Shown here in pieces: positions 1 through 64,000 of a stretch of DNA of 64,000 nt. The DNA comes from Holophagales bacterium (GTDB taxonomy: Bacteria; Acidobacteriota; Thermoanaerobaculia; Multivoradales; Multivoraceae): contig VXSP01000045.1 of assembly GCA_009837885.1 (NCBI GenBank), positions 475,644 to 539,643 on the forward strand, given 5' to 3'. Below the pieces are notes generated by a model. That model worked only from the letters and a program-made list of their open reading frames with translations. It ran no database searches and was not told where the DNA came from. The position numbers were made by a program, and so were the translations under genes. Within the stretch, counting starts at the first letter, position 1. Every line of letters starts with the position of its first letter.

Positions 1-2
1 CG

Positions 3-1217
3 CGCGGCGAGCTTCTGGGGGCACTTCTTTCGGAGGAGAACGCCGAGGCACTCGTCGTCCTGGCGGGTTCGAGCCGTGATCCGGATCTTCAGCCGTTCGT
101 CGGAGGTGCTCGACTGGGAGACGCCTGCGTGGTGGCGCATGGCGGCGGGGCCTGGCTCGCGTACTTCACCTCGATGGAGCGGGAAGAGGCGGCCCGGGCG
201 GGGGCGGGGGGTGTCGAGCTGGTTCATCCCGCCGACTTCGGGATGGAGACTCTGCGCCGCGAAGGGAAGACGCACGAGGAGATCCTTGCGGCGGCCCTGA
301 AGGCCGCGTTCGATCGGGCCGGCGTTGTTCCGGGGCGAGTGGCGCTTGCCGGCCGGCTGGCGGCTGGGATTGCCGTGGCAATGGCGAGGATGCTCGAGGA
401 AGGTGGGTGGAAATCTCTCTCGGGAGGGGGACTGATGCTGGCGCTTCGCCGCACCAAGACTGAAGGCGAAGTCGAAGAGATCGCCTGCGCCGCGCGAGCG
501 ACTGTCGAGGCCTTCGAATCGGTGGCGCGGATGCTGGCCGACAGCTCGGTCCGGGAGGGGGAGGAACTCTGGCTAGGCGAGGAGCGCGTGACCGTGGCCC
601 GGGCCAAGGCCCTCGCGGCGCAGGTGTTCGCTGCCCACGGTCTGGAACAGCCGGAGAGTTCCATTGTCGCTCCGGCTGAAGAGGGGGCCACCGGGCACAG
701 CACCGGTACGCCGGAACGGGTCCTGAGGGCCGGCGAGTCCATCGTCGTCGACCTGTTCCCGCGGGGTCTTCTCTTCGCTGATTGCACGAGGACGTTCTGT
801 GTGGGAGAGCCGCCGGAGGAACTGCTGCGAGCGCACGGCCTCGTGCTCGAGGCGCTCGAGGCCAGTCTCGAAGCCGTCCGGCCCGGCGTGCGTGGCTGGA
901 CGCTCCACGAGCGGGTGTGCCGCCTCTTCGAGAACGAGGGCTTCGCAGTGCCCGACAAGAATCCAGGCACACAGACGGGCTACTTCCACCTGCTAGGCCA
1001 TGGAGTCGGCTACGAACTGCACGAGCTGCCCAGCTTCCGCAAGACCGGGCCGGGTACCGACGAACTCCGCCCCGGCGACGTAGTGACGATCGAGCCCGGG
1101 CTCTACGACCCGGAAGCCGGATGGGGAGTGCGGCTCGAAGATCTCGTGGTCGTCACGACGGACGGCATGACGAACCTCACGCCGCTGCCCTACGCTCTCG
1201 ATCCCCGTTCCTGGTAG
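3..1217 (+). CDS. M24 family metallopeptidase (Xaa-Pro aminopeptidase-like), 5' partial
   Basis: Cytoplasmic-type metallopeptidase of the pita-bread fold, probably removing N-terminal residues before proline. The frame is open from the window edge, so the true start lies upstream; 404 residues are visible. The creatinase-like N-terminal domain is followed by the catalytic domain, where the five metal ligands of the family are in place: Asp in VVDLFPRG, Asp in FADCTRTF, His in LGHGVGYELHE, Glu in TIEPGLY and Glu in VRLEDLVVV. It ends convergently with guaB, about 90 bases away. Family assignment is firm; the exact substrate (prolidase versus aminopeptidase P) cannot be decided from the sequence. 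Confidence 0.88.
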   Translation, partial: RGELLGALLSEENAEALVVLAGSSRDPDLQPFVGGARLGDACVVAHGGGAWLAYFTSMEREEAARAGAGGVELVHPADFGMETLRREGKTHEEILAAALKAAFDRAGVVPGRVALAGRLAAGIAVAMARMLEEGGWKSLSGGGLMLALRRTKTEGEVEEIACAARATVEAFESVARMLADSSVREGEELWLGEERVTVARAKALAAQVFAAHGLEQPESSIVAPAEEGATGHSTGTPERVLRAGESIVVDLFPRGLLFADCTRTFCVGEPPEELLRAHGLVLEALEASLEAVRPGVRGWTLHERVCRLFENEGFAVPDKNPGTQTGYFHLLGHGVGYELHELPSFRKTGPGTDELRPGDVVTIEPGLYDPEAGWGVRLEDLVVVTTDGMTNLTPLPYALDPRSW

Positions 1218-1252
1218 GAGCCCCTGAGTTCACACCACACCGATGCCGTCCA

Positions 1253-1295
1253 GCCAGTCCGGGGGACCGCCCTCCGCTGGCCTCACGGGACTGGC
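1253..1295. terminator. Inverted repeat between convergent genes
   Basis: Perfect 8-base arms (GCCAGTCC and GGACTGGC) separated by 27 bases, lying between the convergent ends of the M24 peptidase gene and guaB. The position suits a bidirectional terminator, but there is no T-run and the loop is long, so this is tentative. Confidence 0.25.
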
Positions 1296-1309
1296 GGGGC
1301 GCCACCCGC

Positions 1310-2791
1310 TCAGTTACGGTCGACCCAATAGTTGGGCGCTTCCTTCGTGATCACGACGTCGTGGGCGTGGCCTTCCTTCTGGCCGGCGGCCGTGACACGG
1401 ATCATGCGCGCCTGCTTCCTGAGTTCGCTGACGCTGGCGCAGCCTGAGAGGCCCATGCCCGAGCGGAGCCCGCCGGTGAGCTGGCCGATCACCTGGTGGA
1501 CGCTTCCCTTGTGCGGCACCATGCCCTCGATGCCTTCCGGCACGAGCTTCGACAGCGGCTGGTCGTCGGACTGGAAGTAGCGATCGGCGCTTCCCTCGGC
1601 CATCGCGGACAGCGAGCCCATGCCGCGGTAGGCCTTGTAGCTCCGTCCCTGGTAGAGGATCGTTTCGCCGGGGCTTTCTTCGGTTCCGGCGAGCAGGGAG
1701 CCGACCATCACGCTGTGGGCGCCGCAGGCAAGCGCCTTGGTCAGGTCTCCTGAGAACCGGATACCGCCGTCCGCGACCACCGGCAGATCTCCTGCCGCCG
1801 AGGCCGCGTCGCGGATCGCCGTCACCTGGGGCATGCCGGCGCCGGTGACGACCCGGGTCGTGCAGATGCTGCCTGGACCGATGCCGACCTTGATCCCGTC
1901 CGCGCCGCGTTCGGCGAGTTCGCGCGCGCCGTCGGCGGTCGCCACGTTGCCGACCAGGAGCTGAGCGTCGGGAAGGGCCTCGCGGATTCGCTCCACCGCG
2001 TCGAGCACGCCTCGACTGTGGGCGTGAGAGGAGTCGACGACGAGCACGTCGGCCTGGGCCGAGGCCAGTTCTTGCGCCCGTTCCAGGTAGTCGCCGGCCG
2101 TGCCGACCGCCGCCGCCACCCGCAGCCGACCCAGATCGTCCTTGCAGGCGATCGGGTACTCCATCATCTTCTGGATGTCCTTGACGGTGATCAGACCCTT
2201 CAGGTTGCCGTCGTCGTCCACGACCAGCAGTTTCTCGATCCGGTGTTGATGGAGCTGGGCCTTGGCCTGGTCCAGGGTCGTTCCCTGGGGCACCGTGACC
2301 AGGTTCTCGTGCGTCATCAGCTCGGATACGGGGCGGCTGGTGTTCGTCTCGAAGCGCAGATCGCGGTTGGTCAGGATGCCCACCAGGTGTCCGTCGCGGT
2401 CGGTGACCGGAACGCCGGAGATCTTGTAACGGGCCATCAGGTCGAGCGCTTCGTGAATAAGCTGCTCGGGCCGGATCGTGATCGGGTTGACGATCATGCC
2501 TGCCTCGGAACGCTTGACGCGGTCGACTTCGCTGGCCTGGGCCTCGATGGAGAGGTTCTTGTGGATCACCCCGATGCCGCCCTCCTGGGCCAGGGCGATC
2601 GCCAGTTCGGCCTCGGTCACGGTGTCCATCGCGGCCGAGATCAGGGGAATGTTCAACTCGATCCCGCGCGTGACGCGGGTGCCGAGGCGGACATCGTTCG
2701 GATGCACCTCCGACAGGCCCGGGGCCAGGAGGACATCGTCGAAGGTGAGGGCAAGTGCGGGGGTGCCACCCCCGGAATCCGACGTTTCCAT
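1310..2791 (-). CDS. guaB: Inosine-5'-monophosphate dehydrogenase
   Basis: Oxidises IMP to XMP with NAD+, the committed step of guanine nucleotide synthesis. The 493-residue length is normal for the family. The TIM barrel is interrupted by a CBS-domain pair at about residues 95-215, which usually binds purine nucleotides for allosteric control. The catalytic loop GPGSICTTR places the nucleophilic Cys at residue 310. The frame runs open well upstream, but the ATG chosen here begins just before the conserved [14 protein letters not shown] segment. It lies about 180 bases downstream of secA on the same strand, with a strong inverted repeat between them. Confidence 0.96.
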
Positions 2792-2836
2792 GCGGAACGC
2801 TATCAACTGGGAGGCGGTGGCGCACCCAGACCTGGA

Positions 2837-2878
2837 TTTGGCGGCGTTCCTGCGCCTGGTGTCCCTAGCGCCGCCAAA
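2837..2878 (-). other. Perfect 10-bp stem-loop between secA and guaB
   Basis: Arms TTTGGCGGCG and CGCCGCCAAA flank a 22-base loop in the secA-guaB gap. It could end the secA transcript or fold in the guaB leader. There is no T-run, so a simple intrinsic terminator is not clearly supported. Confidence 0.45.
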
Positions 2879-2969
2879 CCTGTCGCAGGCTCCATGTTCG
2901 GCCCCAGCCCCCACCTCACTAGAAGCTTGCGCCGCCGACCTCACACGTAGCGTTCTGCGGCGAAAGCTC

Positions 2970-5804
<2,835 letters not shown>

Positions 5805-5903
5805 GGGCTCGTTCCCATCGGTCCGCGCGACGGTGGCGCCGTCCGATGCCGGGAAGGAAGGCTGGGAACCCTGGCGGAGCGTCTCCGCGCCGCCAGCGAC
5901 CCG

Positions 5904-5933
5904 GTCGCATCGTCCGTCAGCGGGCGATGCGAC
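5904..5933 (-). other. Perfect 9-bp stem-loop upstream of secA
   Basis: Arms GTCGCATCG and CGATGCGAC surround a 12-base loop, about 100 bases upstream of the secA start and just after the M23 peptidase gene. It may act as a terminator or processing site between the two genes, or belong to a secA leader. No T-run follows on either strand. Confidence 0.4.
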
Positions 5934-5970
5934 GGCATCCTAACGCGGCGTTTCGCGGCGCAGCGGGCCC

Positions 5971-6858
5971 TCAGCCCTGGCTCCGGAGGTACTCGAACGG
6001 GTTGCGGGCGTCGCCTTCCAGCCGGACCTCGTAGTGCAGGTGGTAGCCCGTCGTCCGCCCCGAGTTCCCGACCCGGCCCACGATGTCGCCGCGGCGGACC
6101 TCCTCGCCTTCTTCGACCAGGATCTCCGCCAGGTGCCCGTAGCGCGTCTCGTAGCCGAAGCGGTGAAGCACGTAGACGGCCCGGCCCAGGTTGCCCATCC
6201 GTTCCGCGCGGACGACGATTCCGTCCGCGGTCGCAAGCACCGGAATGCCGCGGTCCGCGGAGATGTCGAGACCGGAGTGGTGGGCCCGCTGGCCCGTGAT
6301 CGGATCCCGCCGGAAACCGAAGCCGCTGTTGATCACGCCGCGGACCGGCCAGATCATGGGCGTGGAACGGAGGACGAGCTGACGCTCCTCGAAGGCGCTG
6401 TCGACGGCGTCGAGTCGACCCCCGAGCAGCGACGCCCGGGCCTCCAGCAGAGACAGATCGGAGCTGTCCGGCGCGCTCAGGCTCGTGAAGAGGCCGCCGG
6501 CCCCGGCTTCCGACAACCGGCTCTCCGGCTCGCCGCCGACGATCTGCTCGAGCCCGGCGACGATCGCGAGGTCGCGAGTGCGGTCCTCGGCCTCGGTCAA
6601 CGCCTGCTGCAGACGGGAGACGCTCGCCTCGAAGGAGGCGTTGGCGCGCCGCAGATCCGCGTTCTCCTGCTGGATTCGCTCCAGGTCGCGGAGCTGGACC
6701 GCCGAGCGGACCTGATAGACGGTTACCCAGCCCGTGATGCCGAGCACCAGCGCGCCTGCCGACGCTATAGCGACCAGCCAGCGGCCGCTGACCCGAAACT
6801 GTCGGGTCCGCCTCATCGAGTGAGGAACGAAGACGATCGTGTGGTTCCTGGACGGCAT
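5971..6858 (-). CDS. M23 family metallopeptidase, membrane-anchored, with coiled coil
   Basis: Probable peptidoglycan endopeptidase, or an activator of one, on the periplasmic side. The 295-residue protein has a basic cytoplasmic start, one membrane segment at about residues 24-45, a coiled-coil stretch (about 50-110) and a C-terminal LytM/M23 domain. The zinc site is intact: HSGLDI supplies His and Asp, and YHLHYEV supplies the HxH pair, so it looks active rather than EnvC-like degenerate. The chosen ATG is 16 codons inside the longest frame and precedes a typical basic N-terminus (MPSRNHTIVFVPHS). Cell-wall remodelling or cell separation is the likely role. Confidence 0.88.
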   Translation of the reverse strand: MPSRNHTIVFVPHSMRRTRQFRVSGRWLVAIASAGALVLGITGWVTVYQVRSAVQLRDLERIQQENADLRRANASFEASVSRLQQALTEAEDRTRDLAIVAGLEQIVGGEPESRLSEAGAGGLFTSLSAPDSSDLSLLEARASLLGGRLDAVDSAFEERQLVLRSTPMIWPVRGVINSGFGFRRDPITGQRAHHSGLDISADRGIPVLATADGIVVRAERMGNLGRAVYVLHRFGYETRYGHLAEILVEEGEEVRRGDIVGRVGNSGRTTGYHLHYEVRLEGDARNPFEYLRSQG

Positions 6859-6944
6859 ATCGACCGGGGTCGATTTTAGCAGTAAACGGCTCGGCCTGGG
6901 GTGCAACAGCGTTGTACTCCCCCTGGGCCGTCAGGGCGGCGACG

Positions 6945-8468
6945 TCATGGGTTGTGACGGTCCAGCGGCCGGTACTGGATCGCCTCCGCAACGTGGGTGA
7001 CGTCGATTCGCCGGGATGAGTCGAGATCGGCAATCGTGCGGGCTACCTTGAGTGCCCGGGTCAGTGCCCGGGCCGACATGGCCAGACGCTCGAAGGCCGC
7101 GTCGAGCAGGCTCTGGGCCGCTTCGGTCGGCCGGCACTGGCTTTCCAGATCCCGGCGCGACATCGTGCTGTTCAGGGGCGCCGGATGGCCGCCGGGAAAG
7201 CGGGATGCCTGGGTACGGCGCGCAGCCCCGACCCTCTCCGCGATCTCGGCGGAGGTCTCGCAGGCCGGTCCCTTCAGGTCCTCCAGGCTGGGAACCGGCA
7301 TCTCGACGTGAAGGTCGATCCGGTCGAGCAGGGGACCCGAGAGCTGCCGACGATAGCGGTCGATGTCTCGGGCCGCGCAGACGCAGTCCGCCCGCGGATC
7401 ACCGAAGTGGCCGCAACGGCAGGGGTTGCAGGCGGCGACGAGGGTGAACCGGGCGGGGAAGCTGAGCCTGGCCTTTGCCCGGACGACCATGACGACCCCG
7501 TCCTCGAGCGGCTGGCGGAGTGCTTCGAGGGCGTCGCGCCGGAACTCGGGCAGTTCATCCAGGAACAGCACGCCGGCATGCGCCAGGCTGATCTCCCCGG
7601 GTCGCGGCACCGAGCCGCCGCCGATCAGACCCGACGCGGAGACGCCGGAATGGGGGCTGCGGAAGGGGCGGGTCCAGACCAGTCCGTCGGCGCCGCGCGC
7701 GAGGCCGGCCAGCGAGTGGATCTTCGTCACGGTGATCGCCTCCTCGCCTGTGAGCTGCGGCAGGATTCCGGGCAGGCGCCGCGCGAGCATCGTCTTGCCG
7801 GTTCCCGGCGGCCCGACGAAGAGGACGTTGTGCCCGCCGGCCGCGGCTATCTCGAGCGCCCGTTTGGCCGTCTCCTGGCCACGGACGTCGGAGAAGTCGG
7901 GCGCCGTGCCGTTCTTGCCGTGCCCTGGCGGCATCGCCGTCGCCGGCGCGATCACCCGGTCCCCGGTCAGATGTTCGATCGCTTCACGGAGGTGGGCGAC
8001 GGGGATCACCTTCGTACCGGCCAGCGCGGCGGCCTGCCGGCTGTTCGCCGCCGGCAGAAGGACTTCGCGCATGCCGAGTTTGCCGGCCAGCTCCGCGATG
8101 GACAGGGAGCCGCGGATGGGGCGCACCTCGCCGTCGAGACCCAGTTCGCCGCAGGCCATCCGCCCTTCGAGCGACTCGGCGGAGAGCTCCCGATTGGCGG
8201 TCAGGAGTCCGAGGGCGATGGGCAGGTCGAGCTGGTTGCCTTCCTTGCGCAGATCCGCCGGCGCCAGATTGATGACGACGTTGCGGCTCTCGAGGTCGTA
8301 GCCGCTGCTGCGTATCGCGGCCCGCACGCGGTCGCGGCTCTCCCGAACGGCGGTGTCGGGCAGACCGATCAACTGCATCGCCGGCAGGCCGAAGTAGGCC
8401 GCGACTTCCACCTGGACTTCCCGCGCCTCGATGCCCCAGGGCGTCGCGGAGTTCATGTACGCGATCAC
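6945..8468 (-). CDS. comM: YifB/ComM family Mg chelatase-like AAA+ ATPase
   Basis: 507-residue AAA+ protein of the Mg-chelatase-like family. ComM is known as a hexameric helicase that helps branch migration during natural transformation; other YifB members are less well understood. The N-terminal ChlI-like domain begins MNSATPWGIEAREVQVE. The Walker A GPPGTGKTML, a Walker B DELPEF and a Cys-rich insertion (CNPCRCGHF followed by ADCVCAA) are all present. It reads away from the TetR-type promoter zone upstream, and that promoter could drive it. Transformation in this organism is not shown by anything else in the window. Confidence 0.93.
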   Translation of the reverse strand: MIAYMNSATPWGIEAREVQVEVAAYFGLPAMQLIGLPDTAVRESRDRVRAAIRSSGYDLESRNVVINLAPADLRKEGNQLDLPIALGLLTANRELSAESLEGRMACGELGLDGEVRPIRGSLSIAELAGKLGMREVLLPAANSRQAAALAGTKVIPVAHLREAIEHLTGDRVIAPATAMPPGHGKNGTAPDFSDVRGQETAKRALEIAAAGGHNVLFVGPPGTGKTMLARRLPGILPQLTGEEAITVTKIHSLAGLARGADGLVWTRPFRSPHSGVSASGLIGGGSVPRPGEISLAHAGVLFLDELPEFRRDALEALRQPLEDGVVMVVRAKARLSFPARFTLVAACNPCRCGHFGDPRADCVCAARDIDRYRRQLSGPLLDRIDLHVEMPVPSLEDLKGPACETSAEIAERVGAARRTQASRFPGGHPAPLNSTMSRRDLESQCRPTEAAQSLLDAAFERLAMSARALTRALKVARTIADLDSSRRIDVTHVAEAIQYRPLDRHNP

Positions 8469-8523
8469 ATGGACTAAGACGCAAGACCGCTCCCGAAGCT
8501 GGATCGGAACTCCCCGGACGCAG

Positions 8524-8552
8524 TGAGAGCGCAGGTGGAACCTGCGCTCTCA
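8524..8552. other. Perfect 13-bp hairpin with 3-nt loop
   Basis: TGAGAGCGCAGGT, loop GGA, ACCTGCGCTCTCA. This is the tightest inverted repeat seen in the window and lies about 56 bases upstream of comM. There is no T-run on either side. It could protect or terminate the short transcript predicted from the promoter at 8839-8867, or be a dispersed hairpin element. Confidence 0.55.
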
Positions 8553-8706
8553 GAGTGTCTCAGGCTCGAGATGGATGCGTTTTCGCGGTAGGCGGTTCGT
8601 GCCCGATGGGCGCCGACTCGTTCTGGTTTGCCCCGGCGCGGCCCGGTTCGGACTGCGGGTCCGCAGGGCGCTCGGGCGGTTCAGGCGACGGTCGAGCGGC
8701 CGGAAG

Positions 8707-8808
8707 TCATTCGTCCATTTGAGCCCTGGACTCGGCGGCCCCCGGCTTGGCTCCCTCGGCGATCAGCGTCGGGTCAACCGGGGGCTGAAGATGGCCCGGT
8801 GGGGTCAT
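8707..8808 (-). CDS. 33-codon ORF behind a promoter and ribosome binding site
   Basis: I do not recognise the product. It begins MTPPGHLQPPVDP and ends ESRAQMDE, is Pro-rich and soluble, and has no signal or membrane segment. It is worth listing because it has everything a real gene needs upstream: an AGGAGG-type site (GGAAGGAGGCTCC) right before the ATG, and a TTGACA/17/TACGGT promoter about 30 bases further up. It may be the leftover start of a deleted gene, a leader peptide for comM, or a small functional protein. The rest of the 8469-8995 gap holds only the hairpin at 8524-8552 and the promoter and operator. Confidence 0.4.
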   Translation of the reverse strand: MTPPGHLQPPVDPTLIAEGAKPGAAESRAQMDE

Positions 8809-8838
8809 GGAGCCTCCTTCCCTTGCATCGGTGAGACC

Positions 8839-8867
8839 ACCGTAGGGGTGCGGCAGGGGGTTGTCAA
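8839..8867 (-). promoter_or_regulatory. Sigma70-like promoter (TTGACA-17-TACGGT)
   Basis: Read on the minus strand: -35 TTGACA at 8862-8867, exact consensus; a 17-base spacer; -10 TACGGT at 8839-8844, a weaker match. It points toward the 33-codon ORF and comM. The palindrome at 8872-8883 abuts its -35 side, which suggests repression or activation at this promoter. Confidence 0.55.
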
Positions 8868-8871
8868 GCAA

Positions 8872-8883
8872 CCGACCGGTCGG
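8872..8883. promoter_or_regulatory. Palindromic operator, TetR-type (CCGACCGGTCGG)
   Basis: Perfect 12-base palindrome CCGACCGGTCGG located 4 bases upstream of a -35 box. Palindromes of the form ACCGACCGGTCGGT are typical sites of TetR-family regulators in high-GC bacteria. No tetR gene is in this window, so the regulator would be encoded elsewhere. Confidence 0.5.
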
Positions 8884-8995
8884 ACGGTCCGGCCGAATCG
8901 TCCGTGGGTAGACTGATCGGAGTCGGACGGAGTTCAGCGGGAGGTAACCGGGTCGGTCGATCATGGCTCGGAGTGCGTAGCTTGAGGGCTCAGGA

Positions 8996-10435
8996 ATGCG
9001 TAGCCTGAGGTGGTTCCTGCGGCTGCTGGCGAGGCTGTTCTTCCGCAGCGTCGAGATCGTCGGCACCGAGAACGTGCCGCGAGGGGGCGGCGGTCTTCTC
9101 GTCGCCTGGCACCCGAACGGGCTGGCGGACGGCATCCTGTTGCTCGGCTTCAGTCCGAGGCCCGTTACGTTCGGGGCCCGCCACGGCCTGTTCCGGCTGC
9201 CGATCGTCGGCTGGCTGTTGCGGGGCGCCGGCGCGGTGCCGCTCTATCGCCGCCGGGACCGGGGAGAACCCGGTGCCCGGATGAGCGACGAGGAGCGCCG
9301 GGCGGCGAACCATCGGAGTCTGGGAGCCCTCGCGGTCGCCGCCCGCCACTCTTTCGTGGCGGTCTTTCCCGAGGGTGCGACCCACGACGAGCCACGGTTG
9401 CTCGAGTTGCGGGCGGGAGCCGCGCGGCTGTTCGAACTTGCCCAGGAGGACGGCGGCGATCCCGCTCTCGTGCCCGTGGGTCTCCACTACGAGCGGAAGC
9501 ACGCCTTCCGTTCCCGGGCCCTGATCGCCTTCTATCCGCCGGTCGACCTGCCGGAGGATCTACGCCCGGAGCGAGGTGGCGCACGGTGCCCGGACCCTGA
9601 TTGGTCCGCTACGGAAGGGACCTTCGTGGACCGCCTTACCGGCCTGATCCAGCAGCATCTGATCGAGGTCACCCATCCAACCGAGAGTTGGGAGCTTCAC
9701 CGGGCGATGGAAAGAGTGCGGTCGCTGGTGCGCGCGGAACAGGCCCTGCGCGAGGGCGTGGCACGCCTGGGACGAGCGCCGATGCAGGAGCGGGATGCCG
9801 GCTTCGCCCGGGTCTGGGCCGGCTACCGGAAGCAGCGCGCGATCGATCCTCGCGTCGTGGACCGGCTTGTGGCGCGGGTGAGCCGCTATGGCGAGGCGCT
9901 GGAGTTGCTGGGCCTGAACGACCGGGACCTGGACCGGCTGCCCGTGCGCCGAACGGCGCTGCGCCTGGTCCTGTTGTGCGCCGAGGCGTTGATCATGCTC
10001 CTCCTGTTGCCGACGCTGGTTCTGGTCGGCAACCTGGTGAACCTGCCGGCGGCTCTGCTCGTCGCCTTCGGCGCCAGGAAGTTCTCGAAGACCCGAAAGG
10101 AGCAGGCGGGGCTCAAGATGTTCCTGGGGCTGGTGATCCTGCCCACGGCCTGGATCGCCGCCAGTCTGGCGGTTGGCCTCGCCTGGACCGAACCCTTGCC
10201 CGGTTTCGACTGGAGGCCGGAGGCACTTTGGGTTCGGGTTGGAGGAATGATGGCCCTGTGCGGGCTGTCGGCCCTGCTCGGCCTTCGCTACCACCGTTTC
10301 ATCCAGGAACTCGGTCGCGGCCTGCGCGCACTATGGATGGGCGGGTTTCGCAGGGGTACGGTGGAGCGGCTGCGCCGGCAACGTTCCGCGCTGTACGACG
10401 AGGTGATCGGCATGGTGGCGGTTCTCGACGTCTGA
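8996..10435 (+). CDS. PlsC-like glycerolipid acyltransferase with C-terminal membrane domain
   Basis: Probable acyl transfer to glycerol-phosphate or lysophosphatidate at the inner membrane. The N-terminal half carries the LPLAT fold: acceptor motif AWHPNGLADG (His39 and Asp45) and the later block FPEGATHDEPRLL. The spacing between His and Asp is one residue longer than in bacterial PlsC and resembles the eukaryotic GPAT/GAT-like branch. The C-terminal half has three or four hydrophobic segments (roughly residues 320-350, 370-400 and 415-430). Total length is 479 residues, about twice PlsC. It stands alone after the regulatory gap. Confidence 0.8.
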   Translation: MRSLRWFLRLLARLFFRSVEIVGTENVPRGGGGLLVAWHPNGLADGILLLGFSPRPVTFGARHGLFRLPIVGWLLRGAGAVPLYRRRDRGEPGARMSDEERRAANHRSLGALAVAARHSFVAVFPEGATHDEPRLLELRAGAARLFELAQEDGGDPALVPVGLHYERKHAFRSRALIAFYPPVDLPEDLRPERGGARCPDPDWSATEGTFVDRLTGLIQQHLIEVTHPTESWELHRAMERVRSLVRAEQALREGVARLGRAPMQERDAGFARVWAGYRKQRAIDPRVVDRLVARVSRYGEALELLGLNDRDLDRLPVRRTALRLVLLCAEALIMLLLLPTLVLVGNLVNLPAALLVAFGARKFSKTRKEQAGLKMFLGLVILPTAWIAASLAVGLAWTEPLPGFDWRPEALWVRVGGMMALCGLSALLGLRYHRFIQELGRGLRALWMGGFRRGTVERLRRQRSALYDEVIGMVAVLDV

Positions 10436-10485
10436 CGGCGGCCAAGGGATCCGCTGCCAGCCGGTTGTTGTAGCCTCCCGGTGCC

Positions 10486-10779
10486 ATGGGGCGGGTCATC
10501 GTTGCCTTCTTGGGACGTCTTGCCCGTTCCGGCCCTGCGCGGCCGTTGCGGTTGGCGCTGCGCCGCGTCGTCGGCGTGGGCGCGTACGATCGCCTTCGCC
10601 TGGCGGTGTGGGCGCGGGCGAAGGAGGTCGCGAAGGTGGATCCGCTTCATGCCGACATCCTGCCGCTGATCGAGCAACTCGACGGCGCCGGGCACCTGAG
10701 GGCCGGCGCTGCGAGGAGGCTGCGATCGGTGGCCAGGGGGATTCGCGCCGAGGTGAGGCGGGAAGCACGGAGCGCCTGA
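10486..10779 (+). CDS. Hypothetical small basic protein
   Basis: I do not recognise this 97-residue protein. It is Arg- and Ala-rich, with an amphipathic N-terminal stretch (MGRVIVAFLGRLARSG) and two later helices, and has no clear signal peptide. Third-codon positions are strongly G/C as in neighbouring genes, which supports coding. It sits 7 bases upstream of the first glycosyltransferase and is probably co-transcribed with it. A membrane-surface accessory protein is possible but unproven. Confidence 0.5.
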   Translation: MGRVIVAFLGRLARSGPARPLRLALRRVVGVGAYDRLRLAVWARAKEVAKVDPLHADILPLIEQLDGAGHLRAGAARRLRSVARGIRAEVRREARSA

Positions 10780-10786
10780 GGCCGCA

Positions 10787-11911
10787 ATGCGCGTCGGTTT
10801 CGACGTGAGCAAGCTGTTCGGGCCCCGGGACGGCGTCGCCAGGTACTCGGCCAGTCTGCTGGAGGCGCTGGCGGAGCTGTCGGAGCAGCGCGGCGGCAGG
10901 CCGGGCCTCGTGCTGTACGCGCTCGACGCGGAAGTCGATTCGGGCGGCTGGAAGCGGCTCCTGGAAGGACTGCCCGGGAACGTTCGTCGTGGACCGGGAC
11001 GCTGGCCGCGGCGCCGGGATCTCGATCTGTTCCACATCCCGACCTTCGCCGACCCCGCCTGCTTCGACGGACCAGTGGTGTTCACCATCCACGACCTGAC
11101 CTTTCTCACCCACCCGAAGTTCCACGTGCCGGCGAACCGGAACCAGTGTCTCCTGGCCACGCTGCGGGCGGTTGCGCAGGGGGCCACGATCATCGCCGTG
11201 TCGGAGGCCACGGCCGGGGAAGTGCGGAAGTGGTTCGCGTTGCCGGATGATCGGCTTCGGGTCGTCTACGAGGCGGCATCGGCGGCTTTCGCGGCCTTCG
11301 ACGGCCTCGACCTGGAGGCGGCGAGGCACCGGCTGGCGGAGCGCTTCGGTCTCGACGGGCCGTTCGTCCTCTCGGTGGGAACGCTCGAACCGCGCAAGAA
11401 CATCGCCCGACTGATCGAGGCGTACGGCGGTCTCGGCCCGGATCTGCGGAACCGGGTCCCGCTGGCCCTGGTCGGCGGCGGAGGCTGGAAGCGGGACGCC
11501 GTGTTCGCGGGCGACTGGCCCGACTTCGTGCGCCGCCTCGGCGCCGTGTCGGAGGAGGACCTGATCGCTCTCTACAATGTCGCGTCGGTGGTGGCCTATC
11601 CGTCGCTGGTCGAAGGATTCGGACTGCCGGTGGTGGAGGCGATGGCCTGCGGTACGCCGGTCCTCACATCGAACCGGTCGTCGCTGGTCGAGGTGGCTGG
11701 AGATGCCGCCCTGTGCGTCGACCCCTTCGACGTGGCGGCGATCCGGCGCGGCCTTGACGTCTTGCTGCGCGAGCGGTCGCGGCGCGATCGCTACCGGCAG
11801 GCCGGTCTGGAGCGCGCGGCCACCTTCTCCTGGCGGCGGGCCGCCGAGGAAGTGGTCGGCATCTACGATGAGATCGTGAGCGGCTGCTCGCGGACGGTCG
11901 GCGTCCGATGA
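10787..11911 (+). CDS. Glycosyltransferase family 4
   Basis: GT-B fold sugar transferase of 374 residues, likely adding a hexose in surface polysaccharide or O-antigen synthesis. The N-terminal Rossmann half starts MRVGFDVSKLFG; the donor-binding half has GTLEPRKNI and the family signature EGFGLPVVEAMACGTPV with its Glu pair. It opens a run of three glycosyltransferases with 4-base overlaps between them, so they are surely translated together. Donor and acceptor cannot be told from the sequence. Confidence 0.9.
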   Translation: MRVGFDVSKLFGPRDGVARYSASLLEALAELSEQRGGRPGLVLYALDAEVDSGGWKRLLEGLPGNVRRGPGRWPRRRDLDLFHIPTFADPACFDGPVVFTIHDLTFLTHPKFHVPANRNQCLLATLRAVAQGATIIAVSEATAGEVRKWFALPDDRLRVVYEAASAAFAAFDGLDLEAARHRLAERFGLDGPFVLSVGTLEPRKNIARLIEAYGGLGPDLRNRVPLALVGGGGWKRDAVFAGDWPDFVRRLGAVSEEDLIALYNVASVVAYPSLVEGFGLPVVEAMACGTPVLTSNRSSLVEVAGDAALCVDPFDVAAIRRGLDVLLRERSRRDRYRQAGLERAATFSWRRAAEEVVGIYDEIVSGCSRTVGVR

Positions 11912-13146
11912 CGCACGGGGCTGCGGGGCCGGGATCGATCGGCGTCGTCGCCTACGAGATGGAGGGCGCGCCGACGGGCGTGGGGAGGTATCTCGAGGAA
12001 CTGCTGACGGCTCTCAGAGGCACGCCCCGGGCACATGGCTGGCGTCTGAAGCTGTTCTTCAAGGGCGAACCCTTCGCGCATCCGCTGTGGACCGGAGGGG
12101 AGGCGACGGGTTGCACTTGCGAGGCCGTGTTCGATCGGCGGCCGGACGCGCATCCGATCTTCTGGGAGCAGATCCGCCTGCCCCGCGTCCTTCGGGCGCG
12201 ACCCGTGGACCTCCTGTTCTCGCCAGGCTACAGCCTGCCTGGAGGGGCCTCTCGTGCTTCGCTCGTCACGATTCACGACCTGTCGTTCGAGGTCCTGCCG
12301 CGCGACTTCGGCTTCAGGGAGAGGTGGCGGCGACGCTTCCTCGCACGCCGTGCGGCCCGCTCGGCGACCAGGGTGCTGACCGACACGGGTCGGACCGCCG
12401 CCGAACTGCAGGGGCGGTACGGGGTACCGGAGGAACGGATCGCGGTCGCGCCACTGGGCGTGTCGCCCCGGTTCGAGCAGGCCGGGCAGTCGGTTTCTCG
12501 CCGCAACGCAGGGGCGGGAGACCTCGCGGGGCTGGGGGTACGGCCTCCTTACCTGCTGATCCTGGGTTCCATCTTGCAACGCCGTCGACTGGACCTGGTG
12601 CTGGCCGGCCTGACCAGGTTGTTGGGAGAGCCGGCTCGGGCGGGGGTGGCGACGGCTGCCGGCGATCTGCCCGTCGAAGAACTTCAGCTCGTTGTGGCCG
12701 GCGCGAACCAGTTGCCGAGGCCGGACGACCTGGACGGCTTGATTCGCTCGAGTGGCTGTGCCGATCGGGTGATCCGGGTCGGCTACGTCGATGACCGGGC
12801 TCTGCCCGAGCTGTATGCGGCCGCTGTCGGGACCATCTATGTGTCGGAGTACGAGGGCTACGGGCTACCGCCGCTCGAATCGCTGGCAGCCGGTGTGCCG
12901 GCGCTCGTTTCGGACGCGCCGGCGCTGCTTGAACTCTGGCCGGACTATCCGCTCAGGTGCGACCGGCTGGACATCGACGGCGTGACCGACGGTCTGCGCC
13001 GGCTGCTGTTCGATCGGGGGGCGCGTAGCGTCGCGAGTGTGCGGGGTCCCGAGCGCGTTCGTTCGTTGACCTGGACGGGGGCAGCGGAGCGCTTCGCGAT
13101 CGAAGTCGAGACGGCCTGGCGGACGGTACGAGAGACTCGGTCGTGA
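11908..13146 (+). CDS. Glycosyltransferase family 4
   Basis: Second GT-B enzyme, 412 residues, paralogous in layout to its upstream neighbour. The N-terminal region starts with IGVVAYEMEGAPTGVGRY, and the donor-site motif reads SEYEGYGLPPLESLAAGVP. A longer central segment (about residues 195-260) separates the two halves. Its start codon overlaps the previous stop by 4 bases and its end overlaps the next gene, so it forms one operon with them. Confidence 0.88.
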   Translation: MTHGAAGPGSIGVVAYEMEGAPTGVGRYLEELLTALRGTPRAHGWRLKLFFKGEPFAHPLWTGGEATGCTCEAVFDRRPDAHPIFWEQIRLPRVLRARPVDLLFSPGYSLPGGASRASLVTIHDLSFEVLPRDFGFRERWRRRFLARRAARSATRVLTDTGRTAAELQGRYGVPEERIAVAPLGVSPRFEQAGQSVSRRNAGAGDLAGLGVRPPYLLILGSILQRRRLDLVLAGLTRLLGEPARAGVATAAGDLPVEELQLVVAGANQLPRPDDLDGLIRSSGCADRVIRVGYVDDRALPELYAAAVGTIYVSEYEGYGLPPLESLAAGVPALVSDAPALLELWPDYPLRCDRLDIDGVTDGLRRLLFDRGARSVASVRGPERVRSLTWTGAAERFAIEVETAWRTVRETRS

Positions 13147-14054
13147 GTGGCTCGGACGCACCGGCGGTCAGTGTCCTGGTCGTCAACTACAACGCGGGTC
13201 CTCACCTCGGCCATTGCCTTGAGCGGCTGTGCGAGGTAGCGAAGGAGTGGCCGGCGCCCGATGCCGGGCTGGAGATCGTCGTGGTGGACAATGCCTCGAC
13301 GGACGGTTCTCTGGAGGCGGTTCGGAAACTCGAAGACCCGGCCCCGGCGGTGCGGCTGATCGCGTCTGCGCGCAACCTGGGATTCGGCGCCGCGTGCAAT
13401 CTGGCGGCCCGGGAGACCGCGGGCCGCTACCTGCTGCTGCTCAACCCAGACGCCTGGACCGACGCGGCGTCACTGCGGCGCCTTGTGGACGCTCTGGACG
13501 CGGATGCAAGGCTCGGGGTCGTCGCTCCCAGCCTTCACTACCCGGAGGGCTCGCCGCAGTTCGTCTGGGCGCCCCCGGTGGGAATCGTGGGGGAGGCAAT
13601 CCAGAGGTTCCGCAACCGGTTCGAGGGGAGAGCCTGGAACCACGGGCTGTTGCCACGGCTGCTCCGGCCGCTGCTCGGGCAAGGCTGGTTCTCGGCTGCC
13701 TGCCTGCTCGTTCGCCGAAGCGCGTTCGAGGAGGTCGGCGGCTTCGATGAGAACTTCTTTCTCTACTTCGAGGATGCCGACCTCTGTTTGCGGCTGGCGA
13801 AGGACTGGCGTCAGCGCCAGGTGAAGGGCGCCCGTGCCTGGCACCTGCGCGGCGTCACGACGGGTCGGCCTGGGAACCGGCTCCTGTCGGCTGAGGTGGA
13901 GCGGTTCTACCGTGCCTCCCAGTTGCGCTACTACGACCGTTACCGGCCGCGCTGGGAGCGCTCGTACCTGCGACGGCGATTGCGCCTCAAGTTCAGTCGA
14001 GTCGCCGACGAAGAGCAGAGGACGGCGCTGCTGCGCCTGCTCGAGGGAGCCTGA
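13143..14054 (+). CDS. Glycosyltransferase family 2 (rhamnosyltransferase-like)
   Basis: GT-A fold enzyme of 303 residues starting at GTG inside the preceding gene's stop. Motifs: [13 protein letters not shown], the nucleotide-binding [10 protein letters not shown], the metal-site region LLLNPDAW, and [13 protein letters not shown] near the acceptor site. The pattern is that of rhamnosyltransferases acting on lipopolysaccharide or capsule. It closes the three-gene glycosyltransferase run. The genes after it (thyA, folA) have an unrelated role although the spacing is short. Confidence 0.9.
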
Positions 14055-14065
14055 CGGCTGCTAGG

Positions 14066-14908
14066 GTGACGGCGACCGCCGGTTCCCGCGGACCGGAATC
14101 TGAGACGACCGCCGTGCGCCAGTACCTCGACCTGTTGCGGGAAGTGCTCGACGACGGCGTCGTTCGCGATGACCGCACGGGCACGGGGACCCGCAGCGTG
14201 TTCGGCCGGCAGTTGCGTTTCGATCTCGCGGACGGGTTTCCGGTGTTGACGACGAAGCGGTTGCACCTGCGGTCGATCATCGTCGAGCTGCTGTGGTTCC
14301 TGCGTGGCGACACGAACGTCGACTACCTGCACCGGTACGGCGTGTCGATCTGGGACGAATGGGCGGACGAGCGCGGTGACCTCGGTCCCGTCTACGGCTC
14401 GCAGTGGCGGTCCTGGCCCGCGCCGGACGGCCGGTCGATCGACCAGATCGCGGCGGTGATCGAGCGCATTCGGAGCGAGCCGCATTCGCGGCGCCTGATC
14501 GTCAGCGCCTGGAACGTCGCCGATGTCGACACGATGGCTTTGCCGCCCTGCCACACGCTGTTTCAGTTCTACGTCGCCGGCGGCCGGTTGTCATGCCAGC
14601 TCTACCAGCGCAGCGGCGATCTCTTCCTGGGAGTGCCCTTCAACATCGCGTCCTACTCGCTGCTCCTGATGATGGTCGCCCGAACCTGCGGACTGGAAGC
14701 CGGCGAGTTCGTCCATACGTTCGGTGACGCGCACCTGTACAGCAACCACGTGGACCAGGCGCGCGAGCAGTTGACACGGAAGCCTCGACCGTTACCGAGG
14801 ATGCACATCAATCCGGACGTCGACTCCGTGTTCGACTTCACGCTCGACGACTTCGAACTCGTGGGCTACGAGCCTCATCCGCCGATCCGCGCCGCGGTCG
14901 CGGTCTGA
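14066..14908 (+). CDS. thyA: Thymidylate synthase
   Basis: Converts dUMP and methylenetetrahydrofolate to dTMP and dihydrofolate. At 280 residues it is close to the 264-residue norm, with an 18-residue extension before the conserved [15 protein letters not shown] start. Catalytic Cys lies in [12 protein letters not shown], and [18 protein letters not shown] binds dUMP. A GTG at 14114 would give the usual N-terminus; neither start has a good ribosome binding site. folA follows 20 bases downstream and recycles the dihydrofolate formed here. Confidence 0.97.
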
Positions 14909-14928
14909 GAAGGTCGAGGGGTGCGACA

Positions 14929-15435
14929 GTGAGGGTCTCGGCGATTCTGGCCGCGGCGACCAATGGCGTGATCGGGTTCGAGGGTCAACTGCCCTGGAAG
15001 CTCAGGACCGACGTACGGCGCTTCAAGCGGCTGACCACGGGCCATCACGTGGTGATGGGCCGGCGCACCTGGGAGGAGATCGGCTGCCGGCCCCTGCCGC
15101 AGAGGACGTGCGTGGTCCTGAGCAGGCGGCCCGGCTTCGAGGCCTCCGGCGCCGACGTGCACCGCTCGCTCGAAGCCGCGATCGCGGCGGCACGCCGGGC
15201 GGGCGAGGAGGAGATGTTCGTGATCGGCGGCGCCGGCCTGTTCGGCGCGGCGTTCAGGTTCGCGGACCGCGTGTACCTGACCCGTGTGCTGGCTGAGGTC
15301 GAAGGCGACACCGCGGTCGATCTGTCTCCGCTGGACGGCTGGCGGGTGGAAGCGTCGGAGGATGTGCCGGCCGGGCCCGAAGACGACCATCCCACCCGCT
15401 TCGAGGTCCTGGCGCCGCCGGCAGACGGCCGGTGA
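14929..15435 (+). CDS. folA: Dihydrofolate reductase
   Basis: Reduces dihydrofolate to tetrahydrofolate with NADPH, completing the thymidylate cycle with the upstream thyA. It is a 168-residue DHFR with AAATNGVIGFEGQLPWKL at the N-terminus, the substrate-binding acid at Asp28 (LRTDVRRFK), the VVMGRRTWEEIG block and the nucleotide loop VIGGAGLFG. The GTG start follows thyA by 20 bases. The stop overlaps the queG start. Confidence 0.95.
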   Translation: MRVSAILAAATNGVIGFEGQLPWKLRTDVRRFKRLTTGHHVVMGRRTWEEIGCRPLPQRTCVVLSRRPGFEASGADVHRSLEAAIAAARRAGEEEMFVIGGAGLFGAAFRFADRVYLTRVLAEVEGDTAVDLSPLDGWRVEASEDVPAGPEDDHPTRFEVLAPPADGR

Positions 15436-16535
15436 GCGAGGGGCGCGCCAACCCGGTGAGCCGCGCCGAACTGCTGCTCGGCTGGGCGCTCGAGGCGGGG
15501 TTCGACCGCGCGGGCATCGCCACGCTGGAGCCGCAGGCCGGAGCCGGGTCCTCCTTTCTGCGGCGGCTGGAACGGGGCCTCTTCGCCTCGATGTCATGGC
15601 TCGGGCGCCGCACGGGCCGGCGGGTGGTCCCGGCCTCGCTTCTCGATGGCGCCAGGTCGGCGCTCTGTGTCGCGCTTCACTACCACCCTCTGGAAGGTGA
15701 GCCGGAACCGGTGGGCGACCTCTGGCCCCGCGTGGCGCGCTATGCCCGCGGCGACGACTACCACGACGTGATGGAGCGCCGTTTGCGCCGGCTTTCCGCG
15801 CGCATCCGGGAGGCGTTTCCGGGTGTCGGCGCTCGTCCCTACGTCGATACGGGGCCCGTGCTGGAACGGGCCCTGGCGGCGCGGGCCGGTCTCGGCGCCG
15901 TGGCCAAGAACACGCAGTTGCTCGACCGGAGCGGTTCCTGGTTCCTGCTCGGCGAGCTGTTTCTGACCCTGGAACTCGAGCCGACCGAGCCGCTGGCCGA
16001 GGATCTTTGCGGGGATTGCCGCCGGTGCCTCGACGCGTGTCCGACCGGAGCGCTACCGGAACCCTGGGTGCTGGACGCGGAGCGGTGCATCAGCTATTGG
16101 ACGATCGAGCACCGCGGGGAACTGCCCGAGAGGGCGCGCACGATGGTCGGAGACTGGGTGTTCGGCTGCGACATCTGCCAGGAGGTCTGTCCGTGGAACC
16201 AGCACCGGGCGGCGCCCGTCGAGCGCCAGCGGGTCGGGATCTTCGGGCTTCCGACCGGCCGTGCCGAGCTGGACCTGACCGGCCTTCTGTCGATTTCCGA
16301 GGAGGGCTACCGCAGCCGTTTCCGGCATAGTCCGATGAAGCGCGCGGGCAGGTCCGGCCTGCGTCGCAACGCGGCCGTGGCGATGGGGAACCGGGCTGAC
16401 CAGGTGTACGCCGTCGCCCTCGAGCAGGCTCGGGAGAGCGACGATCCGGTCGTCAGCAGCCATGCGGACTGGTCGCTCGAGCGCTTGGCCGGGAACGGCG
16501 GTGGGGGCCGTAAGTCACCTGAAATCAGGGACTAA
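15432..16535 (+). CDS. queG: Epoxyqueuosine reductase
   Basis: Cobalamin- and iron-sulfur-dependent enzyme making the last step of queuosine synthesis in tRNA. Its 367 residues contain the QueG N-terminal domain and two 4Fe-4S motifs, CGDCRRCLDACP and CDICQEVCPW. The Pro and Asn following the second cluster, and YVDTGPVLERALAARAGLG in the cobalamin region, fit QueG. It starts with GTG overlapping the folA stop by 4 bases. Other queuosine genes are not in the window. Confidence 0.93.
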   Translation: MSEGRANPVSRAELLLGWALEAGFDRAGIATLEPQAGAGSSFLRRLERGLFASMSWLGRRTGRRVVPASLLDGARSALCVALHYHPLEGEPEPVGDLWPRVARYARGDDYHDVMERRLRRLSARIREAFPGVGARPYVDTGPVLERALAARAGLGAVAKNTQLLDRSGSWFLLGELFLTLELEPTEPLAEDLCGDCRRCLDACPTGALPEPWVLDAERCISYWTIEHRGELPERARTMVGDWVFGCDICQEVCPWNQHRAAPVERQRVGIFGLPTGRAELDLTGLLSISEEGYRSRFRHSPMKRAGRSGLRRNAAVAMGNRADQVYAVALEQARESDDPVVSSHADWSLERLAGNGGGGRKSPEIRD

Positions 16536-16574
16536 GGGCGGTCCAAACGACTCGATTGGAGAACCTCCGACCGG

Positions 16575-16603
16575 TTGACCGCGTGGTGCCGCGTCCCTAT
16601 ACT
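16575..16603 (+). promoter_or_regulatory. Sigma70-like promoter for rpsA
   Basis: -35 TTGACC, 17-base spacer, -10 TATACT. Predicted start near 16610 gives a leader of about 134 bases before the rpsA ATG. That leader could carry S1 autoregulation, but I cannot identify a specific structure in it. Confidence 0.7.
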
Positions 16604-16743
16604 TGTTCGTCTGACCCCGGCGCCGGTTCGTCCCTTGGCGACTGCCTGTGGTGGTTCGCCCAGGGGCTCATTGTCGCCACTCGAAGCACCTAGAAACGCC
16701 TACCGCTGCGGTTCCGGATACCGCGGCGAGAACACAGGAACAC

Positions 16744-18924
16744 ATGGAACCCATCGAAGAACACACGCCCAAGGCGCCTCCGCCGGAGGCGCCCTCCGCA
16801 AAGGCGCTTCCACCGGAAGCGCAGGTACAGGACGGGGACAACCTGTCCTACGAACAGCTCGTCGAGATGTACGACGACAGCATGCGGCATCTCAACGAAG
16901 GTGAGATCGTCTCCGGAACGGTAATCGCGATCACGGCCAACGATGTCGTCGTCGACGTCGGCTACAAGTCCGAGGGGCTGGTGCCGATCCACGAGTTCAC
17001 CTCCCGGGACGACAAGCTCCAGATCAGCATCGGCGACGAGGTCGAGGTCCTGCTCGAGCAGACGGAAGGCGCGGACGGGCATGTGATGCTCTCGAAGGTC
17101 AAGGCCGAGCGCATGCGCATCTGGGCGCAGGTCGAGACGAGCTTCAAGGAAGGCAAGGTGATCACGGGCCGTGTGATCGACAGGATCAAGGGAGGGCTGA
17201 CGGTCGATGTCGGCCTGCGTGCGTTCCTGCCGGGTTCCCTCGTCGACATCAAGCCGGTCAAGTACCTCGAGTCGTTCAAGGGTGAGGAACTCGAGTTCAA
17301 GGTCATCAGTCTGGACCGTCGCCGCAACAACATCGTGCTGTCGCGCCGGGCGGTGCTCGAGAAAGAGTACGCGAAGAAGAAGGCCGAGACCCTGACCAAG
17401 CTGAAGGAGGGGGTGCGGCTTCCGGGCGTGGTCAAGAACATCACCGACTACGGCGTGTTCGTCGACCTGGGCGGAATCGACGGCCTGCTCCACATCACGG
17501 ACATTTCCTGGGGCCGCGTGAACCATCCTTCGGAGCACTTCGGCGTGGGCGACGAGGTCGAGGTCGTCGTTCTGCGTTTCGATCCCGAGACGGAGCGCGT
17601 CTCCCTCGGTTACAAGCAGACGACCGAAGATCCCTGGACCCTGGTCGACAAGAAGTACCCCCTGGGCTCGCGGGTACGGGGCCGCGTCGTCAGCCTGGTG
17701 GACTACGGCGCCTTCGTCGAGCTGGAGGAAGGTGTCGAAGGTCTGGTCCACGTAAGCGAGATGTCGTGGACGAAGAAGGTCGTGCCGCCGTCGAAGATAG
17801 TCAGCGTCGGTCAGGAGGTCGATGCGATCGTCTCGGAACTCGACATGAGCCAGCGCCGGATCAGCCTCTCCCTGCGCCAGGTCGAGTCGAATCCCTGGGA
17901 GGATCTGGCGGCGCGCTTCCCGGTCGGCACCATCGTGGAGGGCCGCGTGAGGAACCTGACCGAGTTCGGCGCCTTCGTGGAGATCACGGAGGAGATCGAC
18001 GGTCTGGTTCACGTCTCGGACATGAGCTGGACGAAGCGGGTCAAGCATCCCAGCGAAGTCCTCGCCAGGGGCGACGCCGTCCGGGCCCGGATCACCAACA
18101 TCGACGTCACGGGCCAGCGCGTGTCGCTTTCGATCAAGGACTTCCTGCCGAACGAGTGGCAGGACTTCGTGGACGGCCACAGTGTCGGTGACGACATCGT
18201 CGGCAGAGTCGTCAACGTGACCGACTTCGGCCTCTTCATCGACGTCTATGACGGGCTGGAAGGTCTGGCCCACGTCAGCGAGGTGGACGTCCCGGGCGGC
18301 AAGCTCGAGGACCACTACCGGATCGGAGAATTCGTCCGGGCGCGCATCCTGCGCATCGAGGACGAGGACAAGAAGGTCGGGCTGACGTTGCGCGGGGTGA
18401 CCGAGCTGAGCGACGAAGAGGCCGAGGAGCTGTCGGCCGAGCGCGAGCGGAAGCTGGCCGCGGCTCAGGCCGCGGCGGCTGCGGCGGAGGCGGCGGCGGC
18501 GGAAGAGGACGCAGCCGTGGCGGAGGACGCAGCCGTGGCGGAGGAAACAGCCGCGGCGGAGGAAACAGCCGTGGCGGAGGAAACAGCCGCGGCGGAGGAA
18601 GCAGCCGCGGCGGAGGAAGCAGCCGCGGAGGAAGCAGCCGCGGCGGAAGCGGCCGGGGAGGACGCAGCCGCGGCAGAGGACACAACCGGGGAAGAAGACA
18701 CAACCGGGGAAGAGGACACGGGCGGGGAGACCGAGGCGTCCGGGACGGAAGAACCGCTGGAAGCGGCCGCGGAGGCCGCCGGCGCCGAGGTGAGCGCAGA
18801 TGCCGTGGAGAGCGGCGACGTCGATGAAGTCGCTGAGGCCGATGAAGTCGACGAGGCAGAAGAGGCGGAGCCGGAAGAGGCTGCCGGCGAGAGTCCATCG
18901 GACGAGGAATCGGAGGGGCGCTAG
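16744..18924 (+). CDS. rpsA: 30S ribosomal protein S1
   Basis: Binds mRNA and delivers it to the 30S subunit. It has six S1 RNA-binding repeats, from GEIVSGTVIAITANDVVVDVG through VGDDIVGRVVNVTDFGLFID. The ATG chosen begins MEPIEEHTPKAPPPE, a disordered 45-residue lead-in; a longer open frame starts upstream of the promoter's predicted transcript start and is rejected. The C-terminal 140 residues are an Ala/Glu repeat tail, making the protein 726 residues against about 557 in E. coli. The next gene is an IHF/HU subunit, the same order as rpsA-ihfB in Proteobacteria. Confidence 0.96.
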   Translation: MEPIEEHTPKAPPPEAPSAKALPPEAQVQDGDNLSYEQLVEMYDDSMRHLNEGEIVSGTVIAITANDVVVDVGYKSEGLVPIHEFTSRDDKLQISIGDEVEVLLEQTEGADGHVMLSKVKAERMRIWAQVETSFKEGKVITGRVIDRIKGGLTVDVGLRAFLPGSLVDIKPVKYLESFKGEELEFKVISLDRRRNNIVLSRRAVLEKEYAKKKAETLTKLKEGVRLPGVVKNITDYGVFVDLGGIDGLLHITDISWGRVNHPSEHFGVGDEVEVVVLRFDPETERVSLGYKQTTEDPWTLVDKKYPLGSRVRGRVVSLVDYGAFVELEEGVEGLVHVSEMSWTKKVVPPSKIVSVGQEVDAIVSELDMSQRRISLSLRQVESNPWEDLAARFPVGTIVEGRVRNLTEFGAFVEITEEIDGLVHVSDMSWTKRVKHPSEVLARGDAVRARITNIDVTGQRVSLSIKDFLPNEWQDFVDGHSVGDDIVGRVVNVTDFGLFIDVYDGLEGLAHVSEVDVPGGKLEDHYRIGEFVRARILRIEDEDKKVGLTLRGVTELSDEEAEELSAERERKLAAAQAAAAAAEAAAAEEDAAVAEDAAVAEETAAAEETAVAEETAAAEEAAAAEEAAAEEAAAAEAAGEDAAAAEDTTGEEDTTGEEDTGGETEASGTEEPLEAAAEAAGAEVSADAVESGDVDEVAEADEVDEAEEAEPEEAAGESPSDEESEGR
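18499..18730 (+). repeat. Tandem 18-bp repeats encoding the S1 acidic tail
   Basis: About eight imperfect copies of an 18-base unit (GCGGAGGAAACAGCCGCG type) run to about 18655, encoding Ala-Glu-Glu blocks. A second unit near 18679-18730 has three copies around GACACAACCGGGGAAGAA. The repeats sit in frame inside rpsA, so copy-number changes would alter only tail length. Confidence 0.75.
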
Positions 18925-18954
18925 TACCTGCTGGACCTGTGGGAGGAGCCGAGA

Positions 18955-19278
18955 ATGAAAGACGCGATCCAGTTCCCTTCCGACATTCGCCACGGCGTGA
19001 CGAAGGCACAGTTGGTCGAGGAGGTGGCACGTAGCGCCAACCTCACCAAGAAGGACGCGGAGGTCATCGTCAGCACGGTCTTCGAGAGCATCGTGGACTC
19101 CCTGAAGGACGGCGACAAGATCGAGCTTCGCGGATTCGGGAGCTTTCGCATACGCGAACGGGGTTCCCGGATCGGCCGAAATCCCAAGACCGGTGCCCGG
19201 GTCGACGTCCCGTCCAAGAAGATTCCCTACTTCAAGCCCGGCAAGGAACTCAGGGAACGCCTCAACTCCGACGAGTAG
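18955..19278 (+). CDS. HU/IHF-family DNA-binding protein (IHF beta-like)
   Basis: Nucleoid-associated DNA-bending protein of 107 residues. Core motifs are VTKAQLVEEVA, LRGFGSFRIRERGSRIGRNPKT (the beta-ribbon arm with the conserved Arg, Asn and Pro) and PYFKPGKELRERLN. A 13-residue lead-in precedes the usual start. A good ribosome binding site (GGGAGGAG) stands 6 bases before the ATG. Placement after rpsA matches ihfB, but the sequence alone does not separate IHF from HU. Confidence 0.92.
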   Translation: MKDAIQFPSDIRHGVTKAQLVEEVARSANLTKKDAEVIVSTVFESIVDSLKDGDKIELRGFGSFRIRERGSRIGRNPKTGARVDVPSKKIPYFKPGKELRERLNSDE

Positions 19279-19338
19279 GTCCGCCCGGGGCTGAGAGAAG
19301 CAGCCAGATCCCGTGGCCGAGCCCGCCGCCGCGCACGC

Positions 19339-19752
19339 ATGACGACGACTCCGCCTCCCGCCGACTCACGCTCGCAGCCTCAGGGACTCGCCCGGCAGAT
19401 TCTGGTCGCGGTCGCGGCCTGGGCCGTGCCCGGATCCGGCCACCTGTTGTTGAAGAAGCCTCGCCGGGCCGCCGTCGTCTGCGGCGTGGTCTTCTTCTCC
19501 TTCCTGTTCGGGTGCTGGCTGCGGGGCCATCTCTATGTGGTCATTCCCGAGCAGCCGCTCAGCCGTCTTGCGACGCTGAGCTCGATGGGGGCCGGGGGCC
19601 CCTACTTCTTCGCTCGCTACCTGGTGGAGTACGAAGGCGACATCCTCTCCTCGACGTTCGAGTACGGCAAGGCCTTCCTGCTCACCGCCGGTCTGTTGAA
19701 CCTGCTCGCCGTACTCGATGCCTGGGACATCGCCAGCGGCTCGAAGGACTGA
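19339..19752 (+). CDS. Hypothetical membrane protein
   Basis: I do not recognise this 137-residue protein with confidence. It has hydrophobic segments at about residues 20-38, 44-62 and 110-128, with a WAVPGSGHLLLKKPRRA motif that recalls small membrane proteins with a glycine-rich loop followed by basic residues. Only 4 bases separate it from another small membrane gene and lpxB follows, so an envelope role is likely. Function unknown. Confidence 0.65.
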   Translation: MTTTPPPADSRSQPQGLARQILVAVAAWAVPGSGHLLLKKPRRAAVVCGVVFFSFLFGCWLRGHLYVVIPEQPLSRLATLSSMGAGGPYFFARYLVEYEGDILSSTFEYGKAFLLTAGLLNLLAVLDAWDIASGSKD

Positions 19753-19756
19753 TCCT

Positions 19757-19954
19757 GTGCTGACCAGTCACTTTGCCTTGATGGTGATCTACGCCTTGCA
19801 GGTCAGCCTGTTCTTCGCCGTGCTCTGGCGGCGGCGCTTCAGGGACAGGGTGCGGCTCTTCCTGCAGATGATGATCGGCATGGTCGGCGGGGGCCTGGTG
19901 CTCGCCTGGTTGATGTTCCCGTTTCCATGGTCGCCGCCAACGCCTCTTCCCTGA
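19757..19954 (+). CDS. Hypothetical small membrane protein
   Basis: 65 residues from a GTG start 4 bases after the previous stop. Two hydrophobic helices (about residues 4-20 and 33-54) are separated by a basic loop RRRFRDRVRLF, giving a hairpin in the membrane. A longer open frame beginning in the preceding gene is ignored. It may work with its upstream neighbour; no family is recognised. Confidence 0.5.
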   Translation: MLTSHFALMVIYALQVSLFFAVLWRRRFRDRVRLFLQMMIGMVGGGLVLAWLMFPFPWSPPTPLP

Positions 19955-19967
19955 CCAGGATTCAGCC

Positions 19968-21161
19968 CTGACCGGGGTTCTGATCTCCGCCGGCGAGGCG
20001 TCGGGCGACCGGCATGCCGCGGGACTCATGGAGGCGGCGGCTCGTCTGGCCGGGGACCGCGGTCGCATCCGCTTCTTCGGGCTCGGAGGCGACGCGATGG
20101 CCGCGGCCGGCCTGGACCCTGTCGCGCACAGCGACGAGGTCGCCGTCGTCGGCATCGCCGAGGTTGTCCGCGAACTGCCCCGCATCCGCCGTGTGTTCCG
20201 CAAGCTGTTGGAGGCGGCGGAGACGCGCCGGCCGAGCCTGGCCGTTCTGGTCGATTTCCCTGACTTCAACCTGCGGTTGGCGCGCCGCCTGCGCCGCCGC
20301 GGCATACCGGTTCTGTACTACGTCTCGCCCCAGGTGTGGGCGTGGCGGCGGCGGCGGGTACGGACGATCGCGCGCCTCGTCGATCGCATGCTCGTGCTCT
20401 TCCCGTTCGAGGTCGACGTGTACCGGGGACATGAACTCCATGTGGATCACGTGGGGCACCCGTTGGTCGACGACGTACCGGAGCTCCAGTCGGCATGGGA
20501 CCGGCAGGACGGGGTGCCGGAGCAATCCGTGCTGGCGCTCCTGCCGGGTTCGCGCAACAGCGAGGTTCGGCGGATCCTGCCACCCATGCTGCGGGCCGCC
20601 GCTGCGCTGATCGGGACCGCGGGACGCGCCGGCCAGGTCCGTCTGATCCTGGCGCCCACGGTCGACCAGGAACTGGTGCGGCGCCTGATCGCCCGCGGGC
20701 CCCTGGACGCGGATGAAGTGGACGTCGTGCGCGCCGGCCGGTTCGCAGCGGTCGCGGGCTCGCACCTCGCGCTCTGCGCCTCCGGTACGGCGACCCTCGA
20801 GGTGGGCCTGCTCGGAACGCCGATGATCGTGGTCTACCGTGTGTCCCCGCTGACCTACGCGATCGGACGCCTCCTGGTGGACCTGCCGTTCGTCAGCCTG
20901 GTGAACCTGGTGCTCGGCCGTCAGGTGGTGCCGGAGTTGCTGCAGGCGGAGGCGGATCACGAACGGATGGTCGGGGTGGCATCGAGGCTGCTGAGTCGAC
21001 GAAGTCGCATCGACGCCATGCGCGGGGCGCTGGCCGAACTTAGGCCGGCCCTCGGCGAGTCCGGAGCGAGCGAACGAGCGGCCGGCTGCCTGCTCGAGGA
21101 ACTGGGTCTTCCGGAAGAGGCGGCTGAGGGCCGGGGCCCCGAAGGGACAGCTCGGCCGTGA
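19968..21161 (+). CDS. lpxB: Lipid-A-disaccharide synthase
   Basis: Joins UDP-2,3-diacylglucosamine to lipid X to form the lipid A disaccharide on the cytoplasmic face of the inner membrane. It shows the outer membrane carries lipopolysaccharide. The essential N-terminal segment VLISAGEASGDRHAAGLM lies upstream of the first in-frame ATG at 20028, so a start there would remove it. The best start is CTG at 19968, with AGGA 7 bases before it, giving 397 residues. Other motifs: YVSPQVWAWRRRRVR, LLPGSRNSEVRRILP, and the C-terminal MIVVYRVSPLTY. The stop overlaps the yicC start. Confidence 0.93.
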   Translation: MTGVLISAGEASGDRHAAGLMEAAARLAGDRGRIRFFGLGGDAMAAAGLDPVAHSDEVAVVGIAEVVRELPRIRRVFRKLLEAAETRRPSLAVLVDFPDFNLRLARRLRRRGIPVLYYVSPQVWAWRRRRVRTIARLVDRMLVLFPFEVDVYRGHELHVDHVGHPLVDDVPELQSAWDRQDGVPEQSVLALLPGSRNSEVRRILPPMLRAAAALIGTAGRAGQVRLILAPTVDQELVRRLIARGPLDADEVDVVRAGRFAAVAGSHLALCASGTATLEVGLLGTPMIVVYRVSPLTYAIGRLLVDLPFVSLVNLVLGRQVVPELLQAEADHERMVGVASRLLSRRSRIDAMRGALAELRPALGESGASERAAGCLLEELGLPEEAAEGRGPEGTARP

Positions 21162-22033
21162 AGAGCATGACCGGCTACGGCGAGGCGTCGGCGGCCGACT
21201 GCCGTCATCGGGTGACGGTCACGGCTCGGTCCGTGAATCACCGCAACCTGGATGTCGCGGTGCGCGTGCGGGGCCCGTTCAGGAGCATCGAACCCGAACT
21301 GCGCACCGCGGTCGCGGAAGAAGTCGGGCGCGGCCGGGTGGAGATCGGCGTCGAGATCGAGTCGGCATGGGGCGCAGGCGACTTCCGTGAGACCGACGCG
21401 GCCGTGGAACGGTTGCTGGGGACGGTGCGGCGCTGGCAGCGACGGGGCATCGTCAACCCGGAGCTGAGCGCCGGAGAACTCCTGTCCGCCATCAGGGCAC
21501 TTCGCCCCGAATCAGGAGGTGCCGCTGATCAGGAAGAGCGGGCGCTGGTGGTCGAAACGTGCCGGCGAGCGCTGGCGTCCCTGGTGGCCGAGCGGGAACG
21601 GGAAGGGCAGGTGCTCGCCGTTGCGCTGAACGGGCACCTGGCCTCCCTTCGCGCCTGCGTCGGTACTCTGACGGCGCGCCGGAGCGAGGTCGTCGGCGAG
21701 GCGGCCGGAGAACTCGAACGCCGGATCGGCGAACTGCTGGGAGTCAGCGAGCCGCTCGATCCGGGTCGGCTGGTTCAGGAAGTCGCGCTTCTCGTGGAGC
21801 GCAGCGACACTTCCGAGGAGTTGGAGCGCCTCGACGGCCACCTGGAGGGCTTCGAGGCGGCGATGAAGGAGGGCGGCGCGATCGGTCGGCGGCTCGTGTT
21901 TCTCAGCCAGGAGATTCTGCGCGAGCTCAACACGGTCGGCTCCAAGTGCCGTGACCTCGAGATGCAGCGCGGTGTCGTCGAGGGTAAGGTGCTGTGCGAG
22001 CAGTTGCGCGAGCAGGCGCAGAACGTCGAATGA
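21158..22033 (+). CDS. yicC: YicC family endoribonuclease
   Basis: 291-residue member of the YicC/YloC family, now known as an endoribonuclease acting on small RNAs and mRNAs. The family start MKSMTGYGEASA is present at a GTG, as is the C-terminal block KEGGAIGRRLVFLSQEILRE followed by NTVGSK. It overlaps lpxB by 4 bases and precedes gmk and rpoZ, an order common in several phyla. Confidence 0.93.
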   Translation: MKSMTGYGEASAADCRHRVTVTARSVNHRNLDVAVRVRGPFRSIEPELRTAVAEEVGRGRVEIGVEIESAWGAGDFRETDAAVERLLGTVRRWQRRGIVNPELSAGELLSAIRALRPESGGAADQEERALVVETCRRALASLVAEREREGQVLAVALNGHLASLRACVGTLTARRSEVVGEAAGELERRIGELLGVSEPLDPGRLVQEVALLVERSDTSEELERLDGHLEGFEAAMKEGGAIGRRLVFLSQEILRELNTVGSKCRDLEMQRGVVEGKVLCEQLREQAQNVE

Positions 22034-22043
22034 CTGCGGGTAG

Positions 22044-22742
22044 ATGAAGGGCGCGGACAGAGAGCCGGACGGCGGGATTGAACCGGTCGTCGCCAAGGGG
22101 GAGTTGTTCATTCTCTCGGCGCCGTCGGGCGCCGGCAAGACCACCCTGGTCCACCACGGCATGAAGCTCATCGACGGTGTCGAGTTCTCGATCAGCCACA
22201 CGACCCGCCGGCCTCGGGAGAATGAGCGGGACGGGCACGACTACCATTTCGTCGATCGGAGCACCTTCGACCGGATGGTGGTCGATGGACGGTTCCTGGA
22301 GTGGGCGGAAGTTCACGGCAATCTCTACGGCACGGCGGTGGACGAAGTGCTACCGCGCGTCGAACGGGGAGTCGACGTCCTGCTCGACATCGACGTGCAG
22401 GGCGCGAAGCAGGTGATGTCGTTGCCGGGCGGTGCTGAAGGCACGCTTCAGACCGCGGTCTGGGGAATCTTCGTCATGCCGCCCAGCTACGAAGCGCTAG
22501 TGTCCCGACTGCGGGGACGGGACCTGGACGACGCGCCCGAGATCACGCAGCGTTTGGCCGGGTCGCTGGCCGAGGTGGATCGGGTCTGGGACTATGACTA
22601 TGTTATTGTCAATGACCGCGCTGAGGCCGCCAGCAGAATCCTGGCGACCATCATTCTCGAGAAACGACAGCGAAGGGGGCGGATGCGAGAACGCGTCAAC
22701 CGCGTTCTCGCGGATTTTCATGCACATGGACCGTATTCCTGA
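22044..22742 (+). CDS. gmk: Guanylate kinase
   Basis: Phosphorylates GMP to GDP, feeding GTP and dGTP pools (guaB in this window supplies the GMP precursor). Walker A LSAPSGAGKTTLV is followed by the GMP-binding SHTTRRPRENERDGHDYHFV. At 232 residues it is slightly long because of an extended N-terminus. Its last 23 bases overlap the rpoZ start region and contain a perfect hairpin. Confidence 0.96.
   Translation: MKGADREPDGGIEPVVAKGELFILSAPSGAGKTTLVHHGMKLIDGVEFSISHTTRRPRENERDGHDYHFVDRSTFDRMVVDGRFLEWAEVHGNLYGTAVDEVLPRVERGVDVLLDIDVQGAKQVMSLPGGAEGTLQTAVWGIFVMPPSYEALVSRLRGRDLDDAPEITQRLAGSLAEVDRVWDYDYVIVNDRAEAASRILATIILEKRQRRGRMRERVNRVLADFHAHGPYS
22685..22711 (+). other. Perfect 11-bp hairpin at the gmk-rpoZ junction
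   Basis: GCGAGAACGCG, loop TCAAC, CGCGTTCTCGC, followed by GGATTTTC. It lies inside the end of gmk and ends 9 bases before the rpoZ start, over the place where a ribosome binding site would be. It could attenuate transcription or hide the rpoZ start. Confidence 0.6.
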
Positions 22743-22992
22743 GAAGATCGACAGCAAGTTCCGTTACGTCCTCCTGGCCGCGCGCCGCGCTGAGCAACTG
22801 ATTCGAGGTGCTCAGGAACGGATGCCGCGGGAGAGCCCGAAGTTCGCCCGGCATGCGATGAAGGAGATCGCGAACGAGCTGATCGACTGGGACTACGGCG
22901 AGGCGCCGGAGTCCTCGGAAGCGGATGGCGGCGACGAGGACGGCGCGGACGCGGAGAGCGGCGGACTGAGTCCCCCCAGTACCGTCAACTAG
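22720..22992 (+). CDS. rpoZ: DNA-directed RNA polymerase omega subunit
   Basis: Small subunit that helps RNA polymerase assembly and, in many bacteria, ppGpp response. The core reads KIDSKFRYVLLAARRAEQL, then ARHAMKEIANELI, with an acidic disordered tail. The start overlaps gmk; ATG at 22720 or 22726 both fit, giving 90 or 88 residues. No ordinary ribosome binding site is seen, consistent with coupling to gmk translation. It is bracketed by two perfect hairpins. Confidence 0.9.
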   Translation: MHMDRIPEKIDSKFRYVLLAARRAEQLIRGAQERMPRESPKFARHAMKEIANELIDWDYGEAPESSEADGGDEDGADAESGGLSPPSTVN

Positions 22993-23003
22993 AGGACGGT
23001 ACT
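22978..23003 (+). other. Perfect 9-bp hairpin across the rpoZ stop and coaBC start region
   Basis: AGTACCGTC, 8-base loop containing the rpoZ stop, GACGGTACT, ending 2 bases before the coaBC GTG. The AGAGG that would serve as the coaBC ribosome binding site falls in the loop and 3' arm, so folding may limit coaBC translation. Confidence 0.5.
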
Positions 23004-23005
23004 GC

Positions 23006-24238
23006 GTGCCTGAACGGGCAGCCAGAGTTCTCCTCGGGATCACCGGCGGTATCGCCGCCTACAAGGGGGCCTACCTGGTTCGCCGGCTTCGGGAGCGCGG
23101 CCTTGAAGTCCGCTGCGCGCCCACCCTGGCTGCCGAGAGCTTCGTCTCTCCCCTGACGCTGGAGGTACTGAGCGGCGACCGGGTCTACGGCCAGGAGTAT
23201 CTGGCGCGCGACGGCGGCAGCGACGGTGCGGAACTGCACGTCGAGGCCGCGCAGTGGGCCGATCTTCTGTGCGTCGCGCCGGCGACCGCGAACACGCTGG
23301 CTCGCCTGGCCCTGGGCCTGGCGGACGACTTCCTGAGCACGACGGCGCTGATGTTCGAAGGACCGGTGGTGGTCGCTCCCGCCATGCATGACGCCATGTG
23401 GCGGAAACCGGCCGTCGAGGCCCGCGTCGCCACTCTGCGCGACCGCGCCGTGGAGGTCGTCGGCCCGGTCGAGGGTGTGCTGGCTTCAGGTGAACTCGGC
23501 TGGGGCCGCATGGCCGAGCCGGAGGCGATCGTCGAGACCGTGTGCCGGGTCCTTGGCCTGTCCGCGACGGAAGACGCAGCACCCGTCGGCCCCCTCGCCG
23601 GCCGGAGGGTCGTCGTCACCGCCGGTCCGACCTACGAGGCGATCGACCCGGTGCGCTTCCTGGGCAATCGATCAAGCGGCCGGATGGGGTTCGCGCTGGC
23701 GCGCCAGGCGGCGATCCGTGGCGCCATGGTCACACTGGTTGCCGGTCCCGTGAAGCTCGAGACGCCCGCCGGCGTGCGACGGGTCGACGTCGTCTCGGCC
23801 GCCGAGATGGAGGCGGCGCTCCACGAGGCGGCGCACGACGCCGACCTGGTGGTCATGGCGGCCGCCATTGCCGACTACCGGCCCCGCGAGTGCGCCGAGC
23901 AGAAGATGAAGAAGTCGGGCGGAGACGGCCTGGTGCTGGAGCTCGAACAGAATCCGGACCTCCTGGCCGGTCTGGCGGCGGTGGCGCCGCGGGCGCTGCG
24001 CGTCGGTTTCGCAGCGGAGACCGAACATCTGGAGCGCTCGGCGCGGGACAAGCTGAGGGCGAAGAGGGCGCACTGGATCGTGGCCAACGACGTCTCTCGC
24101 CCGGACATCGGTTTCGAGTCCGCCGACAACGAGGTCGTCGTCTTCGGCGCGAACGGGGAAGTCGAACGGTTTCCGAAGCAGTCCAAGGATCAACTGGCCG
24201 GACGGTTGCTGGAACTGTTCGCCGGCGAGGCGGCGTGA
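23006..24238 (+). CDS. coaBC: Bifunctional phosphopantothenoylcysteine decarboxylase / phosphopantothenate-cysteine ligase
   Basis: Carries out two successive steps of coenzyme A synthesis: CTP-dependent joining of cysteine to 4'-phosphopantothenate, then FMN-dependent decarboxylation. The 410-residue protein has the CoaC flavoprotein half (LLGITGGIAAYKGAYLVR, with catalytic His in ELHVEAAQWAD and PAMHDAMW) and the CoaB half (VVVTAGPTYEAIDPVRFLGN and SSGRMGFALA). GTG start. The gmk-rpoZ-coaBC order is widely conserved. Confidence 0.96.
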   Translation: MPERAARVLLGITGGIAAYKGAYLVRRLRERGLEVRCAPTLAAESFVSPLTLEVLSGDRVYGQEYLARDGGSDGAELHVEAAQWADLLCVAPATANTLARLALGLADDFLSTTALMFEGPVVVAPAMHDAMWRKPAVEARVATLRDRAVEVVGPVEGVLASGELGWGRMAEPEAIVETVCRVLGLSATEDAAPVGPLAGRRVVVTAGPTYEAIDPVRFLGNRSSGRMGFALARQAAIRGAMVTLVAGPVKLETPAGVRRVDVVSAAEMEAALHEAAHDADLVVMAAAIADYRPRECAEQKMKKSGGDGLVLELEQNPDLLAGLAAVAPRALRVGFAAETEHLERSARDKLRAKRAHWIVANDVSRPDIGFESADNEVVVFGANGEVERFPKQSKDQLAGRLLELFAGEAA

Positions 24239-24942
24239 ATCGCAACCGTCTGCCGATTCCCCAGGAGATCGATCTGCTGCGGGATCTGGGCTTCACGGAC
24301 GCCTATCCGCCGCCGGCGGCACCAACGACACGGTCGGCGTCAGCGGCGCCATCGGCGCCGGTGGCGACAGGTGGCCGTCTGGAGCACCTGCGCGCGGTTG
24401 CCGAGGAGGCCCAGGGCTGTACGGCGTGTGGTCTTTGCAAGGCGCGGAACAAGGTCGTCTTCGGCGACGGTGACGGCGAGGCGGACCTGATGTTCGTGGG
24501 CGAGGGCCCGGGCGCTCAGGAGGATCGGCAGGGGCTGCCGTTCGTAGGGCCGGCCGGACAGCTCCTGACGCGGATCATCCAGGCCATCGACCTCCGCCGC
24601 GAGGACGTCTACATCACGAACGTCGTGAAGTGCAGGCCGCCGAACAACAGGGACCCGCAGCCTGACGAGACGGCGGCCTGCCGTTCCTTTCTCGATCGCC
24701 AGGTAGACCTCATCGCACCCCGCGTGATCGTCGCCCTGGGCAGGGTCGCCGCGCAGCAACTGCTGGGGACGACCAGTTCCCTGGGACGCCTGCGCGGGAC
24801 GTGGCACGAAGCTCGAGGCGTGCCGGTTCGCGTCACGTATCACCCGGCGGCCCTGCTTCGGAATCCGTCGTACAGGCGGCCCGTCTGGGAGGACATGCAG
24901 GTCGTCCGCGACCGGCTGTTCGGTGCCGACGGGGCGGAGTAG
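24235..24942 (+). CDS. Uracil-DNA glycosylase, family 4 (iron-sulfur type)
   Basis: Removes uracil from DNA to start base-excision repair. The family-4 signature is clear: CTACGLCKARNKVVFGDG (iron-sulfur cysteines), FVGEGPGAQEDRQGLPFVG, TNVVKCRPPNNR and the C-terminal TYHPAALLRN. The chosen GTG overlaps the coaBC stop by 4 bases; the open frame runs further upstream into coaBC and is not used. It has 235 residues, with a low-complexity Ala/Pro linker at about 25-45. Confidence 0.93.
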   Translation: MNRNRLPIPQEIDLLRDLGFTDAYPPPAAPTTRSASAAPSAPVATGGRLEHLRAVAEEAQGCTACGLCKARNKVVFGDGDGEADLMFVGEGPGAQEDRQGLPFVGPAGQLLTRIIQAIDLRREDVYITNVVKCRPPNNRDPQPDETAACRSFLDRQVDLIAPRVIVALGRVAAQQLLGTTSSLGRLRGTWHEARGVPVRVTYHPAALLRNPSYRRPVWEDMQVVRDRLFGADGAE

Positions 24943-24953
24943 TCTTCGCTACC

Positions 24954-26036
24954 TTGAAGGCGGCGGCAAACCAATCCGAAGGGGCCGACATCGGGTCGCC
25001 GGGTGTCTGCGAGGACGTTTGCGAGGCGATCGGAGGTACGCCGATGGTGCGTCTCCGGCGCTCCCTGGGCGGGGCCGGAGCCGGCGTCGAGGTGTTCGCC
25101 AAGCTCGAGTTCCTCAACCCGATGGGCAGTGTGAAGGACCGGGTCGCGCGCTATCTCGTGGATCGCGCGCTCGCGTCCGGCGTGCTCAAGCCCGGCGGGC
25201 TGGTGATCGAGGCGTCCTCCGGCAACACGGCGATGGGCCTGGCCATGATGGCGACCACCCGTGGACTGCGCTGCCGGGCGGTGGTACGCCGCCAGACCAG
25301 CCGCGAGAAGCTCGATTGCCTGCGGGCTCTGGGCGTCGAGCTCGTTCTGGTGGACGGTGATCTGGATCCCGAGCACCCGGATTCGTACAACCGGAAGGCG
25401 CGGAGCCTCGTCGCGGCCGAGCCGGAGGCCTTCTTCCCGGACCAGCACAACAACCGGGACAACAACGAGTGCCACTACGAAACGACGGCTCCGGAGATCT
25501 GGCGCCAGATGGAGGGCCGGATCGACGTCTTCGTCGGCGGTATCGGTACCGGGGGCACGGTTTCCGGGGTGGGCCGCTTCCTGAAGGAGAAGGACCCGGC
25601 CATCCAGGTCGTGGCGGTCGACGTCGAGGGATCCGTGTTCAGCCGTCACTTCGCGGCTCTCTCCGGCGGCCCCGACGCTTCCGCGCCGGCGGGTCGCTAC
25701 CTGCTCGAGGGGCTGGGCGACGAGGAGATCATCGACTGTCCGGAGTTCGAGGTCTTCGACCGGATGCTCCAGGTCAGCGACGCCGAGGCGTTCCTTGCGG
25801 CCCGCGAGCTTGCCCGGCACGAGGCGATGCTGGTGGGCGGTTCGAGCGGCGCGGCGCTATGGGGCGTGCGGAAGATGTTGCGGGAACTGCGACCGGGCGC
25901 CCGGGTCGTGACCCTGTTCCCCGACTCGGGGACCCGCTACCTCAGCACGATCTACAACGATGACTGGCTGCGCGAACGGGGGCTGCCCGTCTCGCGCGGC
26001 GAACGCGGGCCTCAGCCGGCGAAGATCAGGTCATAG
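24954..26036 (+). CDS. PLP-dependent cysteine synthase family protein
   Basis: Beta-replacement enzyme of the cysteine synthase / cystathionine beta-synthase fold, likely making cysteine from O-acetylserine or O-phosphoserine. The PLP lysine is in MGSVKDRVARYL, with the substrate loop SSGNTAMGLAM, phosphate loop GGIGTGGTVSGVG and GGSSGAALWG. A TTG start 12 bases after the preceding gene gives 360 residues, longer than CysK. The segment DPEHPDSYNRKARSLVAAEP suggests a CysM or cystathionine-synthase subgroup. Its end overlaps the convergent CPBP gene by 25 bases. Confidence 0.88.
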   Translation: MKAAANQSEGADIGSPGVCEDVCEAIGGTPMVRLRRSLGGAGAGVEVFAKLEFLNPMGSVKDRVARYLVDRALASGVLKPGGLVIEASSGNTAMGLAMMATTRGLRCRAVVRRQTSREKLDCLRALGVELVLVDGDLDPEHPDSYNRKARSLVAAEPEAFFPDQHNNRDNNECHYETTAPEIWRQMEGRIDVFVGGIGTGGTVSGVGRFLKEKDPAIQVVAVDVEGSVFSRHFAALSGGPDASAPAGRYLLEGLGDEEIIDCPEFEVFDRMLQVSDAEAFLAARELARHEAMLVGGSSGAALWGVRKMLRELRPGARVVTLFPDSGTRYLSTIYNDDWLRERGLPVSRGERGPQPAKIRS

Positions 26037-26752
26037 CCCACGGCCATGATCGCCAGGTCGAGACAGACGTGGCTGAGCCAGGGCGCGAGCAGGCGGTTGC
26101 CCGTGGCGCGGTAGAGAACCGACCAGAGGACGCCTCCGAAGACGACCGGAAGCGACATGAGGGTCAGGAGCAGGACCGAGGTGTCGCCAAGATAGACGCC
26201 GATGACGACCACGTGGTGAGCCGCGAAGCCGATGGCGGCTACCAGGTGCGACCACCTGGACGAGGTCAGGCGGCGGAGCCGGCCGTAGACGAAGGCGCGC
26301 CAGTAGACCTCCTCGAGCCAGGAGTGGACGAAGCTGATCAGAAGTGCCGCGACGACGTAGCGCTCCAGGGTGTCGAGATGGAAGTCGGCCAGCTTGACGG
26401 TGATCGCCTCGGCGGCGGTCGCGGCCGTTTCGCCGCCGCGAAACAGCACGGAATAGGCCAGCCACGTGAAACCGGCTCCCGCGATACCGGTGCCCAGGCC
26501 GAGCCCAATCGATCGGCCGGGCCGCGCGGGGCCGAAGGCGGCCGCCAGAAGGACGCCCAGGACGGCTAGCGGTCCGGCGAACTGAATCGTCTTCGCACCG
26601 AGGTAGACGGGTGCGACCCAGGCCGTGCCCTCGAGCCAGACGAAGTAGGCGAGCGAGGCGACCGTGGGCAACGTCATCGCGGCGCCCAGGATCGTCCACC
26701 AGAGCGCTCGACGGCGCGGCTCGATCGATTCGTTCTCGCCGGGCCGGTTCAT
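26012..26752 (-). CDS. CPBP family intramembrane metalloprotease (CAAX/Rce1-like)
   Basis: 246-residue membrane protein with about seven hydrophobic helices. The three Abi/CPBP motifs are all present: EEVYWRAFVYGRL (EExxxR), AAHHVVV, and WLSHVCLDLAIM (HxxxD), which together build the zinc or catalytic site. Targets of bacterial members are mostly unknown. Its ATG overlaps the preceding glycosyltransferase stop by 4 bases, placing it last in the pseudokinase-glycosyltransferase run. Confidence 0.88.
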   Translation of the reverse strand: MNRPGENESIEPRRRALWWTILGAAMTLPTVASLAYFVWLEGTAWVAPVYLGAKTIQFAGPLAVLGVLLAAAFGPARPGRSIGLGLGTGIAGAGFTWLAYSVLFRGGETAATAAEAITVKLADFHLDTLERYVVAALLISFVHSWLEEVYWRAFVYGRLRRLTSSRWSHLVAAIGFAAHHVVVIGVYLGDTSVLLLTLMSLPVVFGGVLWSVLYRATGNRLLAPWLSHVCLDLAIMAVGYDLIFAG

Positions 26753-28029
26753 GGCCGGGCGCCATCCTCCAGGGCGTCGACGTAGGCCTGCCGGTATCTG
26801 CCGGCCACGATGTCCCAGGTCAGTTGGGCGACGGCGCGGGCGCGGGCCCGGGCGCCCATCAGGCGCCGCTTTTCCGGGTTGCCGAGTAGGCCCGCGATCG
26901 CCTCCCTCAGAGCGGCGCGGTCCTGCTCCGGAACAAGGACTCCCTGGATTCCCGATTCCACCGCGAGGGGGATTCCGGAGACCGTGGTGGCGACCACCGG
27001 GAGCCCGCTGGCCAGGGCCTCCAGGATCACGTTGGGCAGGCCGTCGACGTTGCCCTGGGGATCGTGAACGGCGGGGAGGACGAAAAGGTCGGCGCCGCGG
27101 TAGAGACCGGGCAGATCGTCGTGGGCGACGGCGCCGGGAAGGTGGACCCGGCTCGCGTGGTCCGGCCTCCATCCGTTGAGCGCCGCCTGGAAGTCCGCCA
27201 TCTGATCGCCGTCGCCGGCAATGATCGCGTGCAGGTCACTGAAGTTGGACAGCAACCGGGGCAGCACGTCGACCAGGACCTGGAAGCCCTTCTTCGTCGC
27301 CAGGCGGCCGACGCCGAGCAGGACGGTGGAGTGTCCTGGAATGTCCAGGCGTTCACGCCAGGATTGCTCATCCGGCTCGCCCGGGAGCTCCCCGGCCGGG
27401 CGGAACATGTCGGTATCGACGCCGTAGGGGATGACGCGCGACGGCTTGCCGCGATAGCCGATTCGCTGGACTCGCTCGACGAGTTCGGGCGAGCATCCGG
27501 TGAGCAGGCCGCAACGGGCCAGGGCGCGACGGATCGCCGGCCGCGCGAGCGCCTTCTCGGCCAGGAAGACGTCGCTGCCATGAAGGCCCGCCGCGATCAG
27601 TGTCCCTTTTCCGTGCACACCCGGCCACAGGGCCACCAGCCCGTTCGGGGCGACCCAATGGGCGTGGAGCAGGTCGTAGCGTTCCCGTCCGAGGTGCCGG
27701 GCCACCGCCCTCGCCGCCGCGAGCAGATAGAGGGGAGCGGCGAACGCGGCGCCCGGCCGTACATGTTCGTCCGCGGCCAGACTGCGGCCGTAGCCAAGGA
27801 CCTCCAGTGGACGGGGGGCGTAGGCGAAGGAGCGGACATCGACGCCGTCGTCGCTCCAGGCGCGGCGCACCCCCGCCGCGCGCGGCGTGAGCACCGTGAC
27901 GCGGTCGCCGCCGCGGACCAGCCCACGGGCCAGCTCACGGATGAACGGTCCGGCCGTATCGCCGGGCCAGCGAGGGTAGGTCTGGGTGAGGAAGAGGATG
28001 CGCAGGATCGCGCTCCTGCCGCCGGACAA
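26749..28029 (-). CDS. Glycosyltransferase family 4
   Basis: 426-residue GT-B enzyme for a surface glycan. N-terminal LRILFLTQTYPRWPGDTAGPF is typical of polysaccharide GT4 proteins, with HAHWVAPNGLVA in the acceptor half, LLGVGRLATKKGF before the donor site and EALASGLPVVATTVSGIP in it. The apparent start is TTG, 6 bases downstream of the GT2 gene. Third gene of a four-gene minus-strand set. Confidence 0.88.
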   Translation of the reverse strand: MSGGRSAILRILFLTQTYPRWPGDTAGPFIRELARGLVRGGDRVTVLTPRAAGVRRAWSDDGVDVRSFAYAPRPLEVLGYGRSLAADEHVRPGAAFAAPLYLLAAARAVARHLGRERYDLLHAHWVAPNGLVALWPGVHGKGTLIAAGLHGSDVFLAEKALARPAIRRALARCGLLTGCSPELVERVQRIGYRGKPSRVIPYGVDTDMFRPAGELPGEPDEQSWRERLDIPGHSTVLLGVGRLATKKGFQVLVDVLPRLLSNFSDLHAIIAGDGDQMADFQAALNGWRPDHASRVHLPGAVAHDDLPGLYRGADLFVLPAVHDPQGNVDGLPNVILEALASGLPVVATTVSGIPLAVESGIQGVLVPEQDRAALREAIAGLLGNPEKRRLMGARARARAVAQLTWDIVAGRYRQAYVDALEDGARP

Positions 28030-28035
28030 CCGCTC

Positions 28036-29055
28036 TCAGCCGACCCGCTCGCGCACCGAGTAGCTGTCGGGCCGGCGAAAGTTCTTGAAGGTAATCAGTT
28101 CGCCGATCAGGCCGGTCGTGACGATCTGGATGCCCAGGACCATCAACAGGACCCCGAGCAGCAGCAGCGGCCGATTGGAGAGAGTGGCGCCGGCGAACCA
28201 GGTGGCCGCGAGCCAGGCGCAGATGCCCAGGCCGGCCGCGAAGCTGATCAGACCGATCGGGCCGAAGAGGTGCAGCGGGCGGCGGGTGAAGCGGCTGATG
28301 AACAGGACCGTGATCAGGTCCACGGGTCCCTTGTAGGAGCGATCCCATCCGTACCGGCTGCGGCCGATGCGGCGCGGATGGTGAGCCACCGGAATCTCGC
28401 CGACGAGAAAACCGCGACGGCTGGCGAGCACGGGAATGTAGCGATGGAGTTCCCCGTACACGGCGACCTGCTCCAGGACTTCCCGGCGGTAGGCCTTGAA
28501 GCCGGAGTTGAAGTCATGCAGCCTGACGTTCGAGAGGGTGCGCGTCACCCAGTTGAAGACCTTCGACGCCAGCCGCCGGCGCCACGGGTCGCGCCGGGTG
28601 CGCTTCCAGCCGGAGACGAGATCGAGGGGGCCGTCGTCCAGCGCCTGCAGCAGACGCGGAATCTCGTCGGGATCGTCCTGCAGGTCGCCGTCCATCGTGA
28701 CGAGAATCCGGCCCCGCGAGTGATCGACGCCGGCCGAGAGGGCGGCTGCCTTGCCGAAGTTCCGGCGCAGTCGAATGAGCCGCACCCGGGGGTCGCGCTC
28801 GTGTTCGCGGCGCACGGCATCGGACGTGCCGTCGGTCGAGCCGTCGTCGATGAAAACGAGTTCCGCCCGGACGTCGATGGCGTCCAGATTGGCAAGGACG
28901 CGCTCGGCCAGGGCGGCTACCGTCCCGCTTTCGTCGAGGACCGGTACGAGAACGCTGACGTCGATGGGCGCCTCCTGGTCCCTGTCGACGGACGGCTCGT
29001 CGGCCCAGGAAGCGGCTTCGCTCCGTGGCGCCGTCAACTCGATCGTCTCGGCCAT
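28036..29055 (-). CDS. Polyprenyl-phosphate glycosyltransferase, GT2 (DPM1/ArnC/GtrB-like)
   Basis: Transfers a sugar to a lipid carrier phosphate, making membrane-bound donors for envelope glycans. The GT-A domain shows SVLVPVLDESGTV, FIDDGSTDGT, the metal-binding TMDGDLQDDP and ADFNSG-like LHDFNSGFKAYRRE. Two C-terminal membrane helices (about residues 265-290 and 298-322) fit the GtrB/ArnC layout. 339 residues from a clear ATG. It lies between the pseudokinase and GT4 genes. Confidence 0.92.
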   Translation of the reverse strand: MAETIELTAPRSEAASWADEPSVDRDQEAPIDVSVLVPVLDESGTVAALAERVLANLDAIDVRAELVFIDDGSTDGTSDAVRREHERDPRVRLIRLRRNFGKAAALSAGVDHSRGRILVTMDGDLQDDPDEIPRLLQALDDGPLDLVSGWKRTRRDPWRRRLASKVFNWVTRTLSNVRLHDFNSGFKAYRREVLEQVAVYGELHRYIPVLASRRGFLVGEIPVAHHPRRIGRSRYGWDRSYKGPVDLITVLFISRFTRRPLHLFGPIGLISFAAGLGICAWLAATWFAGATLSNRPLLLLGVLLMVLGIQIVTTGLIGELITFKNFRRPDSYSVRERVG

Positions 29056-29117
29056 CGTTTCGGCGTCCTCGCGGTCAGCCTACAGCAACCGGTCTGGAGC
29101 GAAGGCGCCCTGCGAGT

Positions 29118-30914
29118 TCAGTCGGCCGGCGTCGTGGAGCCCGCGCTTGCCGCTGACGTCCCCGGGAGCGGCGCCGGCTCCGGTTGTGGGGGAACGTACT
29201 CGATTCTCCGACCGTTGACGATCAGGAGGGGTGGCTCGGCTTCGAGGTCGAACTGGATCGTCGTCTCCTGCCTGGAGTTCACCTGGATCTTCTGGTCGAT
29301 CCGGTCCTCCGGCTGCCACCTGGGGTTGCGGAGGAGACTCAGCACATGGGCGCCGGCGGGGACGGGCAGGTCGAGGATGGGCGTCCAGCCGACCGCCTCA
29401 TCGCCGATGCGAACGAACACGGGACGTTCCGACTCGGTTGCCGGCGCGATGCTGACGGCGCCGGGCCGGACCAGGGGCACCGGCGTCTCAAGCAACCGGT
29501 CCACGCCGACCTGGGTCACGACCTGTTCCCGGATCTGGTAGTCGCGGGTGGCGAGTTCGAAGGTCAGGATGTGGTCGACCCCGGCCGCGACCTCGAAGAC
29601 CCTTCTGCGATCAAGGACCACAGGCGCTTGGCCGTCAACCGAGACGGTAATCCGCGGATCCCAGGCGGGCGCCAGGGCCAGGCGGCCGATGCCCCGGCTG
29701 ACGGCTGGAGTCGGGTCCGAAGGTCTGGCCGTCGTCTCCTCGGGCATGGTCAGGTTGACGGGCTTGGTGGCAGGCTTCTCGCCTTCGGTTTCCGCGACGA
29801 CTGCCTGCTGTTCGACCGGAGGCTCGGCGCGCGGCGCGGGCGCTTCCGATCCGGCGACCGGGCTGCCCTTCGACCACCACAGCGTGCCGCCGAGCCAAAG
29901 CGCGGTGCCGGCGACCGTGGCGAACGTCAGCCAGCGGCGCCGGAGGCGGGAGCGGGGCGGACGGCGGATCGCGTCGGCGACCGTGTCGAGAGTCGGCGGG
30001 GAGGTCGTCTCCGGAGGCACGGCACCTCCGTTGATCTCGACTTCGATCAACGAGGAGTCGGAAGCTCGGGCTGTCTGTACCGTCGTGGCCGTCCAGTCGT
30101 TCGGCTCGCGCTGCGAGGAGGCATGGTCGCCAGGCGTCCCGACGAGCTCCTGGTACGCGCCTTCGAGGGCGCTGACGATGGGAGTGAAGTCCGCTGCACG
30201 CTTCGCGGGATCGTCCCTGAGGCAAGCTTCGAGTACGGCGACAAGTGATCTCGCGACATGCTGTGGGAGCTGGGCCCTGATCGCCTTCTGCAGGAAACGC
30301 CGATGCTTCGACTTCAGCCGGCGGGAGGGCACCTGCCGATCGGCGGGTTGGAAGGTCAGCACCCGGTGTGTGAGCACACCGAACGCGTAGATGTCGGTCG
30401 GCACGTCGACGGTGCCGCCCCGCAGCAGCTCCGGTGCGTGGTACCTGACGTGCGCGCGCGGTCTCGGACTCGCGAAAGCCCGAAGGGCGGCGCTGTCGTC
30501 GGAACGGATCGTGATGGCGCCGGGGTGGACGTCTCCGTGGACGACGCCCAGGCCATGCGCGTGCTCCAGTGCGCGCGCAACCTGTGCAAGCCAGCCCAGC
30601 GCCGTGCGGATCGGCAGTTTGTCGCACTGTTCGAGCCGGGCCGCCAGCGTTTCGGTGCCCAGGCACTGCTCGATTCGGCACGAGGTCGCGCCGTCGATTC
30701 CGAAGTCGAGAATGCGGGCGATCGAGGCGTGTTCCAGCCGTCCGACCGCGGCGGCCCGCTTCAGGAAGAGGGCCTGAGCCTCGGCCGCCTCTCCGGTCCA
30801 GGTGTCGATGACTACGGGGCTTTCGTCCCGCGTGTCGCGACCGAGATAGGAGGCTGCTCCAGGCTTCGCTTCGAGGCGGCGGAGAATCTCGAAGTGACCA
30901 ATTTGTTGACTCAT
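29118..30914 (-). CDS. Membrane-anchored protein pseudokinase with PEGA-like periplasmic domain
   Basis: A 598-residue protein: kinase-fold domain (residues 1-255), one membrane helix (about 328-347) and a periplasmic beta-rich tail containing PEGA-like repeats (from about 420). The kinase fold is recognisable (GVVHGDVHPGAI, YHAPELLRGG, DIYAFGVL), but the chemistry looks lost: the VAIK lysine is Asp37 (VVID), the glycine-rich loop reads EAKPGAAS, the Mg-binding Asn is Ala133 and DFG is AFA (Ala146). HRD survives as HGD. It heads a run with GT2, GT4 and CPBP, so it may sense the envelope and scaffold or regulate glycan synthesis. The ATG at 30914 was chosen over a longer frame. Confidence 0.82.
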   Translation of the reverse strand: MSQQIGHFEILRRLEAKPGAASYLGRDTRDESPVVIDTWTGEAAEAQALFLKRAAAVGRLEHASIARILDFGIDGATSCRIEQCLGTETLAARLEQCDKLPIRTALGWLAQVARALEHAHGLGVVHGDVHPGAITIRSDDSAALRAFASPRPRAHVRYHAPELLRGGTVDVPTDIYAFGVLTHRVLTFQPADRQVPSRRLKSKHRRFLQKAIRAQLPQHVARSLVAVLEACLRDDPAKRAADFTPIVSALEGAYQELVGTPGDHASSQREPNDWTATTVQTARASDSSLIEVEINGGAVPPETTSPPTLDTVADAIRRPPRSRLRRRWLTFATVAGTALWLGGTLWWSKGSPVAGSEAPAPRAEPPVEQQAVVAETEGEKPATKPVNLTMPEETTARPSDPTPAVSRGIGRLALAPAWDPRITVSVDGQAPVVLDRRRVFEVAAGVDHILTFELATRDYQIREQVVTQVGVDRLLETPVPLVRPGAVSIAPATESERPVFVRIGDEAVGWTPILDLPVPAGAHVLSLLRNPRWQPEDRIDQKIQVNSRQETTIQFDLEAEPPLLIVNGRRIEYVPPQPEPAPLPGTSAASAGSTTPAD

Positions 30915-31051
30915 GCGCGAATGCCAAGAAGTTGATGAGAGAACGTGATGATAGCACATTTTTCCCGTAAGTTGTTGTGCTTCAGTGGCTTGTGTCTGCT
31001 GAACGACAGCGCTCGGGCGGCGCTGCTAGGGTCGGCAGGGCGGAAGCGAAG

Positions 31052-32215
31052 ATGGAAACAGGTGGTGAGAGCAGGGAGCGCTGGGCGCGAGGCCTCGTTT
31101 GCTCCGCTACCGGTGTCAGGGCGCCTCTGGACGAGCCGGCCTTCCTGTCGCCCGCCGGCAAACCGTGGCTGGTGAGCTACGAACTCGAGCGGCGATGGGG
31201 GGAGGGGCTCGCCCGCGATCTTCGTCACCGACCCTGGACCCTGTGGCGTTACCGCGAGTTGCTGCCGCTGTCCCGTTTCCACGCTCGAGTGGATCTGGGA
31301 GAAGGCGGCACTCCCGTCGTGCGGCTTCAACGCGCGGGCCCGGAGGGCGTGAGCGTCTTCGTCAAGAGCGAAGCGGGAAACCCGACGGGTTCGTTCAAGG
31401 ACCGGGGACTCTCCCTGGCTGTGAACCGGGCCCGGGAGTTGGGCGCCCCGGGAGTTCAGCTTCCGAGCGCCGGCAACGCGGGCGTCTCGGCCGCCGCCTA
31501 CGCCGCCGCTGCCGGGTTGCCCTGCCGTGTGGCGTTGCCGGAAGACACTCCGGCGACCGTTGCCGAACGTTGCCGTGGATTCGGCGCGGAAGTGGTCGAG
31601 TCGGGCGGTACCCTGGTCGACGCCGGTGCCGCGCTCCGGGAACTCGGAGGCGGCTTCTGGGATCTTTCGACCCTGCGCGAGCCGTACCGCGTCGAGGGCA
31701 AGAAGACGATGGGTTTCGAGGTCGCCGAACAGTTCGGCTGGCGGCTGCCGGACTGGATCGTCTATCCGACGGGCGGCGGCACCGGGATCGTCGGTATGGC
31801 GAAGGCTTTCGCCGAACTCCGCGGGCTGGGCCTCCTGAGTGGGTCGCCCGCGAAGTTCGCGGTCGTGCAGATGGCGGGCTGCGCCCCCATCGTGCGGGCC
31901 TTCCAGGACGGCAACGAGCGGGCCGAGCCCTGGCAGGCACCGGAAACGCGTGTCTGGGGCTTGCGTGTACCGAGAGCGATCGGCGATTTCCTCGTCCTGC
32001 GCGCGGTGCGCGAGAGCGGGGGAACGGCGGTAGCTGTCGAGGAGGACCTGGTGACGGAGACGACCCGGAGGATGGCCGCGGAAGAAGGACTCCTGATCGG
32101 TCCCGAGACCGCGGCGGCGATGGCGGCGGTGGTCGGCCTTCGGGACTCCGGTACCATCCGTCGCGGCGAGTCCGTGCTGGTCTTCGCGACCGGTCACCCG
32201 GCCAACTACGTCTAG
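31052..32215 (+). CDS. thrC: Threonine synthase
   Basis: PLP enzyme forming threonine from O-phosphohomoserine. The 387-residue protein has a short N-terminal strand-exchange region (CSATGVRAPLDEPAFLSPAG resembles the usual Cys motif), the PLP lysine in NPTGSFKDRGLS, SAGNAGVSAAAYAA, and the PTGGGTGIVGM phosphate loop. ATG at 31052 was preferred over an earlier frame start. It reads divergently from the pseudokinase gene and leads two Na+ symporter genes. Confidence 0.92.
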   Translation: METGGESRERWARGLVCSATGVRAPLDEPAFLSPAGKPWLVSYELERRWGEGLARDLRHRPWTLWRYRELLPLSRFHARVDLGEGGTPVVRLQRAGPEGVSVFVKSEAGNPTGSFKDRGLSLAVNRARELGAPGVQLPSAGNAGVSAAAYAAAAGLPCRVALPEDTPATVAERCRGFGAEVVESGGTLVDAGAALRELGGGFWDLSTLREPYRVEGKKTMGFEVAEQFGWRLPDWIVYPTGGGTGIVGMAKAFAELRGLGLLSGSPAKFAVVQMAGCAPIVRAFQDGNERAEPWQAPETRVWGLRVPRAIGDFLVLRAVRESGGTAVAVEEDLVTETTRRMAAEEGLLIGPETAAAMAAVVGLRDSGTIRRGESVLVFATGHPANYV

Positions 32216-32230
32216 GGAGGCTTTGGCGCA

Positions 32231-33937
32231 ATGCCCGAGGAGGTGTTCGGTTCGATTGCGGATGGAGTGAACGGGCTGCTCGGGCCAGTGGCCGGCTGGC
32301 TGGAGGGTGTGGTCTGGAACACGCCGCCGCAGGCGCCCATCCTGGCCCTCGTGCTGCTGGGAACGGGCCTGTTCGTAACCGTTCGGCTGGGCCTGATCCA
32401 GCTGCGGGGTTTCCGGCACGCCTGGGCCATTCTCGGCGGCAAGTACAACGACCCGGACGACGAAGGCGATCTGGTCCACTTCCAGGCCTTGACCACGGCC
32501 CTCTCGGCGACGGTCGGCATCGGCAACATCGCGGGAGTCGCCATCGCGATTCGCATGGGAGGTCCGGGGGCCCTCTTCTGGATGTGGGTGACGGCGTTCT
32601 TCGGCATGGCGCTCAAGTTCGCCGAGTGCACGCTGGCCGTGGCCTACCGACGGGTCCATCGGGACGGCTCCGTCTCCGGCGGTCCGATGTACTACATCGA
32701 GAAGGGGCTGGGGGCGCAATGGAAGTGGATGGCCATGCTGTTCGCCGGCCTGGCCGTCATCTGCTCGTTCGGTACCGGCAACATGAACCAGGCGAACACG
32801 ATGGCCGATCAACTCGAGTCCCAGTTCGGCCTGGCGCCGGTCTGGAGCGGCCTCGTCTTCGCCTCGCTGGTCGCACTGGTGATCATCGGCGGCATCCGCC
32901 GCATCGGCAGGGTGACCTCGATTCTCGCGCCGGGCATGGCCGTGATCTACGTTGGCGGCGCCCTCTTCATCCTGCTTGCCAACATCGACACCGTGCCGGC
33001 CAGCTTCGCCCTGATCGTGGAGCAGGCTTTCCGGCCGACGTCGATGGTGGGCGGCGCCGCGGGTTCCTTCCTGATGACGATGATGTGGGGCATCCGGCGC
33101 GGTCTGTTCAGCAACGAGGCGGGACAGGGCAGCGCGCCGATCGCGCACGCCACGGCCAAGACGGACGAGCCGGTGCGTGAGGGTCTCGTGGCTTCGCTGG
33201 AGCCCTTCATCGACACCCTGGTCATCTGCACGATGACCGGTCTGGTCATCGTGACCACGGACGCCTGGCGCGATCCCGCGCCCCAGAGCTTCGGTCTCGA
33301 CGAGGTCGAGGGCATCCACCGCGTGCTGGAGGATGACTCCGGACTGCTGGCGGCGCGGGAGGAACGTGCCGGCGTGGGCGGCGGCGCGCTCGAGGTCGTC
33401 GACGGAGCCGCCAGCGGCTCGTTCGTGTTCCTCCACGCGACGATCGTCGACGCGCGTCTGGTGGACGACGACGGGGCCGCCTGGAGCGGCAGGCTGGAGC
33501 TGGACGCGGACGGCTCCCTCAGCACCGACGGGGCCGAGCCGAGAATCGAGGGCGGCGCCCTGCTGAACGGTGCGCCTCTGACGGCCCGAGCCTTCAGCCT
33601 CGGCCTTCCGGGCAGTCGCGGTGACTTGATCGTGACGCTCTCGGTGCTGCTGTTCGCGGTGTCGACGGCGATTTCCTGGTCGTACTACGGGGACCGCTCG
33701 ACCGAGTACCTCTTCGGCGCGAGGGCGATTCCGGTGTACCGCTGGATCTACGTCGGCTTCTTCTTCATGGGCTGCCTGTTGCCCCTGACCACCGTGTGGA
33801 CCTTCGGCGACGTCGCTCTCGGCCTGATGTCCTTCCCCAACCTCATCTCGCTGCTCCTGCTCTCGGGAGTCGTCACCGGCTTGACCAGGTCCTACTTCCG
33901 CCGCCACCTCGGGAAGGGCGGCGGTGACACCGGATAG
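32231..33937 (+). CDS. Sodium:alanine symporter family (AGCS) transporter with a loop insertion
   Basis: Imports alanine, glycine or related amino acids with Na+. Family motifs: LSATVGIGNIAGVA, GGPMYYIEKGLG, GLFSNEAGQGSAPIAHATAKT and WSYYGDRSTEYLFG. The protein is 568 residues, against a usual 440-500, because about 100 extra residues lie between helices at roughly 346-445. That segment is acidic, beta-rich and hydrophilic, and is probably extracytoplasmic. The gene follows thrC by 15 bases; the order suggests amino-acid or organic-acid uptake. Confidence 0.9.
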   Translation: MPEEVFGSIADGVNGLLGPVAGWLEGVVWNTPPQAPILALVLLGTGLFVTVRLGLIQLRGFRHAWAILGGKYNDPDDEGDLVHFQALTTALSATVGIGNIAGVAIAIRMGGPGALFWMWVTAFFGMALKFAECTLAVAYRRVHRDGSVSGGPMYYIEKGLGAQWKWMAMLFAGLAVICSFGTGNMNQANTMADQLESQFGLAPVWSGLVFASLVALVIIGGIRRIGRVTSILAPGMAVIYVGGALFILLANIDTVPASFALIVEQAFRPTSMVGGAAGSFLMTMMWGIRRGLFSNEAGQGSAPIAHATAKTDEPVREGLVASLEPFIDTLVICTMTGLVIVTTDAWRDPAPQSFGLDEVEGIHRVLEDDSGLLAAREERAGVGGGALEVVDGAASGSFVFLHATIVDARLVDDDGAAWSGRLELDADGSLSTDGAEPRIEGGALLNGAPLTARAFSLGLPGSRGDLIVTLSVLLFAVSTAISWSYYGDRSTEYLFGARAIPVYRWIYVGFFFMGCLLPLTTVWTFGDVALGLMSFPNLISLLLLSGVVTGLTRSYFRRHLGKGGGDTG

Positions 33938-33954
33938 GTACGGAAGCGCCCGAA

Positions 33955-35475
33955 ATGGCTGAGAAGGACCGTGGCGTCGGTCCGCTCGCCGTCGCCGGGC
34001 TGATCGGGGCGCCCCTTCTCGCGGCGCTGGTCTACTTCGCGATTCCCGAAGCCGTCGTCGGCGCCGATGGCGAGGTCGTTTCCGGCCTCCCGGCCGCCGG
34101 CAGGGCCGTGGCCGCGGTCGGCGTCCTGATGGCGGCGCTCTGGCTCACGGAGGCGCTGCCGGTACCGGCCACGGCGCTCATTCCGCTGGCGGCGATGCCG
34201 CTGCTGACGGGCGGCGAACTCGGGATCCGCCAGGTCGCGGCACCCTACGCCCACCCGAACATCTATCTCTTCATGGGCGGCTTCATGATCGCCCTCGCCA
34301 TGCAGACCTGGGGACTGCACCGGCGGCTCGCGCTCCGCATCATCCTGCTGGTGGGCACGCGTCCGCGCCGCGTCGTGCTCGGCTTCATGACCGCGAGCGC
34401 CGCCCTCAGCATGTGGATCTCGAACACGGCGACGACGGTCATGATGCTGCCCATCGCCCTCTCGGTCATCGCGCTCGTACGGCGGCGCCTGGGGGAGGCG
34501 GCGCCGCCGGCCGGCCAGACCTTTCCGTTCGCTCTCTGCCTGCTGCTGGGGACGGCCTACGGCGCCTCGATCGGCGGCGTCGCGACGAAGATCGGCACCC
34601 CTCCGAACCTGGAGATGATGGCCTTCGTGAGTGACAACTACGGCCGGGAGATCACGTTCGCCCACTGGCTGCCGTTCGGCCTCGGTCTGAGTCTGCTGTT
34701 TCTGCCCCTGGCCTGGATCGTGCTGACGCGGGTCGCCTTCCCTCTGCGCATCCGCGAGGTGCCCGGGGGAGCGGAGCTCATCCGCAGCGAGCTGCGGAAG
34801 ATGGGGCCGATGTCGGGACCGGAGAAGGGAGTGCTGGCCATCTTCGGCACGACCGCCGCGCTGTGGACGACGGGCACCTGGCTGGCGCGGCTGGAGATCG
34901 GCGGTGTGACGCCGTTCGCTGGCCTTACGGACTCGGGGATCGCGATCGCGGCCGCCCTGTGCCTGTTCGCGGCGCCCGTCGACCTGCGGCGCGGCGTTTT
35001 CCTGCTGAGCTGGAAGAAGGCGCTCGAAGCGCCGTGGGGCATCCTGGTGCTCTTCGGGGGCGGGCTGAGTCTCGCCGCTTCCATCCGGGCAACCGGAGTA
35101 GACAGCTTCATCGGCGGCCTGCTTCAGGTGCTCGAGGGGACGCCGGTGCTGATCCTGGTCCTGGGCGCGGCCGGGCTCCTCATCCTCCTCACGGAGGTGA
35201 CGAGCAACACGGCGACGACGGTCACATTTCTGCCGATCCTGGCGGCGACCGCTGCCGTCCTCGACGTCGATCCCCTGCTGCTGATCGTTCCCGCCACGCT
35301 GGCGGCTAGCTGCGCGTTCATGATGCCGGTGGCGACGCCGCCGAACGCGATCGTCTTCGGCTCCGGTGAGATCACGATCCCGCAGATGGTCCGGGCCGGT
35401 GTGTGGCTGAACGTGATCGGCCTGGTGCTGATCGTGTTCTGGGTCTACGTGGCGGGTGGCCTGATCGGCCTCTAG
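33955..35475 (+). CDS. SLC13/DASS family sodium-coupled anion transporter
   Basis: 506-residue membrane protein with about 11 helices, taking up di- or tricarboxylates (or sulfate) with Na+. The two family signatures are repeated: MWISNTATTVMMLPIA and EVTSNTATTVTFLPI, the SNT motifs that bind Na+ and carboxylate. LGTAYGASIGGVATKIGTPPN and the C-terminal MPVATPPNAIVFGSG are also typical. It sits 17 bases after the AGCS gene and ends convergent with the agmatinase-like gene, overlapping by 4 bases. Confidence 0.9.
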   Translation: MAEKDRGVGPLAVAGLIGAPLLAALVYFAIPEAVVGADGEVVSGLPAAGRAVAAVGVLMAALWLTEALPVPATALIPLAAMPLLTGGELGIRQVAAPYAHPNIYLFMGGFMIALAMQTWGLHRRLALRIILLVGTRPRRVVLGFMTASAALSMWISNTATTVMMLPIALSVIALVRRRLGEAAPPAGQTFPFALCLLLGTAYGASIGGVATKIGTPPNLEMMAFVSDNYGREITFAHWLPFGLGLSLLFLPLAWIVLTRVAFPLRIREVPGGAELIRSELRKMGPMSGPEKGVLAIFGTTAALWTTGTWLARLEIGGVTPFAGLTDSGIAIAAALCLFAAPVDLRRGVFLLSWKKALEAPWGILVLFGGGLSLAASIRATGVDSFIGGLLQVLEGTPVLILVLGAAGLLILLTEVTSNTATTVTFLPILAATAAVLDVDPLLLIVPATLAASCAFMMPVATPPNAIVFGSGEITIPQMVRAGVWLNVIGLVLIVFWVYVAGGLIGL

Positions 35476-36374
35476 CCGCCGGCCATGCCGGCCAGTTGCC
35501 GCCGGAAGCGGTAGCCGATGCACTTGTAGAGCAGCTTGGCGGCGGTGAAGTCGCTGGCGGGTTGGCCCGGGATCGGCGCCAGTTCGACCACGTCCATCGC
35601 GATCACCTGCTTGCGCTCGAACAACCGGCGCAGCAGCGCCAGCGCCTGATACCAGGTGCCGCCTCCCGGTTCAGGCGTTCCGGTGGCCGGCAGCACGGAC
35701 GGATCGAAGAAGTCGAGGTCGAAGGTCAGGTACACCATGTCGGGAAGTGAAGCCAGCAGCCCCTCGAACAGGGTCCCAAGCTCCGGCCGGGGAAGGGCGT
35801 CAAGCTGCTCCGCCCAGATGATCGGGAGGCGATCGTTCTCTACCCGCGCGGCCTCCGGTCGGGTCAGCGAACGGATGCCGACAGCCAGCGTCGGCAAACC
35901 GAGATCCCGCACCCGGCTCATGGCGCAGGCATGGTTCCAGGCGGTGCCGCCATAGGTCTGGCGGAGATCCGCGTGGGCGTCGAACTGGACGACTCCCACA
36001 TCCCGCTCGACGGCGTCACGCGCACCGCGTACGAGCGCCGGCGTAACCGTGTGTTCCCCGCCGATCGCCGCCAGGAACCGTCCGTCCCGAAGCGTGGCCT
36101 CGGCCGCGGCGCTGATGCGTCGCAGGACGGACTCGTCGCTGCCGTCCACGTCCACCGGCGGCAGCGTTTCGATGCCGATCTGACAGGGCTCGGCGTCGAG
36201 TTCCTCGTCGTAGAGCTCGACGTAGTGCGAGGCCACAAGGAGCGCGTCCGGTCCGTTCTCGGTGCCGCGCCCCCACGAGGTCGTCCGTTCATAGGGAACG
36301 GGAAGGACCGCGACGGCGGGTTCCCGGGCGGGCGCGTCGAGCCTCAGAAACGCGGGCAGATCGGATCCACGCAT
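35472..36374 (-). CDS. speB: Agmatinase/arginase family ureohydrolase
   Basis: Hydrolyses a guanidino compound, most likely agmatine to putrescine and urea. The binuclear manganese ligands are all present: His108 (GGEHT), Asp132, His134 and Asp136 (FDAHADLR), Asp219 and Asp221 (TFDLDFFDPS). Length 300 residues is normal. Agmatinase is the usual bacterial annotation, but formiminoglutamase or guanidinobutyrase activity cannot be excluded. Convergent overlap with the DASS transporter. Confidence 0.88.
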   Translation of the reverse strand: MRGSDLPAFLRLDAPAREPAVAVLPVPYERTTSWGRGTENGPDALLVASHYVELYDEELDAEPCQIGIETLPPVDVDGSDESVLRRISAAAEATLRDGRFLAAIGGEHTVTPALVRGARDAVERDVGVVQFDAHADLRQTYGGTAWNHACAMSRVRDLGLPTLAVGIRSLTRPEAARVENDRLPIIWAEQLDALPRPELGTLFEGLLASLPDMVYLTFDLDFFDPSVLPATGTPEPGGGTWYQALALLRRLFERKQVIAMDVVELAPIPGQPASDFTAAKLLYKCIGYRFRRQLAGMAGG

Positions 36375-36445
36375 GGCCGCGGCACGCTAGCAGTCCGTGG
36401 CGCTACCGGCCGCCTCGCGCGAACTCCCGGGAGGCCGTTCCGTCA

Positions 36446-37183
36446 ATGTCGGCAGGAGGTTCGATGCGCGGAAACGACAGGCCGACCACTACGCTCCGGG
36501 AAGTCCCATCCGAAGAACGTCCCCGGGAGCGCCTGCTCGCCCACGGCGCCGGGGTTCTGAGCGACTGCGAACTGATCGCGATCCTCCTTCGCACCGGCCA
36601 CCGCGGTTGTTCGGTGGTCGACCTCGCCCGGGACTTGCTCTACGACGAGGGTCGGGGGCTAGGCGGCCTGCCGGCGCTCGCCCTGCTGGTGGAACACGAC
36701 CTGCCATCGCTGCGCCGGAAGGGGCTGGGGGATGCCAAGGCGGCCACCGTCCTGGCCGCGGTGGAGCTGGCTCGCAGGCTGGCGCGGGCCCAACTGCCCG
36801 AGCGGAGGCCGCTGGGCAACGTCGCCGCGGTCGCCCGCTACCTCAATCTGCGCTACGCGCGCCTCGATCAGGAAGCGATGGGGGCGATCTACGTGGACGT
36901 CCGGGGCCGCATCATCTCCGAGCGTGAGCACTTCGTCGGCGGTCTCGACCGCGCCTCGGTGGAACCCCGGGCGGTGCTCAAGGAAGCGCTTCGCCTGGGC
37001 GCGACGGCGGTCGTCATCTTCCACAACCACCCCAGCGGCGATCCGGAGCCCAGCCCCGAGGACATCGCCTTCACCCGCCGCCTCAGCCGCGCCGCCGCCG
37101 CCGTCGGCATCGACCTCGTCGACCACCTCGTCCTCGCCGGCGGCCGGCGCTGGGTCTCCCTCCGCGAGCGCCGGCTTCTGTGA
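36446..37183 (+). CDS. radC: RadC family JAB/MPN-domain protein
   Basis: 245-residue protein of the RadC family, long linked to DNA repair but without a firm biochemical role. An N-terminal helix-hairpin-helix region (LRRKGLGDAKAATVLAAVEL) precedes the JAB domain with its metal-binding motif VIFHNHPSGDPEPSPED. Starts at 36446 or 36464 are both possible; the second drops six residues. It stands alone between the agmatinase and larC genes. Confidence 0.93.
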   Translation: MSAGGSMRGNDRPTTTLREVPSEERPRERLLAHGAGVLSDCELIAILLRTGHRGCSVVDLARDLLYDEGRGLGGLPALALLVEHDLPSLRRKGLGDAKAATVLAAVELARRLARAQLPERRPLGNVAAVARYLNLRYARLDQEAMGAIYVDVRGRIISEREHFVGGLDRASVEPRAVLKEALRLGATAVVIFHNHPSGDPEPSPEDIAFTRRLSRAAAAVGIDLVDHLVLAGGRRWVSLRERRLL

Positions 37184-37359
37184 CGCACCCGCCCGGCTGG
37201 ACGTCATCGCCCATTGTGTCGGCTGCGCCGGGAGCCAGGAGGTAGGGGATCTCAGAGGGAACCGGGGTGGGGTTGCGTGGATCCTCGGTGGGTTCTGGTG
37301 CCCCCGTGCCATTGGAGCAACTGCGGCCTCGCGCGTTCGGGATTGCTAGGGTGCCTCTC

Positions 37360-38577
37360 ATGGCGAACGGGCCTGTCCATCTGCATCTGGATTGCGCGAG
37401 CGGGATCTCGGGGGACATGTTCCTGGGGGCTTGTCTGGACCTGGGTTTGCCGGTGTCGATGCTCGAGGAGATCGTGGAACGGCTGGGTCTGGACGGGGTG
37501 GAGTTGCGGGTGGAGCGGGCGAAGCGGGGCGGTCTGGCGGGGGTCCGGTTCTCCGTGCTGCGGGACGGGCAACCGGTCGAGGGGGCAGGCAGCGAGGGTG
37601 CTTCGCATCGGCGGTTGTCGACCATCCTGCGCATGATCGAGGAGAGCGGTCTCAGCGACGGTGTCGTCGAGCGCGCCTCGGCCCTGTTCCGGCGACTGGG
37701 GGAGGCGGAGGCCCGCGTTCATGGCGTGGACGTCGATGAGGTCCACTTCCACGAGGTGGGCGCCGACGATTCGATCGTCGACCTGGTAGGCGCGGCGGTT
37801 GCGCTTGAGCACTTCGGCGCGGCCCGGGTTTCCTCGTCGACTGTCGTCGTGGGGAGCGGCACCGTCTCGACAAGACACGGCGTAATGCCGGTCCCCGCGC
37901 CTGCGACCGCTCTGCTACTGGAGGGCATCCCGATCACTTCCGGCGGGGCTTCCGGCGAGCTCACGACACCCACCGGCGCCGTCATCGTGCGGGAGTTGGT
38001 CGACGAGTTCGAGCCGTCCGCGACAACGGCTCCTCGGCGAGTAGAGGGCTACGGGATCGGACTGGGCAGTCGCGAACTGGCCGATCGTCCCAACGCACTC
38101 CGTCTGCAGCGGGCGACGCCCCTCGCCTCCGCTGGCGGACCGTGGCGTCAAGTCGCGGTCCTCGAGTGCCAACTCGACGACGCGACCGGCGAAGCGATCG
38201 CCTACGCCGCCGAATCGCTACTCGAAGCCGGTGCCCTCGACATCTTCGCGACCGCCGTACAGATGAAGAAGTCGCGGCCTGGCGTGGCCGTCACCGTTAT
38301 CTGTCATCCGGAACGGTCCTCACAATTGGCCGAACGCCTCCTCCTCGAAACCGGCTCCCTGGGCTGCCGCCGCACCGTCGTCGACCGCCTGGAGGCCGAA
38401 CGCTCCATCTCGACGGTTACCACCCCCTTCGGCGAAGTGAGGGTCAAGCAAGCCACCATCTCCGGCCGATCCCTCGGCTCAGCCCCGGAGTACGAAGACG
38501 TCCGCCGAATCTCCCGCGAACAGGAAGTCGCCTTCCGAGAGGTCTACCGAGCCGCCCTCCGCGCCACCACCGACTAG
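37360..38577 (+). CDS. larC: Nickel pincer cofactor biosynthesis protein LarC
   Basis: CTP-dependent nickel insertion into the pincer nucleotide used by lactate racemase and related enzymes. The 405-residue protein begins HLHLDCASGISGDMFLGAC and contains VDEVHFHEVGADDSIVDLVG and the C-terminal CQLDDATGEAIAYAAE. In Lactobacillus plantarum larC needs a programmed frameshift; here it is one unbroken frame. larB, larE and larA are not in the window. The region before it (37184-37359) has no recognisable gene. Confidence 0.92.
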   Translation: MANGPVHLHLDCASGISGDMFLGACLDLGLPVSMLEEIVERLGLDGVELRVERAKRGGLAGVRFSVLRDGQPVEGAGSEGASHRRLSTILRMIEESGLSDGVVERASALFRRLGEAEARVHGVDVDEVHFHEVGADDSIVDLVGAAVALEHFGAARVSSSTVVVGSGTVSTRHGVMPVPAPATALLLEGIPITSGGASGELTTPTGAVIVRELVDEFEPSATTAPRRVEGYGIGLGSRELADRPNALRLQRATPLASAGGPWRQVAVLECQLDDATGEAIAYAAESLLEAGALDIFATAVQMKKSRPGVAVTVICHPERSSQLAERLLLETGSLGCRRTVVDRLEAERSISTVTTPFGEVRVKQATISGRSLGSAPEYEDVRRISREQEVAFREVYRAALRATTD

Positions 38578-38762
38578 TTAGAGACGCTCGACGGTGGTCG
38601 GCCGGCCGACGACGTGGACTGAGCCCGCAGTCCGACGACGACCAGTCCGCGCGGCGGCCGATGGAACCCCTCCCCCCGGTTCCCGGACGGCGGGTTCAAC
38701 CGCTCAAGGCAACCGAGCGGCCACCGACGCCCCAAGCCGCCGCCGCGCGGACGGCCTACCGC

Positions 38763-41057
38763 CTAGTCGCGACGCGGGCCACGACCGCCGCCGCCGCCGG
38801 AACGAGGACGCCGTCCCCGGCCGCCGCGGCCGCCCGGGCCGCCTCCGCGGCCGCCACGCCCGCCCGGACCGCCGCGTCCGCCTCGACCGCCGGGGCCCCT
38901 GCGGTCGCGTCCCCGGTCGCGGTCGCCGCCGACCGGAGCCGGAACGCCCATGCCCTCGTAGTCCTTCGGATCGAAGTCGGGGTCGTCCATGATGACGGCC
39001 TTGCGTGAGAGGCGGACCTTGCCCGAGGGGTCGATGTCGATCACCTTGACCGTCATCTCGTCGCCCTCGGTGACCAGGTCGCCGATCTCGCCGACGCGGT
39101 AGGGGGCCAGTTCGCTGATGTGGACGAGGCCGTCCGTGCCGGGGAGGATCTCGACGAACGCGCCGAACGGCTCCACCCGGCGGACCTGGCCGGTGTAGAC
39201 CTTGTCGACCTCCGGCACCTCGGTGAGCCGCTCGATCATCGCGATCGCGCGGTCCGCCGCGGTGGAGTTGGGGGAGGCGACGACGACGCGGCCGTCGTCC
39301 TCGATGTCGATCTGACAGCCCGTCTCTTCCGTGATGCCCCGGATCGTCTTGCCACCCGGGCCGATCACGTCGCGGATCCGGTCGCGGGCGACCATCATCA
39401 CGTGCAGACGCGGAGCGTAGTCGGACATCTCCTCACGCGGCTCCTCGATCTCGGAGGCCATGTGGTCGAGGATGTGCAGCCGGCCCGCCCGTGCCTGGGT
39501 CAGGGCCTGGCCCATGATCTCCCGGGTAACGCCGGTGATCTTGATGTCCATCTGCAGCGCCGTGATCCCGCCGCGGGTGCCGGCGACCTTGAAGTCCATG
39601 TCGCCGTGGTGGTCTTCCTGACCCGCGATGTCCGTCAGGACGGCGAAGTCGTCGCCGTCCTTGACGAGGCCCATCGCCACGCCGGCGACCGGCGCGAGCA
39701 TCGGTACGCCGGCATCGAACAGGGCCAGCGATCCGGAACAGACCGTCGCCATCGACGAGGAACCGTTGGACTCGAGGATCTCGGACACGACCCGCACCGT
39801 GTACGGGAAATCGTCCTCGTGGGGAAGAACGGGTATCAGGGCCCGGCGGGCCAGCACGCCGTGGCCAATCTCGCGGCGGCTCGACCCGCGGAGGAACCGG
39901 ACCTCACCCACCGAGAACGGCGGGAAGTTGTAGTGGAGTAGGAACTTCTGGTGGGTTTCCCCCTCGTACTCCTCGATGATCTGGGCGTCGCGCCGGGTAC
40001 CGAGGGTGACGGAAGCCAGCGCCTGGGTCTCGCCGCGCGTGAACAGCGCCGAGCCGTGGACGCGCGGCAGGAGTCCGGTTTCGGTGTCGAGCGACCGCAC
40101 CTCGTCGGTCGCCCGGTTGTCGAAGCGCTTGCCCTGCTTCATCACGATCTCGCGGAGCGCCTTGTCCTCGAGTTCGCTGACGATCTTGCCGACCTGGCCC
40201 CGGCGCTCGTCGTCCTCGGGAAGGCCGTCGACGAAGCCGTTGACGACCGCCTTGACGGCGTCGCGCCGCTCGAACTTGCCGGGGGTGTTCAGGGCGGCCG
40301 TGAAGTCGTTCCAGATGGCGCCCTCGACCTCGGCCCGGAACTCGGGGGAGTAGGCCTCCGGGGCTTCCCAGTCGGGCTTCTCCAGGTTCATTTCGCGGAA
40401 CAGCTCCTGCTGCGCGCGCACGATCTTCTGGAGTTCCTGGTGCCCGGCGAAGATGCAGTCGAGGATCACGCTCTCGTCGAGCTGGTTGGCGCCGGCCTCG
40501 ACCATCGTCACGGCGTCCTCGGTGCCCACGACGATCAGGTCCAGGTCGGACACGTCGCGCTCCGCGCCGGTCGGGTTGAACACGATCTCGTCGTCGATCA
40601 GGCCGACCCGGACTGCTCCGACCGGGTGGTAGAACGGGATGTCGGAGAGCACGAGAGCCGTCGACGCGCCGTTGATGGCAAGAATGTCGGGGTCGTTCTC
40701 CTGGTCGGCGGACAGCACGAGGCTGATGATCTGGGTCTCGTAGAAGTAGCCCGAAGGGAACAGCGGGCGCAGCGGCCGGTCGGTCAGGCGGCAGGTGATG
40801 ATCTCCTTCTCGGAGGGTCGTCCCTCGCGCTTGAAGAAGCCGCCCGGAATCCGCCCGGCCGCCGAGGTGTACTCGCGGTAGTCGACGGTGAGGGGCAGGA
40901 AACCGCGAGGTGTGCTGTCGGGCGCCATGCAGGCGGTGGTCAGCACGATCGTCTCGCCGAGCTGCACGGTGCAGGAACCGTTCGCCTGTTTGGCCAGGCG
41001 GCCGGATTCGAGGGTGATGGTGCCGTTCCCGATCGGGATGTCCTTGGTGAACTTCAT
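38763..41057 (-). CDS. pnp: Polyribonucleotide nucleotidyltransferase (PNPase)
   Basis: 3'-5' phosphorolytic exoribonuclease of mRNA decay. The 764-residue protein has two RNase PH domains (MKFTKDIPIGNGTITLE, then RGSSRREIGHGVLARRAL), KH (VIGPGGKTIRGITEETG) and S1 (VYTGQVRRVEPFGAFVEI). After S1 comes a tail of about 60 residues made of RGG and GRGG repeats, absent from E. coli PNPase and likely to add RNA affinity. ATG at 41057 was chosen over a 20-residue upstream extension. It is last in the rimP operon, after rpsO, as in many bacteria. Confidence 0.97.
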   Translation of the reverse strand: MKFTKDIPIGNGTITLESGRLAKQANGSCTVQLGETIVLTTACMAPDSTPRGFLPLTVDYREYTSAAGRIPGGFFKREGRPSEKEIITCRLTDRPLRPLFPSGYFYETQIISLVLSADQENDPDILAINGASTALVLSDIPFYHPVGAVRVGLIDDEIVFNPTGAERDVSDLDLIVVGTEDAVTMVEAGANQLDESVILDCIFAGHQELQKIVRAQQELFREMNLEKPDWEAPEAYSPEFRAEVEGAIWNDFTAALNTPGKFERRDAVKAVVNGFVDGLPEDDERRGQVGKIVSELEDKALREIVMKQGKRFDNRATDEVRSLDTETGLLPRVHGSALFTRGETQALASVTLGTRRDAQIIEEYEGETHQKFLLHYNFPPFSVGEVRFLRGSSRREIGHGVLARRALIPVLPHEDDFPYTVRVVSEILESNGSSSMATVCSGSLALFDAGVPMLAPVAGVAMGLVKDGDDFAVLTDIAGQEDHHGDMDFKVAGTRGGITALQMDIKITGVTREIMGQALTQARAGRLHILDHMASEIEEPREEMSDYAPRLHVMMVARDRIRDVIGPGGKTIRGITEETGCQIDIEDDGRVVVASPNSTAADRAIAMIERLTEVPEVDKVYTGQVRRVEPFGAFVEILPGTDGLVHISELAPYRVGEIGDLVTEGDEMTVKVIDIDPSGKVRLSRKAVIMDDPDFDPKDYEGMGVPAPVGGDRDRGRDRRGPGGRGGRGGPGGRGGRGGGPGGRGGRGRRPRSGGGGGRGPRRD

Positions 41058-41231
41058 GGTTTTCTCTGTATTTCCTTCTCTGTGTTTGCGTCGCCGGTTG
41101 TCTGCCGGCGGGTTCATGTCGCAGGCTTGCGCGTGGGGCGCGCGGGCAGTGTCCGCTCCGCCTGATCGGCGGCCAAGCCGGTCGTTTTCCCGGTTGCGGA
41201 GCCGGTCAGGACTCCGCTGCCGTCGCAGGGA

Positions 41232-41501
41232 CTACCTGCGGAGGCCGAGGCGCTCGATCGTCGTCCGGTAGCGGTTGAAGCTCTGGCCGCGCAGGTAGCC
41301 GAGCAGCCGCCGCCGACGTCCGACCAGCTTCAACAGGCCGCGCCGGCCGTGGTGGTCGTGTTTGTGGACCTTGAAGTGCTCGGTGAGCTCGTTGATGCGG
41401 TTCGTCAGCAGCGCGACCTGGACCTCGGGTGAACCCGTGTCCGTCTCGTGGAGACGGAAGTCACGGATGATCTGGTCCTTCATTTCGGTTGTCTGTGGCA
41501 C
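41232..41501 (-). CDS. rpsO: 30S ribosomal protein S15
   Basis: 89-residue primary rRNA-binding protein of the small-subunit platform. Conserved [19 protein letters not shown] and [19 protein letters not shown] blocks cover 16S binding. It lies between truB and pnp. S15 often represses its own mRNA; I did not identify the responsible structure here. The 174 bases to pnp contain repeated ACAGAGAA motifs just before the pnp start. Confidence 0.97.
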
Positions 41502-41622
41502 GCTCTGATTCCTCGCTGACTCTGCTTGTTCCGTTCCGCTGGTTCTTTCTCGTGTCGCTTTCTTGCGGTTTCCTTCGTCGTTCCCAGGTTCTTTCGCGGC
41601 GCGGAGTGTAGCACGGCGGCCG

Positions 41623-42570
41623 CTAGCGGAAGACGATCTTCGGCTGGACCACCGTCAGGCCCCGGTCGCCGATCCGTTCCGACACCATCGCCACCGCGAG
41701 GAACCGGCCGCGGCCGTCCGTGAGCTGGACCCAATCCCCCTCGCCGGCCTCGATGCCCGGCGCCAGCACCGTCTGGCCGTGGGTGACGCGCCGCTCCTGG
41801 GTCGCATCCATCGCGGCGCTGGGGAAGGGGAGCGGGATCTCGTCGAACGGCACCCAGGCGACGCCGAGTTCGGTGACCTCCAACGGATCGGCGCCGCGAG
41901 CGACACCCTCGAGCCGCTCCGAGTCCACTGCCCGCTCCACTTCGAACGAGCCGATCCGGAGCCGCCTGAGTGTCGCCAGGTGGCCGCCGCAACCGAGACG
42001 CTCACCGAGGTCGTGGGCCAGCGACCGGGCATAGGCGCCGGTGGAGCAGCTCAGACGGAACGCGATCAGGTCGGAGCCGGGGTCGCCGAACAAGCCGCAA
42101 GGCCTGAACTCGTAGATCTCCACGTCCTTGCCCTGGCGCTCGAAGTCCTCGCCCCGGCGCGCGAGTTCGTAGTACTTCCGACCACCGATCTTCTTGGCGG
42201 AGTAGGGCGGTGGCAACTGGTGTTGCGGTCCCTCGAATTCCTCCATCGCGCTGGCGACGTCGGCCGCCGTCAGATCGGCGGTCGAACCCTCGAACGTGAC
42301 GTCGCCGGCGGCGTCGTACGTATCGGTGGCCGCGCCGAGCCGGATTTCGCCCTCATAGACCTTCGGCGCCTGGATCAGAAAGCGGGTAAGCCGCGTGCCG
42401 CGACCGACGGTCAGGAGGAGCAGGCCGGTGGCATTGGGGTCGAGGGTGCCGCAGTGCCCGATCTTTCGCTCGCCGAGCGCCCGGCGCGCGATGCGGACGA
42501 CGTCATGGGATGTGCCGCCCGGCCGCTTGTCGACGAGGAGCAGACCGTGGCGTTCGCTACCGGAGGTCAC
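41623..42570 (-). CDS. truB: tRNA pseudouridine(55) synthase
   Basis: Makes pseudouridine 55 in the tRNA T-loop. The 315-residue protein has the catalytic Asp44 in [13 protein letters not shown], the [13 protein letters not shown] block and [20 protein letters not shown]-terminal PUA-like domain ends with QPKIVFR. GTG start overlaps the nrnA stop by 4 bases. The 120 bases between it and rpsO contain a weak TACACT -10-like box on the minus strand that could give rpsO its own promoter. Confidence 0.95.
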
Positions 42571-43562
42571 CGCGCATTCTCCACGGCGGTCGCCAGTTCG
42601 GCGATCACGGTCCGCTCGTCTTCCCGGCTCTCGATCAGGCAGCCGGCTGCGTTTCGGTGGCCGCCGCCGCCCCGCCGGGCCGCGATGGCGCCGACGTCGA
42701 TCCGGCCGCGGCTCCTGAGCGACACCTTGACGTCTCCTTCCGGTCGTTCTCGGAAGAGAGCGACGGCCTCGACGTCCCGGATCGTGCGCGGGTGATCGAT
42801 CAGGCCCTCCGAATCCGTCTGGCAGGCGCCGGCGCGCTCGAACATCGAAAGCTCCAGGCGCACGCTGGCGATCCGCTCGTCACAGTGGAGCTCCAGTGTG
42901 CCGAGCATTTCCGCCAGCAGCCGCACCGCCCCCGGGGACTGCGACTCGTAGACCCAGGTCGCGACCCGCTCGGGCCGCGCGCCGTATCGGACGAGCTCGG
43001 CCGCCGCCTCGAAGGCCCGGGGCGTCGCGTTCGAGAATCGGAAACTCCCGGTGTCGGTCGACAGGCCGAGATAGAGCGCCGTGGCGGTCGGTTCGTCGAT
43101 CTGGAGATCGAGCGCCCTCGCCAGGCGCAGAACCATCTCGGCCACTGCCGGCGCTTCGGTGTCGACCCAGTTCGCCCGACCGTAGAGCTCGTTGCCCAGG
43201 TGGTGGTCGATGTTCAGGATCGGCAGGAGACTCAGGGCGTCTTCCAGGCCGGTTCGGTCGAGTCGCGGGCATTCGAGCGGCACAACGAAGTCGAACCCGT
43301 CCGGAAAGCCGGCCGGCGGCGTCCGGCCGACGAGAATCGGCACGTCCGCAGTGACTCCGGAACAGGTGTCCGGGGTCGGATCCGCGTTCCAGATCGTGGC
43401 GGTTCTGCCCGCCCTTCGGAGGAGGCGGGCGAGCGCCACCTCGGAGCCGATCGCGTCGCCGTCCGGGTGGGCGTGGCTCGAGAGCAGGAAGCGTCCGCCC
43501 GAACGGAACGCCTCGAGCAGGTCGTGGGGAACGGTGCCTTCAGTGGTGTCCGGTGAGTTCAC
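42567..43562 (-). CDS. nrnA: DHH-family oligoribonuclease / pAp phosphatase (NrnA-like)
   Basis: Degrades short RNA oligomers and 3'-phosphoadenosine 5'-phosphate, finishing the work started by PNPase in the same operon. The 331-residue protein carries motif I HAHPDGDAIGSE, motif III (DHH) LNIDHHLGNE and the DHHA1 C-terminal GGGGHRNAAGC. In motif II, where an Asp metal ligand normally sits, it reads VPLECPRLDR, so Glu may replace Asp. Start and stop overlap rbfA and truB by 4 bases each. Confidence 0.9.
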   Translation of the reverse strand: MNSPDTTEGTVPHDLLEAFRSGGRFLLSSHAHPDGDAIGSEVALARLLRRAGRTATIWNADPTPDTCSGVTADVPILVGRTPPAGFPDGFDFVVPLECPRLDRTGLEDALSLLPILNIDHHLGNELYGRANWVDTEAPAVAEMVLRLARALDLQIDEPTATALYLGLSTDTGSFRFSNATPRAFEAAAELVRYGARPERVATWVYESQSPGAVRLLAEMLGTLELHCDERIASVRLELSMFERAGACQTDSEGLIDHPRTIRDVEAVALFRERPEGDVKVSLRSRGRIDVGAIAARRGGGGHRNAAGCLIESREDERTVIAELATAVENAR

Positions 43563-43894
43563 AGGTCGCTCAGGAGCTGGTCGATGCGTTCGGCGTGTTC
43601 AGCGCCGCGATAGAGCTCGAAGTGGAGTTCCGGAGTTCGCCGGAGGCGCAGGCGGCGGCCGAGGCGTCCGCGGATGAACCCGGACGCCCGCCGGATCGCG
43701 CGGATCGCCGCCTGGCGTTCCTCGTCGCCGCCGAGCACGGAGAGCAGGACGCGCGCATGAGCGCGGTCCGCGCTGAGGGTGAGATCGGCGATGCTCGCGA
43801 GCGCCGCCCGGGGGTCCTGGACCTCCCGGCGCAGGATGTCCGTCAACTCCCGGCGCAGCAGGTCGCGTGCGCGGGCTTGGGATACGGATGTCAC
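43559..43894 (-). CDS. rbfA: Ribosome-binding factor A
   Basis: Helps mature the 5' end of 16S rRNA in the 30S subunit. The 111-residue KH-like protein has the RRELTDILRREVQDPRAA start and GGDEERQAAIRAI region, and ends LHFELYRGAEHAERIDQLL. GTG start 6 bases after infB; the end overlaps nrnA. Confidence 0.92.
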   Translation of the reverse strand: MTSVSQARARDLLRRELTDILRREVQDPRAALASIADLTLSADRAHARVLLSVLGGDEERQAAIRAIRRASGFIRGRLGRRLRLRRTPELHFELYRGAEHAERIDQLLSDL

Positions 43895-43900
43895 CGGGTT

Positions 43901-46318
<2,418 letters not shown>

Positions 46319-46362
46319 GAAGTCCTCGGTCCCCGTTGTCTCTTTGCTGACTCGCCGAACCC

Positions 46363-47820
46363 CTAGGTTTCGCCGGTCCCCTTGTCGTCGCCGCTCGCCG
46401 ACACCTCTTGCTCCGCTTCCTCCGCGGCGGCGCCGGATTCTTCCTCGAACACGCGGGTGAGCGCCGCCATGAAGTCGTCCTCGTCCATCGCCGGGCCTTC
46501 GCTGTCGGATGGCGCGGCGACCTCTTCGGGCGAAGCCTGAGCGGTCGCCCACTCGATGATCGAAGCGGCCACCGCTTCATCGACTCCGGGCACCATCGTC
46601 AGGGCCTCCGCGCCGGCGCTCTGCAGGGCTTCGAGCTCGCCGAAGCCCGCCCCTTCAAGCGCCGCGGCGAGGTCCTCGTCGACACCGGCAATCTCCGTGA
46701 GGTCCAGCTTGTCTCCGCCGATGTCGACGTTCAGCATCTTGGCCAGGGCGTCCGCGACCTCGTCCTTGACGTCCGACTCGCTCTTGATGTCGATGCGCGC
46801 TCCGATCAACTCGCTGGCGAGGCGTACGTTCTGGCCCCGCTTGCCGATCGCCAGGGAGAGCTGCTCGTCCTCGACGATCACGTCGAGGTGCGGCGTCGCG
46901 CCCTCGTGGGTCACCGAGACCCGAGTGATCCGTGCCGGCGCCAGCGCGCTCTGCGCGAACGTCACCTGATCCTCCGAGAACTCGATGATGTCGATCTTCT
47001 CGCCCCGGAGTTCGCGGATGATCGACTGCACGCGGGAGCCCTTCATGCCGACGCAGGCGCCGACCGGGTCGACGTCCCGCTCGCGGCTGAGCACCGCCAC
47101 CTTCGCACGTTCGCCCGGGGCGCGCACCGCGGTCTTGATGACCACGGTGCCGTCGTAGATTTCCGGCACCTCCATCTCGAACAGCTTGACCAGGAGGCGG
47201 GGGTCGGTGCGCGACATGACGACCTGTGGTCCCTTGGGCTGCTTGTGCACCTCGACGATCACGCCGCGGATGCGCTCGCCCTGGCTGTAGCGCTCGTGGC
47301 GCGACTGCTCGCTCCGGGGGACGATTGCCTCGGTTCGGCCGAGGTCGACGATGATGTCCCCTCGCTCGAAGCGCCGCACGGTGCCGTTGACCACCTCGCC
47401 GACCCTGTGCTCGAACTCGTTGAAGATCTTCTCGCGTTCCGCTTCGCGGATCCGCTGATAGAGCACCTGCTTGGCCGACTGGGCCGCGATCCGGCCGAGT
47501 CCCTCGGTCGAGATGGGAATCTCGATCTCTTCGCCCAACTCGGCGTCCTCCTTGTGCTCCCGAGCCTCTTCCAGGGTCCACTCGGCGAAGGGATCCTCGA
47601 CTTCTTCGACCACCTGGCGGTAGAGGAAGGCGCTGAACTGACCGGTCTCGCGGTCCATGTAGGAGCGCACGGGCTCCTTGATGTGGTGCTGCTTCTTGGC
47701 CGCCGATGCGACCGCGTCCTCGAGGGCGACGATCCACTTGTCCAGGTCGATGTCCTTCTCGTGCGCGACCTGTCTGAGCACCTCGTTGATGTTCACTTCG
47801 GGAGTGTGGGTCTGAGCCAT
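46363..47820 (-). CDS. nusA: Transcription termination/antitermination protein NusA
   Basis: Binds RNA polymerase and affects pausing, termination and antitermination. The 485-residue protein contains the N-terminal polymerase-binding domain, S1 (GEVVNGTVRRFERGDIIVDLG), two KH domains (VGACVGMKGSRVQSIIREL and LAIGKRGQNVRLASELIG) and C-terminal acidic helical repeats with helix-hairpin-helix features (LTEIAGVDEDLAAALEGAG). It lies 16 bases after rimP. A terminator-like leader upstream of rimP may be a target of NusA feedback. Confidence 0.97.
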   Translation of the reverse strand: MAQTHTPEVNINEVLRQVAHEKDIDLDKWIVALEDAVASAAKKQHHIKEPVRSYMDRETGQFSAFLYRQVVEEVEDPFAEWTLEEAREHKEDAELGEEIEIPISTEGLGRIAAQSAKQVLYQRIREAEREKIFNEFEHRVGEVVNGTVRRFERGDIIVDLGRTEAIVPRSEQSRHERYSQGERIRGVIVEVHKQPKGPQVVMSRTDPRLLVKLFEMEVPEIYDGTVVIKTAVRAPGERAKVAVLSRERDVDPVGACVGMKGSRVQSIIRELRGEKIDIIEFSEDQVTFAQSALAPARITRVSVTHEGATPHLDVIVEDEQLSLAIGKRGQNVRLASELIGARIDIKSESDVKDEVADALAKMLNVDIGGDKLDLTEIAGVDEDLAAALEGAGFGELEALQSAGAEALTMVPGVDEAVAASIIEWATAQASPEEVAAPSDSEGPAMDEDDFMAALTRVFEEESGAAAEEAEQEVSASGDDKGTGET

Positions 47821-47836
47821 TTTGGAGTCCCCGGCG

Positions 47837-48298
47837 TCAGAGTTCGACCAGAAGCCTGGCCTTGTTGATGCTGTCGATGCTGAGGCGCAAGGTGTCGGCG
47901 CTGTCGTCTTCGAGGATGAGCGCGATGCGCGCGTCGTCCGAACTCAGGCCGAGGAGCTGCCCGCGTACCGTCCGTCGCTGAGTAGTCCCGGCGTCGGTGT
48001 AGGTCACCCGCACCCGGCTGCCGCTGAACCGTTCGTAGTCCCGAACGCCGTAGAGCTCCCGATCCAGACCGGGGGAACTGACCTCCAGCACGTATCCCGA
48101 TGCCGGCCCGAAGTTCTCCGCGTCGAGGAGGACGGAGGCTTCCCTGGAGACGTTTGCGCAGAGATCGTGGGTGACGCCTTCGCGATGGTCGATCACCAGG
48201 CGCAGGCGGTCGCCCCTGAACGCGGCCTCCAGCAGCTCGCAGGCATGGCTGGCGGCCAGGCGTTCAAGCCGGTGCCGGACGTCGGTGAGAGTGGTCAT
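47837..48298 (-). CDS. rimP: Ribosome maturation factor RimP
   Basis: Assists early assembly of the 30S subunit. The 153-residue protein has the RimP signature ENFGPASGYVLEVSSPGLDRE and the C-terminal SH3-like domain. The ATG at 48298 is the first start within the transcript; the open frame extends far upstream through the promoter and is ignored. First gene of the rimP-nusA-infB-rbfA-nrnA-truB-rpsO-pnp operon. Confidence 0.93.
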   Translation of the reverse strand: MTTLTDVRHRLERLAASHACELLEAAFRGDRLRLVIDHREGVTHDLCANVSREASVLLDAENFGPASGYVLEVSSPGLDRELYGVRDYERFSGSRVRVTYTDAGTTQRRTVRGQLLGLSSDDARIALILEDDSADTLRLSIDSINKARLLVEL

Positions 48299-48345
48299 GT
48301 GGTAGCGGAGCCGGTTCTCGTTGAATGTTCGTGAGTTCCCAGAAC

Positions 48346-48372
48346 AAAAAAGAGCGGGCCGAACACCCACTC
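48346..48372 (-). terminator. Intrinsic terminator-like attenuator in the rimP operon leader
   Basis: Read on the minus strand: GAGTGGG, 7-base loop, CCCGCTC, then TTTTTT. The stem has seven pairs including one G-T. It lies between the promoter at 48440-48468 and the rimP start, about 60-85 bases into the transcript and about 48 bases before the ATG. Placed here it would end transcription unless overridden. Confidence 0.62.
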
Positions 48373-48439
48373 TCAGCAGCCGACAGCCGGTATTCGGCGA
48401 TTCGCTCTCCGTGGGAGAAGCGCCGGCCGTCGGGCAGCG

Positions 48440-48468
48440 ACTATACAACGGCCGGATTGGCCCGACAA
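48440..48468 (-). promoter_or_regulatory. Sigma70-like promoter for the rimP-nusA-infB operon
   Basis: -35 TTGTCG at 48463-48468, a 17-base spacer, -10 TATAGT at 48440-48445, minus strand. Predicted leader about 135 bases. The rest of the 48299-48721 gap holds the attenuator, the degQ leader hairpin and no recognisable gene. Confidence 0.68.
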
Positions 48469-48663
48469 GCCGTTCGCGAGCGCAGGCGCCAGAATGGCGC
48501 GCCTTCAGCGGCCTGCGTGACGCTGCCGGCGGAGTGGCCCGGAAGCGGTACGGACCGCGCGCCGGGATGCAGGCGGTTTGCGGGGTTGGCAGGGGACTTG
48601 CAGTACTCGGGAAGCGTTGGCCGCGAGGCGTCGGAGAGGCCGGCGCTCCACGGTTGTATGCTT

Positions 48664-48689
48664 CAGGCGCCGCCTTGTCGCGGCGCCTG
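48664..48689 (+). other. Perfect 10-bp hairpin in the degQ leader
   Basis: CAGGCGCCGC, loop CTTGTC, GCGGCGCCTG, followed by GGTTCCCCTT. It ends 32 bases before the degQ ATG and follows a TATGCT box at 48657-48662 that resembles a -10 element but lacks a good -35. It may stabilise or attenuate the degQ transcript. Confidence 0.45.
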
Positions 48690-48721
48690 GTTCCCCTTAC
48701 CTGAACTGGAACTTGCGAACG

Positions 48722-50233
48722 ATGAACACGAAGAAGCAGATCCTCTTTACCGCCCTGATGGTCGCCGGCGCCCTCGTGTTCGGCATGATCATCGCCGGCG
48801 GGCTGAACCTCACGGAACCGACGCGGGCCGAGGAGACGTCGCGGCCCGCCCTGACAGCGGAGAAGGACTCGCGGGACGAGCAGGCGCGACGGGTGGAGCG
48901 CCACGCGAGGACCGCGATCGACAGCTTCGCCGACCTGGCGGAATCGGTCCTTCCGGCCGTAGTGACGGTCGACGTCGTGCGGATCGAGGAGGCGCCGGAG
49001 GTGCGGCGCTTCCAGGACTTCTTCCGACGCCTTCCGGGACAGCCGGACCCGGAGCAGGAAGAGCAGCGCTTCCCCGGCGCGGGGAGCGGCTTCCTGATCT
49101 CGTCCGACGGCTGGATCGTCACGAACAACCACGTGGTGGAGCGGGCGGAGACGATCCACGTCGGCATGGACGGCCGCGAGTATCCCGCCGAGTTGAAGGG
49201 CCGCGACCGGGAGACGGACCTGGCGTTGCTCAAGATCGACGCCGGCGAGGAACTGCCGCACCTGCCGCTCGGCGACTCGGACGCCCTCCGGGTAGGCGAC
49301 TGGGTCATGGCGGTCGGCAATCCCCTGAGCTTTGAAGCGTCGGTGACCGTCGGCGTGGTCAGCGCCAAGGGCCGGTCGATTCCGATCGAGAACAACCGCG
49401 CCGACTTCGCGAACTACATCCAGACCGACGCCGCGATCAACCTGGGCAACTCAGGCGGACCTCTCGTCAACACCGCCGGCGAGGTGGTGGGGATCGCGAC
49501 CGGCAAGGCGTTCGCCGAGAACATCGGTTTCGCGGTGCCGGTCGACGTTCTTGAGGGAGTGCTTCCCCAGTTGCGGGACGAGGGCCGGGTCCGGCGCGGC
49601 TACCTGGGTGTCCAGATTCGGGACCTGGAACACATCGAAGCCCGTTACTACGGGCTGGAGGAGGCGGATGGCGCGTTCGTGTCGGACGTTCAACCGGACA
49701 CTCCTGCAGAGAAGGCGGGAGTCGAGGCCGGCGACGTCATCCTCGGAGTGGACGAGCACGAGGTGGAGGGAACGCGCGATCTGATCGATTACGTGGCCGC
49801 GCTGCCGCCTGGCCGCGACGTTGAGTTGCAGGTGCTGCGCGACTCCGAGCGCATCGGACTCGACGTCAAGCTCGAGGAGCGGCCGTCCCTCATCGCGGAG
49901 CAGGAGGAGCCGACGCCGGCCGCGCCGCCACGTGAAGAGAGCCTGGACTGGCTCGGCCTGGAGCTCCGGCCGCTGACCTCGACCTTGCGGGAGCGGGCTC
50001 AGTTGGACCGCGGCCAGCGCGGTGTTTTCGTATCCGGCGTTTCCGCCCGCAGCGTCTTCGCGGAGAAGGGCTTCCAGGAAGGGTTGGTGATCGTCGGAAT
50101 CAACGGCGCCGGGATCGAGAACCTGGCCGACCTGGGCGACGCAACGGCCGATCTCGAGTCCGGCGATCTCGTGCGCGTCGAAGCACTCGCCCCCGGCGGC
50201 CAGCGGCTCTTCGCGGTCATCGAAGTACCCTGA
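48722..50233 (+). CDS. degQ: DegP/DegQ-family periplasmic serine protease (HtrA)
   Basis: Quality-control protease and chaperone of the periplasm. The 503-residue protein has an N-terminal membrane anchor or signal segment (about residues 8-28), a trypsin-like domain with His137 (TNNHVVE), Asp166 (RETDLALLK) and Ser244 (LGNSGGP), then two PDZ domains (from about 285 and 415). The intact triad suggests activity. The NtrC-type regulator starts 22 bases downstream, so the two may belong to one stress response. Confidence 0.95.
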   Translation: MNTKKQILFTALMVAGALVFGMIIAGGLNLTEPTRAEETSRPALTAEKDSRDEQARRVERHARTAIDSFADLAESVLPAVVTVDVVRIEEAPEVRRFQDFFRRLPGQPDPEQEEQRFPGAGSGFLISSDGWIVTNNHVVERAETIHVGMDGREYPAELKGRDRETDLALLKIDAGEELPHLPLGDSDALRVGDWVMAVGNPLSFEASVTVGVVSAKGRSIPIENNRADFANYIQTDAAINLGNSGGPLVNTAGEVVGIATGKAFAENIGFAVPVDVLEGVLPQLRDEGRVRRGYLGVQIRDLEHIEARYYGLEEADGAFVSDVQPDTPAEKAGVEAGDVILGVDEHEVEGTRDLIDYVAALPPGRDVELQVLRDSERIGLDVKLEERPSLIAEQEEPTPAAPPREESLDWLGLELRPLTSTLRERAQLDRGQRGVFVSGVSARSVFAEKGFQEGLVIVGINGAGIENLADLGDATADLESGDLVRVEALAPGGQRLFAVIEVP

Positions 50234-50255
50234 CGCCTCCGCGGAGATCTTCGCC

Positions 50256-51623
50256 TTGACGCGGCCCACAGGTCCGCGAGTGCTCGTGGTCGACGACGAG
50301 GAGTCGATTCGGTCGTCGCTCCGGATGATCCTGGAGTTCGAACGCTACCGCGTCGACGAGGCGGCGAACGGCCAGGAAGCACTGAGGCGGGTGATGACGC
50401 GGCCTCCGGCCGCCGTCCTGCTCGACATCAAGATGCCCGAGATGGACGGCCTGGCGACCCTGTCCGGCCTGCGGGAGCAGGGCCACGAGATGCCGGTCGT
50501 CATGATCAGCGGCCACGGCGACATCGCCGCGGCGGTCGAGGCGACACGGCTGGGCGCGTATGACTTCCTGGAGAAGCCGCTGGAGCGGGACCGGGTGCTC
50601 CTGGCTCTTCGCAACGCCGTCGAACGGCAACGGCTCCGGGACGAGAACCGGGAGCTCAGGCGGGCTCCCTCGGAACTGGTCGGCCAGTCCCCGGCAATGC
50701 AGGAGCTGCGGGCCACGATCGAGCGCGCCGCGCCGACTCCGGCCACCGTGCTGATCACCGGCGAGAGCGGAGTCGGCAAGGAACTCGTCGCGCGCGCCAT
50801 TCACGCCGGCAGTCAGCGCAGGGATATGCCCCTGGTCCAGGTCAACTGCGCCGCGATCCCGGACGAGTTGATCGAGTCCGAACTGTTCGGTCACGAGAGG
50901 GGCGCCTTTACCGGCGCCGTGCGCCGTCAGGTCGGGAAGTTCACGGCCGCCGACGGCGGCACGATCTTCCTGGACGAAGTCGGGGACATGTCCGCCCGCA
51001 CCCAGGCGAAGGTCCTGCGCGCTCTCCAGAGCGGCGAAATCGAACCGGTCGGAGCCAGGATGGCGACGACGGTCGATGTCCGGGTTGTGGCAGCGACCCA
51101 TCGCGACCTTCCGGGGGAGATCGAGGCCGGACGCTTCCGTGAAGATCTCTTCTACCGTCTGAACGTCGTTCCGGTGCACGCGCCGCCGCTGCGCGAGCGC
51201 CTCGAGGATCTCCCGCTGCTGGTGGAGCACTTCATCGAGCGCTTTGCGAGCGAGAACAACTACCGCCCGAAGAACCTGACCGCGGGTGCGATCCGGCAGT
51301 TGCAGGCGATGCCGTGGCGCGGCAACGTCCGGGAACTGAAGAACCTGCTCGAGCGCGCGCTGATCCTGAGTCCGGGCGACAGGATCGACCGGGCGGCCAT
51401 CCTCAGGCTGGCGGGTTCCGTGCGCGGCGACCTCTCGGAGGCTATTCTCGCGCTTCCCACCCTGCGTGAGTTCAGGGAGAGTTCGGAACGCATGTACCTG
51501 TCGAAGAAGCTCGAGGAGCACGGCTGGAACGTGACCCGCACCGCGAAGGCCATCGGAACGCCCAGGAGCAACCTGTACAAGAAGATGGAGCAGTATGGGC
51601 TCCGCCGGGAGGGAGCGTCTTGA
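50256..51623 (+). CDS. Sigma54-dependent response regulator (NtrC/ZraR family)
   Basis: 455-residue transcription activator. The receiver domain has phospho-acceptor Asp57 ([12 protein letters not shown]) and Lys107 (EKPLERD). The AAA+ domain has GESGVGKE and GAFTGA (residues 216-221), which contacts sigma54. The C-terminal Fis-type helix-turn-helix ends [23 protein letters not shown] start just after degQ. No histidine kinase is in the window. Confidence 0.94.
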
Positions 51624-52063
51624 TCTCCGAGCGCCCCGGAGCCTCGACTCCGCACCGGATTCTGGTCGCCAAGCCCGGCCTGGACGGCCACGACCGTGGC
51701 GCCAAGGTGGTGGCTCGAGCGCTGCGCGACGCGGGATTCGAGGTGATCTACACCGGGCTCCGGAAGACCCCGGAGCAGATCGTGGCCGCGGCCGTTCAGG
51801 AAGATGTTCGGGCCGTCGGTCTGTCGATCCTCTCCGGCGCCCACAACACCCTGCTGCCGGAGGTGGTGGAGGGTCTTCATGTTGCCGGCGCCGGCGACGT
51901 GCTGGTGTTCGCCGGGGGCATCGTTCCCGACGCGGACATCGCGGGGCTCAAGGCCGCCGGCGTGGACGAGGTCTTTCCGCCGGGCTCCAGCACGGGGGCG
52001 ATCGTCGAGTATCTGAACCGCCGGCTGACGGCGGCTGGGCCGGCCGGCGGGTCCGGCCGCTGA
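51620..52063 (+). CDS. Stand-alone cobalamin-binding domain (methylmalonyl-CoA mutase C-terminal type)
   Basis: 147-residue Rossmann-like B12-binding protein. The lower-axial-ligand motif is [10 protein letters not shown] with His24, followed by SILSGAHN and [11 protein letters not shown], the DxHxxG, SxL and GG elements. It matches the small or C-terminal domain of acyl-CoA mutases, which in some bacteria and archaea is a separate subunit. The large subunit is not in the window. It begins at TTG overlapping the regulator's stop and its stop overlaps the valS ATG. Confidence 0.88.
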
Positions 52064-54789
52064 TGGCGGTCAGCCGGCCCTTCGCCAACGCGCAACCGCC
52101 GGGCCTCGCGATGGAGAAGCGCTTCGAACCTGCCTCCTACGAGGGCAAATGGCAGGCGTGGTGGGACGAGCAGGAGCTGTACCGCTGTCCGGCCGATCCG
52201 GAAAGCGAGGGGCCGAATCCGTACTGCATCCTGATACCGCCGCCGAACGTAACGGGCAAGCTGCACATGGGCCATGCCCTGCAGAGCACCTTGCAGGATC
52301 TGGTCACGCGCTGGCGGCGCATGCGGGGCGACAACGCGTTGTGGCTGCCCGGCACGGACCACGCCGGCATCGCGACCCAGCTCATGGTCGAGCGGCACCT
52401 GGAAGAGCGGGGCTCGAGCCGGATCGAACTCGGCAGGGAGAAGTTCGTCGAGCGGGTGTGGCAGTGGAAGCACGAGTACCACGCGAACATCCGCGGCCAG
52501 TTGCAGCGCCTCGGCGCTTCCTGCGACTGGTCTCGCGAGCGGTTCACGCTCGATGACGAACTGGCGCGCGCGGTACGCACCGCCTTCGTGCGTCTCCACG
52601 AAGAGGGTCTGATCTACCGGGGCGAGTACATGGTCAACTGGTCACCGGTACTGCGGACGGCGGTCTCCGACCTCGAGGTGGAGAACCGCGAGGTCCAGGG
52701 CCGGCTGTACCACCTCTCCTACGCCCTGGAGCCGCTCTCGGGAAGCTCCACACCCGAGGAGCCGCTCGTCGTGGCCACCACGCGCCCGGAGACGATGCTC
52801 GGGGATACCGCCGTCGCCTACCACCCGGAGGACGAGCGCTACCGTCACCTTGCCGGCCGCATGGCCAGGCTGCCCATCCTCGGCCGGCGTCTGCGGCTGG
52901 TCGCTGACGACCACGTAGACCCCGCCTTCGGCACCGGACTGGTCAAGGTCACGCCCTACCACGATCCGAACGACTACGAGATCGGCCGCCGCCACGACCT
53001 GCCGGGCGTGCGCGTGATTGGCTTCGACGGCCGAATGACCGCCGAGGCCGGGCCCGACTTCGAAGGCCTGGATCGCTTCGAGGCCCGGCGCCGTGTGGTC
53101 GAACGGCTGGAGGGCGAGGGACGGATCATCAAGGTCGAGCCCCATGTTCACAGCGTCGGCCACTCCCAGCGGAGCGGCGAGCCGATCGAACCGATGCTGT
53201 CGCCGCAGTGGTTCGCGGACGTCTCCGGCATGGCGAAGGAGGCCCTCGCGGCGGTCGAGAGCGGCGAGATCAACCTGATTCCCTCCTCCTGGGACCGCAC
53301 CTGGGAGCACTGGCTCAGGAACATCCGGCCGTGGGTCATCTCCCGCCAGCTCTGGTGGGGACACCGCATTCCGGCCTGGTACGACGCGGGCGGCGCCTGC
53401 TACGTCGCGATGGACCGGGCGGCGGCCGAGGAACAGGCGGGCACTACCGAACTCACCCGCGACCCGGACGTACTGGACACGTGGTTCTCGTCCGGCCTGT
53501 GGCCGATCTCCACACTGGGCTGGCCGGACGAGGAGGCTCCCGATCTCCGCACCTGGTACCCGACCGAGGTCCTGATCACCGGCTTCGACATCCTGTTCTT
53601 CTGGGTGGCGCGCATGGTCATGCTGTCGCGGCATCTCTACGGCGAGGTGCCCTTCCGGGCCGTCCACCTGACGGGACTGGTTCGCGACGCCGCCGGGGAG
53701 AAGATGTCGAAGACGAAGGGCAACACGGTCGATCCGATGGACCTGATCGAGGAGTACGGGGCGGATGCGATGCGCTTTACCCTGGCGGTCCTCGACGTGC
53801 CGGGACGCGACATCCCACTCGACCTGGAGCGGATGGCTGGCTACCGGGCCTTTGGCAACAAGATCTGGAACGCGGTTCGGTTCGCCCTTGCGCGCACCGA
53901 GGGCGCCGTGACTCCCATGTCCGGGTCGGAGCTCGAACGCGACGGGCTGGCCGCTCCCGAGCGGTGGATCCTGTCGCGGCTGTCGGATACCGCGGCCAGG
54001 GTGAACGACGGACTGGAGGAGTTCCGTTTCGACCGGGCCTGCAACGCGCTCTACCACTTCTTCTGGCACGAGCTCTGCGACTGGTACATCGAGTTCGTGA
54101 AGCCCGCCCTCGCGGGTTCCGCCCCCCGGCCGCGCGCCGCCGAGACGCTGCTGTTCGTACTCGATGCGAGCCTGCGGCTTCTGCATCCGGTCATGCCTCA
54201 CCTGACGGAGGAGCTCTGGCAGCGGCTGCCGCGCGACCCTTCGGCGGCAGGACCGAGGCCTTGCAGCATTTCAGTCCAGGACTATCCGCTAGAGACTCCC
54301 GAACTCGCCGATCAGCAGGCCGACCGGGGAATGGACGCGCTGATCGCCGTCGTCCAGGCAGCCAGAAGCCTGAGGCGAGAGCGGAATCTCGCGGCGGCGG
54401 TGAAGATGTCGATCGCGGTCGAGGGTGGGGACTCCGACCTGACCGACTTCGTGATCGAGCAGGGGGCCCTCCTGGATGCGGTCGCTGGCGTCTCCGGGAT
54501 CGGGGCGGGGAACGGTGCGGACTCCGCCTCTCGCTCGCGGGCCGGGGGGCTGAACCTTGCGTTCGAGGTCGAGGCGGCGCCGATGGGCGAGGCCGAACGG
54601 GCGAAGCTCAGGAAAGAACTCGACCGGCTCGACGCCGAGATCGCGGGAGCGCGCGGCCGCCTCTCGAGTGCCGGTTTTCTGGAGAAGGCGCCGGCCCACG
54701 TCGTGGAGGGCAACCGCAGCCGCCTCGCCGAACTCGAGGAGCGACGGAACAGCGTGATGGAAACGCTTGGCCAGGCCACTCGGTTGTAG
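52063..54789 (+). CDS. valS: Valine-tRNA ligase
   Basis: Charges tRNA-Val. The 908-residue class I enzyme has the HIGH-type motif PPPNVTGKLHMGHALQ, the editing domain, DVLDTWFSSGLWPISTLGW, KMSKTKGN and a C-terminal coiled coil with the usual stem (EELDRLDAEI-like). ATG at 52063 overlaps the previous stop; MEKRFEPASYEGKW at 52111 is an alternative giving a more standard N-terminus. Confidence 0.96.
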   Translation: MAVSRPFANAQPPGLAMEKRFEPASYEGKWQAWWDEQELYRCPADPESEGPNPYCILIPPPNVTGKLHMGHALQSTLQDLVTRWRRMRGDNALWLPGTDHAGIATQLMVERHLEERGSSRIELGREKFVERVWQWKHEYHANIRGQLQRLGASCDWSRERFTLDDELARAVRTAFVRLHEEGLIYRGEYMVNWSPVLRTAVSDLEVENREVQGRLYHLSYALEPLSGSSTPEEPLVVATTRPETMLGDTAVAYHPEDERYRHLAGRMARLPILGRRLRLVADDHVDPAFGTGLVKVTPYHDPNDYEIGRRHDLPGVRVIGFDGRMTAEAGPDFEGLDRFEARRRVVERLEGEGRIIKVEPHVHSVGHSQRSGEPIEPMLSPQWFADVSGMAKEALAAVESGEINLIPSSWDRTWEHWLRNIRPWVISRQLWWGHRIPAWYDAGGACYVAMDRAAAEEQAGTTELTRDPDVLDTWFSSGLWPISTLGWPDEEAPDLRTWYPTEVLITGFDILFFWVARMVMLSRHLYGEVPFRAVHLTGLVRDAAGEKMSKTKGNTVDPMDLIEEYGADAMRFTLAVLDVPGRDIPLDLERMAGYRAFGNKIWNAVRFALARTEGAVTPMSGSELERDGLAAPERWILSRLSDTAARVNDGLEEFRFDRACNALYHFFWHELCDWYIEFVKPALAGSAPRPRAAETLLFVLDASLRLLHPVMPHLTEELWQRLPRDPSAAGPRPCSISVQDYPLETPELADQQADRGMDALIAVVQAARSLRRERNLAAAVKMSIAVEGGDSDLTDFVIEQGALLDAVAGVSGIGAGNGADSASRSRAGGLNLAFEVEAAPMGEAERAKLRKELDRLDAEIAGARGRLSSAGFLEKAPAHVVEGNRSRLAELEERRNSVMETLGQATRL

Positions 54790-54802
54790 GCTTCGCCTCC
54801 CG

Positions 54803-55621
54803 ATGACGGTGGACCCCTGTCGAGACTTCGAGCAGCTTGCGAGCGAACTCCGTTCGCGGTCCGGGCGCCTGCCCGAGAACGTCGTGCTCATGGACACGGT
54901 CGACTCGACGAACCGGTTCGTCAAGGGCCTGGTCGACCGGTTCTACGAAGAGGAGGCGACGCCGTCCCCGGCGTTCGTCGTCGCGTACGAACAGACCGCG
55001 GGCAGGGGTCGCCAGGGCCGTTCCTGGGTCAGCTCGGCCGGCCGCGGCCTCTACTGCACCTGGTTGCAGCCGTTGCCGGTTGGCCGGGGACCCCTGGAGG
55101 ACCAGCTCGGGACCTTGCCGCTGCTGGTCGGAGTCGGCGTCTGCCGGGCCCTGGCGGCGCAGGTCGACGGGACAGCGCTCCTCAAGTGGCCCAACGACGT
55201 GCTCGTCGGCGGTCGGAAGATCGCCGGGATCCTGATCGAGACGGTGGCCGGCAGCAACGGCGAGATGGCCGCCGTGATCGGCTTCGGCGTCAACTATGAC
55301 TTCGGCGCCGGCAGCGAGCTTCCGACTCCGGTGTCGACCTCGCTTGCACTGGAGACTGGGGCCACGCCGTGCCGGGCGGCCGTTGTGGAACGCCTCGCCA
55401 GGTCGCTGAACCGGGAGTTGGGCCACTGCGGCGATCTCGACTACACGCTGGACGCTTACCGTGCCTGCACGGTTCACCGTGAAGGTGACGAAGTGAGTTG
55501 CCGCGTCGGCGGCGAGACACTCGCGGGACGGTTCGCCGGTTTCGACAGCGGCGGCCGGTTTCGACTGCGGACCGCCACCGGTCTGCGCACGATCGCCTCG
55601 GGCGAGGTCATCGAGGCCTAG
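54803..55621 (+). CDS. birA: Biotin-[acetyl-CoA-carboxylase] ligase
   Basis: Attaches biotin to the acetyl-CoA carboxylase carrier protein. The 272-residue protein has VDSTNRFVK, the biotinoyl-AMP loop GRGRQGRSW (from residue 67), LLKWPNDVLVGGRKIAGIL and the C-terminal SH3-like cap. There is no DNA-binding winged helix, so it should be a class I ligase without repressor function. Confidence 0.93.
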   Translation: MTVDPCRDFEQLASELRSRSGRLPENVVLMDTVDSTNRFVKGLVDRFYEEEATPSPAFVVAYEQTAGRGRQGRSWVSSAGRGLYCTWLQPLPVGRGPLEDQLGTLPLLVGVGVCRALAAQVDGTALLKWPNDVLVGGRKIAGILIETVAGSNGEMAAVIGFGVNYDFGAGSELPTPVSTSLALETGATPCRAAVVERLARSLNRELGHCGDLDYTLDAYRACTVHREGDEVSCRVGGETLAGRFAGFDSGGRFRLRTATGLRTIASGEVIEA

Positions 55622-55633
55622 GGAACGCTCGGC

Positions 55634-56317
55634 GTGGTCTCCGAGACTGCCGACCGGGAGTACTTCGAGACAATCGAGGAGGAGTTCATCCGGCTGCGGG
55701 GCGCTCCGCTGCTCCTGAGCCCCGCCGACTGGCGCCTGGCGGACCGCTGGCGCCAGGAAGGCGTGCCCCTGTTTCTCGTTCTGGAGAGCATCCGCCTGGT
55801 CTTCGAACGGCGCGCCGAGCGGCAGGCGGCGGCGCCGGAGGCGCAGCAGAGGAGGGTGAGCAGCCTGCGCTACTGCCGGCCGGCGGTGGAGAAGGCTTGG
55901 GCGGAGTACCGGGAACTAGGCGGAGCTTCGGCTCGGCAACCCAGGCCGGCCGCCATCGACGTGCGGTCCCGGCTTCAGGCTCTGGCGGACGCGCTCCCTC
56001 CCGCGACGGCCGATCTCGAGAGCTGGCGGCAACGGCTGCTGGAGCTTCGGGGGTCCGCGCCGGCCGTCGAGGATCGCCTGACCGGGTTGGACCGCGAACT
56101 CGTGGACCGCGCCTTCGAGCTTCTGCCGATCCGTGACAGGGAAGAGGTGACGACGGAGGCCGAGGCCGCCCTGGGGAGGATGGCCGGTCGCATCGACCCG
56201 GAAAGGCTGGCGGAACTCCGGCAACGCATGGTCCGCAGGCTGGTTCGGGAGCGCCTGGGTCTGCCGCTCCTGTCCCTGTTCGCGGAACGCCCCCGGCCGT
56301 CCACCCGTTCAGGTTGA
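55634..56317 (+). CDS. Hypothetical protein
   Basis: I cannot name this 227-residue protein. It starts at GTG with YFETIEEEFIRLRGAPLLLSP and continues DWRLADRWRQEGVPLFLVLE, a pattern suggesting a conserved helical family. It is predicted soluble, largely alpha-helical and rich in Arg, Glu and Leu, with no transmembrane segment and no cysteine pair. It follows birA by 12 bases and is convergent with the methyltransferase gene. A protein-protein interaction role is possible but unproven. Confidence 0.6.
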   Translation: MVSETADREYFETIEEEFIRLRGAPLLLSPADWRLADRWRQEGVPLFLVLESIRLVFERRAERQAAAPEAQQRRVSSLRYCRPAVEKAWAEYRELGGASARQPRPAAIDVRSRLQALADALPPATADLESWRQRLLELRGSAPAVEDRLTGLDRELVDRAFELLPIRDREEVTTEAEAALGRMAGRIDPERLAELRQRMVRRLVRERLGLPLLSLFAERPRPSTRSG

Positions 56318-56331
56318 TCCAGCCCGGTTGA

Positions 56332-56850
56332 TCAGCCGGCGTCGGTCGCCGCGGCCTTGCGCCAGCGGTCGGCCAGCCGATCGTAGAGCACGAGGCCGAC
56401 AGTCATTCCCAGGTTGAGCGATACGGCGGTCGGTACGCGTACGTGGTGCGTGCAGCGATCCAGGATGCCATCGGAGATCGAGCCGCTCTCCGGTCCGAAC
56501 ACGTAGCAGGCCCGCTCCGGATGGGTGAAGCCCGGGAGCGGAACCGCCTCCGGCACGATCTCCACCGCGACCAGGTCCGCGTCGCGTGGGGCCGCTTCCA
56601 GCAGGTCGTCGACCTCGAGCACCGGAACGTGGCGGTAGGCCCTGGTCGGGTCGGTGGGCAACCGGCGGATATCGATGTCCTTGGAGGCCTGGCCCAGGAT
56701 GATCATGCGGGCTTGGAAGCAGAGCGCCGCCCGCAGCGCGTGCCCGACGTTCACCGGATCGGACGGGCGGTCGAGGGCGACGCAGGCGAAACCGCGGCCG
56801 CCCAGGAGATCGGCGCGCCGCTGCACCCGGCGTTCGATCTTCTTTCCCAT
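56332..56850 (-). CDS. SpoU/TrmH-family RNA 2'-O-methyltransferase
   Basis: SPOUT-fold methyltransferase of 172 residues, probably acting on a tRNA ribose. Motif II YVFGPESGSISDGIL and motif III VRVPTAVSLNLGMTVGLVLYDR form the knotted SAM site. The size and the N-terminal VALDRPSDPVNVGHALRAAL fit a TrmL/TrmJ-type tRNA enzyme rather than rRNA RlmB. It lies 13 bases after the kinase-mutase fusion on the same strand. Confidence 0.88.
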   Translation of the reverse strand: MGKKIERRVQRRADLLGGRGFACVALDRPSDPVNVGHALRAALCFQARMIILGQASKDIDIRRLPTDPTRAYRHVPVLEVDDLLEAAPRDADLVAVEIVPEAVPLPGFTHPERACYVFGPESGSISDGILDRCTHHVRVPTAVSLNLGMTVGLVLYDRLADRWRKAAATDAG

Positions 56851-56863
56851 TCAGCTCCCCCGT

Positions 56864-59053
56864 TCAGGTCTCCGCGTCGCTGTAGCGTTCGAACGCCCGC
56901 TCGATCAGGAGCTGCAGGGGAAACCGGCTGAGCCTGCCGGTATCGGCCACGCGCTCACCGAAGCTGGTGACGGCGTCGGCGGCGATTCCGTCGCCCCAGA
57001 TCAGCACGGGCACCGGGTCGGCGCCGTGGACGCCGACCTCGGACAGGGTGGCATGGTCCGCCGTCACAGCCACCCGGATCGGTCGTTCCAGGCGCTCGAG
57101 GAGGACGCCCAGCTCCCGGTCGACCCGTTCGAGGAAGGCGACCTTCTGGTCGGGCCGCCGGTCGTGGGCGGCGATGTCGGCGCCCTTGACATGGACCATG
57201 ACCAGGTCGTGCTCCTCGAGCGCCTCCACCGCGCACTGGAACTTGAGCGCCAGGTCCGTGTCGACGTTCGCGGTCATGCCGGGTCGATGAACCGTCGTTG
57301 CGCCGAGCGCCGAGGCGATCCCCATCACCGTTCGGTCGCCGCCGATACAGGCGGCGGAGACCGGCAGGCCGCCCGGCTCCAGAGGCAGCAGACGGTGGAC
57401 TCGACCCACTCCCCGCGTCAGTACCGCGTTTGCCGACAGACCGCCGTTCCGGCGCCGCGTCTCGTTTGCCGGATGCCGGGCCAGGACGCGGCGCGCCTCC
57501 TGTTCGAACAGAGCCAGGACACGGGCCGTCCGCTCGGCCGCCTCGTCGTTTGGGTCGAGCGGCCGCGGCACCAGCGGCGGCCCCGAGGGGGCCCCGTCTC
57601 CGGGATCCGATCCCTCGATGGCGGAGGTCAGGCCGTCGCCGCGGAGCGTGATCGCGAGACGGTGTTCGGTGGTAGCGCGGACCCGCACCTTGACCCTGTC
57701 CGAAGCGGGGAGATCCAGCCGATCGATGGCCTTGGCCAGCTTCCTGGCGTCGTCACGGATGCGCCCGGCCCGGCGATCCACCACGTAGCCGCGTTCGTCC
57801 AGGGTGGCGAAGTTCCCCCGGATGGCGATCGTGCCCGCCTTCAGCTTGAGTCCGGCCCCCAGCGCCTCGATCGGTCCCCGGGTCATGACCCTCGGGGACT
57901 GGGAGAAGAGCGCGAGATTCCCCGATGCCGTGTCCGGGACGACACCCGGAGCCACCGGATCCGCCAGGCCGTTGGCGCCTTCCCGGGCCAGGCGGTCCAG
58001 GTTCGGTGTGCGCGCCGCTTCGAGGGGCGTCCGGCCGCCAAGGGATCGAAGAGGACGATCGGGGAGACCGTCGATCACGAGCATCAGGACGGGAGGACGC
58101 GGCTCGCCCAGCCCTTTCACCGATGCCTGCGTGAGCCATGGCAGTCGTTGGGACATGTTCTGCCCGAGCAACCCGATGGCGGCCGCGAGCGCGGGCTCCC
58201 GCTCGGTCGTGTCGAGGGTGGGGACGCCCACTTCCTCCGCCAGCCGAATCAGATGGTCCTGCTGGGCGCGGAGCACGCGAAAGTGATCGAGTTGCCGGTG
58301 CGATCTCCTCACGGCGACCGTTTCGCGGGCCAGGAAGTGGCTGCGGTGAACCTCCTCGTCCTCCGTCGTGAGCAGGACGAAGAACTGGTAGGCGTCGGCA
58401 TCCAGATCCGGGAAGGGAACCAGTCCGGGCAGCAGGTGGACCCCCTCGACGACCAGGCTCAGGTTCTCGGCGATCGCCCGCTCGACGACCGCCCGGACCC
58501 CCACGCAGACTCTCGTTGCCTGTTCCTCGAACGTAGCGAGCGGCGGATCCTGAGTGCCGCCCGGGAGTTCAGGCGATGCGGCCTCGGTCGTCTCGTAGCT
58601 CGAAACGTGGAGGGCCGGCAGGATGGCCGGCGCGAAGACCATCCGCATCACCTGCCGCACCGTGTCGGTCGCGTTGACTCGATAGATCCGGAGTTGGGGC
58701 GCCAGGTCGAGGGCGAGTGTCGACTTGCCGGTTCCGCCGGCGCCGCCGACGTAGAAGATGAGAGGTCTCGGCAACCGTCGCAGGCGCCGGATGAGCCGGT
58801 AGCGCCCGGCGACATCGGAGCCCTCCTTCACTTCGAGAAGTTCGGCGATGCGCTGCGCGAGATGCCGCTTCTCCAGGCTGGAGATCTCCTCCCGGACCAG
58901 CCGGCGCTGCAGTTGCTCGACGCGACGGTAGGCGTGGTCGAAGTCCAGGCCGGCGGCGTAGAGGCTTCGGGCAAGCAGACCGCGCGAAAACGGCTGGGCT
59001 TCGCCCTGGTCGGTGATCTGGATCGGCCGTTCCGGACCCTCGTTGGCGCTCAG
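56864..59053 (-). CDS. 2-phosphoglycerate kinase fused to archaeal-type phosphoglycerate mutase
   Basis: A 729-residue two-domain protein. Residues 11-75 look like an ATP-cone; about 95-315 form a P-loop kinase with YVGGAGGTGKST (Walker A), LHVSSYETTEAA and VVEGVHLLPG, as in archaeal 2-phosphoglycerate kinases that make 2,3-bisphosphoglycerate. From 320 it is a cofactor-independent mutase of the ApgM type: VLMLVIDGLPDRP, GGRTPLEAARTPNLDRL, HVKGADIAAHDRRPDQK and TADHATLSEVGVHGADPVP keep the metal-binding Asp and His residues. The nucleophile motif reads VPDTASGNLAL, with Thr375 where Ser is usual. No ATG fits: the best start is CTG at 59053, which overlaps the upstream stop and has GGAGG just before it. 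Confidence 0.86.
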   Translation of the reverse strand: MSANEGPERPIQITDQGEAQPFSRGLLARSLYAAGLDFDHAYRRVEQLQRRLVREEISSLEKRHLAQRIAELLEVKEGSDVAGRYRLIRRLRRLPRPLIFYVGGAGGTGKSTLALDLAPQLRIYRVNATDTVRQVMRMVFAPAILPALHVSSYETTEAASPELPGGTQDPPLATFEEQATRVCVGVRAVVERAIAENLSLVVEGVHLLPGLVPFPDLDADAYQFFVLLTTEDEEVHRSHFLARETVAVRRSHRQLDHFRVLRAQQDHLIRLAEEVGVPTLDTTEREPALAAAIGLLGQNMSQRLPWLTQASVKGLGEPRPPVLMLVIDGLPDRPLRSLGGRTPLEAARTPNLDRLAREGANGLADPVAPGVVPDTASGNLALFSQSPRVMTRGPIEALGAGLKLKAGTIAIRGNFATLDERGYVVDRRAGRIRDDARKLAKAIDRLDLPASDRVKVRVRATTEHRLAITLRGDGLTSAIEGSDPGDGAPSGPPLVPRPLDPNDEAAERTARVLALFEQEARRVLARHPANETRRRNGGLSANAVLTRGVGRVHRLLPLEPGGLPVSAACIGGDRTVMGIASALGATTVHRPGMTANVDTDLALKFQCAVEALEEHDLVMVHVKGADIAAHDRRPDQKVAFLERVDRELGVLLERLERPIRVAVTADHATLSEVGVHGADPVPVLIWGDGIAADAVTSFGERVADTGRLSRFPLQLLIERAFERYSDAET

Positions 59054-59232
59054 GTTTCCTCCCGCGCCCGTCGCAGGGGACAGTTGGAGCAGTTGAGGCG
59101 CTCCCCGTCCGGGCCGAGCACGTCCGGGCCGCCGCAGGATCCACGCAGACAGCGGCCACTGATCAGCACGCCGACGGACATGAGAATCACCGAAGCGGCT
59201 ATCACCGTGATGGTCAGAAACAGGATCGCCAT
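59050..59232 (-). CDS. NqrM-like small membrane cysteine protein
   Basis: 60 residues: one membrane helix (about 3-24) and four cysteines at 28, 33, 48 and 51 in the pattern RCLRGSCGGPDVLG then LNCSNCP. The GSCGG motif and layout match NqrM (DUF539), which delivers iron to the Na+-translocating NADH:quinone oxidoreductase. Its stop overlaps the CTG start of the kinase-mutase gene. apbE, another Nqr maturation factor, is about 4.4 kb away. The Nqr subunits are not in the window. Confidence 0.62.
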   Translation of the reverse strand: MAILFLTITVIAASVILMSVGVLISGRCLRGSCGGPDVLGPDGERLNCSNCPLRRAREET

Positions 59233-59459
59233 GGCTCGCGGCCGAGTCTAGCCACTTCCTCGACAACGCGGCGCTCTGGGAGAGGTGACCGAAGGTGACG
59301 ATCCTGGACGACGACGCGTTCACGGCGCCGTACTGGCGGTCGTTCAATCGCGATGCGCCACGGCCCACATCGCATGCGCGTGTTTTCCCCGCCCTCCCAC
59401 CTTTCTTGCTCTTCACCTACAAGATGGTTCGAGAGGACTTCTCTTTTCTCACGGAAAGT

Positions 59460-59488
59460 TTGTCCTTCATGGCCGGCACTTGTATCTC
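59460..59488 (+). promoter_or_regulatory. Possible promoter for the secreted protease
   Basis: -35 TTGTCC, 17-base spacer, -10 TATCTC, in a less GC-rich patch. Matches are partial, so low confidence. The gap 59233-59647 otherwise holds the leader ORF at 59553-59651 and no other recognisable gene. Confidence 0.3.
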
Positions 59489-59552
59489 TCAAATGGGAGT
59501 TGCGCAGGCCTCTCCATTTCTGCAACAAACCCGCAAGGAGGTGCCGGCGAGG

Positions 59553-59651
59553 ATGCATGTGAGGTCGATCGTTCGGGTTGTCGGGTTGTCGGGTTTGGGC
59601 GTCGAGCCTGCCGTCTTCGGAGACCGGACCGGCCAGGAGCCGCGGGAATGA
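59553..59651 (+). CDS. 32-codon leader ORF overlapping the protease start
   Basis: An AAGGAGG ribosome binding site stands about 12 bases before an ATG that opens a 32-codon ORF starting MHVRSIVRVVGLSG. Its TGA overlaps the protease ATG (ATGA arrangement), so translation may be coupled. The peptide has no recognised family; it may be a leader, or simply an out-of-frame upstream start. Confidence 0.35.
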   Translation: MHVRSIVRVVGLSGLGVEPAVFGDRTGQEPRE

Positions 59652-62600
59652 TGGCGCCGCGTTTTCCGGCCGGAGTGATCGCTGCCGTTCTGGGCGTCTG
59701 GCCAGCGGCGGTCCTTGCCCAGCCCGGCACGGAAGACCCGGCGCCGGCGATCCCCGGTCTCGCGCCGCTTAGCGAGGTACTGGTGCTGGAGACGCCACCG
59801 GTCGACGTTGTGGCGGCGGTTGCCGCAGCAAGCGTGGATGGCCGGGGAGGCCCCGTGCCGTTCGCCGACCCCTTCGCCGTGGACGTGAGCACGATCAGTC
59901 ACGGGCGCTGGGAAGCCAGCAGCGACGGGCGGACCGCGGTGTGGCGTTTGCGCGTCGTCTCGCCCGGCGCGGTCTCGCTCAACCTGGGCTTCGATCGCTA
60001 CCGGATGCCGCCGGGCGGCCGACTGCGGGTCCATACGCCGATGGGGGACGAGGTCGTCGGACCGTTCACGGAGGCGGACAACGAGGCCCACGGCGAGCTG
60101 TGGACTCAGGTCCTGTCCGGTGGCGACGCGGTGATCGAAGTGTCCGTGCCGGTTGACCGGATCGGCGAACTCGACCTGCGGCTGGACTCGGTCAACCGCG
60201 GGTTTCGCGATCTGGCCGACGTGAGGTCTCCAAGCCATGGTTCGTGCAGCGTCGACGTGGCGTGCAGTAGTGGGGATGCCTGGCGCGATCAGATCCGAAG
60301 CGTGGGCCTGTACTCGGTGAAGGGTAGTCTCGCTTGCAGCGGCGCACTCCTGAACAACACGGCTCTAGACGCCAGACCGCTGTTCCTGACGGCGTATCAC
60401 TGCTTCGCGAACACGGGGGGGACCGCTGCGAGCGTGGTGGTGTACTGGAACTACCAGCGCCCTGTCTGCGGATCGGGAACGGCGACGCTGGGCGACAGCC
60501 AGAGTGGCGCGACGTTTCGCTATCTACAGTGGCAAGCCGACATCGCGCTCCTGGAACTCGACGACCGGCTGGAACCGGAGCACGATCTGTACCTGGCGGG
60601 CTGGGACCTGGGCTCCCAAACCCCGGCGTCGGCCGTGGGTATTCACCACCCGAAGAACCACTTCAAGTCGATCAACGTCGAGAACGAACTTCTGAGGCGC
60701 ACGGCCTGGTCGCAGCACTATCCGACCGATCGCGGCACTCACTGGCGGGTTGGGGGCTGGGCGTCCGGAGCCAACGAGAAGGGATCGTCGGGCTCGCCGC
60801 TGTTCGACGCCAACAAGCGCATCGTGGGAACGCTCACTGGAGGAGATTCCGAGTGCGGCAACGCCGAGGCGGACTGGTATGGAGCGCTGACGAAGGCTCG
60901 GTTAGCACTCGATGACGTTCTGGATCCGATCGGCACCGGGGACAACTGGCTCGACGGCATGAACGCGGACCTGGCCCCCCGCAGCCTGCAGGCGCTCGAC
61001 GACAAGGCGGTGAAGCTGCCTGGAGACGGCGAGTCGCCCGACGTGTTGACGGTCGACCTTGCGCCGTTTTTCTTTGACGATGGCTCCCTGACCTACACGG
61101 CGACTTCTTCCGACGAGTCGAAGGTGACGGTCGCGGTTACCGGATCCTCGGTTTCCATCACGCCGGTGGCCACGGGCGTCTCGACGATCATGGTGACCGC
61201 GACGGAGGCTGAAGGCGACTCGGGCCGAACGGTGACACAGACGTTCCGGGCAGTCGCTGGCGCGAACCGTTCGCCGGAGACGGTGGGAACGCTGGGCGCG
61301 CAGAAAGTGAGGCAGCGCCGGACGGTCGAGATCGCGCTGGCGAGCGCGTTCACGGACGGTGAAGGCGACGCCCTTACATACGCGGCTTCGTCAACGGACG
61401 CGTCCGTGGCGAGGGTTTCGCTTTCGGGCTCAACGCTCACGGTGGAGGCGTTGGAGGTCTCCCCGCCGACGATTCACGTGCCAGTGACGATCGACGTGAC
61501 GGCCACCGACACGGCAGGGTCGGGAACGAAAGCGAGACACCGCTTCCCGGTCACCGTCTTCAACGATCCTCCGGAGGCGGTCGGGTCGCCCGCGGAAGTC
61601 CAGCTCCGGATCGGCGACGGCAGCGAGGTCGTGGACGTCTCCTCGTGGTTCACCGATCCAGAGGGCGACGCCCTGGACTACACATTGCGCGATCACGTGT
61701 ACGCGACGTTCAAGCACAGCCTTTCGGGCTCGATGCTCACGCTGAGTCCGGTGGCCCGGGGCCGTAGCCGGCTCGCCGTGGGGGCGCGTGAGAGAGAGGG
61801 CTTGCGCCGAGTGGTGTGGCAGGGCGTTCACGTGCGGGTGAAGAACCGCCGGGGCGTTATCGTGTCGGCCGAGGAGTTGAACGTCGTCGAGGGGGCGACG
61901 GCGACGTACACGGTCGTGCTCGATTCCGAACCGACGGGCCAGGTGACGATCGCGCCGTCCGTTGCGTCGGGCGGCAAGGTGACGGTGTCCCCGTCGTCGC
62001 TGACCTTCGAGGCGACGGACTGGGAGACAGCCCAGACGGTGACCGTGACTGGAGTGGAGGACGACGACATGGCGTCCGAGTCGGTCACGATCGGCCACGC
62101 CGTGAGCGGCGCCGACTACGGTTCGGTCACCGCCGCATCGGTGAGCGTGAAGGTGCTCGACGACGAGGGGCCGCCAGTCGTGTCGATCGACGCGGCGCGG
62201 GGGCCTGAGAACGGAGGGCCGCTGACCTTCGACGTGGCGTTGGCCTTTTCGACCACCGAGCAGGTGACGGTGGACTACGCGACGTCGGACGATACGGCCA
62301 GGGCTGGCTCCGACTACACCGCGGCAAGCGGGACGCTGACGTTCGCGGCTGGAACGACTACGGGGCGGATCGTGGTCTCCGTCGTGGACGACGAGCGACT
62401 CAATGAGGGAGAGGAGACCTTCCTGCTGACGCTGCGGAATCCCGTCAAGGCGACATTGGCCGGCGATGGTTCAACGCTTCAGGCGGTCGGTACGATCGAG
62501 GACGACGACTTCCCGCCATTCGTCGGGCGCTGGCAATCTCCCACCAACTTCATCGTGTGGGAGCGAGAGACCATTCAGATGTACCTTTACCTCGATCGGC

Positions 62601-63604
62601 ACCCGGAGCGCGAAGTGAGGGTTCGCGTGGAGCCGACGAATCAGGGCGGAGCCGACCAGACTGACTACTTCTTTCTTCCCAGTACCATCGTGTGGCAGCC
62701 GGGCGAACAGTTCAGGTGGCAGCGCTTCCGGTTCTTGGCCGTGGACGACGACGAAGACGACGATTGCGAGTCGGTCACGTTGAAGGTCGTGTCTGAATCG
62801 CAGGAGGTGATCCTGGATCCCGTCACCATCAGGATCGTCGACGACGACGGCGCTACGGTCGACTGCGGTGGCAGTGGCAGTGGCGGTGGTGGTGGCGGCG
62901 GCGGCGGCGGTGCACCTCCGCTCCCCGAGCCGGAGCCGGACCCGCAGCCTCCTCCCCCTCCCTCTCGACCGCCGACCGCGGCGTTCGGCGTGGAAGGCGC
63001 TACCTGCGCCGGGGACCTCTGCCGCGCGCTCACCGGCGAAGCCGTGCGCTTCACGGACACGAGCGCCGGCGCCGTGCGCATCCGCCGCTGGGAGTTCGGC
63101 GACGGCAATACTTCCCGGTCCGCCGCTCCGATCCACGCCTGGTCGTCTCCGGGCTTCTACGAAGTGGAGCTGGAGGTGAGCGACGGTACCTCTCCGTCGA
63201 CGGCGCGGCGGACGTTCCTGGTCGAGGCGGCTGAACCGAAGGGGACCTGCGTAGCGGCCGCCGAGACGCTCTGCCTCCGGGACTCGCGCTACGCGGTGGC
63301 TGTGGAGTGGCGCGGCGGCGATGGCCAAAGCGGCTCAGGCCGAGTGGTCCATGCGGGGACGAACGACTCGGGGTTGTTCGCGTTCTTCGACGCGAACAAC
63401 TGGGAGGTGCTGATCAAGGTGCTCGACGGTTGCGCCGCGAACGGCCACGTATGGGTGTACGGCGGGTCGACGACGGACCTGGGCTACGCGATCCGGGTGA
63501 CGGACACGTTGACCGGCGCGTCGAAGGAGTACCGAAACGAGCCGGGCAGCCCGGCTGCAGCGATCTCGGACGTTACGGCCTTCTCGGACGGCTGTCGACC
63601 GTAG
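59648..63604 (+). CDS. Secreted lysyl-endopeptidase-like serine protease with Calx-beta and PKD domains
   Basis: 1318-residue exported protein. A signal peptide (to about residue 25, AVLAQP) precedes a pro-region and an S1-type domain like Achromobacter lysyl endopeptidase: ACSGALLNNTALDARPLFLT leads into YHCF with His251, then QADIALLEL with Asp298 and GSSGSPLF with Ser381. After it come Ig/cadherin-like repeats (about 440-740), Calx-beta repeats with VEGATATYTVVLDSEP and GSDYTAASGTLTFAAG, a Gly9 and Pro-rich linker, a PKD domain (RWEFGDGNTS) and a C-terminal domain ending in SGLFAFFDANNWEVLIKVLD and beyond. That last domain recurs, from memory, at the ends of acidobacterial secreted proteins. 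Likely surface-bound or released for protein degradation. Confidence 0.85.
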   Translation: MMAPRFPAGVIAAVLGVWPAAVLAQPGTEDPAPAIPGLAPLSEVLVLETPPVDVVAAVAAASVDGRGGPVPFADPFAVDVSTISHGRWEASSDGRTAVWRLRVVSPGAVSLNLGFDRYRMPPGGRLRVHTPMGDEVVGPFTEADNEAHGELWTQVLSGGDAVIEVSVPVDRIGELDLRLDSVNRGFRDLADVRSPSHGSCSVDVACSSGDAWRDQIRSVGLYSVKGSLACSGALLNNTALDARPLFLTAYHCFANTGGTAASVVVYWNYQRPVCGSGTATLGDSQSGATFRYLQWQADIALLELDDRLEPEHDLYLAGWDLGSQTPASAVGIHHPKNHFKSINVENELLRRTAWSQHYPTDRGTHWRVGGWASGANEKGSSGSPLFDANKRIVGTLTGGDSECGNAEADWYGALTKARLALDDVLDPIGTGDNWLDGMNADLAPRSLQALDDKAVKLPGDGESPDVLTVDLAPFFFDDGSLTYTATSSDESKVTVAVTGSSVSITPVATGVSTIMVTATEAEGDSGRTVTQTFRAVAGANRSPETVGTLGAQKVRQRRTVEIALASAFTDGEGDALTYAASSTDASVARVSLSGSTLTVEALEVSPPTIHVPVTIDVTATDTAGSGTKARHRFPVTVFNDPPEAVGSPAEVQLRIGDGSEVVDVSSWFTDPEGDALDYTLRDHVYATFKHSLSGSMLTLSPVARGRSRLAVGAREREGLRRVVWQGVHVRVKNRRGVIVSAEELNVVEGATATYTVVLDSEPTGQVTIAPSVASGGKVTVSPSSLTFEATDWETAQTVTVTGVEDDDMASESVTIGHAVSGADYGSVTAASVSVKVLDDEGPPVVSIDAARGPENGGPLTFDVALAFSTTEQVTVDYATSDDTARAGSDYTAASGTLTFAAGTTTGRIVVSVVDDERLNEGEETFLLTLRNPVKATLAGDGSTLQAVGTIEDDDFPPFVGRWQSPTNFIVWERETIQMYLYLDRHPEREVRVRVEPTNQGGADQTDYFFLPSTIVWQPGEQFRWQRFRFLAVDDDEDDDCESVTLKVVSESQEVILDPVTIRIVDDDGATVDCGGSGSGGGGGGGGGGAPPLPEPEPDPQPPPPPSRPPTAAFGVEGATCAGDLCRALTGEAVRFTDTSAGAVRIRRWEFGDGNTSRSAAPIHAWSSPGFYEVELEVSDGTSPSTARRTFLVEAAEPKGTCVAAAETLCLRDSRYAVAVEWRGGDGQSGSGRVVHAGTNDSGLFAFFDANNWEVLIKVLDGCAANGHVWVYGGSTTDLGYAIRVTDTLTGASKEYRNEPGSPAAAISDVTAFSDGCRP

Positions 63605-63610
63605 CAACGG

Positions 63611-64000
63611 CTATCGCGTGTCTCCGAACGACTCCCGGAAGGCAGCGCTCGGGAGTTCTTCGAGCGAGTCCTTCCGGTAGACAAGGAGCAAGGCGGCGAT
63701 GTCGTTGTCGTCCGCCCAGCTCAGGCCGTTCTCGGGACCCAGGACCATCAGGGCGGTTGCGTAGGCGTCCGCGATGGCGCAGCTCTCGTGGATCACGCTC
63801 GCCGAGGCCAGTGCGTGGACTACGGGGCGACCAGTTCTCGGGTCAATCGTGTGGGAGTAGCGCTGGCCGTCGCGTTCCCAGTAGTTCCGGTAGTCGCCGG
63901 AAGTTGCCAGGGATCCGTCGGTGAAGGGCAGGACCTTCTGCAGGCCGGGCTGGGTGGCGTCCTCCGTTGCGGCTGTTGGGGCGGTTGGCCCGGGATCGGG
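63611..64000 (-). CDS. apbE: FAD:protein FMN transferase ApbE, 5' partial
   Basis: C-terminal 129 residues of the flavin transferase that attaches FMN to Thr or Ser in NqrB, NqrC or RnfG/D. The hallmark SGDYRNYWERDGQRYSHTID followed by PRTGRPV is complete, as is ESCAIADAYATALMVLGPE, which contains the metal and FAD-contacting Asp. The gene runs off the window edge. It converges on the protease gene, 6 bases between the stops. With the NqrM-like gene nearby it points to a Na+-NQR or Rnf complex in this organism. Confidence 0.9.
   Translation of the reverse strand, partial: PDPGPTAPTAATEDATQPGLQKVLPFTDGSLATSGDYRNYWERDGQRYSHTIDPRTGRPVVHALASASVIHESCAIADAYATALMVLGPENGLSWADDNDIAALLLVYRKDSLEELPSAAFRESFGDTR

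Follow-up and report, generated by a model that had tools for sequence, protein, structure and literature searches.

A gene in the window (the whole 64,000-nucleotide stretch that was analyzed), here called psk, almost certainly encodes a membrane pseudokinase, judging from its sequence: residues needed for catalysis have been lost, the loss is conserved throughout the genus under purifying selection, and phosphotransfer is predicted to be gone. The explanation that fits best overall, to which we give an even chance, is that a receptor-like Ser/Thr kinase lost catalysis on the stem of the genus and was kept thereafter as a non-catalytic membrane protein. A role as a non-catalytic membrane scaffold or adaptor is a reasonably likely one. 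Because catalysis has been lost, selection has been kept, and working kinases have been discarded almost entirely by the genus, psk probably serves the cell envelope as a structural or sensing component.

Results

Architecture of the psk protein

The features discussed here are collected in Table 1. Read on the plus strand, the interval 29118-30914 is interrupted by stops. The assigned ATG is supported by L020/L051, where a single in-frame codon lies upstream of it. Alignment of the 21 upstream regions of the genus revealed two elements in the leader (30915-30976) that are kept genus-wide, namely a TGTGCTATCAT-like element, which is a candidate for the -10 element of the psk promoter, and CAACTTCTTsGCAT directly before the ATG; no obvious Shine-Dalgarno sequence was seen in this leader. 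The psk gene of G009 (L051, 7131-7486) contains two compensating frame changes, spanning the linker and the first part of the tail, which are either an assembly error or real.

Table 1. Positions of psk, its parts and the genes that follow it, in window coordinates
Feature	Position	Strand	Basis
psk, membrane pseudokinase, 598 aa	29118..30914	(-)	ATG at 30914, stop 29118-29120; ORF call and Pkinase/PK_Tyr_Ser-Thr matches; present in 21/21 genomes of the genus
Candidate extended -10 element TGTGCTATCAT in psk leader	30948..30958	(-)	Alignment of 21 upstream regions, in which it is largely conserved
Kinase-fold domain (residues 5-258) with degenerate catalytic sites and a shortened activation segment	30141..30902	(-)	Pfam and motif alignment
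Juxtamembrane region and single TM helix, residues 321-356, best-conserved part within the genus	29847..29954	(-)	Identity and dN/dS
β-rich tail, predicted periplasmic (residues 406-575), probably made up of two subdomains	29190..29699	(-)	Tail profile; strand pattern from low-confidence models only
GT2 glycosyltransferase, polyprenyl-phosphate type	28036..29055	(-)	Nearest ArnC/PgfS/AglJ, below NCBIfam cut-offs
GT4 glycosyltransferase	26749..28029	(-)	Profile matches
CPBP (Rce1-like) intramembrane protease, EExxxR motif (EEVYWR)	26012..26752	(-)	Pfam Rce1-like E 1.6e-11, scanned as 26012-26725

By its sequence, psk belongs to the Hanks-type kinase fold, with a profile match that spans both the N- and the C-lobe: in Pfam, PK_Tyr_Ser-Thr (PF07714) is matched at E 5.7e-15 over residues 26-248 and Pkinase at E 6.9e-14, well above the cut-off, and kinases in the PDB match it by sequence with E-values to 1.1e-18, the best being PknB, StkP, and PknA. 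The predicted structures are of low confidence, with a mean pLDDT of 46 for the full-length protein and 40 for the tail, and a Foldseek search with the full-length model (mean pLDDT 46) returned kinases only among the 50 matches listed. Beyond the kinase domain come a linker, a single TM helix (approximately residues 328-347, located by eye), and the β-rich tail. The helix is preceded by RLRRRW, and by the positive-inside rule the tail is therefore predicted to be periplasmic.

This layout, that is, a Hanks fold with a C-terminal TM helix and an extracytoplasmic β-rich tail, is shared with the PASTA-bearing receptor kinases of the PknB/StkP/PrkC type, from which psk differs in lacking the full set of catalytic residues and in having a tail that is not PASTA. 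An assignment as a PASTA kinase was rejected, since PASTA is absent from the Pfam matches of the full protein and NF033483 covers residues 22-356 only, scoring 74.9 bits where the cut-off is 450. The sequence-only reading had described a transmembrane helix followed by a periplasmic PEGA-like tail; the single helix and the β-rich tail hold up, but the PEGA label is weak. The tail in the window has no Pfam match to PEGA (PF08308) even at E <= 10, and among the aligned tails there are weak matches in 6 of 10 at that threshold, the best at 0.0078. With the curated cut-off not reached, membership of the PEGA family was not adopted.

Loss of the catalytic residues across the genus

Our sample of the genus comprises 21 genomes, the window's own and 20 others, and all of them carry psk. 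In every one the glycine loop is gone (LEAKPGAASY in the window against IGxGGFGxVY), the β3 lysine is replaced by aspartate (Asp37), HRD has become HGD with the catalytic aspartate (Asp128) retained, the catalytic-loop asparagine is Ala, Met, or Leu (Ala in the window), and DFG is xFA (AFA in the window). The four degenerate positions named from the window sequence alone, namely VAIK Lys to Asp, the missing glycine loop, Asn to Ala, and DFG to AFA, are thus real and dead in all 21 genomes. Two further changes come on top of them: the αC glutamate is replaced by arginine in 20/21 genomes (Arg53 in the window) and by glutamine in one, and the stretch from DFG to APE has 11 residues in all 21 genus proteins versus 24 in 18 of 18 intact relatives, a deletion of 13 residues. 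The window protein keeps APE, DxxxFG, and the C-lobe arginine, so the fold is retained, but it had been called complete, and with 13 residues deleted the activation segment is not. The canonical salt bridge of kinases joins the β3 lysine to the αC glutamate. Because the β3-αC region aligns free of gaps, the substitutions to Asp and Arg can be placed at both partners of this bridge.

An active Ser/Thr kinase is rejected on these grounds (Lys to Asp, Asn to Ala, DFG to AFA), as the aspartate of HGD is the only required residue that is kept. The recurrence of the same changes in 21/21 genomes likewise disposes of chance and of sequencing error or recent decay.

Some kinase-like folds, such as SelO and SidJ, bind ATP in unusual ways or carry out other ATP-dependent activities. 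That the lobe of psk does something of this kind, binding ATP otherwise or using Asp128 of HGD for another ATP-dependent activity, we regard as very improbable. The invariance of this aspartate in all 21 genomes would suit such a chemistry, as would the DLHK pseudokinases, which, according to a review from 2025 that covers bacterial pseudokinases (PMC12599244), keep the equivalent aspartate and are modeled to bind ATP without the β3 lysine. However, the lysine, the asparagine, the DFG aspartate, and the glycine loop are all lost from psk, the 13-residue deletion takes most of the activation segment, and Arg53 and Asp37 do not provide an arginine-rich pocket like that of the DLHK pseudokinases.

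Intact kinases with the same tail outside the genus

Across the order, a profile of the tail (A2) has matches in 51 of the 72 genomes and 18 of the 28 genera. Outside the genus, one strong match per genome (E < 1e-20) was found in 26 of 51 genomes of the order, and all 26 loci were analyzed. Every scorable protein (18/18) retains Lys, Glu, HRD, Asn, and DFG; a further one, from G057, is cut by a contig end and keeps HRDIKPAN and DFG. Seven of the 26 loci were left unscored, owing to contig ends (G024, G032, G033, G050, G054, G058) or to unread bases over the motif (G047). The intact kinases (for example, those of G022, G031, and G039) share the kinase-TM-tail architecture with psk, but they have VAIK, HRD..N, and DFG intact, and their GT2 and GT4 genes are convergent or elsewhere.

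With 21/21 dead inside the genus and 18/18 intact outside it, the simplest history is a single loss of catalysis, on the stem of the genus. Intact orthologs had been named beforehand as the finding that would speak against a pseudokinase; they turned up outside the genus only, which places the loss on that stem and leaves the pseudokinase reading standing. In the trees, a branch with 100/100 support separates the psk rows from all others, and the psk stem is long; the larger tree includes 20 of the 21 rows, with L020 omitted for its frame changes, and the smaller one 8 of the 21. The grouping of psk with the kinases of G021 and G022 has a support of only 70/74, in the smaller tree. Because of this support and the long stem, the orthology of psk to the outside kinases rests on neighbors and tail rather than on the tree: the G021 and G022 kinases adjoin a symporter and radC, as psk does, and the tail motif GW[AT]P is common to all of them. 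The intact orthologs in sister genera represent the state of psk before the loss.

Where selection acts

Purifying selection on psk persists, and it is strongest on the TM helix and then on the periplasmic tail. Between clades A and B of the genus, identity is 91% in the juxtamembrane and TM region, 82% and 69% in the two tail subdomains, and 61% and 53% in the two kinase lobes; for the TM helix it is 91-98% within the genus. Within clades A and B, respectively, the median dN/dS amounts to 0.03 and 0.09 in the TM region and to 0.15 and 0.14 in the tail, and to 0.30 in both clades for the kinase domain, with 0.28-0.29 for the whole of psk (in these identity and dN/dS figures, clade B is represented by 6 of its 7 rows, L020 having been dropped). 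Conservation thus falls from TM helix to tail to kinase domain in the genus, and from kinase domain to tail to TM helix in 9/9 pairs of intact proteins; the TM columns of the latter are hard to align, so that their low TM figures are rough, but the reversal between kinase domain and tail is independent of them. The constraint on the TM helix and the tail indicates that these are parts that work, and since the other parts of psk change more slowly than the kinase domain (0.30), any function of the lobe itself may be minor. The shift of constraint from the kinase domain to the TM helix and tail provides a testable map of the working part.

The same figures could describe a kinase lobe that is a leftover wearing down, with the TM helix and tail alone functional as an anchor that displays the tail. 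Such a relic would account for a kinase domain that is the least conserved of the structured parts and is under looser constraint than in the intact relatives, whose best-conserved part it is, but we consider it unlikely: the dN/dS of the domain, 0.30, is still well below 1, the frame is open without a frame change in 20/21 genomes, Asp37 and HGD are invariant in 21/21 and the αC arginine is kept in 20/21, and no truncated psk without the kinase lobe occurs among the 21 genomes.

A reduced kinome with a second pseudokinase

The genus, which we take from record names to be associated with sponges, has few Hanks-type kinases. Pkinase matches (E <= 1e-8) number 2-5 per genome in its 21 genomes, compared with at least 15-49 per genome in 20 relatives from the order. 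Exactly two matches (E <= 0.001) are present in 15 of the 21 genomes, these being psk and a second pseudokinase. The genomes are 86-98% complete, which makes single absences unsure, but not 15 together. The second pseudokinase, found in 21/21 genomes (in the window's own genome at G000:C4:10963-12060, L056/L176), is a short membrane protein (366 aa in the window's genome) that ends in a C-terminal TM helix; in all 21 it has HGS or HGG for HRD and lacks both DFG and the β3 lysine. Its best outside matches, among those listed, are only 31-38% identical, and hence no clear ortholog was found.

Additional kinases with a VAIK-type lysine, HRD..N, and DFG are encoded in five genomes of the genus (the window's own, G000, and G013, G016, G018, and G019), with loci from all five checked, and exactly these five have FHA matches (0/16 of the others; 3-22 in each of 20 relatives). 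A kinase-like stretch with HRD and DFG is present in G017 and contains an in-frame stop, and weak PP2C-like matches occur in 17/21 genomes. In the window's own genome, intact kinases, FHA genes, and PP2C-like genes lie together in an accessory cluster at G000:C34:about 127678-140280 (L053, L054, L081, L188); kinase and FHA matches are also near each other in G013, G016, and G019, and kinase and PP2C-like matches are together in G018.

Pseudokinases whose role has been established mostly act alongside active kinases or phospho-readers. In the 15 genomes that have neither a third Pkinase match nor an FHA match, psk cannot regulate a Hanks kinase or recruit FHA readers, and we therefore rejected regulation of a partner kinase and MviN-FhaA-like phospho-recruitment as general mechanisms; such a mechanism may operate in the five genomes, including that of the window, where an accessory kinase-FHA cluster occurs. 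As most genomes of the genus are without an intact Hanks kinase or an FHA match, a kinase-independent function of a pseudokinase can be studied in them without the usual confusion.

The gene run and its neighborhood

As had been described for the window, psk lies ahead of GT2, GT4, and CPBP genes in the same direction. The spacer from psk to GT2 is 62 nt and that from GT2 to GT4 is 6 nt, and the CPBP ATG lies over the GT4 stop in a 4-nt ATGA overlap. Conservation of the four-gene set in relatives, proposed earlier as a check, was found throughout the genus, where order and the single direction are kept in 21/21 genomes. In two genomes, G016 and G019, an insertion of 2-3 kb separates gt2 from gt4 (L050, L063), and gt2 of G016 is split in two frames.

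Outside the genus, an old GT2-GT4 pair is found near the housekeeping genes gmk, coaBC, udg, thrS, and radC across the order, with or without a tail kinase of the psk type, and so the proximity of these genes to psk may be inherited synteny. A tail kinase lies on one analyzed stretch together with GT2 and/or GT4 in 10 of the 26 outside genomes, and the arrangement is convergent in 10/10, from which it follows that the same-direction run is new in, or particular to, the genus. In two of these ten (G024 and G032), a CPBP gene of 38% identity adjoins GT2.

Two ways of reading the run have to be weighed. On the one hand, GT2, GT4, and CPBP may be clients of psk, a suggestion that is drawn from gene order and that we make only tentatively. 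On the other hand, psk may have an envelope role unrelated to them, with joint transcription a matter of history, for which the chance is a little short of even. The place of the GT2-GT4 pair in the housekeeping block and the separation of the kinase from GT2/GT4 in G021 and G022 are in line with the latter reading, while the origin of the same-direction run on the very stem where catalysis was lost, and its maintenance in 21/21 genomes, argue against it. The run was not classed as a glycan biosynthesis or export operon, because only GT2, GT4, and CPBP follow psk and no flippase, polymerase, or exporter was identified in it. The earlier proposal of a pseudokinase scaffold that couples envelope state to glycan export thus keeps its membrane-anchored pseudokinase, but its export part loses ground, with no exporter or flippase identified in the run and with GT2 and GT4 being old neighbors from the housekeeping block.

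Discussion

Proposed mode of action

In the explanation that we favor, a receptor-like Ser/Thr kinase would have lost phosphotransfer on the genus stem and the protein would have been retained, acting from then on through its membrane and periplasmic parts. The TM helix may pack in the membrane through its small-xxx-small steps (A332-G336 and A338-G342), the tail may bind an envelope ligand or a partner, and the cytoplasmic pseudokinase lobe would offer a docking face. As far as can be told from sequence, this lobe is possibly fixed in one state by a charge-reversed β3-αC bridge, with Asp37 and Arg53 in place of Lys and Glu. The likeliest clients would be GT2 (of the undecaprenyl-phosphate-sugar type), GT4, and CPBP, which are encoded directly behind psk and are predicted to be membrane-bound or membrane-linked. 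Taken jointly, these steps make up a larger proposal that we put forward as a possibility short of even: out of a kinome of dozens, the Hanks fold would survive in the genus almost only as two pseudokinases (21/21 each), the sensor of psk would now be its working part, with the lobe locked by the Asp-Arg bridge, and psk would have come to stand first in a glycosyltransferase/protease operon on the same branch.

Relation to known pseudokinases

In the literature on pseudokinases and Acidobacteri, judged from the listing alone, we recognized no earlier description of a comparable Ser/Thr pseudokinase from acidobacteria, and a term search of the text of the 2025 review (PMC12599244) returned neither 'Acidobacteri' nor 'PEGA'. 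Two systems outlined in the review (PMC12599244) are the closest in build. EssB/YukC of type VII secretion is a single-pass membrane pseudokinase scaffold with a degraded glycine loop and a shortened activation loop, features that psk has in common with it, but the neighbors, the tail, and the lineage of psk are different, and no type VII secretion genes are among its identified neighbors. MviN of Mycobacterium, a pseudokinase recruiter that is tied to envelope synthesis, is a phosphorylation target of PknB that FhaA reads (PMC12599244); psk has no flippase domain, and 15/21 genomes are without a third Pkinase or an FHA match. Hence, psk resembles EssB/YukC and MviN in anatomy, not in neighbors or in the remaining signaling system. 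The features that define the MviN/MurJ pseudokinase domain (ActPs3) in the review (PMC12599244), namely degenerate motifs, an activation-loop deletion, and a TM region, are all present in psk, as a resemblance only.

Follow-up and report, generated by a model that had tools for sequence, protein, structure and literature searches.

What does a bacterium do with a kinase and a phosphoglycerate mutase joined in one protein? The question is raised by a minus-strand gene in the window, as we call the whole 64,000-nucleotide stretch of Holophagales DNA analyzed here. Its frame runs for 729 codons without an internal stop and then meets a stop codon. Translation probably begins at a CTG (position 59053), which overlaps the TGA of the gene before it (CTGA, 59053-59050). 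A sequence-only reading of this DNA had described an ATP-cone and a P-loop kinase followed by an archaeal-type phosphoglycerate mutase (ApgM) in one bacterial frame, and profile matches to both halves bear this out. The fusion is a real single frame, with one half of the 2-phosphoglycerate kinase (2PGK) family and one ApgM-type mutase half. The same reading knew of no described protein with this domain order, and our literature searches too returned no described 2PGK-ApgM fusion. A model of the full fusion has a mean pLDDT of 76.9 (20 sequences). Features of the gene and of its immediate upstream neighbor are collected in the table. The next gene downstream on the same strand (56332-56850) resembles, by eye, an SpoU-type RNA methyltransferase.

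Table. Features of the fusion gene and its upstream neighbor (window coordinates)
Feature	Position	Strand	Basis
2PGK-ApgM fusion gene	56864..59053	-	729 aa plus stop; CTG start inferred; conserved relatives
NqrM-like gene, 60 aa; TGA overlaps fusion CTG	59050..59232	-	tblastn conservation in the genus and in L067
GGAGG, possible ribosome-binding site	59058..59062	-	4 bases before CTG; read directly
ATP-cone-like region, residues 10-93, degenerate here	58775..59026	-	Pfam E 0.2; above cut-off in fused relatives
P-loop kinase domain, 2PGK family, residues 96-304	58142..58768	-	NCBIfam match; kinase fold
Walker A GGAGGTGKST, residues 103-112	58718..58747	-	Read directly; conserved in fused and standalone 2PGKs
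Linker, residues 305-320	58094..58141	-	Between family matches; model low-confidence at 311-317
ApgM-type mutase domain, residues 321-722	56888..58093	-	TIGR00306 over cut-off; 2zkt_B structural match
Thr375 codon, nucleophile position (Ser in ordinary ApgM)	57929..57931	-	Alignment

The N-terminal half is matched by the 2PGK model NF008994 over residues 16-304 (E 4.5e-73, 246 bits) and by the archaeal 2PGK model NF003259 over residues 11-293 (E 5e-66, 223 bits), with both scores under the curated cut-offs of 603 and 343, respectively. A 2PGK from a relative that keeps the two halves as separate genes (L068) passes the archaeal cut-off, 348 versus 343. The model of mevalonate-3-phosphate 5-kinase, which belongs to the same family, matches the window kinase at E 4.7e-11 and 43 bits. 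A generic or zeta-toxin-like kinase, the outcome that the sequence-only reading had named as its own refutation, was rejected, since the 2PGK models lead by far. Zeta-toxin matches fall below cut-off in the fused relatives, and the split 2PGK L068 passes the zeta-toxin cut-off at E 4.5e-8. The Walker A motif reported earlier reads as described, and its G103, G104, G107, G109, K110 and S111 are conserved in fused and standalone 2PGKs. About 35 positions are common to the two groups, including D130, R133, R137, H149, E196, G204-H206, R243 and R249. The claim of an ATP-cone stands less firmly: the region is marginal in the window protein (Pfam E 0.2), but it exceeds the cut-off in the fused relatives L066 and L019. 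Modeled alone (pLDDT 77.5, 11 sequences), the N-terminal half superposes on gluconate, UMP/CMP and adenylate kinases with Z of about 14; such matches show the fold and not the substrate. By profile, the protein shares its family, its P-loop kinase and its N-terminal ATP-cone-like region with archaeal 2PGK of the Methanothermus fervidus type (NF003259, COG2074). It differs in scoring under the curated cut-off, in its fusion to an ApgM domain, and in its phosphate-gene or nqr context.

The C-terminal half meets the apgM model TIGR00306 over residues 322-717 with 322.7 bits, just over the cut-off of 320, and falls short of the stricter equivalog PRK04024 (358 versus 489). Pfam assigns PhosphMutase and Metalloenzyme domains, and the full model superposes on 2zkt_B over 367 residues of this half (Z 36.7, rmsd 2.1). 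We take the roles of the metal ligands and of the nucleophile to be those of the equivalent positions in iPGM. On that basis the retention of metal ligands, already pointed out from the sequence, is complete, with D328, D626, H630, D666, H667 and H676 all present. We aligned 20 ordinary (S-type), 3 split and 31 fused sequences; D328, D626, D631, D666, H667, H676, R392, R412, R427, R428, R431, R465 and R547 are invariant throughout. At position 630, every Thr-type protein has His and most bacterial S-type ApgMs have Glu.

The nucleophile itself is changed. Its column holds Ser in 20/20 ordinary proteins and Thr in all 31 fused and all 3 split sequences (Thr375 in the window protein). Four residues farther on, a His that the split relatives retain is replaced in the fusions by Asn, Thr or Ser; four ordinary archaeal proteins have also lost it. 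Judging from the alignment, these two changes could alter or abolish mutase activity. Threonine does work as the nucleophile in phosphopentomutase (DeoB), a member of the same superfamily, and the PDB structural matches include T85 variants and phosphorylated forms of this enzyme. Identity to DeoB is only about 12 to 16%, however, and its cap domain and substrate differ. Thr-nucleophile hydrolases, the NPP enzymes, are also among the structural matches. Compared with ApgM (2zkt, 3kd8; TIGR00306), then, the fusion shares the fold, metal ligands and arginines and reaches the family cut-off, but it has Thr for Ser, lacks the neighboring His, carries a kinase, and coexists with another mutase in the genome. 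A distant ApgM-like protein (L181:6740-7969; PGTDVGTLSVLGYDP) has Thr at the nucleophile position and no 2PGK nearby, and so we rejected the idea that Thr is confined to 2PGK-linked proteins.

Full-length fusions were found in 11/11 genomes of the genus in a first sample of the phylum, with three more in a second, and in at least six Acidobacteriota families (f1, f4, f13, f35, f39, f82). This recurrence in many independent assemblies rules against the other refutation put forward with the sequence-only reading, an assembly error at the junction of two genes that are separate elsewhere. Two-gene versions occur only in related genomes, and there the genes are clustered: in G266 and G405 2PGK and apgM are overlapping or adjacent, and in G006 they lie in one cluster. 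When the nucleophile motif was left out of the tree, the fusions still formed a single clade (support 100/99) beside the separate Thr-type mutases of these three genomes. One change on this tree accounts for the Thr state, but support for the whole Thr clade is only 83/77. Compared with four relatives, the kinase half has a dN/dS of 0.07-0.17 and the mutase half one of 0.09-0.12; both are under purifying selection. Searches outside Acidobacteriota returned the fusion in 0/301 Chloroflexota (E up to 1e-40) and 0/111 Deinococcota genomes. NF008994-type 2PGK was present in 61/61 Deinococcota genomes sampled (loci L101-L118; G305-G363). In G266, G095, G148 and G242 (L069:2439-3249; L070, L071, L072), 2PGK has small neighboring genes that, by eye, resemble those for an anti-sigma kinase and for a STAS-type antagonist.

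Does the fusion serve glycolysis? The window's genome encodes a separate Ser-type ApgM over the PRK04135 cut-off (499 versus 468), and neither iPGM nor dPGM reaches its cut-off there. Twelve genomes, ten of them carrying the fusion, were searched for iPGM and dPGM: iPGM exceeded its cut-off in G238, G393, G430 and G447, and dPGM (GpmA) did so in the fusion genome G386, being absent over cut-off in the other 11, the window's genome included. G000, G160, G152, G001 and G090 each have a second match to ApgM. Since another candidate mutase is found in 10/10 fusion genomes checked, the fusion is probably not the glycolytic enzyme, and a housekeeping glycolytic mutase is unlikely; the role in lower glycolysis offered by the sequence-only reading loses ground for the same reason, at least in its plain form.

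We then considered the neighborhood. In the window's own family the fusion follows a Na+-NQR operon and not Pst/Pho genes: at L067 (G152), L010, L016 and L080 the order is nqrA, nqrB, nqrF and apbE genes, a small NqrM-like gene, and the fusion. The nqr and apbE names derive from similarity to L067 proteins identified by eye. The name of the NqrM-like gene rests on its position in the nqr operon and on its Cys pattern, and Pfam gave no match to its L067 homologue. Between the NqrM-like gene and apbE the window holds a plus-strand frame (59285-63604) of 1439 aa that by eye resembles a protease, with a trypsin-like region and repeats. The two genes adjoin without it in L010, L016 and L067; homologous sequence occupies this site in L006 as well.

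In other families the neighbors are phosphate genes. The order pstS-phoU-pstC-pstA-pstB-pstB precedes the fusion in G001 and G386 and follows it in G430. The contig of G417 breaks off within apgM, and the remaining fragment has pst genes, a response regulator and a sensor kinase next to it. The fusion adjoins Na/Pi-cotransporter and phoU genes in G080; 2PGK lies within nptA-phoU-ppx clusters in G006, G022, G035 and G048; and nptA adjoins the split 2PGK/apgM pair of G405. ppk1 adjoins 2PGK in G008 and G172 and is near the fusion in G090. Pfam confirmed Na/Pi cotransporter, PhoU, Ppx/GppA, CBS and PPK1 among the sampled neighbors. Outside the window's family, a phosphate gene (pst, phoU, Na/Pi cotransporter, ppx or ppk1) occurs within 7 kb at 13/28 fusion or 2PGK loci (12/27 from a script, to which we add L157, where only apgM served as the anchor) versus 0/22 ordinary apgM loci (Fisher p 1.6e-4). 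Counted by hand by family, the figures are 9/15 versus 0/20 (p 7e-5, with 21 control families entered as 20). Both p values are rough, because we had viewed the case loci before settling on the test and because some of these loci are closely related. phoU is in the same cluster in 8/16 genomes searched, a set picked with contexts known. The 2PGKs of Deinococcota had phosphate neighbors at 0/18 loci, which rejects a phosphate linkage of 2PGK everywhere. The neighborhood does not reveal a substrate.

The sequence-only reading had not noticed that the nucleophile is changed, that the operon context is NQR here and Pst/Pho in other families, or that the genome encodes a separate mutase. With these facts in hand, we infer substrates, direction, channeling, regulation and physiological role as follows. 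We propose, with a probability of about 0.45, that the protein is a bifunctional enzyme that converts 3-phosphoglycerate (3PG) through 2-phosphoglycerate (2PG) to 2,3-bisphosphoglycerate (2,3-BPG), using ATP, and that it serves phosphate homeostasis. T375, as a phospho-threonine, would let the C-terminal domain interconvert 3PG and 2PG, the N-terminal domain would phosphorylate 2PG to 2,3-BPG, and the ATP-cone might tune the kinase by adenine nucleotides. 2,3-BPG could then act as a soluble phosphate reserve or as a signal of phosphate status. The mutase feeding 2PG to the kinase, an idea already present in the sequence-only reading, would be the best-supported mechanism. The synthase is supported by the 2PGK and ApgM matches, the conserved kinase and mutase residues and the selection on both halves; by the fused clade and, next to it in the tree, the split Thr-type mutases whose genes cluster with 2PGK; by the phosphate genes near case loci and their absence at controls; and by the score of L068, the other mutase in every fusion genome checked, and a Thr at the phosphopentomutase nucleophile position. 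Against it stand a kinase below the 2PGK cut-offs, nqr and not phosphate linkage in the window's family, the Deinococcota loci, and the changed nucleophile with its lost His. Outside evidence for a phosphate role is only suggestive. Overexpression of the rice 2PGK-family homologue LPA1/OsPGK1 raised total seed phosphorus, which ties it to phosphorus storage (PMC4844318); this plant protein has only weak similarity to 2PGK (PMC6417671), and the accessible text mentions no ApgM fusion. In methanogens, cyclic 2,3-diphosphoglycerate (cDPG) was proposed as a store of carbon and phosphate (PMC1224877).

How else might the two halves work together? PFK-2/FBPase-2 likewise pairs a P-loop kinase with a phosphoglycerate-mutase-like domain, and its metabolite is a bisphosphate. 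The main rival builds on this arrangement: the kinase would make 2,3-BPG and the Thr-type domain would hydrolyze it, or another phosphoester, thereby setting the level of a bisphosphate signal. The resemblance is an analogy and we claim no homology, since the second domain of PFK-2/FBPase-2 has the unrelated histidine-phosphatase/dPGM fold. With Thr in place of Ser and the nearby His gone, as in every fusion, hydrolysis could be favored, and the NPP enzymes appear among the structural matches; yet all conserved ApgM arginines are kept, Thr serves a true mutase as well, and the overall fold is nearest to ApgM. We consider such a controller unlikely. The same two changes might instead mark the mutase half as a catalytically dead phosphoglycerate sensor that regulates the kinase. 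This we hold to be improbable given the intact metal ligands and arginines, the low dN/dS, the competence of Thr in relatives, and the His retained by split Thr-type genes.

Slightly less likely than the hydrolytic controller is a kinase acceptor other than 2PG, such as another phosphorylated polyol or acid, with a matching job for the mutase half. The mevalonate-3-phosphate 5-kinase in the family, a rice relative for which an inositol monophosphate kinase role was proposed (PMC4844318), the sub-threshold kinase score and the gluconate and nucleotide kinases as nearest solved folds all point this way. They are countered by the gap between 246 and 223 bits for the 2PGK models and 43 for the mevalonate model, by fusion to a phosphoglycerate-type enzyme, and by the split relative L068. 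Finally, 2,3-BPG could be made as the cofactor of GpmA or as a precursor of cDPG for use as a compatible solute. In methanogens, the 2,3-DPG from which cDPG is formed does come from 2PGK (PMC10690619), and one fusion genome has GpmA, but the enzyme is missing over cut-off from nearly all genomes searched. A weak search for cDPG synthetase, with a motif alone and no positive control, gave 0 matches in 149 genomes, a result too slight to count against the pathway. We regard this explanation as very improbable, and the compatible-solute or cDPG role suggested by the sequence-only reading found no support.

The synthase reading bears on a widespread family. 2PGK homologues occur throughout the sampled Deinococcota, in many Acidobacteriota, in archaea and in plants, while the literature we found defines a role only in methanogens that make cDPG and reports enzyme activity for no bacterial 2PGK. 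The fusion ties 2PGK to its likely substrate supplier, within pst/pho clusters in several families, and this makes a bacterial role directly testable. The consistent Ser-to-Thr swap is a clean case for how mutase and phosphatase chemistry part in the superfamily. Tentatively, and with less confidence than in the synthase itself, we suggest that bacteria make 2,3-BPG from 3PG with one fused enzyme whose mutase domain has a threonine nucleophile, and that this metabolite is tied into the Pst/Pho system as a phosphate reserve or a signal, roughly parallel to PFK-2/FBPase-2 and to the phytate-linked 2PGK homologue of plants. If 2,3-BPG is indeed a bacterial phosphate store or signal, bacteria would have a type of phosphate buffer that has not been described in them.
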